Below are positions 1 through 54,593 of a stretch of DNA of 54,593 nucleotides, in pieces; within the stretch, counting starts at the first letter, position 1, and the number at the start of each line of letters is the position of its first letter. The notes under the pieces are model-generated. The model made no database searches. It worked only from the letters and a program-made list of their open reading frames with translations, and had not been told where the DNA came from. The translations under genes and the position numbers were made by a program. Source of the stretch: a bacterium (GTDB lineage Bacteria; Caldisericota; Caldisericia; Cryosericales; Cryosericaceae); the NCBI GenBank assembly GCA_021373025.1, contig JAJFTL010000018.1, positions 1-54,593 of the forward strand. The letters run 5' to 3'.

Positions 1-459
1 GTGACACCGACATCCCCCTGCTCTAGCCCCAGGAACCCGGAACTGTCTCTTCCGTCCCCATTGTCAAGATTCCTGGGGTTCGTAGAGCAGAGAATAGCAT
101 TAACTCTTACAACTTCTCAGACCTCATGCCATAGACCTTGGGTGGAAAGTCGCCTACAGCATATAAGAGATGCCTATCGCCCGTCTCCCATTGCTGTACA
201 ACTCTGTATTCCTTCTGAGCTGCACGCTCTGTAGCTTTAGGCAGTAGACCTGTTTTCCTGCACTTTCTCCACAGCTAATGGGAAGTGTCTCATGGGCCAC
301 ATAAACCACAAGTAGTCGACATCAATCTTCACTTCACCCCCACCTCCCCGTCAAGATGTCGTTGGAGTTCCCTCAAGTGCCGAAGTCATCTGATAAGGCG
401 CCTCTACTCCTTGGGATATTCTACGACCTATCTTGAAAGCGAAAGCTGGACGATTCCGA
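1..459. other. No supported gene (downstream flank of thiolase operon)
   Basis: I translated the minus strand in several frames and found stops throughout and no recognisable domain. The short plus-strand reading frame from position 1 is proline/serine-rich and has no visible ribosome site. The stretch holds one inverted repeat, listed separately, and is otherwise unexplained. Confidence 0.5.
27..78. repeat. Inverted repeat, possible REP/mobile-element end
   Basis: The arms CCCCAGGAA (27-35) and TTCCTGGGG (70-78) are perfect inverted complements. Between them lie GGAACTGTCTCTTCC and CCGTCCCC. Sequences of this style often flank REP-associated (Y1) transposases or form non-autonomous hairpin repeats. 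No transposase is visible in the window, so this is only a candidate. Confidence 0.4.
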
Positions 460-1635
460 CTACTGGACGTTTTCAACCACGAGAGCTATGCCTTGTCCAC
501 CGCCGATGCATAGTGCAGCAACACCAAGCTTCTTGCCAGTTCGTCGTAACTCATGGAGCAACTTTGTGACAAGCATGGCACCCGATGCTCCGATTGGATG
601 TCCGAGAGCAACTGCTCCTCCGTTCACGTTAAGCTTCTCAGCTGGAATGTCCAGCTCCTTCTGCACCACAATTGCGATAGCCGCAAACGCCTCATTGACT
701 TCGAAGAGATCGATGTCATTCATTGTGAGGTTTGCCCGTTCCAGTGCATTCTTGATCGCGTAGATAGGAGCAATACCAAACATATTTGGGTCAACGGCGG
801 AAACAGCGTAGGAACGCACCTTACCAAATACGTCAAGCCGATACTCGTTTGCCACTTCCCCTGTGGACAGAATCATAGCCGAAGCTCCGGAATTGACCCC
901 GGGAGCGTTGCCCGCAGTAATGGTTCCATCCGCTTTGAACGCAGGCTTGAGAGTACTGAGTTTCTCGACCGTCGTATCTCTTCTGACAGCCTCATCGGTG
1001 TCGAAGATGATATCCTTGCCCACAGTCACTGGAACGATCTGACTTTTGAATCTGCCTTCATCGATTGCAACAGACGCTTTTCTCTGGCTCTCAGCCGAGA
1101 ATTCATCCTGTTCCTGCCTCGTTATGCCATATTTGGGTACCAGGTATTCATCTGTCACCAACCCGGAGTGCTTGTCAGTAAAGGCATCGTTCAGGCCGTC
1201 CGTGAGAAGAGCGTCGTAGATCTTCGCTTCGCCCATCTTGTAGCCGTATCTCCCATTCGAAAGAAGATAGGGGGCCTGATCCATGTTTTCCATGCCGCCT
1301 GCAAGCACCAACTGGGCATATCCTGACTGTATCTCCATGACACCCGAAACAACGGCCTGAAGCCCGGAGCCGCAGACCCTGTTCACGGTCATTGCCGGCA
1401 CCGTCTCCGGTATGCCGCCATAGATGGCCGCTTGACGGGCGGGGTTCATTTTCTCGCCTGCAAGAATGACATTGCCCATAACGACATCGTCAAACTTGGC
1501 AGGGTCAACGCCAGAGGTTTCCAATATGTTCTTGATAATAAGGCCCCCGATCTTTGGCGCTGGTATGTTCTTCAAGCTGCCCCCGAATTTGCCGATGGCA
1601 CTCCTCATTGGTGAACTGATCAACACGTCTGTCAT
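460..1635 (-). CDS. Thiolase family acetyl-CoA C-acyltransferase
   Basis: This 391-residue protein is full length for a biosynthetic or degradative thiolase, which cleaves 3-oxoacyl-CoA with CoA or condenses two acetyl-CoA in the cytoplasm. The acylated cysteine is Cys88 in NRVCGSGLQ. The C-terminal NGGAVALGHPIGASGA holds the catalytic histidine, and CIGGGQGIA holds the second cysteine. The start is the ATG at 1635, preceded by GGGGGAG; the frame extends 24 codons further upstream but overlaps the preceding gene without need. It is last in the operon, 10 bases after the CoA-transferase. Together they suggest acetoacetyl-CoA or another 3-oxoacyl-CoA as an intermediate. The exact substrate cannot be read from sequence. 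Confidence 0.93.
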   Translation of the reverse strand: MTDVLISSPMRSAIGKFGGSLKNIPAPKIGGLIIKNILETSGVDPAKFDDVVMGNVILAGEKMNPARQAAIYGGIPETVPAMTVNRVCGSGLQAVVSGVMEIQSGYAQLVLAGGMENMDQAPYLLSNGRYGYKMGEAKIYDALLTDGLNDAFTDKHSGLVTDEYLVPKYGITRQEQDEFSAESQRKASVAIDEGRFKSQIVPVTVGKDIIFDTDEAVRRDTTVEKLSTLKPAFKADGTITAGNAPGVNSGASAMILSTGEVANEYRLDVFGKVRSYAVSAVDPNMFGIAPIYAIKNALERANLTMNDIDLFEVNEAFAAIAIVVQKELDIPAEKLNVNGGAVALGHPIGASGAMLVTKLLHELRRTGKKLGVAALCIGGGQGIALVVENVQ

Positions 1636-1645
1636 CTGTCTCCCC

Positions 1646-2950
1646 CTATATGAGATTGATTTTCCTTGCTTCTTCCAAGAGCGTTTCCCGGAAATCCGGG
1701 TGGGCAATACTAATCAATGACAGGGCCCTGTCCCGTACGCTGCGGCCCTTGAGGCGAACACTTCCATATTCCGTTATGATGCAATCGGTGTCCTGCCGAG
1801 GAATGGTGACAAAACTGCCCGGCGTCAGCATGGGAACGATTGTGGAGATCGTGCCGTTCTTGGCAGTAGAACGCAGGGCAACAATCCCTATCCCGCCGTT
1901 GGACATCACGGCCCCTCGGTGCATGTCCAATTGACCGCCCGTCCCGGTGTACTGGAGCGGGCCAAAAGACTCTGAGCATACCTGCCCGGCAAGGTCTACC
2001 TGGAGAGCACTGTTGATGCTCACCATCTTGTCGTTCTGCGCTACCACATACGGATCGTTCACGACCGAACCCCGATGAAGCTCTACGGCAAGGTTATCCT
2101 GCACAAAGTCATACAGCTTCTGCGTGCCCATGATGAAGGCTCCGACCGTCTTGCCTTTCCAAAGCGTCTTCTTGCTGTTATTGATGACGCCCCCTTCGAT
2201 GAGGTCCACCATCCCTTCCGTAATCATTTCGGAGTGAACCCCGATGTCCTTCTTGTTAGCCAGGAACTTCGCAATGGCATTGGGAATACCGCCGATACCC
2301 AGTTGAATTGTAGAACCGTCCTCAATGAGTTCCGCAACGTGGTCGCCGATCATGCGCTCAATGTCTGTTGGTTCAATAGGTGGAAATTCAAGCAGCGGAG
2401 CATTGTTCTCGACAACAACATCGACATCCTTGATATGGACTGCTGTGTCCCCATATGTTCTGGGAAGATTCTCATTGATCTCGAGAATAACAAGGTCCGC
2501 ATTTTCGATCATCTCGCGCTCGTAGACCAAGTTGAGAGAAAGGGACATGTAACCCCTGCTGTCCGGCGGCGTTGCGCTTCCTATGAACACATTGATGTGC
2601 TCGGCTTTCAGCTTCTCTGTCCCTGCGCTGTGCAGGTTGTTGGGGATGAACGTCGTAAGCCCTTTCTTGTAGAGGTCTTTTTCAGGACCTCCAAAGTACC
2701 AGTCCTCCAGAACGAATGGCGTGTCTTCTCCCTCCTTGCCGACATAGTGCAGAAACTCGTAGTCCTTCAGGAGCAGACAGGCGATGATCTTGACATTTCT
2801 GACTCTGTCCTTAATGGTGTGAAGAGTCGACAGAAGCCCCGGTGGCTGAGCCGCCGCCATCGCCACTACGACCTTGTCATTTGAATGTATCTTTCCTACT
2901 GCCTCCTCCAGTGAAACCAGCTTCCTCTTGTATTCATCGCTATAATTCAT
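1646..2950 (-). CDS. Acetyl-CoA hydrolase/transferase family CoA-transferase
   Basis: The 434-residue protein belongs to the family of 4-hydroxybutyrate CoA-transferase and succinyl/acetate CoA-transferases, which move CoA from acetyl- or another acyl-CoA to an organic acid. The probable catalytic glutamate is Glu241 in GVHSEM. Other family segments are QLGIGGIPNA (about 216-225), NSALQVDLAGQV and the glycine-rich YTGTGGQLD. Its ATG overlaps the TGA of the upstream regulator in an ATGA arrangement, so the two are translationally coupled. With the following thiolase it would activate an acid and cleave the 3-oxoacyl-CoA. The acceptor acid is unknown; 4-hydroxybutyrate is only one possibility. 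Confidence 0.9.
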   Translation of the reverse strand: MNYSDEYKRKLVSLEEAVGKIHSNDKVVVAMAAAQPPGLLSTLHTIKDRVRNVKIIACLLLKDYEFLHYVGKEGEDTPFVLEDWYFGGPEKDLYKKGLTTFIPNNLHSAGTEKLKAEHINVFIGSATPPDSRGYMSLSLNLVYEREMIENADLVILEINENLPRTYGDTAVHIKDVDVVVENNAPLLEFPPIEPTDIERMIGDHVAELIEDGSTIQLGIGGIPNAIAKFLANKKDIGVHSEMITEGMVDLIEGGVINNSKKTLWKGKTVGAFIMGTQKLYDFVQDNLAVELHRGSVVNDPYVVAQNDKMVSINSALQVDLAGQVCSESFGPLQYTGTGGQLDMHRGAVMSNGGIGIVALRSTAKNGTISTIVPMLTPGSFVTIPRQDTDCIITEYGSVRLKGRSVRDRALSLISIAHPDFRETLLEEARKINLI

Positions 2951-4167
2951 GTATTCTCCTTGAGGATTCCATTGACGCCATGCATAGCGTACTCAAGCAT
3001 GGAAAGGATCGAGCGGTCATCTCGTGACCGTTCTTTTTCGATAACGTACCATCTGATACCTACGGTGTGGCCGACGCCCATGAGAGCATACGATAGAAGC
3101 AGAGGGTCGATATCAATGACTTCTCCCTTTTGCATGGCGACTTCCAATCCTTTTTGATAGGATTCGGCAATTCTCCTGTAGTACCAGATACCGATAGACT
3201 TGTCGACGAACTCCGCTTCCCTGACGATTCTATAATCTTCGCCTCTATCTTCAAAGACGTTGAAGAACGCTTGGAATCCTGCATTTTCGACAGCCCTTCT
3301 GTCGGTGTATGGCTTGATGTATTCTGACGAACACGCTCTCAGAAGGTGGTTAACATGCCTGACAAGCTCCGCAAGGATCTCCTTCTTGCTGTGAAAATAC
3401 AGGTAAATGGTGCCCAGGCCGACATCCGACGCTGTAGCAATGTCCGTTGTATGCGTTTTGTGGTACCCGTTCCTTCCAAAGAGATGCTCCGCTGTTTTCA
3501 TGATGGTTCTCTTTGTTATCTCTCCCTGGGAAGTAGCGGTTTGCTGCGGCTCGCTGCACCTTCTTCTTGGAAGCAGATATGGGACAAAGTCTCCACGCGC
3601 GTCGATTCCATGCAGGATGAAAGGGACGATTTCTTCGGGCGCCGCTCCCGTCCCATCCCCCCATATCAGAGCCTGTATGACAACCAGGTAGATACTCCCC
3701 ACGATTGCGTAGGCGACCGTCTCGGTATCGATAGCATCTCGAGCCCTCGTATCAAGACAGGACTTAATGGCCCCCGTGAGCTCACGGTAGTACTCTTTAG
3801 CAAGTCCCAAATTGACAAATTCCACCTGCCTGAAGGTGTCGTACAATGCAACGTTTTCTCGTATGGTTGAGATATATGTCTTGACAATGTTGGTGATGTT
3901 GGCAGAGACATCGAGGCGATTATCGACAGCGCCTCTGATGCGCTGGATCATCAACTTCTTGAACGTTGTTGCAAGTTCGTTGTAGATTGCTTCTTTGTTG
4001 GCAAAGTACTTGTAGATGCTGGACGGCGTCATCCCGATCCTGGAGGCGATCATAACGATCGAGCCGTCTTGAAAGCCCTCCTCTCGAAAGACCTCTACTG
4101 CCTTTTCAAGAACGAGCTGTTTTGTCCTTTGACCCTTGCTCACCTTGGTCGTTTCAACTGCTTTCAT
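2947..4167 (-). CDS. Regulator with two tandem TetR modules
   Basis: This 406-residue protein is twice the usual TetR length and has two complete modules. The first DNA-binding helix-turn-helix is at about 14-62 (GMTPSSIYKYFANKEAI) and the second at about 217-265 (DVGLGTIYLYFHSKKEI). Each is followed by a helical ligand domain. The ligand domains share a signature, FRQVEFVNLGLAKEYYREL versus VREAEFVDKSIGIWYYRRI, which indicates internal duplication. The ATG at 4167 has AAGGGGAAG before it and is preferred over the ATG at 4203; either way it overlaps the end of livM. Located inside the operon, it probably represses that operon in response to substrate or its CoA ester. Confidence 0.88.
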   Translation of the reverse strand: MKAVETTKVSKGQRTKQLVLEKAVEVFREEGFQDGSIVMIASRIGMTPSSIYKYFANKEAIYNELATTFKKLMIQRIRGAVDNRLDVSANITNIVKTYISTIRENVALYDTFRQVEFVNLGLAKEYYRELTGAIKSCLDTRARDAIDTETVAYAIVGSIYLVVIQALIWGDGTGAAPEEIVPFILHGIDARGDFVPYLLPRRRCSEPQQTATSQGEITKRTIMKTAEHLFGRNGYHKTHTTDIATASDVGLGTIYLYFHSKKEILAELVRHVNHLLRACSSEYIKPYTDRRAVENAGFQAFFNVFEDRGEDYRIVREAEFVDKSIGIWYYRRIAESYQKGLEVAMQKGEVIDIDPLLLSYALMGVGHTVGIRWYVIEKERSRDDRSILSMLEYAMHGVNGILKENT

Positions 4168-5101
4168 TCTTCCCCTTGAACCTGCCCGCGATTCTGAAAC
4201 CAATTTCAGACAGGCCTCTTGGAAGGAACAGGACCACCAGAAGCAGGATCACTCCAAAAAGCACGCCTGTCAGCATTTCGAGGCCGGAGCCCATGAGATT
4301 CCGTACAAATACCCAGAGGAATGAGCCCAGCACGACACCCCATACCGTCCCCATACCCCCAATGATCGTGATCGCCAGTAGATTGATGGATAGGTCCAGA
4401 CCGAAGTTTGTTGTATTGAGGTAACTCACCGAGTGTCCATAAAGAACGCCGGCAAGTCCTGCAAATGCCGACGCAAGAATAAACGCCAGGAGCTTATAGT
4501 TCGACGTGTTGATGCCAACTGCCTGAGCACCCGTCTCCGAATCTCTCATTGCCTGGAGCGCTATACCACTCTTGCTTCGAATGAAGTTTCTGGTAACCAC
4601 GATGGCAAGCAACAGTCCGGCCAGGATCAGGTAGAACTGTGAGAGGGAGCTTCCAAACGTGAAACCGAACAACCGTGGGGCCGGGATATTTCTCAGGCCG
4701 TAATCGCCTCCCGTGATAGCGATCCTTTTGATAATGTCGGTGACGACAGTCCCCATGGCCAGCGTTGCTATAGCAAGATAGAAGCCTTTAAGCCGTAAAG
4801 CAGGAAACCCAATGATGAGGCCGAAGAGGCAGGAAAGTCCGACTCCTGCGATGAGAGCAACAATAAATGGAACGTGAAGCACCATTACCAGGACCGCAGA
4901 CGTATAGCCGCCTATGGCCATAAACGCAGCATGTCCCAGGGATATCTGCCCTCCGATGCCCATCAGTAGGTTCAGCCCCTGCGCTGAAATAGCATAGATC
5001 ATGGAGAGATTCAGATAGTAGACAAGAGATGGCTTTTGCCTGAAAATCACAGGAATGAGGAGTGCGAGGACGAGGAGCAGTATCGGTGTGAACTTTTTCA
5101 T
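4154..5101 (-). CDS. livM: Branched-chain amino acid-type ABC transporter permease LivM
   Basis: A 315-residue polytopic membrane protein with about nine hydrophobic segments. It carries the LivM permease loop ending in ASAFAGLAGVLYG (about 215-240), where the ATPases dock. It starts directly after the LivH stop codon and its end overlaps the TetR gene. With LivH it forms the membrane channel of a HAAT-family importer. Liv-type systems also import aromatic and dicarboxylic acids, amides and urea. The CoA-transferase/thiolase context here argues for an organic acid rather than a branched-chain amino acid, but this is inference. Confidence 0.92.
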   Translation of the reverse strand: MKKFTPILLLVLALLIPVIFRQKPSLVYYLNLSMIYAISAQGLNLLMGIGGQISLGHAAFMAIGGYTSAVLVMVLHVPFIVALIAGVGLSCLFGLIIGFPALRLKGFYLAIATLAMGTVVTDIIKRIAITGGDYGLRNIPAPRLFGFTFGSSLSQFYLILAGLLLAIVVTRNFIRSKSGIALQAMRDSETGAQAVGINTSNYKLLAFILASAFAGLAGVLYGHSVSYLNTTNFGLDLSINLLAITIIGGMGTVWGVVLGSFLWVFVRNLMGSGLEMLTGVLFGVILLLVVLFLPRGLSEIGFRIAGRFKGKNESS

Positions 5102-5965
5102 CTATGCTCTCCTTGCCGCTCTCTTTCCGAAAATTCCTTCTGGTAACACGAGAAGCACGGCGACCACAAGAATCAGGGAAAAACTATCTTTGATCTGAGG
5201 GATGTAGTAGGCGACAAAGTTTTCAAGCACGCCCAGGAGCAGTCCTCCTACAACGGCCCCTACCACCGAGTTCATTCCTCCCAGGACAGCGGCGATAAAC
5301 GCTTTCAACTGAATAACGATCATGAAACTAGGTTCCAGCGAGAGCTTTGGCGCAACCATGATGCCTGCAAGGCCTGCGAGCCCAAAACTGGCTGCCCAAA
5401 TGAAAATATAGATGTTCTTGATCGGAATGCCGAGTAACCTGGCGGCATATTCGTCTTCTGCAAGACTCCTCGAAGCAATGCCGATCTTCGTCCTGTAGAG
5501 AACGATAAATAGGATCAAGACAACGACCCCTGCTATTGCAAGCGAAACAAGATCCTGCCGGTCAAGGATGATTCCCAGAAACTGGAGAGGTGCTCCCTGC
5601 ACCAAAGGTGGAAACAACAGTGGTGTCGTTCCAAAGAAGTACCCGGCCAGCCCCTCGAGGATCATGGTCAGTGCAAGAGTCACGATGAGCATTCCAAGAT
5701 GTGAGGTCGTCTTTCTCACTTTCGACATCAGCCCGCGTTCCAAGAGTGCGCCAAGAAGAAGTCCAATGAGGACGACTGCGATGATGGCAATCGGGTAGGA
5801 AACGTGTCTCATAAGCAGCGCAAACGCAATGAAGGCGAGGAACATTCCCATATCTCCCTGGGCGAAGTTCATAACATTCGTCGTAGAGAGGACGAGAACG
5901 ATACCCATGGCTGTAAGGCTGTAGATCGAACCGGTTGCAAGACCCCTAAATATGAGAGTCCACAT
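5102..5965 (-). CDS. livH: Branched-chain amino acid-type ABC transporter permease LivH
   Basis: This 287-residue membrane protein has about eight hydrophobic spans and typical LivH segments: GLATGSIYSLTAMGIVL at the N-terminus, NFAQGDMGM (about 34-42), and the docking loop ending in AASFGLAGLAGIM. It partners LivM. The start codon overlaps the end of livF by about 20 bases, so it is probably coupled to it. Length and motif order are normal for the family; the substrate is not encoded here. Confidence 0.92.
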   Translation of the reverse strand: MWTLIFRGLATGSIYSLTAMGIVLVLSTTNVMNFAQGDMGMFLAFIAFALLMRHVSYPIAIIAVVLIGLLLGALLERGLMSKVRKTTSHLGMLIVTLALTMILEGLAGYFFGTTPLLFPPLVQGAPLQFLGIILDRQDLVSLAIAGVVVLILFIVLYRTKIGIASRSLAEDEYAARLLGIPIKNIYIFIWAASFGLAGLAGIMVAPKLSLEPSFMIVIQLKAFIAAVLGGMNSVVGAVVGGLLLGVLENFVAYYIPQIKDSFSLILVVAVLLVLPEGIFGKRAARRA

Positions 5966-6671
5966 TTTTCCCTCCCAGGTAAAGCTTCTGAACTTCTGGG
6001 TTTTCTCTGAGCTCCTCGGACCTTCCTGACAGTTCTATGGTTCCGTTGACCAGAACATATCCTCTATCCGAAATCTCCAGTGCCTTCCGCGCATTCTGTT
6101 CAACGAGGAGAACCCCAAATGCATGCTCTTTTGCCAGTTTCCGAACAATGGAAAAGATCTCGGACGTAACGATTGGAGCCAGTCCAAGGGAAGGCTCGTC
6201 AAGCAAAAGCATTTTGGGATTGCCCATAAGGCCCCTTCCCAGTGCCAACATCTGTTGTTCGCCACCGGACAGCATCCCGGCCTTCTGATGCAACCGCTGT
6301 CGTAAGACAGGAAAAGTGTTCAGCACAAACATCATGTTCTCATTGTTTTGAGCGGCACTGCCGAAATAGCCACCGAGGATCAGATTGTCCTGGACGGTGA
6401 GGTTTGGAAAGATGTGACGGCCTTCTGGCACATGAACGACTCCACGCTTCACGACATTGGACGTCTCCATGCTGTTGATCACCACCCCGTCAACGGTGAT
6501 CACACCAGTTGTCGGCTTGAGAATGCCGGATATCGTCTTCAACAAGGTCGTTTTTCCTGCCCCATTCGACCCGAGAATGGAGACGATTTCCGAAGTTTCC
6601 ACTTCTATCGAAATGCCGTGGAGAGCCTCGATAATGCCGTAGCTGACATGGAGCTCCTCTATCTTCAGCAT
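5946..6671 (-). CDS. livF: ABC transporter ATPase LivF
   Basis: A 241-residue nucleotide-binding subunit. Visible motifs are Walker A GSNGAGKTT (about 34-42), the LivF-type VVHVPEGRHIFPNLTV stretch near the Q-loop, signature LSGGEQQ, Walker B MLLLDEP and the switch histidine region LLVEQNA (with Glu-Gln in place of the usual His region, as normal for LivF). TGATG overlap with livG shows coupled translation. It pairs with LivG to energise the LivHM permease on the cytoplasmic face. Confidence 0.94.
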   Translation of the reverse strand: MLKIEELHVSYGIIEALHGISIEVETSEIVSILGSNGAGKTTLLKTISGILKPTTGVITVDGVVINSMETSNVVKRGVVHVPEGRHIFPNLTVQDNLILGGYFGSAAQNNENMMFVLNTFPVLRQRLHQKAGMLSGGEQQMLALGRGLMGNPKMLLLDEPSLGLAPIVTSEIFSIVRKLAKEHAFGVLLVEQNARKALEISDRGYVLVNGTIELSGRSEELRENPEVQKLYLGGKNVDSHI

Positions 6672-7417
6672 CAGTTCACTCCCAAGTACGCTTCGATGAC
6701 GTCCGGGTTCTCTGATATCTCCTGCGGAGTTCCCTCAGCAATCCTGTTACCAAAGTTCATCACGGTAATCTTATCCGAGATGTCCATGACAACTCCCATG
6801 TCGTGTTCTACGAGGAGAATAGTGACGCCCCCTTGCTTCACCTTGAGCAGTATCTCCTTGAACTGCTCCTTTTCTCCAGCATTCAAGCCTGCAGCGGGCT
6901 CGTCAAGAAGAACGAGTTTCGAGTCATTGACAAGCGCCCGAGCAAGTTCTACAAGCTTCTGCGTGCCATATGGAAGAAACGCTGGATACGCATTGAGCAA
7001 TTGGCTCAGGCCGACCAGTTCAGCGACACGCGCAACCCTCTGTTTGACCTCTTTTCGTGAATAGACGTTAACTCCAGCGATGTCGCTGAGAATGCTGCTC
7101 TTTATTGCCGTATGAAGACCCAGTGCGATATTGTATTCGACCGTCATGGAATAGAACAGGCTCAGGTTTTGAAAGGTTCTCGTCATACGCATCTCCGAAA
7201 GCCTGTACGTGGGAACTCCCCGCAGACTCTTACCACTAAACAAGATGTCACCGGTGTAGGGAACCAGGTTATAGATCGCGTTGAAGACAGTCGTCTTGCC
7301 TGCTCCATTGGGCCCTATCAGTGAGTGAATTGTGCCTTCTGAGACTGAGGTATTCAGTTTGTTGACGGCAACGAGGTTCCCAAAACGCACAGTTAGATTC
7401 TGTAGTTCAAGCATCAT
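6671..7417 (-). CDS. livG: ABC transporter ATPase LivG
   Basis: A 248-residue ATPase with Walker A GPNGAGKTT (about 33-41), the LivG-type degenerate signature LPYGTQKLVELARAL in place of LSGGQ, Walker B LVLLDEPAAGLN and switch region LLVEHDM. The NxFNAIYNLVP stretch after Walker A and the ENPDVIEAYLG C-terminus are typical of LivG. The start is the ATG at 7417, after a GGAGAGGGG ribosome site. It lies 58 bases after the binding-protein gene, and that gap holds a strong hairpin. Confidence 0.94.
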   Translation of the reverse strand: MMLELQNLTVRFGNLVAVNKLNTSVSEGTIHSLIGPNGAGKTTVFNAIYNLVPYTGDILFSGKSLRGVPTYRLSEMRMTRTFQNLSLFYSMTVEYNIALGLHTAIKSSILSDIAGVNVYSRKEVKQRVARVAELVGLSQLLNAYPAFLPYGTQKLVELARALVNDSKLVLLDEPAAGLNAGEKEQFKEILLKVKQGGVTILLVEHDMGVVMDISDKITVMNFGNRIAEGTPQEISENPDVIEAYLGVN

Positions 7418-7436
7418 TCACCCCTCTCCTGTCAAG

Positions 7437-7461
7437 ACGGGAGGGGCGCTGCCCCTCCCGT
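7437..7461 (-). promoter_or_regulatory. Intercistronic hairpin between binding-protein gene and livG
   Basis: ACGGGAGGGGC (7437-7447), a three-base loop and GCCCCTCCCGT (7451-7461) form a perfect 11-bp GC-rich stem. No T-run follows on the minus strand, so a full rho-independent terminator is unlikely. Such hairpins after periplasmic binding-protein genes commonly protect the upstream transcript and lower expression of the downstream ATPases and permeases. Confidence 0.75.
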
Positions 7462-7475
7462 GGACTCACAACGAG

Positions 7476-9056
7476 TTACGGCTTCTGGAGAACCGACACC
7501 CAGTCGCTGACCTTGACAAGCTGGTTGTTCTTCACCTGCATGAAGAACATGGAATACTTTCCTGCCCGTTCGTTCGGACCGTAGCTGATGTCCTTGACGA
7601 TGTCTCCGTTCCACCCGTTAAACGTCTCGAGCGCCCATACGAGCGCATCTCTTGAAGGATACTGACCGGCTCTCCTCAATGCTTCGACGAAGATTTCGCC
7701 TGCTGCATACCCTGCTACAGCATAGGAAAAGGTCAGAGGGTTGTCTTTGGGATAGTACTTGAGCCAGATGTCATAGAATTTCTTGACGCCAGGGTCGTCG
7801 GGATTGCTGAAATCAATCCAGCCGGTTACATAGACACCCTCGGCCGCGGCTCCTGCAGTGGCGGCGATGCCAGCCATGGAATAGTCAAGAATGATTTTTT
7901 GCGTGAGTCCGAGGGACTTCGCGGTCTTGACGATGTTCCCGGCCAGTGCTACGTTGATTGTATAAACAAGAAGGGCATCTGCACCACTATCCTTCACCTT
8001 GAGCAGGTATGAGGTAAAGTCTGTCTCCGTGGTTGGGAATGGTGATTCGTACACGATCTTGGCGCCGAACTTCTTGGCACCAGCTTCAATGCCATTCTTG
8101 CCTTCATTACCGGCATCGTCGTTTGAGTAGATGACCGCCAGATTGTTCCATCTATTATCGGTTGCGAACTTCGTGAAAATCTGACCCTCCGTCGTGTAGT
8201 TCGGCTGAACAGCAAAGACATAGTTCTTTGGTGGATAGGCAAGTGCTGAAACGCCAGAGCCCTGGTAAATAAATGGAACTCCATTTGTATTGAGGTAATC
8301 CATCACAGCAAGGCACCCAGGTGTCCCAAGCCCTGCGACCACTGCGAATACCTTGTCTTCCTCAACAAACTTCTTAACAGCCGGGACTGTAAGTGCCGGG
8401 TTCATCTGGTCATCTGCAATTTCTACCTTGATCTTCCTTCCATTGACTCCACCCTTGTCATTCACATAGTTGATGTAGGACTGGAACCCATGGTAAAAGG
8501 GAACACCGATCACGGAGACTGCCCCTGACAACGCAGAGAACGAACCGATCAGGACTTCCTTGTCGGTAACGCCGGGAGCGTTGAACGTTGGTTTCGCGCT
8601 GATATAGACCAGCCTCTTCTGTGGTTCCCACTGGACAGAAAGCCCCAGTGCTTCAGAGATAAATCTGATTGGAACCATCGTTCTGCCTGCTTTGATGTAG
8701 GCGGCGGCATCAAGCGTGTAAGCCTTTCCATTGACCGTCGCAGCCACCGAACCGATCTTCAGCACGACACTGGTGTTCCCAAGCTTGACTGTGACGGTCC
8801 GTGTGCCATTGTCCCACCCAACATTCGCACCATATGTTTCAGAGATAAGCCGTATGGGTACAAAAGTGCGGCCCTTTACGATCTCAGGAGCAGCATCGAT
8901 CTTCTTCTGGACGCCATTGAGCACGTAGTAGGGGAGGCCAACTGGCAGCATAAGGAACATTTCCTTGGTATCTGCAGCTGCCCGAGGCACCCCTCCCACG
9001 CAAAGCCCGGCGAACATTGCAGCGACAAGCATGATGCTGATAAGTTTCTTCATCAT
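7476..9056 (-). CDS. Liv-type substrate-binding protein with N-terminal copper-amine-oxidase-like domain
   Basis: The 526-residue secreted protein starts at the first of two ATGs after AAGGAGG. Residues 1-28 form a signal peptide with probable cleavage near RAAA; there is no lipobox, since the residue before Cys19 is Leu. Residues about 42-154 carry two copies of the repeat R-T-x-V-P-I-R-x-I-S-E (62-73 and 125-135), diagnostic of the copper amine oxidase N-terminal-like family (PF07833). Residues about 166-526 are a Peripla_BP_6 domain, beginning EVLIGSFSALSG, that would deliver substrate to LivHMGF. Ordinary LivJ/LivK proteins are about 370-400 residues and lack the extra domain. The N-domain probably anchors the protein to the envelope or forms a stalk. 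The ligand is unknown. Confidence 0.92.
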   Translation of the reverse strand: MMKKLISIMLVAAMFAGLCVGGVPRAAADTKEMFLMLPVGLPYYVLNGVQKKIDAAPEIVKGRTFVPIRLISETYGANVGWDNGTRTVTVKLGNTSVVLKIGSVAATVNGKAYTLDAAAYIKAGRTMVPIRFISEALGLSVQWEPQKRLVYISAKPTFNAPGVTDKEVLIGSFSALSGAVSVIGVPFYHGFQSYINYVNDKGGVNGRKIKVEIADDQMNPALTVPAVKKFVEEDKVFAVVAGLGTPGCLAVMDYLNTNGVPFIYQGSGVSALAYPPKNYVFAVQPNYTTEGQIFTKFATDNRWNNLAVIYSNDDAGNEGKNGIEAGAKKFGAKIVYESPFPTTETDFTSYLLKVKDSGADALLVYTINVALAGNIVKTAKSLGLTQKIILDYSMAGIAATAGAAAEGVYVTGWIDFSNPDDPGVKKFYDIWLKYYPKDNPLTFSYAVAGYAAGEIFVEALRRAGQYPSRDALVWALETFNGWNGDIVKDISYGPNERAGKYSMFFMQVKNNQLVKVSDWVSVLQKP

Positions 9057-9069
9057 GACTTCCTCCTTA

Positions 9070-9804
9070 TTAGAGTACCACGCCCCCATCTACCTGGAGG
9101 ATGTGGCCTGTTACAAATGATGATTCATCTGAAGCCAAGAAAAGCAGAGCGTTGGCAATCTCAATTGGTTCTCCCATTCTTCCCATAGGAGTCTTGTCGA
9201 TTACCATCTGTAGAACCTTGTCGGGCATCTTTGCCGTCATGGGTGTCTTGATAAACCCTGGCGCAATCGCATTTACCCTCATTCCCTTCTTGGCAAATTC
9301 CTTTGCCCACGTCTTCGTAAGACCAATCAGTCCGGCCTTGGTTGCGGAATAGTTGGTCTGACCGATGTTGCCATACACCCCGACAACGGAAGACACATTG
9401 ATGATGTTCCCCTTGCCTTGTTCCATCATGTGGGGTGCTACTGCCTTCGTGCAGTTGAATGGACCGGTAAGATTGATTGCTATGACCTTATCCCAGTCCT
9501 GAACATCCATCTTTGTCAGGAAGCCATCCCTGGTAATGCCTGCTGCATTAATAAGAATATCAATGTGGCCAAAGTCGCTCACAACTTGTTCCACATTCTT
9601 GCTTACGTCACCGAAACTGGAAACATCAACAACATACCCTTTCGAGTCTCCACCAACGTCCGTAAGGGCGGCATCGATCCCATCCTTGTTGACATCAAAG
9701 ATGGCAACCGAAGCACCTTCCTTAACAAAAAGCTGTGCTGTTTCCTTACCGATACCCCCCGCTCCACCGGTAATGATGGCGACTTTTCCCTTCAGTCTGT
9801 CCAT
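9070..9804 (-). CDS. Short-chain dehydrogenase/reductase, FabG-like
   Basis: A classical SDR of 244 residues. It has the Rossmann motif TGGAGGIGKE (about 11-20), NAAG (about 86-89) and the catalytic NVSS and YSATK motifs (about 135-155). The C-terminus VTGHILQVDGG is typical of 3-oxoacyl-ACP reductase or acetoacetyl-CoA reductase. The start is the ATG at 9804, behind AGGAGG; the longer frame would begin inside the preceding gene. In this operon it probably interconverts a 3-hydroxyacyl and a 3-oxoacyl intermediate ahead of the thiolase. Without an acyl carrier protein nearby, a CoA ester or free acid is a likelier substrate than acyl-ACP. Confidence 0.9.
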   Translation of the reverse strand: MDRLKGKVAIITGGAGGIGKETAQLFVKEGASVAIFDVNKDGIDAALTDVGGDSKGYVVDVSSFGDVSKNVEQVVSDFGHIDILINAAGITRDGFLTKMDVQDWDKVIAINLTGPFNCTKAVAPHMMEQGKGNIINVSSVVGVYGNIGQTNYSATKAGLIGLTKTWAKEFAKKGMRVNAIAPGFIKTPMTAKMPDKVLQMVIDKTPMGRMGEPIEIANALLFLASDESSFVTGHILQVDGGVVL

Positions 9805-9814
9805 TTGTTCCTCC

Positions 9815-10804
9815 TCATACCCAGTTGAATACAGCAGATGACATGACATAACCCACGCCCGACGTGCAGAACGCGACCAAGTCTCCGTGCTTGATTTTCC
9901 CCTCTTTCAATGCGTCATCGAGAGCCATGAATGCGCATGCAGAGCCGGTGTATCCATACTTGTCCATAATCCAGTGCGTTTTTTCCAGTGGCAGATTCAG
10001 TGCGGCCATGGTTCCCTGAATGTCGGAGAGCCGTACCTGCGTGAGAATGACCATGTCCAGGTCTTGTACTTCGTGCCCTGACTTCTTGACGGATTTCTCG
10101 ATCACACGCGGCCAGTTTCCAGTGTTGACATCAGCTGGATATTTGTGGAAGTTTGGATGGAACCTCAAGTACTGCTCCTTCTTGTCGACCATTTCCTTCG
10201 TGACAGGGAACTTTGTACCAACATATACACCGTAGCCATCCCAGTATTGCCCATCGGACACGATGGAAGAGGCAATATAGCCCGGCTCGTCTGACTTCGT
10301 GATGATCACCGCCGAGGCACCGTCGCCGAGCATGGGCGCAAGCACCTTGTTGTCCCAGTCCAGCCACTTCGTCATCGCATAAGGAGCAACGACCAAAACG
10401 TTGTTGATCGTCGGATCCATCATGATGTGCTGGCAAGCGATGCTCATGCCAATCACAGCGTCAGCACAAGCACCATTGACATCGAACGCCCCGGCATTGA
10501 CTGCTCCAAGCTTGTATGCAATGGCTGGTGATGTAGGTGGTGTCACATAATCAGGGGTATCGGTCGTCATGATGACGAGGTCCAGGTCTTCAGGCTTCAC
10601 GCCGGTCTTCTTCATAACATCCTGCGCTGCCTTGACAGCCATATCCGAGGCGCATTCATCAGGTGCAGATACATGCCGAAGGGTGATTCCTGAAAGGTAC
10701 TGGCTGACATCGTACCCCAGCCGTGCACTCAGCTCTTCATTCGTGACGACCTTCTCTGGCAAATAGATGCCGGTGCCCAGAATCTTCGCAAATCTCTGTT
10801 CCAT
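9815..10804 (-). CDS. Ketoacyl-synthase-III-like protein with altered catalytic triad
   Basis: The 329-residue protein has the FabH fold and size. The nucleophile Cys113 is present in DVNGACADAV, and GDGASAVII is intact. In FabH the histidine lies in HQAN and the asparagine in YGNTSAAS. Here the matching places read TQVR (Thr255) and YGYTGSAC (Tyr285), so both partner residues are replaced. The usual decarboxylating condensation is therefore doubtful. It could be an acyltransferase, a non-decarboxylating ketoacyl enzyme or a C-C lyase. It lies between the hydrolase (1-base gap) and the SDR (10-base gap). Confidence 0.85.
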   Translation of the reverse strand: MEQRFAKILGTGIYLPEKVVTNEELSARLGYDVSQYLSGITLRHVSAPDECASDMAVKAAQDVMKKTGVKPEDLDLVIMTTDTPDYVTPPTSPAIAYKLGAVNAGAFDVNGACADAVIGMSIACQHIMMDPTINNVLVVAPYAMTKWLDWDNKVLAPMLGDGASAVIITKSDEPGYIASSIVSDGQYWDGYGVYVGTKFPVTKEMVDKKEQYLRFHPNFHKYPADVNTGNWPRVIEKSVKKSGHEVQDLDMVILTQVRLSDIQGTMAALNLPLEKTHWIMDKYGYTGSACAFMALDDALKEGKIKHGDLVAFCTSGVGYVMSSAVFNWV

Positions 10805-10805
10805 G

Positions 10806-11609
10806 CTACCACTCTCCTTTGACGAATTTTGTTACCATGTCGCTGAATTCCTGCGGTTTCTCGATAAACACCATGTGACCTGCACCTCGGATGACACCAA
10901 GCTTCGCGTTTGGAATCGCTTTTTGAAGTTCCAGACCGTTCTCGTGGGGAACGATGCGATCTTGATCGGCGACTATCACCAAAGTTTCGTTTCGTACTTC
11001 TCTTACTTCCGCTTCCATGTTAAAGCTTCCACCAACTGCCGCCTGCCCCTGATATGCATAACCGGGTTGCGGATGCTCGAGTGAACACTGAACGACCTGT
11101 TCGACAACATTACGGTGCCCCTGCATGAACTCGTCAGTGAAGTCGTATCTCAATGCATCGATCCCCCGTTCGAGAGCAGTTTCTCCCTTGGGTCCCTGCA
11201 GAAGCGCATTGATCACCTCTATCCCCGGAGGAGCGTACTTCGGTCCACCAAAGGCCGTATTAACGAGAATAAGCTTGCCAATTGCGTCGCCATACTTGCA
11301 GGCAAGTGCCTGAGCGATGAAGCCCCCAAGTGAAAACCCGAGCATATGCGGCTTTCCAAGATCGAGCGACCTGATCAGGGCTATCGTATCCTCGACGAAA
11401 GCATCCATCGTGTAGCCTGTTTGTGGTTTGTCGCTTCTTCCTGTCCCTCTGTTGTCAAATGCAATGACCCGGAATGAGCTCTTGAGTCTCTCCAGAGCAT
11501 CACCCCACATACAGATTTGTTGACCGATACCCCCGATGAGAACAAGTGGTTCACCACTTCCATGGTCTTCGTAGTAGATTCGTATCCCCTCGCGCGCGAT
11601 CTCTCCCAC
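10806..11609 (-). CDS. Alpha/beta hydrolase, first gene of the operon
   Basis: A 267-residue alpha/beta hydrolase. The nucleophile elbow is GFSLGG (Ser93), an acid lies in VADQDRIVP and the catalytic histidine in GAGHMVFIE. An oxyanion region is visible near LIGGIGQ. I place the start at a GTG (11609) after GGGAGGTG; an in-frame ATG further upstream lies on or before the predicted transcription start. The family includes enol-lactone and ester hydrolases and C-C hydrolases. As the promoter-proximal gene it may open a lactone or cleave an ester or thioester made in this pathway. Substrate is unknown. Confidence 0.87.
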   Translation of the reverse strand: MGEIAREGIRIYYEDHGSGEPLVLIGGIGQQICMWGDALERLKSSFRVIAFDNRGTGRSDKPQTGYTMDAFVEDTIALIRSLDLGKPHMLGFSLGGFIAQALACKYGDAIGKLILVNTAFGGPKYAPPGIEVINALLQGPKGETALERGIDALRYDFTDEFMQGHRNVVEQVVQCSLEHPQPGYAYQGQAAVGGSFNMEAEVREVRNETLVIVADQDRIVPHENGLELQKAIPNAKLGVIRGAGHMVFIEKPQEFSDMVTKFVKGEW

Positions 11610-11649
11610 ATTCCACCTCCCAAAAAAGCAACACCTGACCCACATATAA

Positions 11650-11677
11650 CTTTTAGCCATCTTCATCTTTTTGTCAA
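11650..11677 (-). promoter_or_regulatory. Predicted promoter of the 11.6-0.46 kb operon
   Basis: On the minus strand TTGACA (11677-11672) is followed after 16 bases by TAAAAG (11655-11650). Transcription would start near 11643, leaving a leader of about 34 bases before the GTG at 11609. No comparable promoter was seen in the short gaps inside the operon. Confidence 0.65.
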
Positions 11678-11679
11678 GA

Positions 11680-11692
11680 TCTGCTCAGCAGA
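11680..11692. promoter_or_regulatory. Palindromic operator candidate
   Basis: TCTGCT-C-AGCAGA is a perfect 6+1+6 palindrome lying two bases upstream of the predicted -35. This position and symmetry suit a dimeric regulator such as the TetR-type protein encoded in the same operon. Binding is inference. Confidence 0.4.
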
Positions 11693-11774
11693 ACTCGACA
11701 ACAATTGCGCAAAATCGGTCAGCGATAATGTCCAGTCACAGGATTTCAGCTGCCTTGTTGATTGAAAATGCACT

Positions 11775-11798
11775 GGGCCTTGCACAAGTGCAAGGCCC
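11775..11798 (-). terminator. Hairpin after second alpha/beta hydrolase
   Basis: GGGCCTTGCAC (11775-11785), two bases, then GTGCAAGGCCC (11788-11798) form a perfect 11-bp stem, 33 bases past the stop of the minus-strand hydrolase. On the minus strand the following sequence is only modestly T-rich (ATTTTC). It is a probable terminator insulating the downstream operon promoter. Confidence 0.6.
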
Positions 11799-11830
11799 AC
11801 AAACGTCCCCTTTCTTGAAATGTGTCCGGG

Positions 11831-12895
11831 CTAGGCTTTGCTTTCCAGGAACTCAAGGAATTCCTTCCTGAAGTCCGCAGCCTTTTCGATATGGGGGCTA
11901 TGACCGCAATCAGCGAAGGTCACCTCAGAATACTTGCCTCCATTCTTCCGGTACTCTTCAAGTACCGCTCTCATTTGGGAGACCATGGGCTGGGGCGGGA
12001 AAACATCTTCTCCCGGATACCCTGGCACATATCCCAGCCTGCCGAGCATCCCGAGATCGAGCATGGATGTGTCCGACACCACCAGGTCATCTTTGCCACG
12101 CACCCACAGAATGGGGGGCTTGGGGTGGACGTCCACAATGTCACTTGTGTTGAAATACTTGGGCGATGTCGCATTCATTGGCCCCCATTGACCTGGCGCA
12201 ACAAATGGCCAGTTGGAAGACACGAGAGCGTCTCCCGGGTACTTGTCATTGCCGGTCTTTTCAAGGAGTGCGGCGGTCAGGAAGTCTTCCTCTCGTGCTG
12301 CCCTGAACGGAGGCTTGTAGTATACAGCGTTTATGACGTTCCTTGGAGAATTGGGATCGATGTCTGTACAGTCATGTTCCTGGATGCGCTTGATGAAGTC
12401 CCGATTGACCGCGCCACCACCAGAGCCAGCGTAATCGTCGGTACATGGCGTCCCATCCAGCCCCTTTGTCCCTCCAAAGCCAAAAGGGGAAATGGGGGCA
12501 ATCAGCGTCAACGACAAGACCTTCTCTGGGTGTTTTATGGCATAGGACATCACAATGCCACCACCAATCGACCATCCGACGAGGTGAACCCTTGTAAGCT
12601 CCAACGTTTCAAACAGAGCATCAAGGTCGTCCGTCCAGTCTGCAGCGCCTCTTGTCGCATCAATCAGTTTGTCCTCCGTGAGTCCATATCCTCTCATGTC
12701 GGGAGCAATGGCTCGATACGCTTCCGGGAGAGCCAACATCGTCTCTTCAAAGAATGTCGCCGATGAAAAGTTGCCGTGGATGAAAACGATCGGTGTGCCC
12801 GATGCCATGCCCGAAAAGAGTACATGAGTCCTGATCCGGGGTGTCTCAACCATTCGTTCCGTGATGCCCTCAAGAATCCTTGGTTCTTCAGACAT
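11831..12895 (-). CDS. Alpha/beta hydrolase
   Basis: A 354-residue alpha/beta hydrolase, longer than the average of about 280. It has an oxyanion segment FIHGNFSSA (38-46), nucleophile elbow GWSIGGG (Ser109), acid in VRGKDDLVV and histidine in CGHSPHIE. The extra length is a lid-like insertion of about 130 residues between the nucleophile and the acid, rich in Pro, Gly and Asp. GGAGGTGAG precedes the ATG. It has its own terminator, so it is probably a separate unit, although its orientation and type suggest a link with the downstream catabolic operon. Epoxide hydrolase, lactonase or haloalkane dehalogenase-like activities are all possible. Confidence 0.87.
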   Translation of the reverse strand: MSEEPRILEGITERMVETPRIRTHVLFSGMASGTPIVFIHGNFSSATFFEETMLALPEAYRAIAPDMRGYGLTEDKLIDATRGAADWTDDLDALFETLELTRVHLVGWSIGGGIVMSYAIKHPEKVLSLTLIAPISPFGFGGTKGLDGTPCTDDYAGSGGGAVNRDFIKRIQEHDCTDIDPNSPRNVINAVYYKPPFRAAREEDFLTAALLEKTGNDKYPGDALVSSNWPFVAPGQWGPMNATSPKYFNTSDIVDVHPKPPILWVRGKDDLVVSDTSMLDLGMLGRLGYVPGYPGEDVFPPQPMVSQMRAVLEEYRKNGGKYSEVTFADCGHSPHIEKAADFRKEFLEFLESKA

Positions 12896-13069
12896 AACTC
12901 ACCTCCATTCCTAGCTTATGCAGAAAAAGCAAAAGAGCCAATTGCCTGATGCGTCGCACAATGTGCGGCCGCCAACCTGTTGTATGCATACTGTTACATG
13001 AGTCAATGCCCCTGGAGTCCCAGATTCTAGTTTCTGCTATACTTACATAGAACAATCTGCGACAAGGAA

Positions 13070-14830
13070 GTGATAGATTTGACACAACACTTTATTGCGC
13101 TCACGTCTCCGGCACGGCTTCTGGCGAAGATTGCATTTGCCAGTTCTAGCGGCGCATCGGGAGACGTGCTGCTTGTCCTTCCCAGGATACCGGATAAGGA
13201 AATCGGTCGGGTCCACCGTCTGGTGACGGCAGCCCGGAAAGCTCTGGGTACTGCCTCCATCGACTTTCAGGTCATCGATATCGAGGAGGCGATTCACATG
13301 GCAGCCTCCGGAGACCCATCACGGACGCTTGTCGTCGACCTCGACATCATGCGCGGGGAGAATGCTGACCTGCTTTGGTCAGCCTGTGACTCCAGTTCGC
13401 GCGTTATCGCCTACGAGCTCAGGCAAAATACCTCCCGGACCTCTGCGGCCATCTTCGCACGCGCCGACTCCAATTCTGCCCTTGCTGGAACGGTTCTGCG
13501 TCACCTGACCGAGGCCGGCATCGTGGGACAAACGAGCTTTATCCACATCGCTTCTGCAGCACAGTCCATGGCCGTCGATGATAGCGTCCTCGAAGCGTAC
13601 GGTAAGGTAAAGGCTGAGCTGCCAAGCGCACGGCTTGCCATCGAACAGGCAGAGACCGGTGTAGAGTCTGCTATTGAACAATGCTCCCTTGAGTATGGGC
13701 TTCTTCTGCTCGGACTGCCCAAGCACCGGAAGGAGGGCTCTGTCACGGAACATCTTGTTGCCCAAGCCGTGGCGGGCCGCCTCCACGCGACGACGATCTT
13801 CATCTACGCACGCGGCGTAGAGGCTGAGCAATTGTCAGCCACTGCCAGAACCATAGAGCCATGGATCCTCAAGAACACGTTCTCGCTGGGGGAGTTCGCG
13901 GACATGGATCGGCTCATGCAGGCCAAGCGCGACCACCACGTATCAATCTCTCTTGTTCTGCCAGCCCTGAATGAGGAAAAGACGGTGGGCCAGGTGATCG
14001 ACGCCTTCAAGGGACCACTGATGGATGAGCGGCCACTGTTGGATGAGATTATTCTGATGGACAGTGACAGCTCCGACCAGACACGCACGATTGCTGCCGA
14101 ACGTGGCATTCCCGTTTATGTTCATCAACAGGTGCGCTCGGACCTCGGAGCGTATGCTGGCAAGGGCGAGACGATGTGGAAAGCGCTGTTTGTGGCAAAG
14201 GGCGACATTCTCGTCTTCGTGGATACCGATCTGGCCAATCCCAATCCTGCATTTGTCGCCGGCCTTGTAGCGCCGCTCCTGTTAAATGAACACCTGGAGT
14301 TCGTCAAAGGATTCTACCGCAGGCCTGTTCGTGTTGTGAACGAGTTTGTTGAAGTCGGCGGCGGTCGTGTCACGGAACTCGCGGCTCGACCGCTGCTCAA
14401 TCTTTGGTATCCAGAACTAGGAGGACTGTTCCAGCCACTCGCCGGGACCATCGCTGCGCGTGCCAGCGTCCTTCGGGAACTGCACTTCCTGACCGGTTAC
14501 GGCGTAGAGATTGGGCATCTCATCGAATACGCACGCAAGTATGGAATGGACGGCCTCGCCCAGTCAGAACTGGGAGAAATCATTCATCGCAATCAACCCT
14601 TGGAGGCACTGTCCAAAATGTCCTTCCAGGTTCTGGAAGCCTTCTTCCTGCTGTCCCAAGGAATACTGGCTCCTGGAAGCGCTGAACGCATGAACGGTAT
14701 CCTTCGCCAGCCCTTCCTTTCCGAAACTGGCTTCACGCTCCTGCAAACGCGGTTGACACAGCAAATGCGGCCTCCGGTGTCCTCTGTGCCACCTCCTGAC
14801 ACTCCTGTTCCCCCCATGGACTCGACCTGA
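13070..14830 (+). CDS. Glucosyl-3-phosphoglycerate synthase-like glycosyltransferase with N-terminal extension
   Basis: The 586-residue protein has two parts. Residues about 290-560 form a GT-A glycosyltransferase like GpgS: SLVLPALNEEKTV, DSDSSDQT, the metal motif FVDTDLANP and GGGRVTELAARPLLNL. GpgS transfers glucose from a nucleotide sugar to 3-phosphoglycerate, the first step to the compatible solute glucosylglycerate. Residues 1-about 275 are an extra region with alternating strands and helices resembling two universal-stress-protein-like halves; its role is unknown. The GTG at 13070 sits directly on AAGGAA, so the in-frame TTG at 13079 (9-base spacing) may be the true start. TATACT at 13038 is the likely -10. 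The GH13 gene follows after 15 bases. Confidence 0.82.
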   Translation: MIDLTQHFIALTSPARLLAKIAFASSSGASGDVLLVLPRIPDKEIGRVHRLVTAARKALGTASIDFQVIDIEEAIHMAASGDPSRTLVVDLDIMRGENADLLWSACDSSSRVIAYELRQNTSRTSAAIFARADSNSALAGTVLRHLTEAGIVGQTSFIHIASAAQSMAVDDSVLEAYGKVKAELPSARLAIEQAETGVESAIEQCSLEYGLLLLGLPKHRKEGSVTEHLVAQAVAGRLHATTIFIYARGVEAEQLSATARTIEPWILKNTFSLGEFADMDRLMQAKRDHHVSISLVLPALNEEKTVGQVIDAFKGPLMDERPLLDEIILMDSDSSDQTRTIAAERGIPVYVHQQVRSDLGAYAGKGETMWKALFVAKGDILVFVDTDLANPNPAFVAGLVAPLLLNEHLEFVKGFYRRPVRVVNEFVEVGGGRVTELAARPLLNLWYPELGGLFQPLAGTIAARASVLRELHFLTGYGVEIGHLIEYARKYGMDGLAQSELGEIIHRNQPLEALSKMSFQVLEAFFLLSQGILAPGSAERMNGILRQPFLSETGFTLLQTRLTQQMRPPVSSVPPPDTPVPPMDST

Positions 14831-14845
14831 ACCAAGAGTGCCCAC

Positions 14846-16495
14846 ATGGACACGACTGCTGGTCAAGAGGAACCCTGGTGGAAGCGGGGTATCATTTATC
14901 ACTGCTATGTCCGCAGCTTCATGGATGGAAATGGCGATGGCATAGGTGACCTTCCCGGGCTGATCAGCAGATTGGACGCGCTGCGCGATGGTACGCCAAG
15001 GTCACTGGGCGTCGATGGATTGTGGCTCTCTCCAATCTACCCCTCCCCCAACCACGACTTCGGTTATGATATCAGCGATTATCGCGCCATCGACCCAGCG
15101 TATGGCACGCTGCATGATTTCGACCTCCTGGTGGCCGGTACATCACAGCGAGGCATCCACGTGATCATGGATCTCGTCGTCAACCACAGCTCGAGCGAAC
15201 ACCAGTGGTTCAGGCTGGCTCGCACGTCGCGTAGCAGTCCCTTCCACGACTATTATCTCTGGCATCCCGGGAAAAATGGCAAACCTCCCAACAATTGGGG
15301 TTCGACCTTTGGCGGTTCGGCCTGGGAGTGGAACGAGCAGACGCACGAGTTCTATCTGCACAGCTTCCTCAAGGAGCAGCCTGACCTGAATTGGCGTAAT
15401 CCCCGTGTTCGTCAGGAGGTTCACGATATCATGCGGTTCTGGATGGATCGGGGCGTCGACGGTTTCCGACTGGATGTCGCCAACTATTACGTCAAGGATG
15501 CACTGCTTCGGGATAACCCGCATGAGTTCATCATTGCCCAACCCATGCCCGGCAACCCTTCCAAAACACTTGTACTCCCGATGCTGCGCGAAGTGCCGCG
15601 GTATACCGTTGACCAGCCGGAGACCCATGTGGCCTTGCGAGAAATGCGCCACGTCCTTGATGAAAAGTCTGGGCGCATGATGGTGGGAGAAGTCACGCAA
15701 CGATCGTTGGATCAGGTGCTCTCATATTACGGTGGCGGCATCGACGAGCTGAATCTGGTGTTCAACTTCTTCTTCTTTGTTCGCCGTTTTCGCGCACAGA
15801 ACTTTCGGACCGTCATTCAACAGACCCTTGAACTGCTTTCTGCGGGAGCATGGCCAGCTTGGGTCCTCAGCAACCACGATGTCGTCCGCGCAGTGTCTCG
15901 GTACCACCTGAGCCCCGCGATGACCAAGAGCATGCTGGGACTGCTGTTGACCATCAAGGGGACGCCATTTCTCTACTATGGAGAGGAAATGGGGCTTCCC
16001 AACACGCGGATTCCCCGGAGATTCCTTCAGGATCCTGTGGGCAAGAAGTACTGGCCCCTTCCGGTTGGTCGTGACGGCGAACGCACGCCCATGCTGTGGG
16101 AGTCGTCGCCAGGCGGCGGCTTCACGACCGGGACGCCCTGGCTGCCCATCAACACATCTGCCGCCCCACCATACAGTGCTCAGTCAGCAGACCCTGCCTC
16201 GGTCCTGAACTTTACGAGACGACTCTCCTGGTTCAGGTCACACCATCCCGCGCTGAGTGCGGGTGACATGTCGTTCGTGGACAGTCCATCCGATGCCTGC
16301 CTGTGTTTCAAGCGTACCTCCCCCGCCGAATGCCTGACGATCACGATCAACCTCTGCCAACGAGCCACTGCACTGCTGCCAGACAGATCCTATTCCACTC
16401 AGACCCCGCTGTTCAGTACGGAGAACGACCCGTACCCAGATCATCTGGCTCCCTGGGAGGTCCGGATCGCCTCATCTGCATCAATGAATGGATGA
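14846..16495 (+). CDS. GH13 alpha-glucosidase / oligo-1,6-glucosidase-like
   Basis: The 549-residue cytoplasmic enzyme (no signal peptide) has all four GH13 regions: DLVVNHSS, GFRLDVANYY (nucleophile Asp), MVGEVT (acid/base Glu) and LSNHDVVR. An early YPSPNHDFGYDISDY segment and QPDLNWRNP are typical of alpha-glucosidases. The LSNHDVVR form of region IV is reminiscent of actinobacterial AglA-like enzymes (GH13_30). It hydrolyses alpha-glucosides such as maltose, isomaltose or sucrose, and sequence does not discriminate. Next to a glucosylglycerate-type synthase it could also act on that solute. The ribosome site is weak, so translation may depend on coupling. Confidence 0.9.
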   Translation: MDTTAGQEEPWWKRGIIYHCYVRSFMDGNGDGIGDLPGLISRLDALRDGTPRSLGVDGLWLSPIYPSPNHDFGYDISDYRAIDPAYGTLHDFDLLVAGTSQRGIHVIMDLVVNHSSSEHQWFRLARTSRSSPFHDYYLWHPGKNGKPPNNWGSTFGGSAWEWNEQTHEFYLHSFLKEQPDLNWRNPRVRQEVHDIMRFWMDRGVDGFRLDVANYYVKDALLRDNPHEFIIAQPMPGNPSKTLVLPMLREVPRYTVDQPETHVALREMRHVLDEKSGRMMVGEVTQRSLDQVLSYYGGGIDELNLVFNFFFFVRRFRAQNFRTVIQQTLELLSAGAWPAWVLSNHDVVRAVSRYHLSPAMTKSMLGLLLTIKGTPFLYYGEEMGLPNTRIPRRFLQDPVGKKYWPLPVGRDGERTPMLWESSPGGGFTTGTPWLPINTSAAPPYSAQSADPASVLNFTRRLSWFRSHHPALSAGDMSFVDSPSDACLCFKRTSPAECLTITINLCQRATALLPDRSYSTQTPLFSTENDPYPDHLAPWEVRIASSASMNG

Positions 16496-16636
16496 ACGCA
16501 CACGACTCCTCACCTACCTCCATGTTCTCCTGACGCGCAATGAAGCGCTGTTGAGGTTTCCCGGTAGTGGTAACATTGTCCTTCTGCATGGATTCACCGT
16601 CCCTGAAGGGCTTCGTGTGTACCCGCCATCGTGAAC

Positions 16637-16663
16637 TGTCACCTGCGTGACAAAACATGTCAC
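16637..16663. promoter_or_regulatory. Triple alternating half-sites, operator candidate
   Basis: TGTCAC (16637-16642), GTGACA (16647-16652) and TGTCAC (16658-16663) occur as alternating inverted half-sites with 4- and 5-base spacers. They end 14 bases upstream of a -35 hexamer. This is the kind of pattern expected for a sugar-responsive regulator. No regulator gene lies nearby. Confidence 0.45.
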
Positions 16664-16677
16664 ACTCGGGCCAGTCC

Positions 16678-16705
16678 TTGACAAAGGAACAGTGGCTACT
16701 ACAAC
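16678..16705 (+). promoter_or_regulatory. Predicted promoter of the GH4 operon
   Basis: TTGACA (16678-16683), a 16-base spacer and TACAAC (16700-16705). It lies in the 301-base gap between the GH13 and GH4 genes and separates the GH4-GPH-PIG-L-BadF unit from the upstream pair. The leader to the ATG at 16797 would be about 85 bases. Confidence 0.5.
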
Positions 16706-16796
16706 AGAAGTGGAGCCACTCACGGTCATATTCCGCCGCGTGAGACAGCTCGACAGAGCAGCACTGCGTCTTCGGTGCCTGACAGGGGAGGCGAGG

Positions 16797-18122
16797 ATGA
16801 AAATCAGTATTATTGGCGGGGGTGGAACCAGGGTCCCGATCCTCGTGGCCGCCCTGCTTGATCTCCAGGACCAGCTTCAACTCACTGAAATCGCGCTGGT
16901 TGACCCAGACAGTCAGCGTCTGGGCGCCATGGACAGCGTCATAGCTGCTATCATACAGGAGAAAGCCAGCTCGGTCAGCGTCTCTTATGCCACCACGTTC
17001 CGTGAATGCGTAGCAGGCGCTTCATTCGTGATCGCCGCCATCCGAGTGGGAGGAGACCACATGCGGACACTGGATGAGCGCATCCCACTTTCAATGGATG
17101 TCCTGGGCCAGGAGACGGTCGGGGCAGGCGGCTTTGCCTTGGCTGTCCGTACCATTCCCGTCGTCCTAGATATGCTGAACGAATTACGCGAGGCTGCGCC
17201 AGACGCCTGGTTCATCAATCTCACCAACCCATCCGGAATTATCACGCAGGCCATAGTCAGCCATGGAGGATTTCACAACGCCGTGGGCATCTGTGATGCG
17301 CCGGAATCCATCCGTCTCCTGTTGGCCTATCTCCTCAAGGTAAGACCGGATGATCTGGTGTTGGACTACTATGGCCTGAACCACTGTGGTTTTGTCAAGA
17401 GCGTTTATGCTCTTGGCCGTGATATCCTGCCCCAGATCCTCTCCATGATCGCCGACGTACCCGATTTCGAGAACATGACCCACTTTCCGCCCGGATTCGT
17501 CCAGCGCCTCGCCAAACTGCCAAACCCATATATCTGGTACTATGCGTTCAAGCGCGAATCGCTGGCAGCCATCAAGGCTGCCCATGAAACCCGCGGTGAG
17601 GAGGTCGAGCGCATCAATGCACAGCTGTTCGCAGACCTGGGCACAGCAGAGGACCCCATGGCGCTGTATCAGGACTATCTGGAGCAGCGGGAAGAGGGCC
17701 AGCTGCCAAAGCAGTATCGTGCTGCGATGAATATCAGAAACGGCGAAGGATACAGCGCAGTCGCCATGGACGTGCTGCTTGGCCTTGCTGGCAAGCAACC
17801 GTCCGTCCTTCCCGTCAATGTCATGAACCGCGGAGCAATTCCCAGCCTTGCCTTCGACGATGTTGTGGAGGTCCCTTCCCTGGTCACCGAGCGGCTCGTC
17901 CGTCCATTGGCAGTGGGGCCTATTGACAGAGACTCCCGGCTGCTGATCGAGCAGGTCAAGCTCTACGAGAGGTCACTCGTTGATGCTGTCGTCTACAGTG
18001 ACCTCGAGGCTCTCATCGAAGCTCTGGCCCTCAATCCCTTAGTGCCATCACCGACCGTTGCACGGCGCCTTGTCCTTGCGTTCAGAGAACAGGAGGCTCC
18101 ATATTTCGACAGGTTCAAGTAG
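16797..18122 (+). CDS. Glycoside hydrolase family 4 (NAD- and metal-dependent glycosidase)
   Basis: At 441 residues this is a full-length GH4 enzyme. The N-terminal GGGGTRVPI is the NAD-binding loop. NLTNPSG (Asn144), GICDAPE (metal ligand Cys166) and GLNHCG (metal ligand His196) are the family's catalytic and Mn-binding residues. GH4 uses transient oxidation at C3 and includes alpha-glucosidases, alpha-galactosidases, alpha-glucuronidases and 6-phospho-glycosidases. With a symporter rather than a PTS next door, a non-phosphorylated substrate is more likely at uptake. The start is the ATG behind GGGGAGGCGAGG; the frame reaches back to 16647 but that part overlaps the promoter. Confidence 0.92.
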   Translation: MKISIIGGGGTRVPILVAALLDLQDQLQLTEIALVDPDSQRLGAMDSVIAAIIQEKASSVSVSYATTFRECVAGASFVIAAIRVGGDHMRTLDERIPLSMDVLGQETVGAGGFALAVRTIPVVLDMLNELREAAPDAWFINLTNPSGIITQAIVSHGGFHNAVGICDAPESIRLLLAYLLKVRPDDLVLDYYGLNHCGFVKSVYALGRDILPQILSMIADVPDFENMTHFPPGFVQRLAKLPNPYIWYYAFKRESLAAIKAAHETRGEEVERINAQLFADLGTAEDPMALYQDYLEQREEGQLPKQYRAAMNIRNGEGYSAVAMDVLLGLAGKQPSVLPVNVMNRGAIPSLAFDDVVEVPSLVTERLVRPLAVGPIDRDSRLLIEQVKLYERSLVDAVVYSDLEALIEALALNPLVPSPTVARRLVLAFREQEAPYFDRFK

Positions 18123-18153
18123 ACGCATTCATTCGCACGTTTCTGGAGGAAGC

Positions 18154-19509
18154 ATGAACTTCTGGAGAAAACTTGCATACAGCGTTGGCTCAATGGGTGC
18201 TGGCCTGCCAGAGAATGCATTTACGACATGGGCACTGTACTTGTACGTGGACAAGCTTCACTTCCCTCAACAACTGTTCGCAACTGCCATGTTGATCTAC
18301 ACCATTTGGAACTGTATCAACGATCCTGTTTTTGGCTATTGGTCCGACCGAACGCATACCCGATGGGGCAGGCGCATCCCATACATCGTCCTAGGAACGC
18401 TGCCGCTGGCGCTTGCTTTCTACCTCATCTGGGTTCCACCCGCCGGCATCTCGACAACGGCGCTGTTCTGGTACTATCTCGCTGTCATCTTCGCCTATGA
18501 CGGGTTCTACACACTTGTCATCATTAACTGGACCTCTTTGTACCCCGAGACGTTCACGAGTACAAGCGACCGCAGTACCGTCAACGCATTGCGCCAAGCG
18601 ATTGGCATCCTTGGTGCCATGGCCGGTCTGGCAGCAACGCCCCTCATCGTGGCCAACTTGGGATGGAGAGGCATGGGCATTATCTTCGGCGCGATCACTG
18701 CCATCTCCATCTTCATATCGCTCCTGGGCTCGAAGGAAAATCTGCATGCCACTGGAGAGCCTCTTGCACTGGGCCCCGCCATCAGGAACACACTGGCCAA
18801 CAGGTCTTTCCTGACGTTTGTCATGTTCAATCTGGCCATGAACTCCGTCATCGTGCTGGTTCCCCAGGTCATCCCCTTCTTTGCCAAATATGTCCTGCGT
18901 ATCTCGGACACCCAGAGCAGCCTCATCATGGCACCCATCTTCATCGTCGCCATCATCACGCAGATCTTCTGGTCCAAGGCTGTCATCCACAAGGGCGTTC
19001 GAACGACGGCCATCATTGGCTGTATCCTGTTTGGCGTGTCGCTGCTCCCGCTGGGACTGGTTCACACAATGCCACAGGCCATCGCTGGATTCTCCGTCGT
19101 GGGTGTCGGTCTAGGAGCCCTGCTTCTGGTAGCAGACATCATGGTCGCTGACATCTGCGATGAAGACTACCTCAAAACGCACACCCGCCGTGAGGGGATG
19201 TACTATGGGGTCAACGCGCTGATCATTCGCATGGGCGTGGCGATCTCTGCAGCCATCATTTCCCTCGTCCAGACGATCACGCGCTACAAGCCTGTGGAGG
19301 ATCCTGCCCTGATGCCGCCTTCAGCAGTCATCGGATTCAGACTGCTGGTCAGTATCGTCCCAGCTGTGCTGATCGGCTTGGGGCTCATCTTCGTCCTCCT
19401 CTATCCCCTTCACGGCGCAAAGCTCGCTCAGGTCAAAGAGCAGTGCGCGCTGGCCGCCGACCCGTGCCATGCGTCGGTATCTTCCCAGGGCACGGCACCT
19501 GACATCTGA
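18154..19509 (+). CDS. GPH-family (glycoside-pentoside-hexuronide):cation symporter
   Basis: A 451-residue, 12-span MelB-like transporter. Near the N-terminus NCINDPVFGYWSDRTHTRWGRRIPYI... carries the family's conserved Asp residues in the second span and following loop. It brings glycosides in with Na+ or H+. The ATG follows GGAGGAAGC. Lying between the GH4 glycosidase and a PIG-L deacetylase it is the probable uptake route for their disaccharide substrate. Confidence 0.9.
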   Translation: MNFWRKLAYSVGSMGAGLPENAFTTWALYLYVDKLHFPQQLFATAMLIYTIWNCINDPVFGYWSDRTHTRWGRRIPYIVLGTLPLALAFYLIWVPPAGISTTALFWYYLAVIFAYDGFYTLVIINWTSLYPETFTSTSDRSTVNALRQAIGILGAMAGLAATPLIVANLGWRGMGIIFGAITAISIFISLLGSKENLHATGEPLALGPAIRNTLANRSFLTFVMFNLAMNSVIVLVPQVIPFFAKYVLRISDTQSSLIMAPIFIVAIITQIFWSKAVIHKGVRTTAIIGCILFGVSLLPLGLVHTMPQAIAGFSVVGVGLGALLLVADIMVADICDEDYLKTHTRREGMYYGVNALIIRMGVAISAAIISLVQTITRYKPVEDPALMPPSAVIGFRLLVSIVPAVLIGLGLIFVLLYPLHGAKLAQVKEQCALAADPCHASVSSQGTAPDI

Positions 19510-19524
19510 ATGGAGGTCATCACC

Positions 19525-20265
19525 ATGGACTGGCATGAGTTCATTCCAATTCCACCTATCGATTCAGCGCAAAGCTATGTCGTGTTCCAGCCACACTCCG
19601 ACGATGCCGTCTGGTTCGCCGGAGGTCTCCTACTCAAACTGGCAAGGGCTGGCAAACAGATTACGCTTGTCACGATGACCGATGGCTGCCTGGGAACAAC
19701 TGACCCCTCCATGCGTCCGGAGCAGCTGGTGGCACTCCGCAGGGACGAGGACCAGGAAGCCGGTGAGGCCCTGGGCATCACCAAGCACCTCTACCTGTCC
19801 TTTCATGATGGCCAACTGCCGCACTGCGGAGAAACCACCCAGGCCATGGTCCGCATCATCCGGCAGGAGCGTCCCGACGCCATCTTGGCACCCGATCCGT
19901 GGCTGCCCTACGAAGCCCATCAGGACCACCTCAACTGCGGCTGGTCAGCAGCAGAGAGCATGATCTACTGCAGCCTGCCACTGTATCTGCCTGAGTCCCC
20001 TCCACACGACGTCAGCTTCATCGCGTTCTACCTCACCAGCCGGCCAAACCAGTTTGTGGATATCACTGCAGAAAACGAGGCAAGGCTGGCAGCGCTCCGG
20101 CTCTTCAAGAGTCAGTTCACCCCTGAAACACTAGAAATGGCGACATACTATGTCAATCTCAAGGCATCCGAGCTGGGTGAAGCACACGGCATGCGGCTGG
20201 CAGAGGCCTTCAAGGTCTTGACCCCCCGGCACCTTCATACAAGCGTCGATTCGGAGTCCCTGTAG
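19525..20265 (+). CDS. PIG-L/LmbE family deacetylase
   Basis: A 246-residue zinc deacetylase of the family that removes N-acetyl groups from GlcNAc derivatives (GlcNAc-PI, mycothiol and bacillithiol precursors, diacetylchitobiose). The first motif reads QPHSDDAVWFAGG: zinc and base residues His24, Asp26 and Asp27 are kept, but the usual Glu of HPDDE is Ala28. The second motif is AHQDHLN. GGAGGT lies 7 bases before the ATG at 19525; an upstream ATG at 19510 overlaps that ribosome site and is less likely. Within this operon, deacetylation of an N-acetylhexosamine glycoside is the natural guess. Confidence 0.87.
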   Translation: MDWHEFIPIPPIDSAQSYVVFQPHSDDAVWFAGGLLLKLARAGKQITLVTMTDGCLGTTDPSMRPEQLVALRRDEDQEAGEALGITKHLYLSFHDGQLPHCGETTQAMVRIIRQERPDAILAPDPWLPYEAHQDHLNCGWSAAESMIYCSLPLYLPESPPHDVSFIAFYLTSRPNQFVDITAENEARLAALRLFKSQFTPETLEMATYYVNLKASELGEAHGMRLAEAFKVLTPRHLHTSVDSESL

Positions 20266-20266
20266 C

Positions 20267-21265
20267 ATGCCTGTCTCCTATTATCTTGGCATTGATGGCG
20301 GCACCACCAGAACGAAGGCAGTCGTCGGCGACAATGCCGGCCACATCCTTGGATCAGGGGACGGCGGCCCCTCCAACCACCAGATTGTCGGGGTTGAGGC
20401 TGCCATGGCGGCACTCACTGATGCTGTCCACGGCGCCCTGACCGCAGCGGGCCTTTCACTCGCATTCATTGAGCGAGCAGTGTTCGGGCTCTCTGGCATG
20501 GACCTGCCCATGCATCGCGAAGTGCTCGAAGCGGCACTGAAAACGGCTTTCCCCGGGGTCACCTTCGATCTGGTCAACGACACCTGGATCATGCTCACAG
20601 CTGGAGCAGCCGATGGCTGGGGCATTGCACTCGTCTGCGGAGGTGGTGCCAATGCCTGTGCTCGTAGTCCGGATGGGACTTGGGTCACACTGCGTGGACT
20701 TGGCTACGAGAGCGGCCTCCGAGGGGGAGGGCTGGACATGCTGCGCGACGTCCTGCACTATGCATTCCTCTCCCATGACGGAACTGGGCCGAAGACGATA
20801 TTGGAACAGGAGCTTCTGGAAGTGACAGGCACTCCCGACTACGACACGCTGCAACTGCGGCTGCTTGAGGAGCTTCAGGATATTGCGGGGCATGAGAATG
20901 TGCTGCAGGGTGCTCTTCGGCTTATACCGCTGGTATTTGATGGTGCGACCGCCGGCGACGAGGTCTGCAAGCACATTCTCCTGCTGCAGGCAGACTCGCT
21001 GGCCGAAGGAATAACAGGCCTTGTCCGCAAGATGCGCTTCGAGCACAAGCGCGTCGACGTCGTGCTGGGAGGATCGATCTTCGCCGGCCGCAATCCCCTG
21101 CTGACCGACCGTCTTACTCTTGCTGTCCATCAGCAGGCACCGGAAGCGTCGCTCCACCGCCCCTTGGTTGACCCCGTGCTCGGCGCATATATCATGGCTC
21201 TCGGCAACGCAGGGCATTATGTCGGCAAGAAGCTGCGGCTGGCAAGATTGTCAAGGATGAAGTAG
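20267..21265 (+). CDS. BadF/BadG/BcrA/BcrD-type ATPase, N-acetylglucosamine kinase-like
   Basis: The 332-residue protein has the ASKHA fold with phosphate loop LGIDGGTTRTKAVV (7-20), a second phosphate segment LVCGGGANACA and adenosine motif VLGGSIFAG. Single-subunit members of this size are usually N-acetylglucosamine or glucosamine kinases rather than reductase activators: no CxxC or iron-sulfur cysteines are visible. It follows PIG-L by one base. The last dozen residues, after DPVLGAYIMALG, are encoded by DNA that in another frame reads as a SufB/SufD C-terminus, so the gene's 3' end was probably rebuilt by recombination. Confidence 0.85.
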   Translation: MPVSYYLGIDGGTTRTKAVVGDNAGHILGSGDGGPSNHQIVGVEAAMAALTDAVHGALTAAGLSLAFIERAVFGLSGMDLPMHREVLEAALKTAFPGVTFDLVNDTWIMLTAGAADGWGIALVCGGGANACARSPDGTWVTLRGLGYESGLRGGGLDMLRDVLHYAFLSHDGTGPKTILEQELLEVTGTPDYDTLQLRLLEELQDIAGHENVLQGALRLIPLVFDGATAGDEVCKHILLLQADSLAEGITGLVRKMRFEHKRVDVVLGGSIFAGRNPLLTDRLTLAVHQQAPEASLHRPLVDPVLGAYIMALGNAGHYVGKKLRLARLSRMK

Positions 21266-21366
21266 AGTACCTGATGTTCAGGGGCATCACCGAGTCAGAT
21301 GCGGTGTCCCTCATCATCCGAGGCTTCATCGATCTAACTGTGCAAGGGCTTCGGCCGAACCTTTAG
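21229..21366 (+). pseudogene. Remnant of SufB/SufD C-terminus
   Basis: In the frame starting at 21229 the DNA reads EAAAGKIVKDEVEYL followed by MFRGITESDAVSLIIRGF and a stop at 21364. This matches the conserved SufB/SufD end, in which a Gly-Lys-Ile, Tyr-Leu-Met-x-Arg-Gly and Glu-x-x-Ala series precedes a Gly-Phe. The rest of the protein is absent. It overlaps the last 12 codons of the kinase gene in a different frame. Confidence 0.65.
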
Positions 21367-21446
21367 AAACTGGTAGATGTGGCCGTTGACGCCTTTATGA
21401 GGGATGTAGGTTCGAACACCCTGCGAAAAACCTGATATAATGAGAA

Positions 21447-21502
21447 ACGCCTCTGTCCTCAGGCTGTGCTGATTCGACCGCGTCAACCCTGGATCGAGGC
21501 GT
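21447..21502 (-). terminator. Possible terminator after tRNA-Gln
   Basis: ACGCCTC (21447-21453) and GAGGCGT (21496-21502) can pair as a 7-bp stem. On the minus strand the second arm is followed by TTTCTCATTATAT. This lies 20 bases past the tRNA 3' end. The 42-base loop makes it an unusual terminator. Confidence 0.35.
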
Positions 21503-21522
21503 CTGTTTCCTGCAGAAGAAGC

Positions 21523-21597
21523 TGGCTGAGGCGGCTGGAGTCGAACCAGCAATTCATGGCTCCAAAGGCCACTGTCCTACCATTAGACGACGCCCCA
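21523..21597 (-). tRNA. tRNA-Gln (anticodon TTG)
   Basis: On the minus strand a 75-base cloverleaf with encoded CCA can be drawn. The acceptor stem is TGGGGCG/CGCCTCA (one G-U pair) with discriminator G. The D-arm is GTC-TAATGGTAG-GAC and the T-arm holds GGTTCGACTCC. The anticodon arm is GTGGC-CTTTGGA-GCCAT, giving anticodon TTG, which reads CAA for glutamine. Confidence 0.95.
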
Positions 21598-21616
21598 ACA
21601 GACTGTTTGCTACAGC

Positions 21617-21645
21617 ATTTTAGTGCCGGTGCGACATGCTGTCAA
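21617..21645 (-). promoter_or_regulatory. tRNA-Gln promoter
   Basis: On the minus strand TTGACA (21645-21640), exactly 17 bases, then TAAAAT (21622-21617). The predicted start near 21610 is about 13 bases before the mature tRNA 5' end. This is the best -35/-10 pair in the window and sits across the 5' region of the divergent TraX-like gene. Confidence 0.85.
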
Positions 21646-21671
21646 GGCAAGGAAGGCGATTGAGCGCAACA

Positions 21672-22367
21672 ATGATGCCTGAAGAAAAGACACTATCTCC
21701 GGCAGATGGCCACCTGACGCTCGAGCAATCGAACGCTCTCAAGCTGGTTGCCATCGTCACTATGACCATCGACCACATAGGAGCGATCCTGCTTCCACAG
21801 GTAACCTGGCTCCGCATCATCGGACGCATCGCCTTTCCCATCTTCGCCTACCAGCTTGCTGCCGGATACATCCATACACACAACCTCTCGCATTATGTGC
21901 GGCGGCTGGCCATCTGGGGTCTGGTTGCGCAGCCTATCTACATGATTGCATTCGGGGTGAAGCCATGGACGCTCAACATCTTTGCTACTCTTCTGCTTGG
22001 CCTGCTGGCCATGTGGGGATGGGATCATCACCGATGGTGGGCCCTCGCACTTGCGCTGGGGCTCTCATCCGTACAACTCTGGCTGCCAGCAGTCGGTCCG
22101 GATTACGGCCTCTACGGCATGCTGCTCTGCCTGATCAGCTACCTCCTGTTTCAGCACAAGGATCAGCTTGCCATGGCGCATGCGCTCCTACACGTGGTGG
22201 CCGGCGTCCTGTTCTGGCCGGCTCAGATCTATGCGCTGGCAAGCATTCCATTCATTCTCTGGCCTCCCAGCTTGCGTCGTGGACGCATTCCAGGACTGAT
22301 CTTCTATGCGTACTACCCTTTACACCTGGGCATCATTGTCCTCGTCCGTTACCTGCTCGCACACTGA
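21672..22367 (+). CDS. TraX-family membrane protein
   Basis: A 231-residue protein with about seven to eight hydrophobic spans. It begins with the TraX signature ALKLVAIVTMTIDHIGA (about 22-38), and RIIGRIAFPIFAYQLAAGY and FYAYYPLHLGI near the C-terminus are also family features. TraX of F plasmid acetylates pilin; chromosomal members are putative membrane acyltransferases of unknown substrate. No conjugation gene is near. The ribosome site AAGGAAGG is 15 bases from this ATG, so an in-frame TTG at 21660 is an alternative start. Confidence 0.85.
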   Translation: MMPEEKTLSPADGHLTLEQSNALKLVAIVTMTIDHIGAILLPQVTWLRIIGRIAFPIFAYQLAAGYIHTHNLSHYVRRLAIWGLVAQPIYMIAFGVKPWTLNIFATLLLGLLAMWGWDHHRWWALALALGLSSVQLWLPAVGPDYGLYGMLLCLISYLLFQHKDQLAMAHALLHVVAGVLFWPAQIYALASIPFILWPPSLRRGRIPGLIFYAYYPLHLGIIVLVRYLLAH

Positions 22368-22423
22368 GAGAATTGTCCGGGCACCAGGCCGATCTATACT
22401 GACTGTACCACTTGGAGGAAACC

Positions 22424-23008
22424 ATGAACCGAAAACGCATGCGCACCTGGGTCATCGTGCTTGTCGTGCTCGCGCTAATTAGTGGCAGCATTGTCACGCT
22501 CGTCTCTGCCTTGCATGGAACGACCGTCGATACACCCATCACGGTTCTTCCCGGAGTGACACTCACTCCGGAGGACCTGAACGCCGTGGGCCTGGGAACG
22601 GCTGTCGATGTTCAGTATGCCGATAAGACCTTCCTCTTTTTTCCTGACGCTCAGGGCAAGGAGCTGGCCAGCGCAAAGAGTGGTTTGACCATTACGTTCA
22701 GGAATGGTTCAGTCACCTTTCTCGGTGGGCAGTTCTCGCAAGTAGGCGGCTCTGCTCTACGCGACCAGGCCTATGCCTCGTACAAGAACAAGGTCCAAGA
22801 CACAGGGCTCTCAGATGACAGGGGAGCAGCCGTCATTGGCGATGCCTCGGCGCGCTTTGCCGACCCCGCCGCCGCCGCCCTGATTGTGCGGAAAAACGAG
22901 ACCGTCTTCACACTCCTGTATACGCTGAACGCAGCTGCTGACACAGGCAGTCCCGAACCCATCGTTGCACTCGACGCCCTGGCCCGCCTGCTGGCCGAAC
23001 GGTTCTAG
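22424..23008 (+). CDS. Hypothetical membrane-anchored extracytoplasmic protein
   Basis: A 194-residue protein not recognised as a known family. Residues 1-5 are basic (MNRKRMR) and are followed by one hydrophobic segment to about residue 30, so it is either a signal anchor or cleaved. The rest is a soluble outer domain with strands typical of small all-beta or alpha/beta folds (VDVQYADKTFLFF, LTITFRNGSVTFLGGQFSQ). No cysteine pairs or catalytic motif is visible. GGAGG precedes the ATG by 5 bases and TATACT at 22395 is a likely -10, so it is probably transcribed alone. Confidence 0.75.
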   Translation: MNRKRMRTWVIVLVVLALISGSIVTLVSALHGTTVDTPITVLPGVTLTPEDLNAVGLGTAVDVQYADKTFLFFPDAQGKELASAKSGLTITFRNGSVTFLGGQFSQVGGSALRDQAYASYKNKVQDTGLSDDRGAAVIGDASARFADPAAAALIVRKNETVFTLLYTLNAAADTGSPEPIVALDALARLLAERF

Positions 23009-23045
23009 ACCTAGTCGAACGCATCTCGAGCAGAACGATTGGCTC

Positions 23046-23783
23046 CTACTGAGGCTGCCTCTTGTCGGATCCCGTCTCATCCGGAGGAATGATGGTTTCC
23101 ATTTGTGTCGGCTCGCCAGGCACCCCTGGAGCCTGGGTCGGTGCAGGGAATCCATCCCGGTGCTCGGCCTGCTGCTGGTCGCGTTCACTGCGCAACGGTC
23201 CACCCCTGCCAGCGACGCCGGCAAGCAGAACGATCAGCCCCACCAGAAGGAGTGCCGCGCCCGGAATCCATGCTGGAATCAATGATGCGAGCCTGGCCAA
23301 CCCAAATCCCTCAAACCCCAGCCATGATTCAAATACAAAGCCAAGCACGAGAAACATGACGATGCCAGCCAGAAACCCGCCAGCGCTGTCGCGCACATGT
23401 CGCCAATTGGCATGCAGTGTTCCATGGATGATGCCCGCGAGTCCTCCGGCAGCCGGGAAAACCAGAGCCCAGGCATATGCCCAGCTTGCCCATGTCCCCG
23501 TGATGTCTTGATACCGGAGCAAAGCTCCGACCGCTGCGACAACCAGGCCAAACCCTGACAGGCCTTCTCCGGCTCCCTCTGGCAGAAGCAGCCCCGCCAC
23601 AAACACTGCCAGCCCAGGGATGATGATGTGCAGGGGCCATGGCAAGTCCCTCCATTGCCTTGAAAGCCAGCTGGGATCGACAGGAATGTATTGCAGAACA
23701 AGGATAACGACTCCTGCAACAATCAACAAGATGCCAAGGTTGTCCTGCGGTGTACGGGCTCTGCGGTGGTTCTGATTAGACAT
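23046..23783 (-). CDS. Hypothetical polytopic membrane protein
   Basis: The 245-residue protein has about six hydrophobic segments between residues 15 and 195, then a hydrophilic Pro/Gln/Glu-rich cytoplasmic or external tail of about 45 residues with no motif I recognise. The N-terminus is basic (SNQNHRRARTPQDN). AAGGAG precedes the ATG by 5 bases. It converges with the upstream hypothetical gene, with only 37 bases between their stops. Function is unknown. Confidence 0.75.
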   Translation of the reverse strand: MSNQNHRRARTPQDNLGILLIVAGVVILVLQYIPVDPSWLSRQWRDLPWPLHIIIPGLAVFVAGLLLPEGAGEGLSGFGLVVAAVGALLRYQDITGTWASWAYAWALVFPAAGGLAGIIHGTLHANWRHVRDSAGGFLAGIVMFLVLGFVFESWLGFEGFGLARLASLIPAWIPGAALLLVGLIVLLAGVAGRGGPLRSERDQQQAEHRDGFPAPTQAPGVPGEPTQMETIIPPDETGSDKRQPQ

Positions 23784-23884
23784 GTCTGCTCCTTATCCTT
23801 GGTGAACTGACGTTCCGACGGCATGAGCCGGCTGCTCGCCTCGTCTACGTTAAGCGCCTGGCAAAGGGTACAAATCGTCCTGAG

Positions 23885-24163
23885 TCACTCGATGGTTCCT
23901 TTCTGACGCGCACGCCTCATCGTATGACCATGAGCCTCGGTCTCCTCACCGCTGGCCTCCTGGTCGCACTCGCAGCTCTGAAGCACATTGGCAACCTCGC
24001 GTGCTTGGTCAATGGCGGACGCAACAACCATCACGCGGAACATCTCCTGTGGTCCGGCCGTTGGCCGGACGAATGCTGTGATGCCTTCGGCTCCGAGGGC
24101 CCTGACGATGTCCTCGGCCTCCGTCTGCCCTGCAACGACAATAACTTCTGCAAATTCATCCAT
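23885..24163 (-). CDS. DUF2007-like putative signal-transducing protein
   Basis: A 92-residue soluble protein. Residues 4-58 fit the small ferredoxin-like DUF2007 fold: a first strand EVIVVAGQTEAEDIVRAL, then EGITAFVRP, then a segment ending VMVVASAIDQAREVANVL. Such proteins are thought to bind a ligand or partner but have no defined role. A perfect AAGGAGG lies before the ATG. It follows the acyltransferase gene by 18 bases on the same strand, so the two are probably cotranscribed. Confidence 0.72.
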   Translation of the reverse strand: MDEFAEVIVVAGQTEAEDIVRALGAEGITAFVRPTAGPQEMFRVMVVASAIDQAREVANVLQSCECDQEASGEETEAHGHTMRRARQKGTIE

Positions 24164-24181
24164 CGTACCTCCTTGCCTCTA

Positions 24182-25150
24182 TCAGAGGGAAAACTGAAAG
24201 TGCTTGCGATCCAGCGTCCATGCGATCCAACTCATCACACTGACCATGGACAATGCCTGCAGAACCACAAGCCAGACGGGCGCCTGTTTGTACCACCACG
24301 GAACCGGTGGCATAACAACGATTCCCAACAGGGCACCGTGCAGCAGATACAGAATCAGGGAATTGCGCCCCCAAGTTACCAGCAATGCACTCGCGTGGCC
24401 GAAGCGTTGTTCAGCCAGGTGAAAACACCAGAATATGATCGCACTGATACCAAGTGACAAGAGCACATAGCTTGCCGAGACGCGGTGCTTGCTGATGGGC
24501 ACTCCAGGTGCAAGCAGCAGTCCGAGTCCCAGCATGGCGATCCCGATCCAGGGGAACCATCGCCGGCCTCGAGGCGCATCGTGGAACATGTCCCCCAGCG
24601 CAGTTGCCATGATCAGCATCGCTCCCCACGAAAGAGCCCCTATAAGTCCGCCGTGTGTCGAGCTCGCGACGCTGAACAGCCAGAAGCCACTCAGCAGCAC
24701 CTGGTAGACAGCCAGCAGCAGCAGACCCGCAAGCCAGCGCAGTCGCACCGGCATGCGAATGAAGACGAGAGTAATCAATCCGGCAACGCCGATAGCCTGC
24801 AGGAGGCCCCAGTTGGAGGGATCAACTTCTGCTCCCGAGATATTCCCAAGGGTTGTGAACAAGGCTCCTAGACCAATAAGCGCCAGATTCCGGGACAAGA
24901 AATGCTCGACGGTCTTGCGCAGGCCATCCCGGGCCAGCCTCCCTCGAAAGGAGAGTCCAAATGTCAGCCCAATGGCTGTAATGAACATCGGGGCGATGAT
25001 ATCGATCACTGTGAAGCCAACCTCCGACGGATGCTTCAACCACGCCGGGACGACGGCCGGGCCGGCGATATAGTCCGCCAACGTCATGAGAACAATCGAA
25101 AACCCTCTAAACGCATCTATGGATTCCAGTCGCTGCCTTGGTCCAGTCAT
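24182..25150 (-). CDS. HGSNAT-like membrane acyltransferase (DUF5009/COG4299 type)
   Basis: A 322-residue protein with about ten hydrophobic spans. The N-terminal RLESIDAFRGFSIVLMTL is the hallmark of bacterial relatives of heparan-alpha-glucosaminide N-acetyltransferase. GRNSLILYLLHG near the C-terminus is also typical. The human enzyme acetylates glucosamine across a membrane using acetyl-CoA; bacterial substrates are mostly unknown. GGGAGGGAG precedes the ATG. The amino-sugar genes 4 kb away make a hexosamine substrate possible but unproven. Confidence 0.8.
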   Translation of the reverse strand: MTGPRQRLESIDAFRGFSIVLMTLADYIAGPAVVPAWLKHPSEVGFTVIDIIAPMFITAIGLTFGLSFRGRLARDGLRKTVEHFLSRNLALIGLGALFTTLGNISGAEVDPSNWGLLQAIGVAGLITLVFIRMPVRLRWLAGLLLLAVYQVLLSGFWLFSVASSTHGGLIGALSWGAMLIMATALGDMFHDAPRGRRWFPWIGIAMLGLGLLLAPGVPISKHRVSASYVLLSLGISAIIFWCFHLAEQRFGHASALLVTWGRNSLILYLLHGALLGIVVMPPVPWWYKQAPVWLVVLQALSMVSVMSWIAWTLDRKHFQFSL

Positions 25151-25275
25151 CGCTCCCTCCCCGAGCCTTCACAGCATGGGAGTTTTTCCCAGAAACTCAA
25201 GACCACTGCCATGAAGGAGGCCGTCAGATGAGCACCGCTATGCCGGAGACCGATCTTCGGGGGAGAGAATGCTCC

Positions 25276-25641
25276 TCATGAAGGATCCTGTTGAGGCATC
25301 CAGAAATGGCGTTTCATGTCGACCCGCCCGTGTGCGTCAAACACTACGCCCTCGTCTGCCAGCAGCGACTGCTGGACGCCCGTCCCTCCGAACGTATCGG
25401 CCCGCGACAACTCCCCGGCCACGTTGACGACCCGGTGACATGGCAGGTCACGATGAAGCGGCGCAGCTCTCATCGCCCACCCAACCGTCCGTGCAGCACC
25501 CGGGCTGCCCAGTGCACGCGCAATGGCACCATAGGTCGTCACCTTCCCCTCCGGCACGTTAGCCACGATGCCCCAGACTTGTTCAAAGAACGTTTGTGAC
25601 GTCCGCGTGCGATGCTCCCCGTCGGACGGAGCTTGCCTCAT
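25276..25641 (-). CDS. Single-domain MGMT-family protein (methyltransferase-like)
   Basis: This 121-residue protein is only the C-terminal DNA-binding/active-site domain of O6-methylguanine-DNA methyltransferase. The helix-turn-helix segment VPEGKVTTYGAIARALGSPGA and the acceptor motif LPCHRVV (Cys present) are intact. Family members lacking the N-domain are either minimal methyltransferases or, when Cys is Trp, alkyltransferase-like proteins; the Cys here favours real alkyl acceptance or a base-flipping sensor. I place the start at the ATG at 25641 after GAGGAG. A longer frame exists upstream but runs through the promoter region. Confidence 0.8.
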   Translation of the reverse strand: MRQAPSDGEHRTRTSQTFFEQVWGIVANVPEGKVTTYGAIARALGSPGAARTVGWAMRAAPLHRDLPCHRVVNVAGELSRADTFGGTGVQQSLLADEGVVFDAHGRVDMKRHFWMPQQDPS

Positions 25642-25669
25642 CCGTGTCGCGCTCCTCAGAATCTGTGCC

Positions 25670-25693
25670 GTGTACGACTTTGTGTACGACTTT
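25670..25693 (-). repeat. Tandem 12-bp repeat in the MGMT leader
   Basis: GTGTACGACTTT occurs twice with no gap (25670-25681, 25682-25693). It lies just downstream of the minus-strand TATACT (25703-25698), so it starts the predicted mRNA leader. It may be an operator or simply a recent slippage duplication. Confidence 0.6.
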
Positions 25694-25913
25694 TTATAGT
25701 ATACATGTGCAGCCATGGACCGCAACTCTGGAATACGCCCAGAGCATCTCCGAAACAACATATACGTTGTTCGAGCGTTACTCATAATCGTGGATAGCAT
25801 CATCACAGCACATGCGGACACAGTGCTATAGTCTTGACTGAAGCATTGCCAGAGACAACACAAGCGCAGCTCATGCAATGAGAGGACCAGCCCCTGCGCA
25901 TAGGAGGTTCGAA

Positions 25914-26549
25914 ATGACAACACTGGTTATTGTGCGGCACGGCCATACAGCACTGAACAGGGAAGGACCCAATGACACATTCAGGGGAACGACGGATACT
26001 CCTCTCGATGAACGGGGGCTGCGCGAGGCCAAGATAACCGCGGATGCAGTCGCAGCCCGCTGGAAACCCTCTGCCATTTATTCCAGCACGGTACCCCGGG
26101 CCATGGTGACTGCGCAGATAATCGCCAAGTCACTGAGTTTACCCGTCATCCCAGAACCTGGACTTCTCGATATGAACTATGGTGCATGGACTGGCCTTAC
26201 TATGGAGGAGGTCCGCCCGCGATGGCCGGAGCTTATCGATACGCTGCTCAATCGTCCAGGAGAATTGCGTGCTCCCGGCGGCGACTCCATGCAGGCAGTA
26301 CGCAAGCGAGCAATACGTGCCATAAAACGAATCGCCGTAGACCACGAAGGAGAAACGGTCGTACTCGTTACCCACACACTGGTCATTCGCCTCATCCTCC
26401 TTGGGATTATGGGGCTCCCTACGAACGATTTCTTCCGTATTCGTCAGGACACGTGTGCTATCAATGTGCTCCAGAAGGAGAACGGTGTTTTCTACCTCGC
26501 TCTCGTAAATGATTCCTGTCATATACGCGAGGCACAGCAAGCCACATAG
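25914..26549 (+). CDS. Histidine phosphatase family protein (phosphoglycerate mutase-like)
   Basis: A 211-residue protein of the histidine phosphatase superfamily. The phospho-acceptor motif is VRHGHT (7-12), the family's Glu region is DMNYGAWTG and the second histidine is in VLVTHTLVIR. Length and LDMNYGAWTGLTMEE resemble CobC/GpmB-type phosphatases. Substrate could be a sugar phosphate, alpha-ribazole phosphate or phosphoglycerate. GGAGG lies before the ATG at 25914. It runs divergently from the MGMT-like gene. Confidence 0.88.
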   Translation: MTTLVIVRHGHTALNREGPNDTFRGTTDTPLDERGLREAKITADAVAARWKPSAIYSSTVPRAMVTAQIIAKSLSLPVIPEPGLLDMNYGAWTGLTMEEVRPRWPELIDTLLNRPGELRAPGGDSMQAVRKRAIRAIKRIAVDHEGETVVLVTHTLVIRLILLGIMGLPTNDFFRIRQDTCAINVLQKENGVFYLALVNDSCHIREAQQAT

Positions 26550-26894
26550 GCCTGTTCAACCACACCACGGGGTGCTCGCTGTGCACACGCAAACGTGGAA
26601 GAGGGCTAGTCTCATAAGGCGGCACGCCGTTGCGGCGTGTACGTCATGCTTCATCGCTAGCGACGACGCTCGAGGTGCCAACGTAGAATTGCGCCTCCTG
26701 GGCACGCACTTGCAGATCCTTTCATCATGTGCTTCATGCCATGTACCCTGCTGAGACCCCCACTGGTCGTTCTCCATGGCAGCCGCGACTTGTCGGGGAA
26801 TGTCCATCCGACGCTCCCTCAAGCCATGCACGGCTGATCACCGTATTCTGCATATACTGTTCAGGTATGCCACGAGAGGACGTGTGGAGGAATC
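26550..26894. other. Intergenic stretch with hairpin and -10 element
   Basis: No coding frame with a ribosome site is visible. A perfect 7-bp stem, CACGCCG-TTG-CGGCGTG, lies at 26623-26639, a possible terminator for the phosphatase gene though no T-run follows. TATACT at 26853-26858 is the likely -10 of the downstream transporter. The rest is unexplained. Confidence 0.5.
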
Positions 26895-27632
26895 ATGCCT
26901 TTTGCCCTGACCGCTGTACTATTTGGTCTCGTTGTCCTGGTGACGCACTTTGTCCAGGGGATTACCGGCTTTGGCTGCGCCGTGCTCGCCATGCCCTTCT
27001 GTATCATGCTGACCGGCATCGATACCGCCCGGCCCGTTCTCACCGTTCTCGCCCTTGTTCTCGACGCCTACCTGCTGGTCATCTCCTGGAAGCAGGTCGA
27101 CTGGCGGCAGTATCTCCATATCCTTGCATTTGTCCTTCCAGGGCTCCCTGTCGGCATGATCGCGTTCAATGTCCTGCCACAGACCACGCTCACACATATC
27201 CTTGCTGCATTCATGGTCATTGTGGGCATTCATGGGCTCGCCAGTGAGTTGCGGCCGACAAAAGAGACACCGCGGCCCTGGCCCGCCTGGCTGCTAGGCA
27301 TCCTGCTATTCATCGGAGGCACCATGCAGGGAGCGTTTACGTCTGGAGGACCGCCGGTCATTATCTACGCCACACAGAAGCTCCGGGACAAGTCTTCGTT
27401 CCGCGCAACCCTGGTCGCCATCTGGACAACGCTGAATGTGTTCATCATCGCAGATATCGTTGTGCGACACAAGCTGAACGGGGTACCAGGGAAGCTTGTC
27501 CTGACCTCGTTGCCGTTCCTTGCGCTCGGCGCTGTTCTGGGGGATCTTGCACACCACCGTATCAGTGGCGAACACTTTACACGGCTCATCTATGGAGTCT
27601 TGCTTGTCTCTGCTGTTTTCATGGTCCTGTAA
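26895..27632 (+). CDS. TauE/SafE family transporter (putative sulfite/anion exporter)
   Basis: A 245-residue protein with about seven to eight hydrophobic spans. The first repeat has HFVQGITGFGCAVLAMPF (about 18-35) and the second GGTMQGAFTSGGPPVIIY (about 143-160), the two glycine-rich family motifs. TauE/SafE members move sulfite, sulfoacetate or other sulfur-containing anions across the membrane. No sulfur gene lies nearby to define the substrate. GGAGG precedes the ATG. The aminotransferase gene follows 43 bases later and may be cotranscribed. Confidence 0.87.
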   Translation: MPFALTAVLFGLVVLVTHFVQGITGFGCAVLAMPFCIMLTGIDTARPVLTVLALVLDAYLLVISWKQVDWRQYLHILAFVLPGLPVGMIAFNVLPQTTLTHILAAFMVIVGIHGLASELRPTKETPRPWPAWLLGILLFIGGTMQGAFTSGGPPVIIYATQKLRDKSSFRATLVAIWTTLNVFIIADIVVRHKLNGVPGKLVLTSLPFLALGAVLGDLAHHRISGEHFTRLIYGVLLVSAVFMVL

Positions 27633-27675
27633 ATAGCGTCATGAACCTATTCAAGACAACCAGGAGGTGCATGAA

Positions 27676-28749
27676 ATGATTTCATTCACACGAGGGGTTC
27701 CCGCCACAGAAGCATTCCCGGTCGAAGCTCTGGCGGAGTGTGCGGCATCCGCCCTCACAACGTACAGCTCACAGGTTCTTCAGTACGGCTCGTTTCGGGG
27801 GTTTGATCCGCTCCGCGAGTACATCGCGGCAGAATACGGGCTGGCGTCCGACCAGGTCCTTCTGAGTCAGGGTGCCCTGCAGATTGTCGATTTCATAGCC
27901 CGCACACTCATCACGCCAGGCACCGTCGTCCTGGTTGAGCAGCCCTCCTATGACCGCGTCATCAAGGTGTTCCGCCGAGCAGGCGCCACTGTCGTTGGCG
28001 TTCCGTTGCAGGAGGACGGCATGGACCTCGCCGCCTGCGAAGAGATTATCCGACAGACCCATCCGCTCATGGCATACGTTATCAGCGACTTCCAGAATCC
28101 CTCTGGCACGACGATGTCAGAAGCCAAGCGCCGGGGCGTTGCAGCACTCGCAGAGCAATACAACCTGCTGGTAGTGGAGGATAGCCCCTATCGCCGCCTG
28201 CGCTATAGCGGAAGCGACATTCCGACCATCCAGTCGATGGTTCCCAACAGGACCATCCAACTGAGCAGCTACAGCAAGCTGCTCTCTCCAGGACTAAGGG
28301 TCGGCCTAGCCTTGGGTCCCCAGCAGACCATGGACCGGATCGGCAGGACAGCCCAGGACACCTATATCACCCCTGCGCTTCTCCCGCAGGCTACCGTCTT
28401 CGAGTTCATCGCCAGAGGGCTGCTGCCCGCTCAGATCGAGAAGCTGCACAACCTGTACCGGCCACGCCTGTCCGAGTTGCTCGCCGCGCTCGACGCGGAA
28501 ATGGGGGTTCTGGCGACCTGGGCTATACCACAAGGCGGATTCTTTGTCGGTGTCACGCTGCGAAAGGATGTCAAAGCCGAGACATTGATTTCCAGAGCTT
28601 TGCAGGAGGGGCTCCAGCTTACGAACGGACGTGACTTCTTCGCCGATGGGCGCGGTGACACGTTTGTCCGGCTGCCATTCTGCGCGCTGACGACCGAGGA
28701 GATCGACGAAGGTGTCCGTGCACTGGCTCGGGTCGTGCTATCGCTGTAG
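27676..28749 (+). CDS. PLP-dependent aminotransferase class I/II
   Basis: A 357-residue fold-type I aminotransferase. The PLP lysine is Lys201 in SSYSKLLSPGLRVG; Asn141 (DFQNPSG), Asp169 and Tyr172 (EDSPYR) are the usual cofactor contacts, and the C-terminal arginine lies in FVRLPF. Sequence style is that of 2-aminoadipate/aromatic and MocR-like aminotransferases; no DNA-binding domain is present. The donor and acceptor cannot be told. The start is the ATG after AGGAGGTG; an in-frame GTG lies within the ribosome site. Confidence 0.9.
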   Translation: MISFTRGVPATEAFPVEALAECAASALTTYSSQVLQYGSFRGFDPLREYIAAEYGLASDQVLLSQGALQIVDFIARTLITPGTVVLVEQPSYDRVIKVFRRAGATVVGVPLQEDGMDLAACEEIIRQTHPLMAYVISDFQNPSGTTMSEAKRRGVAALAEQYNLLVVEDSPYRRLRYSGSDIPTIQSMVPNRTIQLSSYSKLLSPGLRVGLALGPQQTMDRIGRTAQDTYITPALLPQATVFEFIARGLLPAQIEKLHNLYRPRLSELLAALDAEMGVLATWAIPQGGFFVGVTLRKDVKAETLISRALQEGLQLTNGRDFFADGRGDTFVRLPFCALTTEEIDEGVRALARVVLSL

Positions 28750-28787
28750 TAACGCCTCAAGAGACAGAATAAGAAGGACCTCACGCA

Positions 28788-28824
28788 GTAGCCCGGCCAG
28801 TTGAAGAACGTTCTGGCCGGCTAC
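28788..28824. terminator. Hairpin between convergent genes
   Basis: GTAGCCCGGCCAG (28788-28800) and CTGGCCGGCTAC (28813-28824) pair over 12 bp with one bulged C and a 12-base loop. It lies in the 190-base gap between the convergent aminotransferase and secreted-protein genes. No T-run is present on either side, so termination is only probable. Confidence 0.45.
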
Positions 28825-28939
28825 CGAGCGGCCATGCTGTGTCCTGTATACGGCACGCCGATCCAGAACATCCGGCCTGGTAGCACGGTATCATTCATCT
28901 GCTCGCACTGCCAGTGTCTGAAAGCCGTTCGAGGCTGGC

Positions 28940-30211
28940 TCAGTTCACCGTCGGTCCAGGTATGTCAATCTCGATATTCGTCGTGTTGCCTGCTTTGTCG
29001 ACAGCAAGAATCGTTCCATGAATGCCCGACCTGTTGATCATCATCAGCATATTGTCCCCTGTAGCCAGCCACGTGTGCAGGGACCCATCCTCCCCTGTTG
29101 CAACGTACGCCTGCTGCAAGTTTTCTTCAGTGATGGTGATGTGAAGCGTCACGAGACGGGGCAGGAGCCTACTTGCCGTGGAGGTCCAGGTCACGACGGG
29201 AGCAGTGGTGTCCGTTGCTGATATATCACCGGGCTGTGAGCCGGAGCTTGCCGGCTGAGGGGGAACCATGACAAGCGCAGGCTCTTTGCTAGAGTACAGC
29301 TTCACATACTCGGCATCAGAGACAGCCGAGAGAGGTTGAGGTGTGGCAAAGATGACGTAGAGAGCGAACTGGGTGTTGGCTGGGAGGTTGTGGGGCAGGC
29401 TCAGGACCAGCTGACGCAGATCGATGCCTGCATCATTGGTCTCATAGACGGTATTCGAGAGGACGGTCATGGCAAAGGGAGATTCCGCATAGGAGGGCAG
29501 GAGTTTCACCGAGCTGCCCGTGGTCCAGAGCGTAGAAAGACCGGCCGACAATCGAAGGGTGATCGTGTCCTCCGTCGTTGGATAGACCATCACCCCACTA
29601 GGGCCACGGATCAGATCATGGCCAACCAGTGCTCCATTGCGGCCGGTCTTGAAGGTAACCTTGATGCCGGTCAGGGCACCGTATTCAACAACCTTGTCAA
29701 AGCCAAGCGGCACCAGCTGCGTTACCGTGGTCACGGAGTAATAGTTTGATGTCAACGCAGTGGTCCCTGTCGGAGTGGCAAGGGAGACACGGTAGTGGCC
29801 GGTTGTCCAGGGATTCTGGATACCGGCGTCTGCACTGATGATCACCGTATGCTCCGTGCCGGCACCAAGGCCTTGGGGAACAGTCAGCGTAAGGGTGTTC
29901 CCCTGCCAGACGGCATTCTTGCCCAGGGGTGCCCCATCGATGGTGATCAGGGAGCTGCTGATGCTTGTGCCGTTGTCGCTGCGTCCTACCGCGCTGTCGA
30001 ACGTGAAAGCAAGGGTGGAGCTGGAAGAGATGCCAGTCTCCAGCGTGAAGGTCAGGGTGTATTGTGGCGCATCGCCGGGGTAGTTGCTGGAAACAGCTAC
30101 CCACAGCGAAGGATCCATCGTTCCTGCACGGACCGGCTGAACACCCGGAACACTGCTGATCCCAAGGATGAGCAGTACTGCCAGGACTACCGCTGGTATC
30201 CTGTGTGTCAT
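28940..30211 (-). CDS. Secreted Ig-like-domain protein of the MacAB-type operon
   Basis: A 423-residue exported protein: the signal peptide ends near VRAGT at about residue 29, and there are no further membrane spans. The N-half (about 35-165) reads as an SbsA-like bacterial Ig-like domain (TLAFTFDSAVGRSDNG, TLTLTVPQGLGAG). The C-terminal 90 residues (from TDTTAPVVTW to AVDKAGNTTNIEIDIPG) are a second Ig-like domain with the typical D-x-A-G-N-T ending. The function is unknown. It starts 9 bases after the permease stop behind GGAGG, so it belongs to the export operon and is a candidate partner or cargo. A damaged copy lies at 34375-34840. Confidence 0.82.
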   Translation of the reverse strand: MTHRIPAVVLAVLLILGISSVPGVQPVRAGTMDPSLWVAVSSNYPGDAPQYTLTFTLETGISSSSTLAFTFDSAVGRSDNGTSISSSLITIDGAPLGKNAVWQGNTLTLTVPQGLGAGTEHTVIISADAGIQNPWTTGHYRVSLATPTGTTALTSNYYSVTTVTQLVPLGFDKVVEYGALTGIKVTFKTGRNGALVGHDLIRGPSGVMVYPTTEDTITLRLSAGLSTLWTTGSSVKLLPSYAESPFAMTVLSNTVYETNDAGIDLRQLVLSLPHNLPANTQFALYVIFATPQPLSAVSDAEYVKLYSSKEPALVMVPPQPASSGSQPGDISATDTTAPVVTWTSTASRLLPRLVTLHITITEENLQQAYVATGEDGSLHTWLATGDNMLMMINRSGIHGTILAVDKAGNTTNIEIDIPGPTVN

Positions 30212-30220
30212 ACGTGCCTC

Positions 30221-31429
30221 CTATTCATACCGCAGAGCTTCGACCGGGACCAACCGGGCAGCCTTGCGAGCGGGGTAAACCCCGAAGAAGATCCCAACGG
30301 CGATGGAGAAGCCAACGGCAAGAAGAATGGAAGAAGTAGTGATGTAAACAGGTATGAAGCGCTCGATGATCAGATACGCGACCGCAACACTGGAAACAAC
30401 GCCAATGATACCGCCGGCACCGCTGAGGAGTGATGACTCGATGAGAAACTGACTGAGGATGTCCCTCTCCTTTGCCCCCAGCGCCTTGCGGATGCCAATC
30501 TCCCTGGTGCGCTCGGTGACGGAGACGAGCATGATGTTCATGATGCCGATACCGCCAACCAGAAGAGAGACCGCTCCGATAGCCGCGAGGAACGTTGTAA
30601 AGATGTTCATGACGGATGAGAAGAGCGTCGTCAGCGCTTTCTGATCCAGAATGCTGAAGTCCACCTCGCGGTGCTTGCGCTCCAGGATACCCGTAATCTG
30701 GCTTACAATCTCCTCGCTGTCGTCGGGATTGACGCACTTGATGGTCGTCATGGAGATCCTGTCGTGCTGCATACCAAACGATTTCTCGCCGACCGTGAGT
30801 GGAAGGATGACTGTATTGTCTGAGTTCCCAAGGAGGCTTTGCCCCTTCGATACAGCGACGCCGACGACTTTGAAACTCATGCCGTTGATACGGATAAGCT
30901 GACCAATGGGCGATACGTCCGGGAACAGTGTGGAACCCACGTTCGCCCCAATGACCACGTTCCGTGTCCGATTGCTGACATCGCTCGGGAGAAGGAACCG
31001 ACCACCTGCCAAGGCGATATTGTTCACCTCGAAATACGTTTCGGTCGCAAACACGCCGCTGCCTGCCATGGTCGTGTTTCCCCGTTTGATGGTAATCCCC
31101 ATGGTATTCGCCGGCGACACCACGATCGGATACGTCACCTTGGCTTCGATCGCCTTGATGTCATCCATCGTGATCTTTGCACCCGCAGCACGCGTACCTG
31201 CATTCCCTCCCGAGAGAATGCTAGATTGCGCTCCTGGCGTCAGATAGAGATTGCCCGAGCCGGACCCCTGGATCTGCGCCAGAATATCCTGCTTTGAGCC
31301 TTCTCCCATAGCCATCAAAACGATAACTGCTGCAATGCCGATGATTATGCCCAGCATGGTGAGGAACGAGCGCATCTTTGCGGCCAGAATCGCCCGTGTG
31401 GCGTTCTTGAAACTATCCCGCACGTCCAT
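30221..31429 (-). CDS. MacB/FtsX-type ABC transporter permease
   Basis: The 402-residue protein has one N-terminal span (SFLTMLGIIIGIAAVIVLM, about 21-39), a large extracytoplasmic MacB_PCD domain of about 220 residues and three C-terminal spans of the FtsX fold. VTERTREIGIRKALGAKERDI, split across the cytoplasmic loop, is the family's hallmark. Unlike MacB itself the ATPase is a separate gene, one base upstream. In a monoderm or atypical envelope this tripartite mechanotransmission complex would extrude peptides or lipoproteins. The start is the ATG at 31429 after AGGGGG; the longer frame overlaps the ATPase gene. Confidence 0.9.
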   Translation of the reverse strand: MDVRDSFKNATRAILAAKMRSFLTMLGIIIGIAAVIVLMAMGEGSKQDILAQIQGSGSGNLYLTPGAQSSILSGGNAGTRAAGAKITMDDIKAIEAKVTYPIVVSPANTMGITIKRGNTTMAGSGVFATETYFEVNNIALAGGRFLLPSDVSNRTRNVVIGANVGSTLFPDVSPIGQLIRINGMSFKVVGVAVSKGQSLLGNSDNTVILPLTVGEKSFGMQHDRISMTTIKCVNPDDSEEIVSQITGILERKHREVDFSILDQKALTTLFSSVMNIFTTFLAAIGAVSLLVGGIGIMNIMLVSVTERTREIGIRKALGAKERDILSQFLIESSLLSGAGGIIGVVSSVAVAYLIIERFIPVYITTSSILLAVGFSIAVGIFFGVYPARKAARLVPVEALRYE

Positions 31430-31430
31430 G

Positions 31431-32120
31431 TCAGTCCCCCTCGTCAGCCACGACAAGGCCATCGCGGATACGGATCACGCGTTCTGCCTGCGCTCCGATG
31501 TTGTCGTCGTGCGTGACGTAGATGATGGTCTTGCCTTCATTGTGCAGTTCCTTAAAGACATCCAGGATCTCACGGGCACCCTTGGAGTTCAGGTTGCCGG
31601 TGGGTTCATCCGCCAGGATAATCGACGGATCCATCATGAGGGCCCGGGCAATAGCCACGCGCTGCTGTTCACCGCCGGACATCTCAACCGGACGGTTATT
31701 CATGCGTTCCTTGAGGCCCAACCGTTCAAGAAGCTCCAAGGCACGTGTTCTAACTTCCTGTGCCCTCATACGCTGATCCGCGTAGGAGTGTGGAAGCATG
31801 ACGTTCTCGAGCGCCGTCATCTGTGGCAGCAGGTTGTATGCCTGGAACACAAACCCCATGTCACGGTTGCGTACTGCCGCAAGTTCGTCTGTCTTCAGAC
31901 TGGAGACGTCCTTGCCCTTGAGCAGGTATTTCCCGCTCGTTGGACTGTCGAGGCAGCCGAGGATATGCATGAGGGTGGACTTTCCAGATCCGGACGGGCC
32001 CATGATCGCCACGAATTCCTTCTCACCGATATCCAGGGAGACCCCCGCAAGAGCATCAATCGTCACACCACCGATCGTGTAGGTTTTGCGGATGTCATTG
32101 AGTTGAATGAGTTGCTCCAT
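31431..32120 (-). CDS. MacB/LolD-type ABC transporter ATPase
   Basis: The 229-residue ATPase has Walker [10 protein letters not shown] (about 40-48), signature [15 protein letters not shown], Walker [14 protein letters not shown] and switch VTHD. The spacing and [15 protein letters not shown] stretch are typical of the type VII (MacB/LolD) family. It powers the adjacent permease. It starts 11 bases after the adaptor gene and ends one base before the permease. Confidence 0.93.
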
Positions 32121-32131
32121 GAAGACGTTTC

Positions 32132-34021
32132 CTAATTACCGCCCGAAAATGGTGAACCGGGGATTGTCGTCGTGGCGATCGGCTGCTGACGCAGGATTGT
32201 GTCTCCAGCTTTCAGGCCTGACGTGACTTCCACATATTCATCACCCTCGAGTCCGGTGGTGATCTCCGTCTTCGTCTGTGTGGCTGTTCGCCCTGCTTCC
32301 GCCTTGACCAGTGTGACGTACTTCTTGCCCCCCTCGATCAGCAAAGACTCAACTGGCACGGCGAGCACTCCCTTTGCTGTCGACAGGATAATCGTCGCAT
32401 CGCCCGACATGCCGTCTACAAGTGTAGCTGGAGGCGTCGTGAGACGAATCTTCAGCGCATAAGCGTTCAGCCCTTCCGGCGTGCGCACCAGCGTCCTGCC
32501 AAGGTACGAGACCTTACCGGCAAAGTCCTGGTCCGGATACGAATCAATGGTGACCTGTGCTTCCTGTTCATTTCTGATATTCAGGATGTCGACTTCGTCC
32601 ACATATGCTTCGACGTTCCATGTCGACGTCTGACCCATCTTGACCACAATGGACTGAGGGGTGACCATGTCTCCGACGTTCACGTTGACGGCCAGGACCG
32701 TGCCGTCCCACGGCGCCGTTATCACATAGTTGTCCAGCAGAAGCTTCTGCGCACTCAGTGCCAGAGTGGCTTGGTTCAGCTGTTCCTGTGCAGACTGCAG
32801 CTGCAGCGTGGTCCGCTGCTCCGTGTCAGCAAAAGCACTCAAGTTAGATTGCGCCAGAGCCACTGCCGCATCCGCCTGCTTGACCTGTGCGTTAAGCGTC
32901 TCGAGGTCATTGGCGCGTGCGTCATTGGTCTTCTGCGTCGACGCGAGATTGTTCTGGGCTATGGTAAGGGCACTCCGTGCCTGGTTTACCTGCTCTTGTG
33001 CCGAGGCTATCTGCAGCTTCTTCTGGGCAGCTCCGGCAACGGCGACCTGGTAGTTTGCTTCTGCGTTCGACAGTGACACCTGCGATGACTGCACCTGCAT
33101 GCGCTGGAGGTCGATGTCACTTTGAGACGCCCTGCTGTCTGCTGATGCATTCTTCAGATTCAGCTGAGCTAGGTTCAGCGTCGCCTGCGCCTGGTCTACC
33201 TGTTCCTGGAGAATTGCAAGTCGATCGTCAGACGTCGTCGGAGCCTGTGCAGCCTCTTTCAAATTCAGCTTCGCCGTGTCGAGACCGATTTTTGCCTGCG
33301 ACACCTGGGACTGCAGCTGTGCAAGCTGCGCCGTTGTCACGTCGCGGCTCTGGAGCACAGCAAGGCGCGTCTGAGCCATCTGAAGGCTCAGCTGGGCTTG
33401 ATCGACACTGAAATCGGCGACGGTCACCTGAAGCGCCGAGGTGTCATAGTCCTGGAGGCTCTTGAGGCTGTTCTGGGCACTGCGAAGGCTTGCCTCTGCG
33501 TTAGCAACCTGTTCCTGAAGGTTCGATATCTGCAGTGCGCTTGTGTCTTTGTCTGTGAAATTCCTGAGGTTGACCTGAGCAGACACCTGCTGAGCTTGTG
33601 CCTGTGTCAGTGCACTCTGCAGCTGGGCCTTTGTCTGCGAAAGGCCTGAGAGACGTGTGACGCCAAGCGATGCCACGGCCGCCCTGTACCTTGACTCTGC
33701 CTGTGCGACCTGGTTTTGCTGCGCTCGATCGTCGACCTGGACCAGCACATCGCCCTTGTGGACACTGTCCCCTTCAACAACATTCACCGCAGTGACCGTT
33801 CCCTGGGCCAGTACACTCAACGAAGCCAGATGCGCTGGGTGAACGGTGCCTGAGACTGACGTGCCGGCCGAGACATCGCGCGTCTCAACCACATACAGAT
33901 CGTCAGGACTAATGTCACCTGTACCTCCCGAACCAGCGCGTCCGAGACATCCCGTGAGCCCAACAGCAACAGCTGCGACCAGCGCGAGGCCTGCCATCAC
34001 TCTTCTCGATCCCTTGTTCAT
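32132..34021 (-). CDS. MacA/HlyD-type adaptor lipoprotein with very long coiled coil
   Basis: At 629 residues this is far longer than MacA (about 370). The signal ends in a lipobox LTGC with lipidated Cys25. A lipoyl-like half (SVLAQGTVTAVNVVEGDSVHKGD) precedes a helical region from about residue 100 to 435, made of repeating stretches of about 45-55 residues rich in Gln, Ala and Leu (QAQLSLQMAQ, QAQATLNLAQLNLKNA). The second lipoyl half (ITAPWDGTVLAVNVNVGD), a beta-barrel and a membrane-proximal domain follow. It would bridge the MacB-like permease and the outer layers. GGAGGAACA precedes the ATG; a minus-strand TATACT at 34220-34215 is a possible promoter. Confidence 0.9.
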   Translation of the reverse strand: MNKGSRRVMAGLALVAAVAVGLTGCLGRAGSGGTGDISPDDLYVVETRDVSAGTSVSGTVHPAHLASLSVLAQGTVTAVNVVEGDSVHKGDVLVQVDDRAQQNQVAQAESRYRAAVASLGVTRLSGLSQTKAQLQSALTQAQAQQVSAQVNLRNFTDKDTSALQISNLQEQVANAEASLRSAQNSLKSLQDYDTSALQVTVADFSVDQAQLSLQMAQTRLAVLQSRDVTTAQLAQLQSQVSQAKIGLDTAKLNLKEAAQAPTTSDDRLAILQEQVDQAQATLNLAQLNLKNASADSRASQSDIDLQRMQVQSSQVSLSNAEANYQVAVAGAAQKKLQIASAQEQVNQARSALTIAQNNLASTQKTNDARANDLETLNAQVKQADAAVALAQSNLSAFADTEQRTTLQLQSAQEQLNQATLALSAQKLLLDNYVITAPWDGTVLAVNVNVGDMVTPQSIVVKMGQTSTWNVEAYVDEVDILNIRNEQEAQVTIDSYPDQDFAGKVSYLGRTLVRTPEGLNAYALKIRLTTPPATLVDGMSGDATIILSTAKGVLAVPVESLLIEGGKKYVTLVKAEAGRTATQTKTEITTGLEGDEYVEVTSGLKAGDTILRQQPIATTTIPGSPFSGGN

Positions 34022-34374
34022 TGTTCCTCCATCACTCTATCACTGTGGCTGCCAGTCGGTTCGTCTGCCGGCGCTCACATCGTCTGTCCACCGAACACCC
34101 ATTCCCTGACGGCGGGTTGAGATTTTTCTTTCTGCTGTGACCCAAGGTCTCATCCAAATGGCCAGTCGTACAAACCCTGCGTCACAAGAATACTACCTTA
34201 CCAGGTTAGGTTGCAGTATAAGGCCATCCCACGCCATTGTGCAGACAGAGATTGTGAAAGGGCCGCAATCAACCTGGCACCTGCACACGCCAAATTTGTT
34301 GCAGCCCTTGGAGAAGAAAAGAACTGAACTCTGTTCACCGGCAGGAAGGTAGCGGTCCACCTTCCACCAGTAGC
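34022..34374. other. Upstream region of the export operon
   Basis: No supported gene. A hairpin GGAAGGT (34344-34350)/ACCTTCC (34359-34365) may end transcription of the remnants upstream. On the minus strand TATACT (34220-34215) could be the -10 for the adaptor gene with a leader of about 190 bases. A short plus-strand frame here has no ribosome site. Confidence 0.4.
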
Positions 34375-34840
34375 TTAGCCCTCAGAAAGGACCGGCAGCT
34401 CGATAGCCACCGTCGTTGTATTTCCCGTCTTGTCCGTCGCAGTGATGCTCCGGTGGACGCAGGTCCGGTTGATGATCATAACCCAGTTGTCACCAGTTGA
34501 CAGGCGTGTATGGATGAAACTGTCTGGTCCCTCCGAGAACCATCCTCGTCCAAGTTTTCTTTAGTGATGGTGATGTGAATCGTCACGAGACGGGGCAGGA
34601 GCTTCACCGAGCTGCCCGTGGTCCAGAGCGTAGAAAGACCGGCCGACAATCGAAGGGTGATCGTGTCCTCCGTCGTTGGATAGACCATCACCCCACCAGG
34701 GCCACGGATCAGATCATGGCCAACCAGTGCTCCATTGCGGCCGGTCTTGAAGGTAACCTTGATGCCGGTCAGAGCACCGTATTCAACAACCTTGTCAAAG
34801 CCAAGCGGCACCAGCTGCGTTACCGTGGTCACGGAGTAAT
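34375..34840 (-). pseudogene. Deleted and frameshifted copy of the secreted Ig-like protein
   Basis: The minus strand encodes TTVTQLVPLGFDKVVEYG and onward, nearly identical to the secreted protein at 28940-30211. It lacks the signal peptide and about 160 N-terminal residues, then jumps from SSVKLLP directly to RLVTIHITITKENL. This equals a 336-bp in-frame loss between two copies of GGGCAGGAG that still exist at 29159 and 29495 in the intact gene. After ENLDEDG a frameshift follows; reading resumes in another frame as FIHTRLSTGDNWVMIINRT and ends ATDKTGNTTTVAIELPV before a TAA at 34375. It has no start or ribosome site. Confidence 0.88.
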
Positions 34841-35050
34841 TGCCAGACCCAATCCAAATCCCTGGCGGGTCCGGGACCCGTCTGCCTGGTAGAAAGGCTC
34901 AAAAACATGTCCAGGCTCCTCAGGGGCGATGACGCCCTTCGAGTTATTCATGTTCATACTCCCCCGTCTTCATGGCGACGTCCAACGATGACGAGATGCT
35001 GGCAAGTGGCGTCCGCAGTTCGTGGCTGGCGTCCTGCGTGAACTGCTCTG
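34841..35050 (-). pseudogene. Sensor histidine kinase fragments
   Basis: On the minus strand [17 protein letters not shown] is the phospho-acceptor H-box of a HisKA kinase, followed by [16 protein letters not shown] and a stop. In another frame NSKGVIAPEEPGHVFEPFY, QADGSRTR and GFGLGLA are the N-distal ATP-binding G1-F-G2 boxes. The sensor domain, most of the dimerisation helices and the N-box are gone. The end joins directly to the damaged secreted-protein copy. Confidence 0.85.
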
Positions 35051-35194
35051 GCCGCCACGCCGAAGCAATGCACGCATACGCGCCAGCAGCTCCTCGAGAT
35101 CAAAGGGCTTGGTGAGGTAGTCATCCGCCCCACTGTCCAAACCAGTTACAGCGTTCTGATGTCCGGCTCTTGCCATCAGCATGAGGATGGACAT
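35051..35194 (-). pseudogene. Response regulator receiver fragment
   Basis: The minus strand from an ATG at 35194, with GAGGAG before it, reads [17 protein letters not shown], then [18 protein letters not shown] and RMRALLRR. This is the second half of an OmpR-type receiver domain, including the conserved Lys-Pro, but without the phospho-accepting aspartate half and without a DNA-binding domain. It then runs into the histidine kinase H-box in a shifted frame. Confidence 0.82.
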
Positions 35195-35305
35195 GCATGT
35201 CTCCTCTCATACCTGTCATTGTATCATTGAGGCATAAGAATGGATTAAGAGATGCCCAATGCACTCCTGGCAAGAGCCACGGTCACCATTGGTGGAGGAC
35301 CACGA

Positions 35306-36190
35306 TCATGAAGCCCCTACCGTCGGGCGCTTTTCCCCGACATAGACAAGCATCTTCGTGAAGCACTCCCGGAGGGACGTCTTCAGCAAGAACCTGCCTT
35401 GGTGTTTCAGCGGAATGAGCTTGTAAAGAACTGTCTCAAATTGGCGCTGATTGCGTATAATCCTCTCAAAACGAGCAATCGTCATCTTGTTGATGTAGGT
35501 GATCTGCTCTCTGCTGTCCACTATACCAAAACGAAGGCCAATTCTCTTTTCGGCTGATTTGGTCGTTAAGGCAAGCTTCTTATAGGCATTGATCAACACG
35601 GGCTCAGGAAAAAGGAGATGAACATATGGAATCCCAATTACATCGGTAAGGTGGGCCCCATATGGATGGAAATACGGGGGAGAATTAATGAATACCTTCC
35701 CTCCCGGTTTCAACACCCTGTGTACTTCTTTCAGGACTGCTTCGGGCTTTGAGACATGTTCAAAAACATCGTTCATGACGCACATGTCAAAAGAGTCATC
35801 GTGGAAAGGCATTTCTTCTGCATCAGCGACAACGAAATCAATGTTCGCCGCATTTCTGGAAGATGCGAACTCCCTCGCCTGATTAATGAACCCTTCTTCG
35901 GTATCGATCCCGGTCAGTCTTGTTGCTCCATTGATGGCATAGAATGTAGTTTTCCCGCCGCCGCCAGCTCCAATGTCAAGCATCGTCTTGCCTTTGATCT
36001 CGTTGAGCAGATCAATCTCAGGGAGGTAGTACGTGTTCAGTCGCTTTGACTGCTCGAATTCCCACTCTGCAAACGTTTCCTTTCCTTCATCTTCTAGATT
36101 GAATGGATGAACTGGCCTTCTGAAGCACTTGTTCAATGCGATGAGGGTTTCCACGCCAATGCCGTCTCTGTAATCCATGTTCACTGCCAT
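35306..36190 (-). CDS. Class I SAM-dependent methyltransferase
   Basis: The 294-residue protein has motif I LDIGAGGGGKTTFY (about 70-83), acidic motif GIDTEEGF, DAEEMPFHDDSFDMCV and a post-motif VLKEVHRVLKPGGKVFINSP. These define a methyltransferase-11-type fold. The C-terminal 100 residues are basic and variable and give no substrate. Context does not help: remnants lie downstream and RadC upstream. The ATG at 36190 is chosen; ribosome site weak (AAGG 15 bases before), and ATGs at 36178 and 36244 are alternatives. Base composition looks lower in GC than the adjacent radC gene. Confidence 0.85.
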   Translation of the reverse strand: MAVNMDYRDGIGVETLIALNKCFRRPVHPFNLEDEGKETFAEWEFEQSKRLNTYYLPEIDLLNEIKGKTMLDIGAGGGGKTTFYAINGATRLTGIDTEEGFINQAREFASSRNAANIDFVVADAEEMPFHDDSFDMCVMNDVFEHVSKPEAVLKEVHRVLKPGGKVFINSPPYFHPYGAHLTDVIGIPYVHLLFPEPVLINAYKKLALTTKSAEKRIGLRFGIVDSREQITYINKMTIARFERIIRNQRQFETVLYKLIPLKHQGRFLLKTSLRECFTKMLVYVGEKRPTVGAS

Positions 36191-36447
36191 AGTTGTTGCA
36201 CCGCCTTCGTCACTGCCTGATTCCGAAGATGGCAGTACCATCACTGTGCCCTTCCGGCCGTGACAATTACTCTTCCCGAGAGACGTTCTGTTGGAAATGC
36301 GCCGTCACAGGACTGCCTCGGGATCAAAACTCTACAGATACAGTATTGATGATAGCAAGCTGAATTCAATGGTCCTGCAAACCTGCAACCGTTGCCGCTG
36401 TGAATAGCGCCCTTCGAAGAAGGCAGCTCGACGAAGGCGTGCCGCAG

Positions 36448-37374
36448 TCACACCATCCCTGCCCTGGCGAAGCTGAAATAGTCCTGACGGGCACGGCCCA
36501 CGATGATGTGGTCCAGGACCCTCACGCCGACGTACTTCAGGGCTTGCACGATCTTGTTGGTGGTGTCGATGTCCTCCTTGGAGGGGTCGCACTCTCCGCT
36601 GGGATGATTGTGGACAAGGACGACGCGGCTCGCATGGTGGACACAGGCTTCGCGAACGATGTCAGCAGGATCCACGACTGCTTCGCTGATACTGCCACGG
36701 CTCACTTCGACGTCCTTGATGACCTTATTGCGGATGTCCAGCAGGACAACGTAGAAGAACTCCTTGCCGGCGTCGCGCAGCTGCGGAGTGAAGCGGTCGC
36801 AGACATAGTCGATGGCGTCCTCAGCGCTGGTGACGCGCTTCATCGTAGACGCGGGACCCTGCTGGAGGCGCTTGCCAATCTCGATGGCCGCCTTGAGTTC
36901 GACCGCCTTGGCAAGGCCGACGCCGCGCACGTCACACAGGTCCTCAACACTGGCCTGGTCCAGTTCGCTCCAGCCGCCAAAATGGTTGAACAGGTCGCGG
37001 CCCAGCTCTTCGGCGCTCTTTCCATGACTGCCTGTCCTGAAGATGATGGCCAGCAGGCGCGCGTTGCTCATCGTGTCCGCTCCACGCTTGGCCAGCTGCT
37101 CGCGGGGACGTTCTTCGATCGCCCAGTCCTTAATCGAGACATACGTGCGCTCGGCGCTGACGCGCGAACGGACCTCTTTGCGGACGGCATCACACGCTTC
37201 CCTGCTGACAAGGTCGAGTACCTCAATGATGGCAGGTCCTTGCGGCTCTTCCACCCGGCTGCCGTCTGCATCACGGAACCATGGTCCCGTCCCGGACCAC
37301 ATGGGATACGTAGCCTTCTGGACCAGATATGCAACAGCTTCCTCGCGTTTCGAGATATCCACCCTGTCCCCCAT
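36448..37374 (-). CDS. radC: RadC family JAB-domain protein with N-terminal extension
   Basis: The 308-residue protein ends in a RadC-type MPN/JAMM domain with metal motif LVHNHPSGECDPSKED, preceded by a helix-hairpin-helix region (VRGVGLAKAVELKAA) and the classical start region IKDWAIEERPREQLAKRGA. Ordinary RadC begins at that last segment and is about 225 residues. Here about 75 extra residues precede it (with MWSGTGPWF), and no in-frame ATG allows the short form. The role of RadC is unsettled despite its name. The ATG at 37374 lacks a clear ribosome site. Confidence 0.87.
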   Translation of the reverse strand: MGDRVDISKREEAVAYLVQKATYPMWSGTGPWFRDADGSRVEEPQGPAIIEVLDLVSREACDAVRKEVRSRVSAERTYVSIKDWAIEERPREQLAKRGADTMSNARLLAIIFRTGSHGKSAEELGRDLFNHFGGWSELDQASVEDLCDVRGVGLAKAVELKAAIEIGKRLQQGPASTMKRVTSAEDAIDYVCDRFTPQLRDAGKEFFYVVLLDIRNKVIKDVEVSRGSISEAVVDPADIVREACVHHASRVVLVHNHPSGECDPSKEDIDTTNKIVQALKYVGVRVLDHIIVGRARQDYFSFARAGMV

Positions 37375-37634
37375 GTGCCGTTTTCGTGAGCCGCACTCAC
37401 GTCGGTACAGGGTAGCACCATCTCCGAGGCACACAACACCGGCTATGCCTGCAACTCGTCCTCCGCAGAGAACAGCAGGCAAACGGGCGTTCAAGACTGG
37501 ATTCCCGCATGCGTTATCTACGCCCCTTGCATGAGAGAAAGGCGCTCAGGGGGAGCAACATACTCTTGTGTCTCCGCCGTGCAACCGGAGGTCTATTCAT
37601 TGACCGGTCGCCGCAGACGACTGGAAATGACCTG

Positions 37635-38153
37635 TCAGCCTGTAAACTTTTCCCAGCAGACGAGTTCGCTCAGTGGCTTGCGGGGACGCGGGCGGTGTGG
37701 ATGGGTCTCGTCAGGATATCCCAGCGCCAGGATAGCCACAACGGGGTTCTCGGAAGGAATGTTCAGGATAGCACGCACCTCGTTCCCATCATAGTTGCCC
37801 AGCCAACACGTGCCCAGACCCATCGAAGCCGCCTGCAGGGTTGCATGGTCCAGGGCAATCGCGATGTCGATGATCTCGCCATCGTACCGATGCCCGACGT
37901 TGTATCCCTTGCCGTTCTTACAACCGACGAGGAGGACAGGTGCCTGTTCCACAAACTGTTGTCCCCCCACGGCGTGGACCATGGCCCGTATGGTGGCGCG
38001 GTCGCGGACGACGACCAGTTTCCAGGGTTGCAGGTTGGACCCCGACGGCGCCAGACGCGCCGCCTCCAGGACCTCTGCCAGCTTGTCGTCCTCTACGGGC
38101 CGGTCTTGGTAGTGACGTACGCTGTAGCGCTTCGCAATAGCATCTAGTATCAT
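37635..38153 (-). CDS. Nitroreductase family protein
   Basis: A 172-residue FMN-dependent oxidoreductase of the NfsB/FRP fold. The N-terminal AKRYSVRHYQDRPV binds FMN phosphate; APSGSNLQPW (about 36-45) and LGLGTCWLG-like GLGTCWLGNY are conserved, as is ILALGYPDE near the C-terminus. Dimeric enzymes of this size reduce nitroaromatics, quinones or flavins with NAD(P)H; physiological substrate unknown. GGAGG precedes the ATG, and a clear promoter is seen upstream. Transcribed alone. Confidence 0.9.
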   Translation of the reverse strand: MILDAIAKRYSVRHYQDRPVEDDKLAEVLEAARLAPSGSNLQPWKLVVVRDRATIRAMVHAVGGQQFVEQAPVLLVGCKNGKGYNVGHRYDGEIIDIAIALDHATLQAASMGLGTCWLGNYDGNEVRAILNIPSENPVVAILALGYPDETHPHRPRPRKPLSELVCWEKFTG

Positions 38154-38183
38154 AGCAAACCTCCATCGTACTGCTACTCTGGT

Positions 38184-38211
38184 ATTCTAGCGGGCAACAA
38201 GGCTTGTTCAA
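38184..38211 (-). promoter_or_regulatory. Promoter of the nitroreductase gene
   Basis: On the minus strand TTGAAC (38211-38206), 16 bases, TAGAAT (38189-38184). The leader to the ATG at 38153 would be about 24 bases and holds the GGAGG site. Confidence 0.6.
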
Positions 38212-38316
38212 GGAGCCAGGCGTCGCGACGCGACTCCATTCCCGCCTGTGCCGAGGGCACCCCTCGCCTTGAACTGAAAGACTCCGGGGAAATGACAGAG
38301 GGGGTGGAACGGCAGG

Positions 38317-38344
38317 TTGACCCAGCAGGCGGTCCAGCTATACT
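38317..38344 (+). promoter_or_regulatory. Promoter of the ABC-2 exporter pair
   Basis: TTGACC (38317-38322), a 16-base spacer and TATACT (38339-38344). Transcription would start near 38351, 56 bases before the ATPase ATG. It is divergent from the nitroreductase promoter 106 bases away. Confidence 0.7.
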
Positions 38345-38406
38345 GGAACAATCGTCTGAAGGTCGACTACTTCCTATCAAAGGAAGCTCACGAGAGGAGA
38401 TTGTCC

Positions 38407-39324
38407 ATGGCAATCGTCGAGGTCAGGAACGTAATAAAGAATTACGGAGTTTTGCGTGCCGTCGATGGGATCAGTCTTTCGATTGAGGAAGGAGAAATCT
38501 TTGGAATGGTCGGCCCCAACGGAGCAGGCAAGACCACGACAGTCGAGTGTATTGAAGGCTTGAGGAAGCCAGATGGAGGAACGATAAGTGTACTTGGGCT
38601 CGAGCCGTACAAAGAGCGGGCAAAACTCTACGAGCTTATCGGCGTTCAACTTCAAGAAACTTCTTACGATCCAAAAATCAAAGTGTGGGAAATCTGCAAT
38701 CTCTTCTCTTCATTTTATGGCAACCCGCTTCCATACTCGAAACTCCTGGAGAGATTTGAACTTACAGAAAAGCGCAATTCCTATGTCTCAAGACTTTCCG
38801 GCGGACAGAAGCAGAAGCTTTCGATTGTCCTTGCCCTCATTTCAAACCCGAGAATTGTGTTCCTTGATGAGCTTACCACGGGACTTGACCCGCTGGCAAG
38901 ACGCTCAATGTGGGAATTGATTAGAGGGTTGAGAGACGAAGGGAGGACTGTTTTTTTGACGACTCACTATATGGAGGAAGCAGAGTATCTTTGTAGTAGA
39001 GTTGCGATTGTGGACCATGGCAAGATCGTGGCGCTTGGTACTCCCCGTAGTCTTATAGAATCAAGTGGAATGGAGGAGAGGATTATCTTTGAGGGCACTG
39101 TACCTAATATCGAGGAGTTAAAGAACATCAAAGGGGTGCTAGATGTTCAAGAGAATCAAGGTGAGGTAGCTGTGTATGGGAAAGGTGCAGACCTTTTGCA
39201 AAACGCAGTAAGCTATCTGCAGGCAAAAGGAATCAGCTATAAGAATTTGCAGACAAGAACTCCAAACCTTGAGGATGCTTTTCTGAAATTGACAGGCCGT
39301 AAGTATGAGGAGGATAAAGCGTGA
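38407..39324 (+). CDS. ABC-2 type exporter ATPase (DrrA-like)
   Basis: The 305-residue ATPase has Walker A GPNGAGKTT (about 38-46), signature LSGGQKQKLS, Walker B IVFLDELTTGLDP and switch TTHYMEEAE. The C-terminal 80 residues form the small DrrA-type regulatory domain. Such ATPases drive export of drugs, lipids or polysaccharide with an ABC-2 permease, encoded next. AGGAG lies 8 bases before the ATG. Codon choice is AT-richer (AAA, TTT, ATT frequent) than in the flanking nitroreductase and sbcD genes. Confidence 0.93.
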   Translation: MAIVEVRNVIKNYGVLRAVDGISLSIEEGEIFGMVGPNGAGKTTTVECIEGLRKPDGGTISVLGLEPYKERAKLYELIGVQLQETSYDPKIKVWEICNLFSSFYGNPLPYSKLLERFELTEKRNSYVSRLSGGQKQKLSIVLALISNPRIVFLDELTTGLDPLARRSMWELIRGLRDEGRTVFLTTHYMEEAEYLCSRVAIVDHGKIVALGTPRSLIESSGMEERIIFEGTVPNIEELKNIKGVLDVQENQGEVAVYGKGADLLQNAVSYLQAKGISYKNLQTRTPNLEDAFLKLTGRKYEEDKA

Positions 39325-40067
39325 AAGCATTACTTGAATTGACAAAGGTCCAACTTAAGGTTACGGTGAGAGATTTCGTCGTAGCTTTTTTTTCCTTCGC
39401 GTTTCCTGTGTTGATGCTTCTCATGTTTGGTGGCATATATGGGAACAAGCCTACTCCATTCTACGGAGGTCACGGTACTATCGACGTAATGGTGCCTTCG
39501 TATATTGGAATGATCATAGCAGTAACAGGGTTGATGAATCTACCATTAACAATCGCCGAATACAGGGACAGGAAAATCCTGAAAAGGTTCATGGCTACGC
39601 CTCTGAAGCCTTACTACATAATTGTCTCCCAAGTCATGGCAAATTTCGCCATCACACTCATAGGTCTTCTACTGCTTGTCATTACGGGCAAACTTGTGTT
39701 TGGTCTCCACTATTTGGCCACAGGGCCTTCATTCATTCTGGCGTTTCTTCTTTCCATATTCAGTATCTTTTCGTTCGGTTTTCTTATAGCAAGTATTGCT
39801 CCAAACGCCAATGCCGCAACTGCCATCGCAAACATCGTATACTTCCCAATGCTCTTCCTCACAGGAGCTACGATTCCTCTTGAGACAATGCCAGCAGTTA
39901 TGGTCAGAATCTCGAAATTCCTACCCCTTACCTATGTAGTGGATCTGCTCAAAAACACCTGGCTTGGAGTTAGTCAGTCATATGCAACGGATATCATAGT
40001 CCTTGTTATTGTCCTCGTGGTATCCTTCTCTATATCAGCTCTAGCATTCAGGTGGGAATACACCTGA
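39321..40067 (+). CDS. ABC-2 type exporter permease
   Basis: A 248-residue membrane protein with six hydrophobic spans of the ABC-2 family: an N-terminal span around VAFFSFAFPVLMLLMFG, then AEYRDRKILKRFMATPL in the coupling region and the ANIVYFPMLFLTGATIPL segment before the last spans. It starts at a GTG that overlaps the ATPase stop as GTGA, behind AGGAGG. It forms the channel for the ATPase. Substrate is unknown. Shares the lower GC of its partner. Confidence 0.92.
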   Translation: MKALLELTKVQLKVTVRDFVVAFFSFAFPVLMLLMFGGIYGNKPTPFYGGHGTIDVMVPSYIGMIIAVTGLMNLPLTIAEYRDRKILKRFMATPLKPYYIIVSQVMANFAITLIGLLLLVITGKLVFGLHYLATGPSFILAFLLSIFSIFSFGFLIASIAPNANAATAIANIVYFPMLFLTGATIPLETMPAVMVRISKFLPLTYVVDLLKNTWLGVSQSYATDIIVLVIVLVVSFSISALAFRWEYT

Positions 40068-40228
40068 ATAGAGAATGTTCCCGTGGCAATTGCCTGACGC
40101 AGGGGTGCTCTTGAGGATTCGTAAACCTGCTGCCCCCGGACTGAGACCCACGTGTTCCCCGATGACAGTGCTTGGATGCCCTCATGCGGGAATGACAGGG
40201 CAACGGGTGTAGTCTCCGCAATCGGCAG

Positions 40229-40234
40229 TATACT
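40229..40234 (+). promoter_or_regulatory. -10 element giving a probable leaderless sbcD mRNA
   Basis: TATACT lies at 40229-40234 and the sbcD ATG at 40241. Transcription would start on or within a base or two of the ATG. No ribosome binding site is present upstream of the ATG. Confidence 0.5.
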
Positions 40235-40240
40235 GAACAC

Positions 40241-41392
40241 ATGAGACTACTGCATACTGCCGACTGGCATGTCGGAAGCACATTGGCTGGATTGGACAGG
40301 TTTGACGAAACGGGCAAGCTGCTCGACGAGTTGTTTGTCGCAGCACAGTCCGAGAAGGTGGACGTGGTCATTGTGGCGGGCGATATCTTTGACAACCCGA
40401 TGCCGGGCAACGTCAGCCAGAAGCTGGTCTTCGACTTCTTCGCGCGTCTGAGCAGCGCGGGCATCCGCGCCGTTGTCCTGGCTGGCAATCACGATGGCCA
40501 GGTCTTTGTCCCCAGCAAGAGCCTGCTGAGTTTGGGCACAGCGTCCGTCTTCGAGAAGCCATCCAGCGAGCAATATCAGCTCAGGTTCCGATCGCGCGCC
40601 GACGAGCCCGTGGTCGTGACCGCACTGCCGTATCCGCACGAGCGCGTGGTGATGAAGCTGAACGGCGCGGACGACGATGTTCATGGCGATTACGCGAGCA
40701 GCGTCAGCAAGTTTATCCGCTGGCTTGCCGGTCATATGAACCCGTCAGACATCAACGTCTTCGCAGCACACCTGATGATCGGAGGAGCCCAGCTCACGGA
40801 CACAGAGCGCCCCATGTCTGTCAGCCCATTCTTTGCCATCCCGGCGCAGAATCTGCCGTCCCAGACGATGTACAACGCCCTCGGCCACGTCCACCGCCAT
40901 CAACAGCTGGTATCGGCACCTGCGCGCTCGGAGTACTCCGGCAGCATCTTCCGCGTCAACTTCAGTGAGGAGGGGACACCGAAGGGATTCAACCTTGTGG
41001 ACGCGGATATGAAGGGGAACCTGACGGTACAGTTCGCAGAACTGCAATCCGCCATCCAGTTGCACAACGCGGACTGCACCCTCCAGAACTGGGCAAGCAG
41101 TCTCGAGCCGTACAGGGGCAAAGGGTACACAAAAGCGCGCATCCACGCGGACGACCCTCCGTACAACCTGCAGGGCGAGATCCGTGCAGCATGCCCGTGG
41201 GTCGTCAAGGTGGAGTTCGTGCGGTCTGAGGTGGCAGCCACGACCAGGCCCACCATCCAAGCCCTGGCCAGCACAACCCTCGAGACAGTGCAATCGATGT
41301 ACCGAGCCTACAGCGAAGAAGTCGGCGGGGACGTCATGAAGGTAGTCGGTGAGCTGTACCAGGAGGTGACACATGCGGATCCAGACGCTTGA
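40241..41392 (+). CDS. sbcD: Exonuclease subunit SbcD (Mre11-like)
   Basis: The 383-residue metallophosphoesterase has the five Mre11 nuclease motifs: TADWHVG (Asp8, His10), AGDIFDN, LAGNHDG, AHLMIGG and ALGHVHRHQ. It forms the nuclease core of the SbcCD complex, which resects and cleaves hairpins and blocked double-strand ends with Mn2+. It overlaps sbcC by 20 bases. The C-terminal 100 residues are the capping and SbcC-binding part. Confidence 0.95.
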   Translation: MRLLHTADWHVGSTLAGLDRFDETGKLLDELFVAAQSEKVDVVIVAGDIFDNPMPGNVSQKLVFDFFARLSSAGIRAVVLAGNHDGQVFVPSKSLLSLGTASVFEKPSSEQYQLRFRSRADEPVVVTALPYPHERVVMKLNGADDDVHGDYASSVSKFIRWLAGHMNPSDINVFAAHLMIGGAQLTDTERPMSVSPFFAIPAQNLPSQTMYNALGHVHRHQQLVSAPARSEYSGSIFRVNFSEEGTPKGFNLVDADMKGNLTVQFAELQSAIQLHNADCTLQNWASSLEPYRGKGYTKARIHADDPPYNLQGEIRAACPWVVKVEFVRSEVAATTRPTIQALASTTLETVQSMYRAYSEEVGGDVMKVVGELYQEVTHADPDA

Positions 41393-44027
41393 GGTCGAGA
41401 ACTTCATGCCCTACCGCGACCCGGTCACGCTGGATTTCAGCGACATGGCACTGTTCGCCATCGTGGGAGAGACCGGATCCGGCAAGTCCTCGGTCGTCGA
41501 CGCAATCTGCTACGCTCTCTATGGACGTATCCCGCGTATCCGGACGGAGAATGGACAGCGCGAGAATATCATCAACCGTGGCGCGAAGCAGTTTCATGTC
41601 GCCTTGACATTTGATCTCGGCGGTGCAACGTACAAGATCATCCGACAAGGGACAACTGCACGGGAGGACGTCCAGGTCTTCAGGGACGGGGCTCAGCTTA
41701 CCCAGCTGCTCAAGAAGAAAGACGCCGACCGGTATATCGAAGAAGACCTGCTGCACATGAGCTTCGACGTCTTCACCCGCATCATTGTTCTGCCACAGGG
41801 GCAGTTTGACCGATTTCTCAAGCCGGATACCCCGCGTGCTCGCCGTGACATCCTGATCTCGCTGCTGAACCTGGACATCTACGAACGCATCGGCAAGGCG
41901 GCCAGTGCGCATGCTAGCACGCTTCTCGGTGAATTGGCAGGACTGGACCACGACCTCGCCGGCATCGACCAGTCCACACTTACGGACGAAGCGATGGAGT
42001 CTCTGGATCATACCATCACTGAGGTGAGCGGACGGGTCATGCTGCTTCAGGAACAGCTCACGGCACGCGAGCTGGCACTGGCCATGACGGAACAGAAGGT
42101 CGCGAAGGGCCAGCAGCTGACGAAACTCCGGAAGCAGCTCGAAGGACTGCGTGCACACGCAGATGATGTAGCTGCTGACCGCGCACGTCTCGCTGTCGGT
42201 CAAGCATTAGTCTCGCTGCGGCCCTCGCTGACGGGCTGGGAACGCCTGGCAGGACAGCGTGCGCAGTTGAGCGAGGATCACGAGAAGGCGGCGCAGGCAG
42301 TCCTGGCAGCACAAAAATCCCTGGAGGCAGCAAACCAGGCTCGCACCGACCTGATGCACCGGGCGGATGAAGCGGCCTTTGTCGAGCGATTGACCGAGCT
42401 AGCGGCTGCTATCAACCGCTTGAGCGACCTTCAACCTTTTGCAGCGCGCCTCGAAGAGTTGCAGCACAAGATGAAGACCGCCGCCGCGAAGAGCGAGACG
42501 ATCAGTCATGACATGGCCGCGCTGACGACATCCATCCAGGCGATGGACCAGCGGCGGGAGAAACTGCAGCATGAGCTCGAAGCAGCCCGTGTGACATCCG
42601 CACAGGCCGAGGACGCCTTTGAGCGGGCGCAGGCCGACAACGCAGCACTGGTCGTCCAGCAGGGTCTGAAACCCGGCGACACCTGTCCCGTCTGCGGTCA
42701 CGTTGTCGAGGAACTCGTCACCCACGTCGAACACAGCGACTTTGCGCTCCTCAAGCGTACCCGCGATGAGGCGCGCACGGCGGTCGAACACCAGTTGGCC
42801 ATTCTGACCGACCACGACAAACAGGTAGAGGCTGACCGGGCACGCCTGGAGTCACTCAACAAACAATTGACTGCCTTGAAGGACGAGGATGCGGCCGACC
42901 ACCATGAGGCGCATGAACTCACCCTGCGTCTGCTTATGGATCCGAGTGTCGCCAAGGAAGGCAAAGAAAATCCTGTCGTATTCCTTCGGACCCGCCTTGC
43001 CCATCTGCGCAGCCAGGAGACAACGACCCGCACCGCGCAGCAGACCATGATGGTGCAGCTCGAGGAGGCCCGCCGAAAGGAAGAAACGCAGCGCACGCTT
43101 CTCAGCCAGGCAGAAAACAGTGCAGCGACCCTAGCGGGTCAGTACCAACAGGTCGTCGAACAGCACGAAGCTCTCCAGCAGGACCTGCTGGCCCAAGCGG
43201 CCATGCATGGATTCGATTCCATCGCTTCGATGAAGGCTGCGGTGCTGCCCGCCGATAAGCTGACAGCCCTGCAGTCCTCGGTCGAGCGTTACGACCGGGA
43301 CACCGCTACGGTTTCGGGGCAGGTGGAGATGCTGGCGCGCGAGTTGGGAGACATGATCCCCTCCGAAGCGGACCTGCAACATTTTCGCTCGCTGCGGGAC
43401 ACAGCAGCAGCCGATTGTGCGCGGGCGCAGGACGAGCTCGCAGCGGCGCGCCGCGCCAAGGATGATCTGATCGGCCGCCGCGCGTTTCTGGCCGATCGTC
43501 TTGCGCGCAAGGACCAGGTCACGCATCTGCTGTCCACGTACCAGCAGGTGGCCCGTGACTTTGGCAGCAAGGGCATGGTGGCTTTCGTCAGCAGCGGTAT
43601 CCTCGAACAGCTGCTGGTGACAGCGAATGACCATCTGCGCACGCTGAGCAAGGGTCGCTTCGAGCTGCTGCTTGACGATGGTGACCAGATGATGGTTCAA
43701 GACTCCTTCAGCGCGTCAGGACCGCGTGATGTTGCGACGCTCTCTGGGGGAGAAACTTTTCTCGCCTCTCTGGCGCTTGCTCTCGCCGTCAAGGATCTGC
43801 TCTCTGTCAGCGTTGACCTGGACAGCTTCTTCATCGACGAGGGATTCGGGACGCTGGACGAAAACACGGTACAGGGCGTCGCCGATGTCCTGGAGTCCCT
43901 GCGCAGGGACGGTTCCCTCGTCGGCATCATTACGCACAGGGCGGATCTTGTGGAGCGCTTCGAGACGGTGCTCGAGGTTACCAGCCAAAGCGGTTCGGCG
44001 CATATCGCGCGCCGGGAGATGGCCTGA
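41373..44027 (+). CDS. sbcC: DNA repair ATPase SbcC (Rad50-like)
   Basis: The 884-residue SMC-like ATPase has N-terminal Walker A GETGSGKSS (32-40) and Q-loop region IIVLPQGQF, then long coiled coils split by a zinc-hook CPVCGH (Cys438, Cys441). The C-terminal signature is LSGGETFLASLALALAV and Walker B FFIDEGFGTLD. E. coli SbcC has about 1048 residues, so the coils are shorter here. It tethers DNA ends and controls the SbcD nuclease. Its TGA overlaps the ATG of the next gene. Confidence 0.95.
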   Translation: MRIQTLEVENFMPYRDPVTLDFSDMALFAIVGETGSGKSSVVDAICYALYGRIPRIRTENGQRENIINRGAKQFHVALTFDLGGATYKIIRQGTTAREDVQVFRDGAQLTQLLKKKDADRYIEEDLLHMSFDVFTRIIVLPQGQFDRFLKPDTPRARRDILISLLNLDIYERIGKAASAHASTLLGELAGLDHDLAGIDQSTLTDEAMESLDHTITEVSGRVMLLQEQLTARELALAMTEQKVAKGQQLTKLRKQLEGLRAHADDVAADRARLAVGQALVSLRPSLTGWERLAGQRAQLSEDHEKAAQAVLAAQKSLEAANQARTDLMHRADEAAFVERLTELAAAINRLSDLQPFAARLEELQHKMKTAAAKSETISHDMAALTTSIQAMDQRREKLQHELEAARVTSAQAEDAFERAQADNAALVVQQGLKPGDTCPVCGHVVEELVTHVEHSDFALLKRTRDEARTAVEHQLAILTDHDKQVEADRARLESLNKQLTALKDEDAADHHEAHELTLRLLMDPSVAKEGKENPVVFLRTRLAHLRSQETTTRTAQQTMMVQLEEARRKEETQRTLLSQAENSAATLAGQYQQVVEQHEALQQDLLAQAAMHGFDSIASMKAAVLPADKLTALQSSVERYDRDTATVSGQVEMLARELGDMIPSEADLQHFRSLRDTAAADCARAQDELAAARRAKDDLIGRRAFLADRLARKDQVTHLLSTYQQVARDFGSKGMVAFVSSGILEQLLVTANDHLRTLSKGRFELLLDDGDQMMVQDSFSASGPRDVATLSGGETFLASLALALAVKDLLSVSVDLDSFFIDEGFGTLDENTVQGVADVLESLRRDGSLVGIITHRADLVERFETVLEVTSQSGSAHIARREMA

Positions 44028-45076
44028 TGATCATTCGTCCTGATTACTGGCAAAGCGTCTACACCGGTTCTACGGAGGTGGAGTTGACCGATCAGAAACG
44101 TTCCTACGACGTGGTGGTGACTACTGAGTGCCATGACCTGGGCCACTGGAACGCCATTCGCGTCCCTGATGCAGTGTTTGCTGAAGTCGCCAGCGCCTGC
44201 GTGGCGTTTGTGGACGGTGTGCGGCGCATCGACATGCACGGCATTATCGACGGCAACCCGCCCTATTATGGTGTCTTCGGTTCGGTCGCTGCCGGCTGCA
44301 TGCAGATGTCCGGCGCGCATGCCCATGACACGATGAACGCCCTCCGCGGCGAGGTCGTGAAGCACTACTTCGTGACCAACGCACCGGACCCGGACATGAA
44401 GACGGTCAACCTGGTCAGCGACCCCTCGTGTCCCTTTGACGTCCAATATGAGATCCACCCGTCCACCAGCCACGACCCGGCCGATTTTGGCCAGGAACTC
44501 AACAACCTCATGCAGGAGTTGGAGCATCGTGTCGCCCAGGATCAGGTGGACCGCCCCGATGTGCAGGCGGTCATCACGGACGGCCCCATCCCTTACGAGC
44601 ATCAGCTGGCCGCTGGTACTGGCAAACTCGCCGGCATCATCAAGAACGTACAGGAAGCCTATCTCCAGCATGACCAGTTCGCCACCGTCCTGCACCTCAA
44701 ACAGGCCGAACGGACCCCGCTCTTCGAGATCCGGTATCCCGACAGCAGTGGAAGCAGCAAGATGAGCTTCTTCCTGCGGCTGCGGGAGGTGACAGCGTTT
44801 GGCAGCGCCATGGCCAACCTGGTCCGTGTTGAGCTCCCTGTCATGGGACTAACCGAGGCGGTCCATCTGGCCGATCTTGCCTCCGCCATCGCCGTGCACT
44901 ACTCCAGCAACCTGTGGGGTGACACCAGGGCACCCCAGAACCTGTACCCGGTCGGCGCCCTCGAGACGGCACTGAAGAACCGCCTTGGCGATCAGCGTTT
45001 CTTGCGCAGCGTCATCATGCGGACCCTTGCCGCAGGTGATGCGACCCCCAGGCCGGCATCACCTTTCCAGGCGTAG
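44027..45076 (+). CDS. NurA-domain-like nuclease coupled to sbcCD
   Basis: The 349-residue protein fits the NurA 5'-3' nuclease/RNase H-like fold by motif order: first acidic strand ACVAFVDGVRRIDM (about 58-71), a second acidic strand VQAVITDGPIPYEH (about 183-196), a lysine-rich segment LAGIIKNVQEAY and a late ASAIAVHYSSNLWGD. In archaea NurA acts with HerA, Mre11 and Rad50 in resecting DNA ends. The start overlaps the sbcC stop as TGATG, so all three are made together. No HerA-like helicase is in the window. Assignment rests on motifs seen by eye. Confidence 0.7.
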   Translation: MIIRPDYWQSVYTGSTEVELTDQKRSYDVVVTTECHDLGHWNAIRVPDAVFAEVASACVAFVDGVRRIDMHGIIDGNPPYYGVFGSVAAGCMQMSGAHAHDTMNALRGEVVKHYFVTNAPDPDMKTVNLVSDPSCPFDVQYEIHPSTSHDPADFGQELNNLMQELEHRVAQDQVDRPDVQAVITDGPIPYEHQLAAGTGKLAGIIKNVQEAYLQHDQFATVLHLKQAERTPLFEIRYPDSSGSSKMSFFLRLREVTAFGSAMANLVRVELPVMGLTEAVHLADLASAIAVHYSSNLWGDTRAPQNLYPVGALETALKNRLGDQRFLRSVIMRTLAAGDATPRPASPFQA

Positions 45077-45308
45077 CCAGGCGGCCATCACGCCCGCGCA
45101 GCCATGCGCCACCCGTCTTCCGTGCACGATAGCGTGGGGGTGATCGAGGCACGCGATGACCCACTGACGGACGCACGGGTCCCCGACGAGCTGCGCCCCT
45201 CCTCCGCGCCTATGTGGATGTTCTGCACACGTCCTTTCCGGCACGCATCATGAAACGATGGCAAATGATGAGTGCTCTCCAGGAGACGAGGAACACGGGG
45301 AAACTGCC

Positions 45309-46550
45309 CTATCCCCCTGTCGTGCTCTTCAGCTTTCCCTGAGGCCTGGCTGCCGTTGCGGTGGAACCGCCGGCTTCGCCACACGTTGTCAGCACGCGCC
45401 TCGTTACACTGGAGCCGACGACATCAAAAAAGAGCACTGCAACGACCACTGTCATGCTGATGTACCTGAGGTCCGGAAAAAGGCTGGTGACGACCAGCGC
45501 ATGCCCAACCGCAAGACCCGCTTGTGGCAACATGGACAGTCCCAGATTACGACGCACGTTCCTCGGGGCCCTGATCATCCATGCTCCGATAGCCGATCCT
45601 CCTATCTTTCCAACCGCACGAAGCACGATGTAGACTACTACCACGGGCCATGCACTGCCCAGCAGCGCAAAGTCCGTCGTCGCTCCGGCAAGGAAGAAGA
45701 ACAGAAGCAGCAGCGGGCTCGACCAGTAGTCCAAATCCTCGAACACACGATCAGCCGAGGGGGCGATATTGGCAAAGACCACGCCAAGTACCAGGGATGC
45801 CAATAGCGGTGACAACTCCCACATACGGCTGAGACCCACTGTCAGCAGGACCATGCCGATGCCCAGGATTCGGACATCATTGTGAGAGTGAAGCAGGCGA
45901 GCGACAAGGCCAAAGATGAGACCAGCGCCCATACCAAGTGCGAGCGACAGGCCGAGCTCTGACAGGGATGTTGCCAGGACGCCCCACCCGGAAACGACAC
46001 TATTACCCATCATTGCTCGCGCAACGACGACACTGATGTCGAAGACGACTATGCCAACTGCATCATCGAATGTCACTGCCATGGCTAGAGCTTCGGTGAC
46101 GGGGCCGTGCGCCTTGAGCCGCTTGATGACCTCAAACGTCGCCGCAGGAGCAGTAGCAGTGGCTGTCGCCGCCAGAAGCAGTGCTTCGGGGACAGCGTGC
46201 TCAAGTCGGAAGAGGCCTAGCACCTCCAGCGTTACGATACCGACAAGCACGACGGCATATGTCAGAAGAGCCTGTGCCGTAGCAAGGACCGGACCTCGCA
46301 GCCCCATGCGGCGGATCCCCGGGACGGAGAAGTCCTCTCCAATGAGGAACGTGACAAAGCCAAGAGCGGCTCCACTCAGGACATCGAACCCGGCGATCAA
46401 TGTAGGCTGAATAACACGCTTCAGGATCAGACCCGCCAGGATTCCTGCCACGATGTATCCAAGTGCGCGCGTGATATAAGCACGTCCCAGGAGCCATGCG
46501 CAGACGACCGAGATGGTAATTATGAGACCGAGGTCGAACAGAATGTCCAT
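45309..46550 (-). CDS. CPA2-type cation/proton antiporter
   Basis: A 413-residue protein with about 12-13 hydrophobic spans. The segment TATATAPAATFEVIKRL (about 133-149) and FDDAVGIVVFD (about 160-170) match the discontinuous helix and Asp-Asp ion site of Kef/NhaA-like CPA2 exchangers. It lacks the C-terminal TrkA-N domain of KefB/KefC, ending in a short polar tail. It exchanges K+ or Na+ for H+. The start is the ATG that overlaps the TGA of the PII-like gene (TGATG), so a regulatory link is likely. Confidence 0.88.
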   Translation of the reverse strand: MDILFDLGLIITISVVCAWLLGRAYITRALGYIVAGILAGLILKRVIQPTLIAGFDVLSGAALGFVTFLIGEDFSVPGIRRMGLRGPVLATAQALLTYAVVLVGIVTLEVLGLFRLEHAVPEALLLAATATATAPAATFEVIKRLKAHGPVTEALAMAVTFDDAVGIVVFDISVVVARAMMGNSVVSGWGVLATSLSELGLSLALGMGAGLIFGLVARLLHSHNDVRILGIGMVLLTVGLSRMWELSPLLASLVLGVVFANIAPSADRVFEDLDYWSSPLLLLFFFLAGATTDFALLGSAWPVVVVYIVLRAVGKIGGSAIGAWMIRAPRNVRRNLGLSMLPQAGLAVGHALVVTSLFPDLRYISMTVVVAVLFFDVVGSSVTRRVLTTCGEAGGSTATAARPQGKLKSTTGG

Positions 46551-46912
46551 CAACCCTGCTCTCCATTGCGGCGTAATGCCGGTGCCAGACCGTAGACCTC
46601 ATCCAGACGGATGACGAACATGATGCCCGTTTCCCGCTCCTCGATGTTGCCGACCACATCCAGGATCAGACGCTTCGCATTCTCCAGTGTCTCAGGTGTC
46701 ATGATGACCGAGAACAGGGTGTAGTGCGTGACCGATGAGCCACCACCAAGGACACGCGTCAGGTTCGTGAACATGGGGACGTCTCCATCTGCCAGACTCA
46801 TCATTCCACGCGACTCGATGACAGTGGCACCGCGAACGTCAATGAGTGGAAGTTCCCGAAGTATTCGACGCACTTGCTCCCCGTCGGTGAGTACAGCCAC
46901 GAGCACATACAT
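46550..46912 (-). CDS. PII-like regulatory protein coupled to antiporter
   Basis: The 120-residue protein resembles the PII/GlnB ferredoxin-like fold. The first strand is MYVLVAVLTDGEQVRRIL, then GATVIESRGM matches the start of the T-loop region, and NAKRLILDVVGNIEERETGIMFVIRLDEVYG gives the C-terminal helix-strand. The T-loop tyrosine context and ATP-binding arginines of classical GlnB are not evident, so it is a PII-like rather than true PII protein. AAGGGGG precedes the ATG. Its stop overlaps the antiporter start, suggesting that it senses nucleotides or bicarbonate-like ligands and gates the exchanger. Confidence 0.75.
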   Translation of the reverse strand: MYVLVAVLTDGEQVRRILRELPLIDVRGATVIESRGMMSLADGDVPMFTNLTRVLGGGSSVTHYTLFSVIMTPETLENAKRLILDVVGNIEERETGIMFVIRLDEVYGLAPALRRNGEQG

Positions 46913-47069
46913 GTCAACCCCCTTGTACCGTCATTCAAATCCTTCGCCAGAAGCTCGATTCCAGTAACTGCACTCCTGGGCTGGTCACTACCGTCAGCCT
47001 GCAGATCCCGGAAACCTCGCCGTCTGCAATTCTAGCAGCAATCCCAGCCTGACACAACCCAACCTTCCT
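46913..47069. other. Intergenic, no feature recognised
   Basis: This is the upstream flank of the PII-like gene on the minus strand. I see no strong minus-strand promoter, RNA or coding frame in it. The plus-strand promoter at 47070-47099 follows. Confidence 0.4.
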
Positions 47070-47099
47070 TTGAGACCGACTACAGTCATCTGGTATACT
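47070..47099 (+). promoter_or_regulatory. Strong promoter upstream of small open frames
   Basis: TTGAGA (47070-47075), 18 bases and TATACT (47094-47099). Each hexamer differs from consensus at one position. The transcript would start near 47106 and meets GGAGG at 47120-47124. Confidence 0.7.
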
Positions 47100-47133
47100 G
47101 GCTGGACAAGACACTCGTTGGAGGACCGATGAT

Positions 47134-47202
47134 ATGCCAAAGACTGCTCCTGCATTCAACACAGACGAACCGGATCACAGCATGTCCATGGTGACCCTGT
47201 GA
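47134..47202 (+). CDS. Possible 22-residue peptide
   Basis: An ATG at 47134, 9 bases after GGAGG, opens a 22-codon frame (MPKTAPAFNTDEP...) that ends at a TGA overlapping the next GTG as GTGA. A competing ATG at 47129 starts another short frame. It may be a leader peptide or noise. The only support is the promoter, ribosome site and overlap. Confidence 0.3.
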   Translation: MPKTAPAFNTDEPDHSMSMVTL

Positions 47203-47441
47203 GAGCACCGACACTGCACATCACTGCCGAGCAGGCAAACCTCTCGCGTTGGCGCGTGGGGGCATCCCTCAGCCATTCGACGCCCCTGCTGATGTCTGTC
47301 GCCATTGCAGGATATGGGACGCCTCTTCTGGCCCGCGCCGCAGATGCCGACGTGCGAGCACGAAAGCTGATCGAGACTGAGTTTGATCGTCTCGGCACCT
47401 GGATGGGTACGCGTACGGACAAGGTCACATGGAGCGACTGA
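47199..47441 (+). CDS. Possible small protein of 80 residues
   Basis: A GTG at 47199 overlaps the stop of the preceding short frame (GTGA). The frame encodes VRAPTLHITAEQANLSRW, then a mildly hydrophobic middle (PLLMSVAIAGYGTPLLARAA) and a charged amphipathic end with RKLIETEFDRLGTW. It resembles no family I know. The gene-like arrangement (promoter, ribosome site, coupling) supports it; lack of a ribosome site of its own is against it. The overlapping minus-strand frames have no such signals. Confidence 0.4.
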   Translation: MRAPTLHITAEQANLSRWRVGASLSHSTPLLMSVAIAGYGTPLLARAADADVRARKLIETEFDRLGTWMGTRTDKVTWSD

Positions 47442-47513
47442 CTCCAACGGTGCATGAAGACAAAGCCCCTCCCCTACGGACGTGGCTTTGAACTGCAGTT
47501 CAGATGAACCGAC

Positions 47514-48785
47514 TTAGTGAAACAAGCGCGCGATGGTGCCCACCACGATGCCGACCCACAGGAAGTCAGCATCACTCCAGATGGTGTTCAGCGTTCCCAG
47601 CTGCGGCCCCAGCAGAGGAAGCAGCAAAGCCGGCAGGATGCTGATGATCACGCCATTGGCAAATCCGCCAATGATTGCACCCTTCCGCCCTCCCGTCGCA
47701 TTGCCGAAAATGGCTGCCGTTGCACCAGTGAAGAAGTGCGAGATAAGTCCGGGAATAATCACGGGCATGTGCAGCACCTGCAGGAGAAGCATGCACAGTA
47801 TGCCGGCAGCCAGCGATGACAGAAACCCCACCATCATAGCAGTAGGTGCCTTTGGAAACGTGATGGGCACATCGAGAGCCGGTTTGGCGTTGGGAACGAC
47901 TCTCTCACCAATGCCCTGAAATGCAATGGTGATCTCCACCAGGATCATGTTCACGCCCATGATGACAATGGCCATGCCGGCAGCAAACGTCATTCCCTGG
48001 ACAAATGCAAAGACCAGAGGATGCAGGGTGATCCCCAGGGTGTCGCGTACAAAGGCAGGTCCCGCCTTGAGAGTGACCACGACGAAGAGCACCACCATGA
48101 CCAACCCTGAAGAAATCAGCGAATCACGCAGAAAATCCATTCCTCTTGGCAGCTTCATGTCCTCTGTCGACTGACTCCTGTCCCCGACCCACTTGCCCAA
48201 CAGGCCGGCTACTATGTACGAGAGCGACCCAAACTGACCAAGGGCAACCTCGTCATTGCCCATGACCAGCCGCATGAATGGTTGACTTAACGCTGGCATG
48301 AGGATCATGAGGAAGCCCAGGATCAGGGAGGAGATAACGGTGACCCGGATACCCGTCATGCCAGCCGCTGTGAGGACAGCAACCAGCACCGTTGCCATGT
48401 ACAACGTCAGGTGACCGCTGAGAAAAATATACTTCCACTTCGTGACGCGCGCCAAGACGATGTTCAACATGAACCCAAAGATCATCACCCAGCCCGGCTG
48501 GGAGCCAAGGACGTTCAGTGCAGCCACGACCATTGCTTCGTTGTTTGGAAGAACGCCGTGGATGTGAAAGCCGAACTGCAGCATCTGTGTCAGGTAGTTC
48601 AGCGAGCCAATGATCGCACCGGCGCCAATGCCAAGGACCAGGAAACCGACAATCGTCTTGATGGTACCCGTCAACACTTCACTCACGGACTTGTGCAGTA
48701 CAGCCAGGCCGACGAGTGTCACCATACCGATCAACACTGCCGGCGTTCCCAGCAGGTCTCTCATGAATGTGAATGCTGACTGCAT
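47514..48785 (-). CDS. PTS ascorbate/galactitol-type IIC membrane protein (UlaA-like)
   Basis: The 423-residue protein has about eleven hydrophobic spans and UlaA features: [16 protein letters not shown] (about 11-26), [33 protein letters not shown] and [14 protein letters not shown]. UlaA/SgaT transports ascorbate while IIB and IIA subunits phosphorylate it. No IIA, IIB, HPr or EI gene is near, and flanking genes are unrelated, so it is an orphan that may take a different sugar acid or work without phosphorylation. The start is the ATG behind GGAGGAG. Confidence 0.87.
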
Positions 48786-48984
48786 GTCGTCTCCTCCACC
48801 TGTCAACGTCCGGAGTCAGTCATACATCTGTCGCCGGACCACGGGACCCATTATACGAGTCCGCGCACTCCTGGCAACCCATGCCTCTCACAAGCACATA
48901 TTCACGAGACAATTTCTATCGACCCTGCTATACTCACATTAGGACTCGATGTGAGCCTCAATCTGAAGGAAAGGAGTTCGCGTG

Positions 48985-50457
48985 ATGATGGATGAGACAA
49001 GACAGCGCGCCATGTTGCGCAGGATCGCTCACCGGGTGATGCTCGAGAGAGGCCTGCTTCCGGATTTCTCCCCTGAGGTCATCGCCGAGGTGGAAACCCT
49101 GAACGAACCTGTCGTTGCAGAGGAGCGTTCCGCCCGTGACCTCCGGGCACTCGTGTGGTGCTCCATTGACAATGACGACTCATTGGACCTCGACCAGTTG
49201 ACTGTCGCAGCTTCGCTGCCCGGGGGACAGGTCAGAGTCCTGGTCGCCACGGCCGACGTCGCTCTGCTCGTCGGTGACGGGACTGCCATCGACGGTCACG
49301 CCCGCCACAATACAACCTCGGTGTACACCGCCGCGGAGAAATTCCCCATGCTGCCCGATCGGCTCTCGACTGATCTCACGTCACTGAACGAGAACGAAGA
49401 TCGCATGGCGATCGTTGTTGACATGGTCCTCGACGACAACGGCAATCTGAAAAGCTCAGACGTTTACCGCGCCATGGTGCGCAACCATGCCAAGCTGACC
49501 TATCGCGCCACGGGAGCCTGGCTGGAAGGAACGGGACCAATGCCCGACGCCATTGCAGAAGTCCCGGGCCTGGCCGACAATCTGAAACTGCAGGATGAGG
49601 CCGCCCAGGACCTCAAGCGGCTGCGGCATGCCCTCGGTGCTCTCACACTGCAGACGGTCCAGTCACGGCCGGTCTTTGAGGAAGAAACGCTCCGCGGGCT
49701 TGAACTAGAGATGAAGAACAGGGCAACGGAACTCATCGAGAACTTCATGATCGCGGCAAATGGCATCACGGTCCGGTTCCTTGCATCCAGAAAGTTCCCT
49801 TCCATCCGGCGCGTGGTACGCACACCGAGGCGCTGGGACCGGATCGTCGAAGTAGCGGCCGAGCAGGGAGCGCAGCTGCCAATCGAACCCGACGCAAAAG
49901 CACTTGAGGACTTCCTGGTCGACCAGAAGAAAGCTCATCCAGTAACGTTCCCCGACCTGTCCCTCACCATCATCAAGCTGCTGGGGCCGGGCGAGTATGT
50001 AGCACAGGCGCCGGGGCAACCCATAGAAGGGCACTTCGGCCTTGCCGTAAAAGACTACACACACTCCACCGCCCCCAACCGCCGCTACCCTGACCTCATC
50101 ACCCAGCGCCTGGTGAAAGCAACGCTGACTGGCCATCCGGCGCCATACAACATCGATGAGCTGGGAGCTCTTGCGACCCACTGCACCGAACAGGAAGATG
50201 CGGCCAACAAGGTCGAGCGGCAGGTTGGAAAGTCTGCAGCGGCGCTCCTGCTTCAGTCCCGGATTGGAGAACAGTTTGACGGAATCGTGACTGGTGCTGC
50301 TGCCAAAGGGACCTGGGTCCGGCTGTTTGCCATCCCCGTGGAAGGCAGGGTCGTCCAGGGGTTCGAAGGACTGGACGTCGGCCAGCGCACCCGCGTCAAG
50401 CTGGTGTCAGTCGATATCGACCGCGGCTTCATCGACTTCCGCAGAGTCAGGAGCTAG
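48985..50457 (+). CDS. RNB-domain exoribonuclease (compact RNase II/R relative)
   Basis: The 490-residue protein is mainly an RNB catalytic domain, lacking the N-terminal cold-shock domains of RNase II/R and keeping a short C-terminal S1-like end. The metal-binding segment reads CSIDNDDSLDLDQL: three aspartates align with RNase II Asp201, Asp207 and Asp209, but the fourth (Asp210) is Gln. The second motif is THSTAPNRRYPDLITQRL. It degrades RNA 3' to 5'. AGGAG lies before GTG-ATG-ATG; the ATG at 48985 is chosen. TATACT at 48929 is a likely -10. Confidence 0.88.
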   Translation: MMDETRQRAMLRRIAHRVMLERGLLPDFSPEVIAEVETLNEPVVAEERSARDLRALVWCSIDNDDSLDLDQLTVAASLPGGQVRVLVATADVALLVGDGTAIDGHARHNTTSVYTAAEKFPMLPDRLSTDLTSLNENEDRMAIVVDMVLDDNGNLKSSDVYRAMVRNHAKLTYRATGAWLEGTGPMPDAIAEVPGLADNLKLQDEAAQDLKRLRHALGALTLQTVQSRPVFEEETLRGLELEMKNRATELIENFMIAANGITVRFLASRKFPSIRRVVRTPRRWDRIVEVAAEQGAQLPIEPDAKALEDFLVDQKKAHPVTFPDLSLTIIKLLGPGEYVAQAPGQPIEGHFGLAVKDYTHSTAPNRRYPDLITQRLVKATLTGHPAPYNIDELGALATHCTEQEDAANKVERQVGKSAAALLLQSRIGEQFDGIVTGAAAKGTWVRLFAIPVEGRVVQGFEGLDVGQRTRVKLVSVDIDRGFIDFRRVRS

Positions 50458-50469
50458 AACCGGGGTACA

Positions 50470-51327
50470 TCAGGCAAGAGCGTTGAGCTCCCTGGCCGCG
50501 CGGATGACATGTTTGGCAAGAACTGACGAGGTGACGGTACCCACGCCGCCCGGGACCGGTGTAATCGATGCAGCTATTGGCGCAACTGCTTCGTAGTCCA
50601 CGTCTCCGCAGAGGTTTCCGCCCTCGTCCACGTTGATTCCTACATCCACAACAACGGCGCCAGGAGCAACGAAATCGGCTGTGATCATCCTGGCCTTGCC
50701 TGCGGCAGCAATGAGGACCTCTGCGTTGCGACAGGTACCCGGAAGGTCAACCGTACGCGTGTGGCAAATGGTAACAGTCGCATGCTGTTTGAGCAGCAGC
50801 ATGGCAAGAGGCTTGCCGACTACCATGCTCCTGCCGACCACTGTGACGCGCTTCCCCTTGAGTTCGATGTTGTAGTGCGCAAGCACGTCCATGACCGCCT
50901 CAGGGGTACACGGCGCAAACCCGCTCTCGTCTCCGGAGAAGACCTTTGCCATGTTGATCGGGCTCATCCCGTCGATGTCCTTCACAGGATTGATCATGGT
51001 GCGCACCGGTTCTTCGTCCAAGTGCTTGGGCAGGGGACGGAACAGCAGAATGCCATGCGTTGCGGGATCATCATTCACTGCGGCGAATGCCTGCTGGAAT
51101 GCTGCCTGGCTGATGTCCTCGGGCAGCTCTGTCACCATACACCGAATACCCACCGCTTCCATTCGCTTTCGGGCGCCACGTTCGTATGCAAGATCATCGG
51201 GCCGTGCCCCGATACGGACAATGCCCACCTGCGGGATGATGCCCTGGCGGGCCAGCTCCTCCGCCTCATGCAGCAATTCTTCCTTCATCGCTGCCACTAC
51301 TTCCGAACCTTTCATCATGATGCTCAT
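50470..51327 (-). CDS. folD: Bifunctional methylenetetrahydrofolate dehydrogenase/cyclohydrolase FolD
   Basis: A 285-residue enzyme that interconverts 5,10-methylene-THF, methenyl-THF and 10-formyl-THF with NAD(P). Family segments include Tyr and the catalytic Lys in LAYERGARKRME, RPLPKHL, NPVKDIDGM, FAPCTPEAVM, the nucleotide loop GRSMVVGKP and TPVPGGVGTVT. In the first segment the catalytic Lys is kept but the Lys two residues before it is Ala. GGAGG lies 10 bases before the ATG. It follows folT by 113 bases on the same strand, so the tetrahydrofolate riboswitch probably controls both. Confidence 0.94.
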   Translation of the reverse strand: MSIMMKGSEVVAAMKEELLHEAEELARQGIIPQVGIVRIGARPDDLAYERGARKRMEAVGIRCMVTELPEDISQAAFQQAFAAVNDDPATHGILLFRPLPKHLDEEPVRTMINPVKDIDGMSPINMAKVFSGDESGFAPCTPEAVMDVLAHYNIELKGKRVTVVGRSMVVGKPLAMLLLKQHATVTICHTRTVDLPGTCRNAEVLIAAAGKARMITADFVAPGAVVVDVGINVDEGGNLCGDVDYEAVAPIAASITPVPGGVGTVTSSVLAKHVIRAARELNALA

Positions 51328-51440
51328 CGGCTCACAGCCTCCAATTCTGTATGACCAGCTTGCTTTCTGGCGTCTGTCTCAGTCATGATATGCCCACCCG
51401 CTGGAATGCCAAACATGGACTGTCGAATGCTTGTCTGACC

Positions 51441-51992
51441 TCAGGCGACAGGATATCTCTGGATCCTGAATCTCTCGATGAATTTCAGCAATACCATCAG
51501 CAGCGCTGTGTTGATAGGAAACATCACAAGGTTTTTGACGATTCTGCCGGTGAGCAACACGATGAACGCGTCTCCATACATCATGCTGAACCAGACAGAA
51601 TTCAGCAGCAGGTTGATAAGCACTGTGATCAGCGCGCTGACGATGGTCACCCTTTTCAGCGTCACGGGCCTCTTGTACAGGAAAAGACCGTAGAGCATCC
51701 CTGAGATCAGCGCGTTCAGTGTGAATCCGGGGAAAAACGGTCCGTTGGGCTGAACGAAGTAGCCCAGGACATCGCTCAGCATGCCCATGACTCCGGCGAC
51801 AACCGGTCCGTACAACAAGCCACCCGCTGCGAGCGGCAGGAATGAGAAGCTGATTTCCAGCACAGGTGAAAGGACGATTTTTACGAATGACAGCACAACG
51901 CTGATCGCAACCAGCATACCTGCCACGGAGATGGTCGAGACGCTCTCCATCTCGTTTGTTGATGACCTCATAAGCCACACTAGCCTCTTCAC
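51441..51992 (-). CDS. folT: ECF transporter substrate-binding subunit, folate-type (FolT)
   Basis: The 183-residue protein has six hydrophobic spans of the ECF S-component fold. The N-terminal helix carries a small-residue pattern typical of EcfT contact (MLVAISVVLSFVKI), and LPLAAGGLLYGPVVAGVMGMLSDVLGYF and NALISGMLYGLFLYK match FolT-type proteins. It captures folates and needs a shared energising module (EcfA, EcfA', EcfT), not in this window. A GTG start at 51992 has GGGAGG 7 bases before it; the much longer open frame upstream runs through the riboswitch and is not coding. Regulation by the riboswitch supports folate specificity. Confidence 0.87.
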   Translation of the reverse strand: MKRLVWLMRSSTNEMESVSTISVAGMLVAISVVLSFVKIVLSPVLEISFSFLPLAAGGLLYGPVVAGVMGMLSDVLGYFVQPNGPFFPGFTLNALISGMLYGLFLYKRPVTLKRVTIVSALITVLINLLLNSVWFSMMYGDAFIVLLTGRIVKNLVMFPINTALLMVLLKFIERFRIQRYPVA

Positions 51993-52044
51993 TGCAGATC
52001 CTCCCTTTATTGGCGTATGCCACACAAAGAGAAGACTCTTCTGT

Positions 52045-52166
52045 GGCAACGGAATGCGGAATAAGCACCGCGAATCGCTGCCCACAAGCCTGGGTAGTGA
52101 GGGATTCTTCGTCCAGCGGCAACTTCCCGTCCGACTGGCACTTGACGCGCTTACTCCTACTTTGCC
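52045..52166 (-). promoter_or_regulatory. Tetrahydrofolate (THF-I) riboswitch upstream of folT-folD
   Basis: Read on the minus strand, the leader has the conserved THF cores AAAGTAGGAGTAAGC, GCGTCAAGTG, CGGGAAGTTGCCG and GGACGAAGAA in the right order. The closing stems fit: GGCAA at the 5' end pairs with TTGCC at the 3' end, and GGAGTAAGC pairs with GCTTATTCC over nine bases. A downstream hairpin (CCACA...TGTGG around AGAAGAG/CTCTT) lies between the aptamer and the GGGAGG of folT with no T-run, suggesting translational control. The -10 at 52182-52177 puts the transcript start just ahead of the aptamer. Confidence 0.9.
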
Positions 52167-52176
52167 TTGCCGCAAG

Positions 52177-52182
52177 AGTATA
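52177..52182 (-). promoter_or_regulatory. -10 element for folT-folD
   Basis: TATACT on the minus strand; transcription would begin near 52170, four bases ahead of the riboswitch. No good -35 is visible at the usual spacing. Confidence 0.55.
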
Positions 52183-52315
52183 GCCGTTCTGCCTCGCGAA
52201 TCCAGAATGCGGCTGGATACGGGGACGAAAACGCTGGTGAGAAGTGCCTCTGCGCCGGAAAGAAACGCTCCAGCGCCTTGAGCTGGATTGCTCAGAAGCA
52301 ACTGCAGACCTGGCG

Positions 52316-52341
52316 TCACAGGTTGGGTACCCAACCTGTGA
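52316..52341. repeat. 26-bp perfect palindrome between folT and pyrB
   Basis: TCACAGGTTGGGT and ACCCAACCTGTGA are perfect inverted complements with no spacer. It lies 10 bases upstream of the predicted pyrB -35 and about 134 bases upstream of the folT -10. It has no T-run on either side, so an operator for a dimeric protein is likelier than a terminator. Confidence 0.75.
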
Positions 52342-52351
52342 AGAATGCCAT

Positions 52352-52379
52352 TTGTGTAAATCTCCCTCGTCCCTATACT
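52352..52379 (+). promoter_or_regulatory. Predicted pyr operon promoter
   Basis: TTGTGT (52352-52357), 16 bases, TATACT (52374-52379). The leader to the pyrB ATG would be about 40 bases, too short for a PyrR-type attenuator. The -35 is weak, which would fit need for an activator or control at the adjacent palindrome. Confidence 0.5.
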
Positions 52380-52424
52380 TTCAAAGGGTCACGTACCCCA
52401 GCACCTGGATAATGGGGGAACAGC

Positions 52425-53345
52425 ATGCTTAAAGGCAGGCACTTGCTTGACCCGACGGACTTCAGTCCCGGGGAGCTCGACGAGATTTTCGACTTTGCTG
52501 ACCAAATCATTCAGACTCCCGATCAATTCAACCACCTCTGTGACCCATCCATCCTTGCAACACTCTTCTACGAACCCTCCACGCGTACCCGCTTCAGCTT
52601 TGAGGCTGCCATGCTCCGTCTCGGCGGAAAAGTGATCGGCTTCTCAGAACCCATGTCGAGTTCAGTCGCCAAGGGCGAGAGTGTCGCCGATACCGTCCGC
52701 ACCGTCGCCTGTTACGCCGACATCATCGTCATGCGGCACCCAAAGGAGGGAGCACCGCGCATTGCGAGCCAATATTCTCCTGTCCCTGTTATCAACGCAG
52801 GTGACGGCGGCCATCTTCACCCGACCCAGACGCTCACGGACCTGCTGACCATTCGGTCGGCGAAGCACCAGCTGGGAGGACTCACCATCGGCTGCTGCGG
52901 GGACCTCAAGTTCGGCCGCACCGTGCACTCCCTGATCAAGGCGGCGTCGCGCTATCCTGGCAACAAGTTTGTCCTGATCTCGCCTGCTGAACTGCGCGTC
53001 CCAGATTACGTCACTGCGGACCTGGCCTCCAAGGGGATCGCGTACCAGGAAATCGAACGCCTGGACGAGGTCATCGGCAACCTGGATGTCCTCTACATGA
53101 CCCGCGTCCAAAAGGAGCGCTTCTTCAACGAGGACGATTATGTTCGCCTCAAGGACTTCTACATCCTGAATGCAGACAAAATGCGCCTTGCCCGGCAGGA
53201 TATGATCGTCATGCACCCCCTGCCGCGCGTCGGCGAGATCGCCTATGACGTCGACGACGATCCGCGCGCCTACTACTTCAAGCAGGCCAAGTTCGGGATG
53301 TACGTGCGCATGGCTTTGATTTCGAAACTGCTGGGAGCGTGCTGA
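52425..53345 (+). CDS. pyrB: Aspartate carbamoyltransferase catalytic subunit
   Basis: The 306-residue enzyme joins carbamoyl phosphate and aspartate in pyrimidine synthesis. Carbamoyl-phosphate motif [13 protein letters not shown] (48-60) is intact, as are SSVAKGES (the 80s-loop with Ser and Lys), HPTQTLTDL and [11 protein letters not shown]. The AGGGG..GGGGGAAC region before the ATG serves as ribosome site. pyrI follows after one base, so this is the class B (PyrB-PyrI) enzyme. Confidence 0.97.
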
Positions 53346-53346
53346 C

Positions 53347-53778
53347 ATGTTGACCATCACAAGTATCCGCAATGGTATCGTCATCGACCATATCCGCGCA
53401 GGTCTGGGCATCCGCATGTTCTATCAGCTTGGCCTCGACAAGGCCGGCTACTCCGTTGCCCTTATCATGAACGCCACCAGTACACGCATGGGCCGCAAAG
53501 ATATCATCAAGATCGAGAACAGCGTCGATTTCGATATCACCATGCTGGCGCTCATTGACCCGAACGTCACCGTCAATATCATCGAAGACGAGCATATTGT
53601 CCGCAAGGTCAAGCCGGAGTTGCCCGAACGCGTCGAGAACATCATCACGTGCAAGAATCCGCGCTGCATCACGTCAGTGGAAAAGTACATACCGCAGATC
53701 TTCACGTTGGTGAACCGCGAACTGGGCCAGTATCGGTGCCGGTACTGCGACGAGATCTATACGGTCGGCAAGGACTGA
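53347..53778 (+). CDS. pyrI: Aspartate carbamoyltransferase regulatory subunit
   Basis: A 143-residue PyrI. The allosteric domain carries the nucleotide-binding [12 protein letters not shown] (10-21) and KDIIKIEN (51-58). The C-terminal zinc domain has Cys102, Cys107, Cys131 and Cys134 with the usual C-x4-C and C-x2-C spacing. It would bind CTP, UTP or ATP and adjust PyrB activity. Confidence 0.97.
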
Positions 53779-53784
53779 GAAGAG

Positions 53785-54593
53785 ATGATGCCTGAGTCCA
53801 CATCGCTCCTGATCCGCGGAGCGCACGTCACCGACGCTGGCCACGATACCGTCGTGGATATCCTTATGACAGATGGCGTCATCGCGGCGGTCATAAAGGC
53901 TCCTGGTTGTGAACAGACAGACTCGCGGAGGAACGCTCCTCGTCTTGGACAAAAGGACTCGGGAGAAAGGTGGCTCTTCTCTGACGCTGCCACGATTGAT
54001 GCCAGCGGGCTGACGTGCCTGCCCGCTTTTTGCGACCTGCATGCTCACTTCAGGGACCCCGGACAGACTTACAAGGAGGATCTGGCTAGCGGAAGCCGTG
54101 CAGCTGTCCGTGGCGGCTACACCGCCGTCAACCTCATGGCCAACACCACACCGGTCATCAGCAGCAGGGAACAGGTGCAGGATGTACTGGACCGCGCTGC
54201 TGCGATTGGCTTGGTCGACGTCCACCAGTGCGCCTCCATCACGCGCGACATGAATGGCACGACAGTCGACCACCTTGAGGAACTGGGCAAGCACGTCCGC
54301 ATCATCAGCGACGACGGCCATGATGTGATGAATGCGCAGGTCATGCTGCAGGCGATGACAGCCGCCGCGCGCCTGGGGCTCACCGTGATGTGCCACTGCG
54401 AAGACATGAACCTTTCGAGCGCGGACTATCGCCTTGCTGAGGACCTGATGACACAGCGCAACATCGAGCTCGCGCGCGTCGCCGGCTGCCGGCTGCACAT
54501 CGCCCACGTCAGCACCGAGGGTTCCATGCGTGCCATCATCGCCGCCAAGGAGCGTGGCCAGGCAGTCACCTGCGAAGTCACGCCACATCACCT
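53785..54593 (+). CDS. pyrC: Dihydroorotase, 3' end cut by window
   Basis: The frame is open from 53785 to the window end (269 codons visible of about 430). Metal ligands are in DLHAHFRDPG (His86, His88), followed by MANTTPV, ISDDGHDV, MCHCEDMN, IAHVST and CEVTPHH, the order of class I amidohydrolase-type dihydroorotases. It closes carbamoyl aspartate to dihydroorotate, the step after PyrBI. Relative to typical members the N-terminal beta-sandwich has an insertion of about 20 charged residues (around 42-65). A GAAGAG ribosome site lies before ATG-ATG, 6 bases after pyrI. Confidence 0.93.
   Translation, partial: MMPESTSLLIRGAHVTDAGHDTVVDILMTDGVIAAVIKAPGCEQTDSRRNAPRLGQKDSGERWLFSDAATIDASGLTCLPAFCDLHAHFRDPGQTYKEDLASGSRAAVRGGYTAVNLMANTTPVISSREQVQDVLDRAAAIGLVDVHQCASITRDMNGTTVDHLEELGKHVRIISDDGHDVMNAQVMLQAMTAAARLGLTVMCHCEDMNLSSADYRLAEDLMTQRNIELARVAGCRLHIAHVSTEGSMRAIIAAKERGQAVTCEVTPHH

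Follow-up and report, generated by a model that had tools for sequence, protein, structure and literature searches.

Constantinesco reportedly described in 2004 an archaeal herA-mre11-rad50-nurA cluster. In bacteria the linkage of herA with sbcD and sbcC has already been published for Oceanithermus profundus, where sbcD and sbcC lie downstream of hepA (herA), according to the available part of that account (PMC5448004). For Deinococcus radiodurans NurA, the accessible portion of the report states that loss of D53, K201 or R309 abolishes the nuclease activity, and that the HerA-contact residues of NurA motif 3 are conserved only in Deinococcus (PMC9960219). A SbcCD-NurA unit without HerA is undescribed in the titles and abstract openings that were searched, a search that reached few subscription journals.

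Here we describe a sbcD-sbcC-nurA operon from a Candidatus Cryosericum-like bacterium of the Caldisericota. The window, that is the whole stretch of DNA analysed (54,593 nucleotides), is contig C45 of genome G000, an assembly of 1.6 Mb in 64 contigs that is rated 97.9% complete and has Candidatus Cryosericum and Caldiserica MAGs as its closest named relatives. The operon very probably supplies SbcCD together with the NurA part of a Deinococcus-type HerA-NurA resection machine, whose herA would lie past the aspartokinase gene and here fall into an assembly gap. The following features were located in the operon.

40241-41392, + strand: sbcD, Mre11-like nuclease subunit, 383 aa (Metallophos PF00149, E 6.9e-13; TIGR00619, E 1.8e-50, above the cut-off)
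41373-44027, + strand: sbcC, Rad50-like ATPase subunit, 884 aa (AAA_23, E 1.5e-22; SbcC_Walker_B, E 5.1e-9; TIGR00618, E 1.6e-68)
42684-42695, + strand: CxxC (C438, C441) of SbcC, in the presumed zinc hook, read from the sequence
44027-45076, + strand: nurA, putative Deinococcus-type NurA nuclease, 349 aa (PF09376, 19.5 bits; 7f6d_H)
44213-44215, + strand: NurA D63, equivalent to D53 of D. radiodurans NurA (profile alignment; invariant in 11 of 11)
44642-44644, + strand: NurA K206, equivalent to K201 of D. radiodurans NurA (profile alignment; invariant in 11 of 11)
44927-44929, + strand: NurA R301, equivalent to R309 of D. radiodurans NurA (profile alignment; invariant in 11 of 11)

The trio that the first-pass annotation had placed at 40241-45076 is found in exactly these positions, with all three genes on the + strand and with overlapping ends. 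The overlap between sbcD and sbcC is 20 nt long, and the stop of sbcC shares one base with the start of nurA (TGATG), an arrangement that likely provides translational coupling. The earlier description of sbcC and nurA as "translationally fused" has to be corrected, as they are separate genes that overlap through TGATG with no fusion. The phosphoesterase (SbcD) and ATPase (SbcC) halves of SbcCD share one operon. In the profile search SbcC reaches 231.7 bits against TIGR00618, below the 478.5-bit cut-off of the model. Its CxxC presumably has the zinc-hook role known from Rad50/SbcC.

Judged by its sequence, the third gene encodes a true, though divergent, Deinococcus-type NurA, and its initial designation as NurA-like holds. 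The product matches Pfam NurA (PF09376) with an E-value of 7.7e-4 and 19.5 bits, just below the 21-bit cut-off. Searched as a single sequence, it finds D. radiodurans NurA (7f6d_H, E 1.2e-12) as the top match among solved structures, followed by T. maritima TM1739 (1zup_A, E 0.0012). With a profile of 11 NurA relatives (A1), which was used for both the structure search and the residue alignment, the same chains are matched at E 1.2e-20 (7f6d_H, profile positions 57-335) and E 4.5e-6 (1zup_A). The catalytic D, K and R are retained as D63, K206 and R301 and are invariant in all 11 sequences of A1. An AlphaFold2 model built from a shallow alignment (8 close sequences) has a mean pLDDT of 29.6, a low confidence that is explained by too few sequences in the alignment.

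The HerA contacts were traced through the A1 alignment. K299, K303, H305 and K306 of D. radiodurans NurA correspond to H291, N295, W297 and G298 here, and the basic contacts of motif 3 are not retained at any of these four positions. Because the NurAs of two other genera of the phylum (g20 and g21), which have an adjacent herA, show similar changes at the motif-3 contacts, these changes do not separate NurAs with HerA from those without.

Among the 54 genomes available for the phylum, 14 carry this NurA type: 11 of the 15 that belong to the genus, and 3 of the 5 that belong to f7, a family of another class. sbcC is directly upstream of nurA in all 10 other nurA-bearing genomes of the genus, with the caveats that one contig (G032) holds only the end of sbcC and that one nurA (G025) is interrupted by N. 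The trio sbcD-sbcC-nurA also occurs in g20 (G051 and G052) and g21 (G053), two genera of another class, and the proposal that NurA belongs with SbcCD holds. Against its relatives nurA has a dN of 0.10-0.13 and a dS of 1.0-1.5, which indicates purifying selection. This selection, together with the conserved arrangement, shows that the gene is not a chance ORF. The remaining families of the phylum carry different NurA and HerA genes. The order is, for example, mre11-nurA-herA-rad50 in G003, and in G049 and G050 herA, mre11 and rad50 are together with nurA about 4 kb further.

Three relatives (L005, L007 and L105) have an insert of approximately 45 bases between sbcC and nurA, which would extend the NurA N-terminus slightly. 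A SbcC-NurA fusion in Ca. C. hinesii (L003, open frame of 1213 aa) was rejected, as the joint is an N-filled gap of the assembly. No NurA relative was found in the viral contigs.

The gene directly 3' of nurA in all three g20 and g21 genomes is a Deinococcus-type HerA, and the G051 protein matches D. radiodurans HerA with E 8.6e-137. Neither the g20 HerA (L067 8481-10223) nor a Streptomyces plasmid HerA (L109 3289-5187) has a match to the Pfam HerA and HAS-barrel models (PF01935/PF09378). A mutual exclusion of this NurA type and HerA across the phylum was first suggested by the absence of Pfam DUF87/HAS-barrel matches. This idea was dropped when the gene after nurA in g20 turned out to be a HerA invisible to both models. 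As the Pfam HerA model is blind to Deinococcus-type HerA, "no HerA" verdicts and surveys based on it are unsafe.

The genus was searched with the g20 HerA (the G051 protein) in place of the Pfam models. herA is found in 10 of the 15 genomes (G024, G025, G026, G027, G030, G031, G033, G034, G036 and G037), some of these matches being fragments at contig ends. The genes are of the g20/g21 type, with 62-67% identity wherever the greater part of the gene is available, and the frame is unbroken in all four genomes in which it was read whole. The Cryosericum HerA of G026 matches D. radiodurans HerA (7f6d_B) with E 6.2e-136. Eight genomes of the genus have nurA and herA together, three have nurA alone (G000, G028 and G032), two have herA alone (G027 and G033) and two have neither (G029 and G035). 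The herA of the genus is not adjacent to nurA. It lies approximately 5-10 kb downstream of the aspartokinase gene in G024, G031, G034, G036 and G037, which are all five readable genomes. In G037 a single contig holds nurA and herA, separated by about 24 kb. The herA of G026 has different surroundings, on a contig other than that of the aspartokinase gene.

No herA was found in the window by tblastn. A genome search for herA, which the first-pass annotation had named as a check, gave no match in G000, not even a fragment, at E <= 10 with the Cryosericum HerA as query, but the syntenic stretch is unassembled. Only the first 73 residues of the G000 aspartokinase are present, at the extreme end of the 3736-base contig C4, and the other G000 contigs have no aspartokinase match. 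The histidine-kinase flank was rejected as a marker in G000, where it has only matches of <=39% identity, and aspartokinase was used instead. In the alignment to G037 the end of the window is followed by C4, with about 1.3 kb between them. This synteny yields the chain of window, C4 and gap, and in the relatives herA lies beyond that gap. G000 is an outlier in the genus (nurA dS of 1.0-1.1 against four relatives), and the genes beyond its gap may therefore be arranged differently.

The other genomes of the genus without a herA match are similarly incomplete at this point. The G028 contig stops 183 bases past the histidine-kinase gene, the gene that precedes herA in G024, G034 and G037, and G029, G032 and G035 (61-87% complete) have no aspartokinase match. 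In total, the stretch expected to hold herA is missing from the assembly of every genome of the genus in which no herA was matched (5 of 5).

Three of the four genes of a contiguous herA-nurA-sbcDC set are in the window and herA is displaced in the genus. The phrase "without HerA" is thus true of the window, but a unit that works without HerA is not supported. Against the HerA-free unit stand the herA that follows nurA in g20 and g21, the herA genes of the genus and the unassembled stretch. Most likely the apparent lack of HerA results from a displaced herA, from the blindness of Pfam to this HerA type and from a break in the assembly, and does not reflect a new mode of action.

If herA were truly lost in this lineage, SbcCD would open the end and feed NurA directly, and NurA, bound in one complex with it, would act as a Mn2+-dependent nuclease. 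The lack of a herA match in G000 agrees with such a loss, as do the strong purifying selection on nurA and its overlap with sbcC. HerA is not required for D. radiodurans NurA to nick closed circular DNA, according to the portion of the report available (PMC9960219). However, the stretch with herA in the relatives is unassembled in G000 and in every genus genome without a match, and this NurA type is accompanied by herA in 3 of 3 g20/g21 genomes and in 4 of 4 plasmid records. A true loss of herA is therefore unlikely.

If the operon instead belongs with a displaced herA, the reading we prefer, SbcCD would recognise a broken or blocked DNA end and trim or open it. A HerA hexamer would then pump the duplex into a NurA dimer, and NurA would resect the 5' strand to leave a 3' tail for RecA. 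The preparation of the end by SbcCD and its hand-over to HerA-NurA are suggested by the operon structure, and we infer both that the proteins form a complex and that the cell studied here has herA. In the genus herA would have been relocated from the operon to a site beyond aspartokinase, and in G000 that site would be in the assembly gap. The pumping by HerA and the resection of the 5' strand are proposed by analogy with D. radiodurans HerA-NurA, as presented in the accessible part of the published work (PMC9960219).

The genes after herA vary among the herA regions of G024, G037, G026 and G036 (L083-L086) and include defence families. G024 has AbiJ_NTD4 (PDC-S32), ApeA-HEPN and type IIG restriction, G037 has PDC-M30A/M30B and AbiJ_NTD4, and G026 has DUF4062-TPR. 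herA has the appearance of a defence-hotspot anchor. Extra copies of the herA 3' end only are present in L084 (5256-5313), L089 (5914-6064 and 8546-8703), G025:C122 and G025:C160. One 3'-end copy is between two defence genes (G037) and one is joined to a herA start (G024), an arrangement that points to islands which integrate at the herA 3' end or bring it with them. Contig ends truncate many herA genes. Between the four species (L083-L086) dS is 0.16-0.23 for herA versus 0.24-0.40 for nurA, and aspartokinase, with a dS of 0.27-0.39 in three of the four, is also above herA. The low herA dS could reflect exchange between species or codon constraint. It is improbable that the Cryosericum herA was freed from the repair operon and now anchors a defence hotspot in a fixed position, with a single HerA motor that may serve both NurA in repair and changing defence effectors, and with SbcCD-NurA able to act HerA-free at least at times.

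The trio might also be mainly an anti-phage or plasmid-control system instead of housekeeping repair. The variable defence genes that flank the Cryosericum herA are compatible with this, as are the relatives of the four-gene set on plasmids and the weak matches of SbcC to the Lmu and mads defence models. Rad50-like ATPases in general are expected to match defence models. The conservation of the sbcDC-nurA operon across the genus and the lack of a PADLOC match for NurA speak against a defence system, which we regard as very unlikely.

It is hardly credible that another motor of the FtsK-HerA family replaces HerA, for example the 794-aa ATPase on contig C63 of G000 (L052 2855-5236, - strand; similar matches in many genomes of the phylum). 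This protein shows weak similarity to HerA_C and to HerA-like PDB chains, and contains a P-loop stretch matched by DUF87 (33.6 bits). However, it is unlinked to nurA, G000 as a whole has no HAS-barrel match, and genomes with a canonical HerA of their own also have such matches, at the same profile position and in frames of comparable size (776 aa in G013, G017 and G018).

The Deinococcus-type Mre11-Rad50-NurA-HerA set occurs in Caldisericota, cyanobacteria and actinomycetes, and sbcC and nurA are overlapped in several of these lineages. In bacteria a physical hand-over from SbcCD to HerA-NurA thereby becomes open to test.

Outside the phylum, NurA relatives were found in 4 of 72,556 plasmid records, and all four adjoin herA, sbcD and sbcC. 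The order is herA-sbcD-sbcC-nurA in Streptomyces sp. BB1-1-1, with a 4-base overlap between sbcC and nurA, and in Nonomuraea gerenzanensis. It is nurA-herA-sbcD-sbcC in Sphaerospermopsis kisseleviana and in Nostoc sp. UHCC 0870, where the cluster spans the record start. These clusters have the same four protein types as the genus described here and the actinomycetes share the trio order sbcD-sbcC-nurA, but herA is adjacent and the NurAs are 26-31% identical.

The archaeal herA-mre11-rad50-nurA cluster has the same four functions in one neighbourhood, whereas its proteins are of archaeal type and its gene orders are different, as far as the available part of the source describes them (PMC2288612). 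Closer to the archaeal cluster, within this phylum, are the arrangements in genus g19 and in family f2. By its published description, which was available in part, the O. profundus linkage also joins a bacterial HerA-family gene to sbcD and sbcC, but with herA inside the cluster instead of displaced as it is here (PMC5448004). D. radiodurans NurA-HerA is of the same bacterial type, with D53, K201 and R309 retained as D63, K206 and R301, and its HerA is similar to that of the relatives over almost the entire length. Unlike in D. radiodurans, nurA is here part of the sbcDC operon, the herA of the relatives stands apart and the motif-3 contacts are changed.
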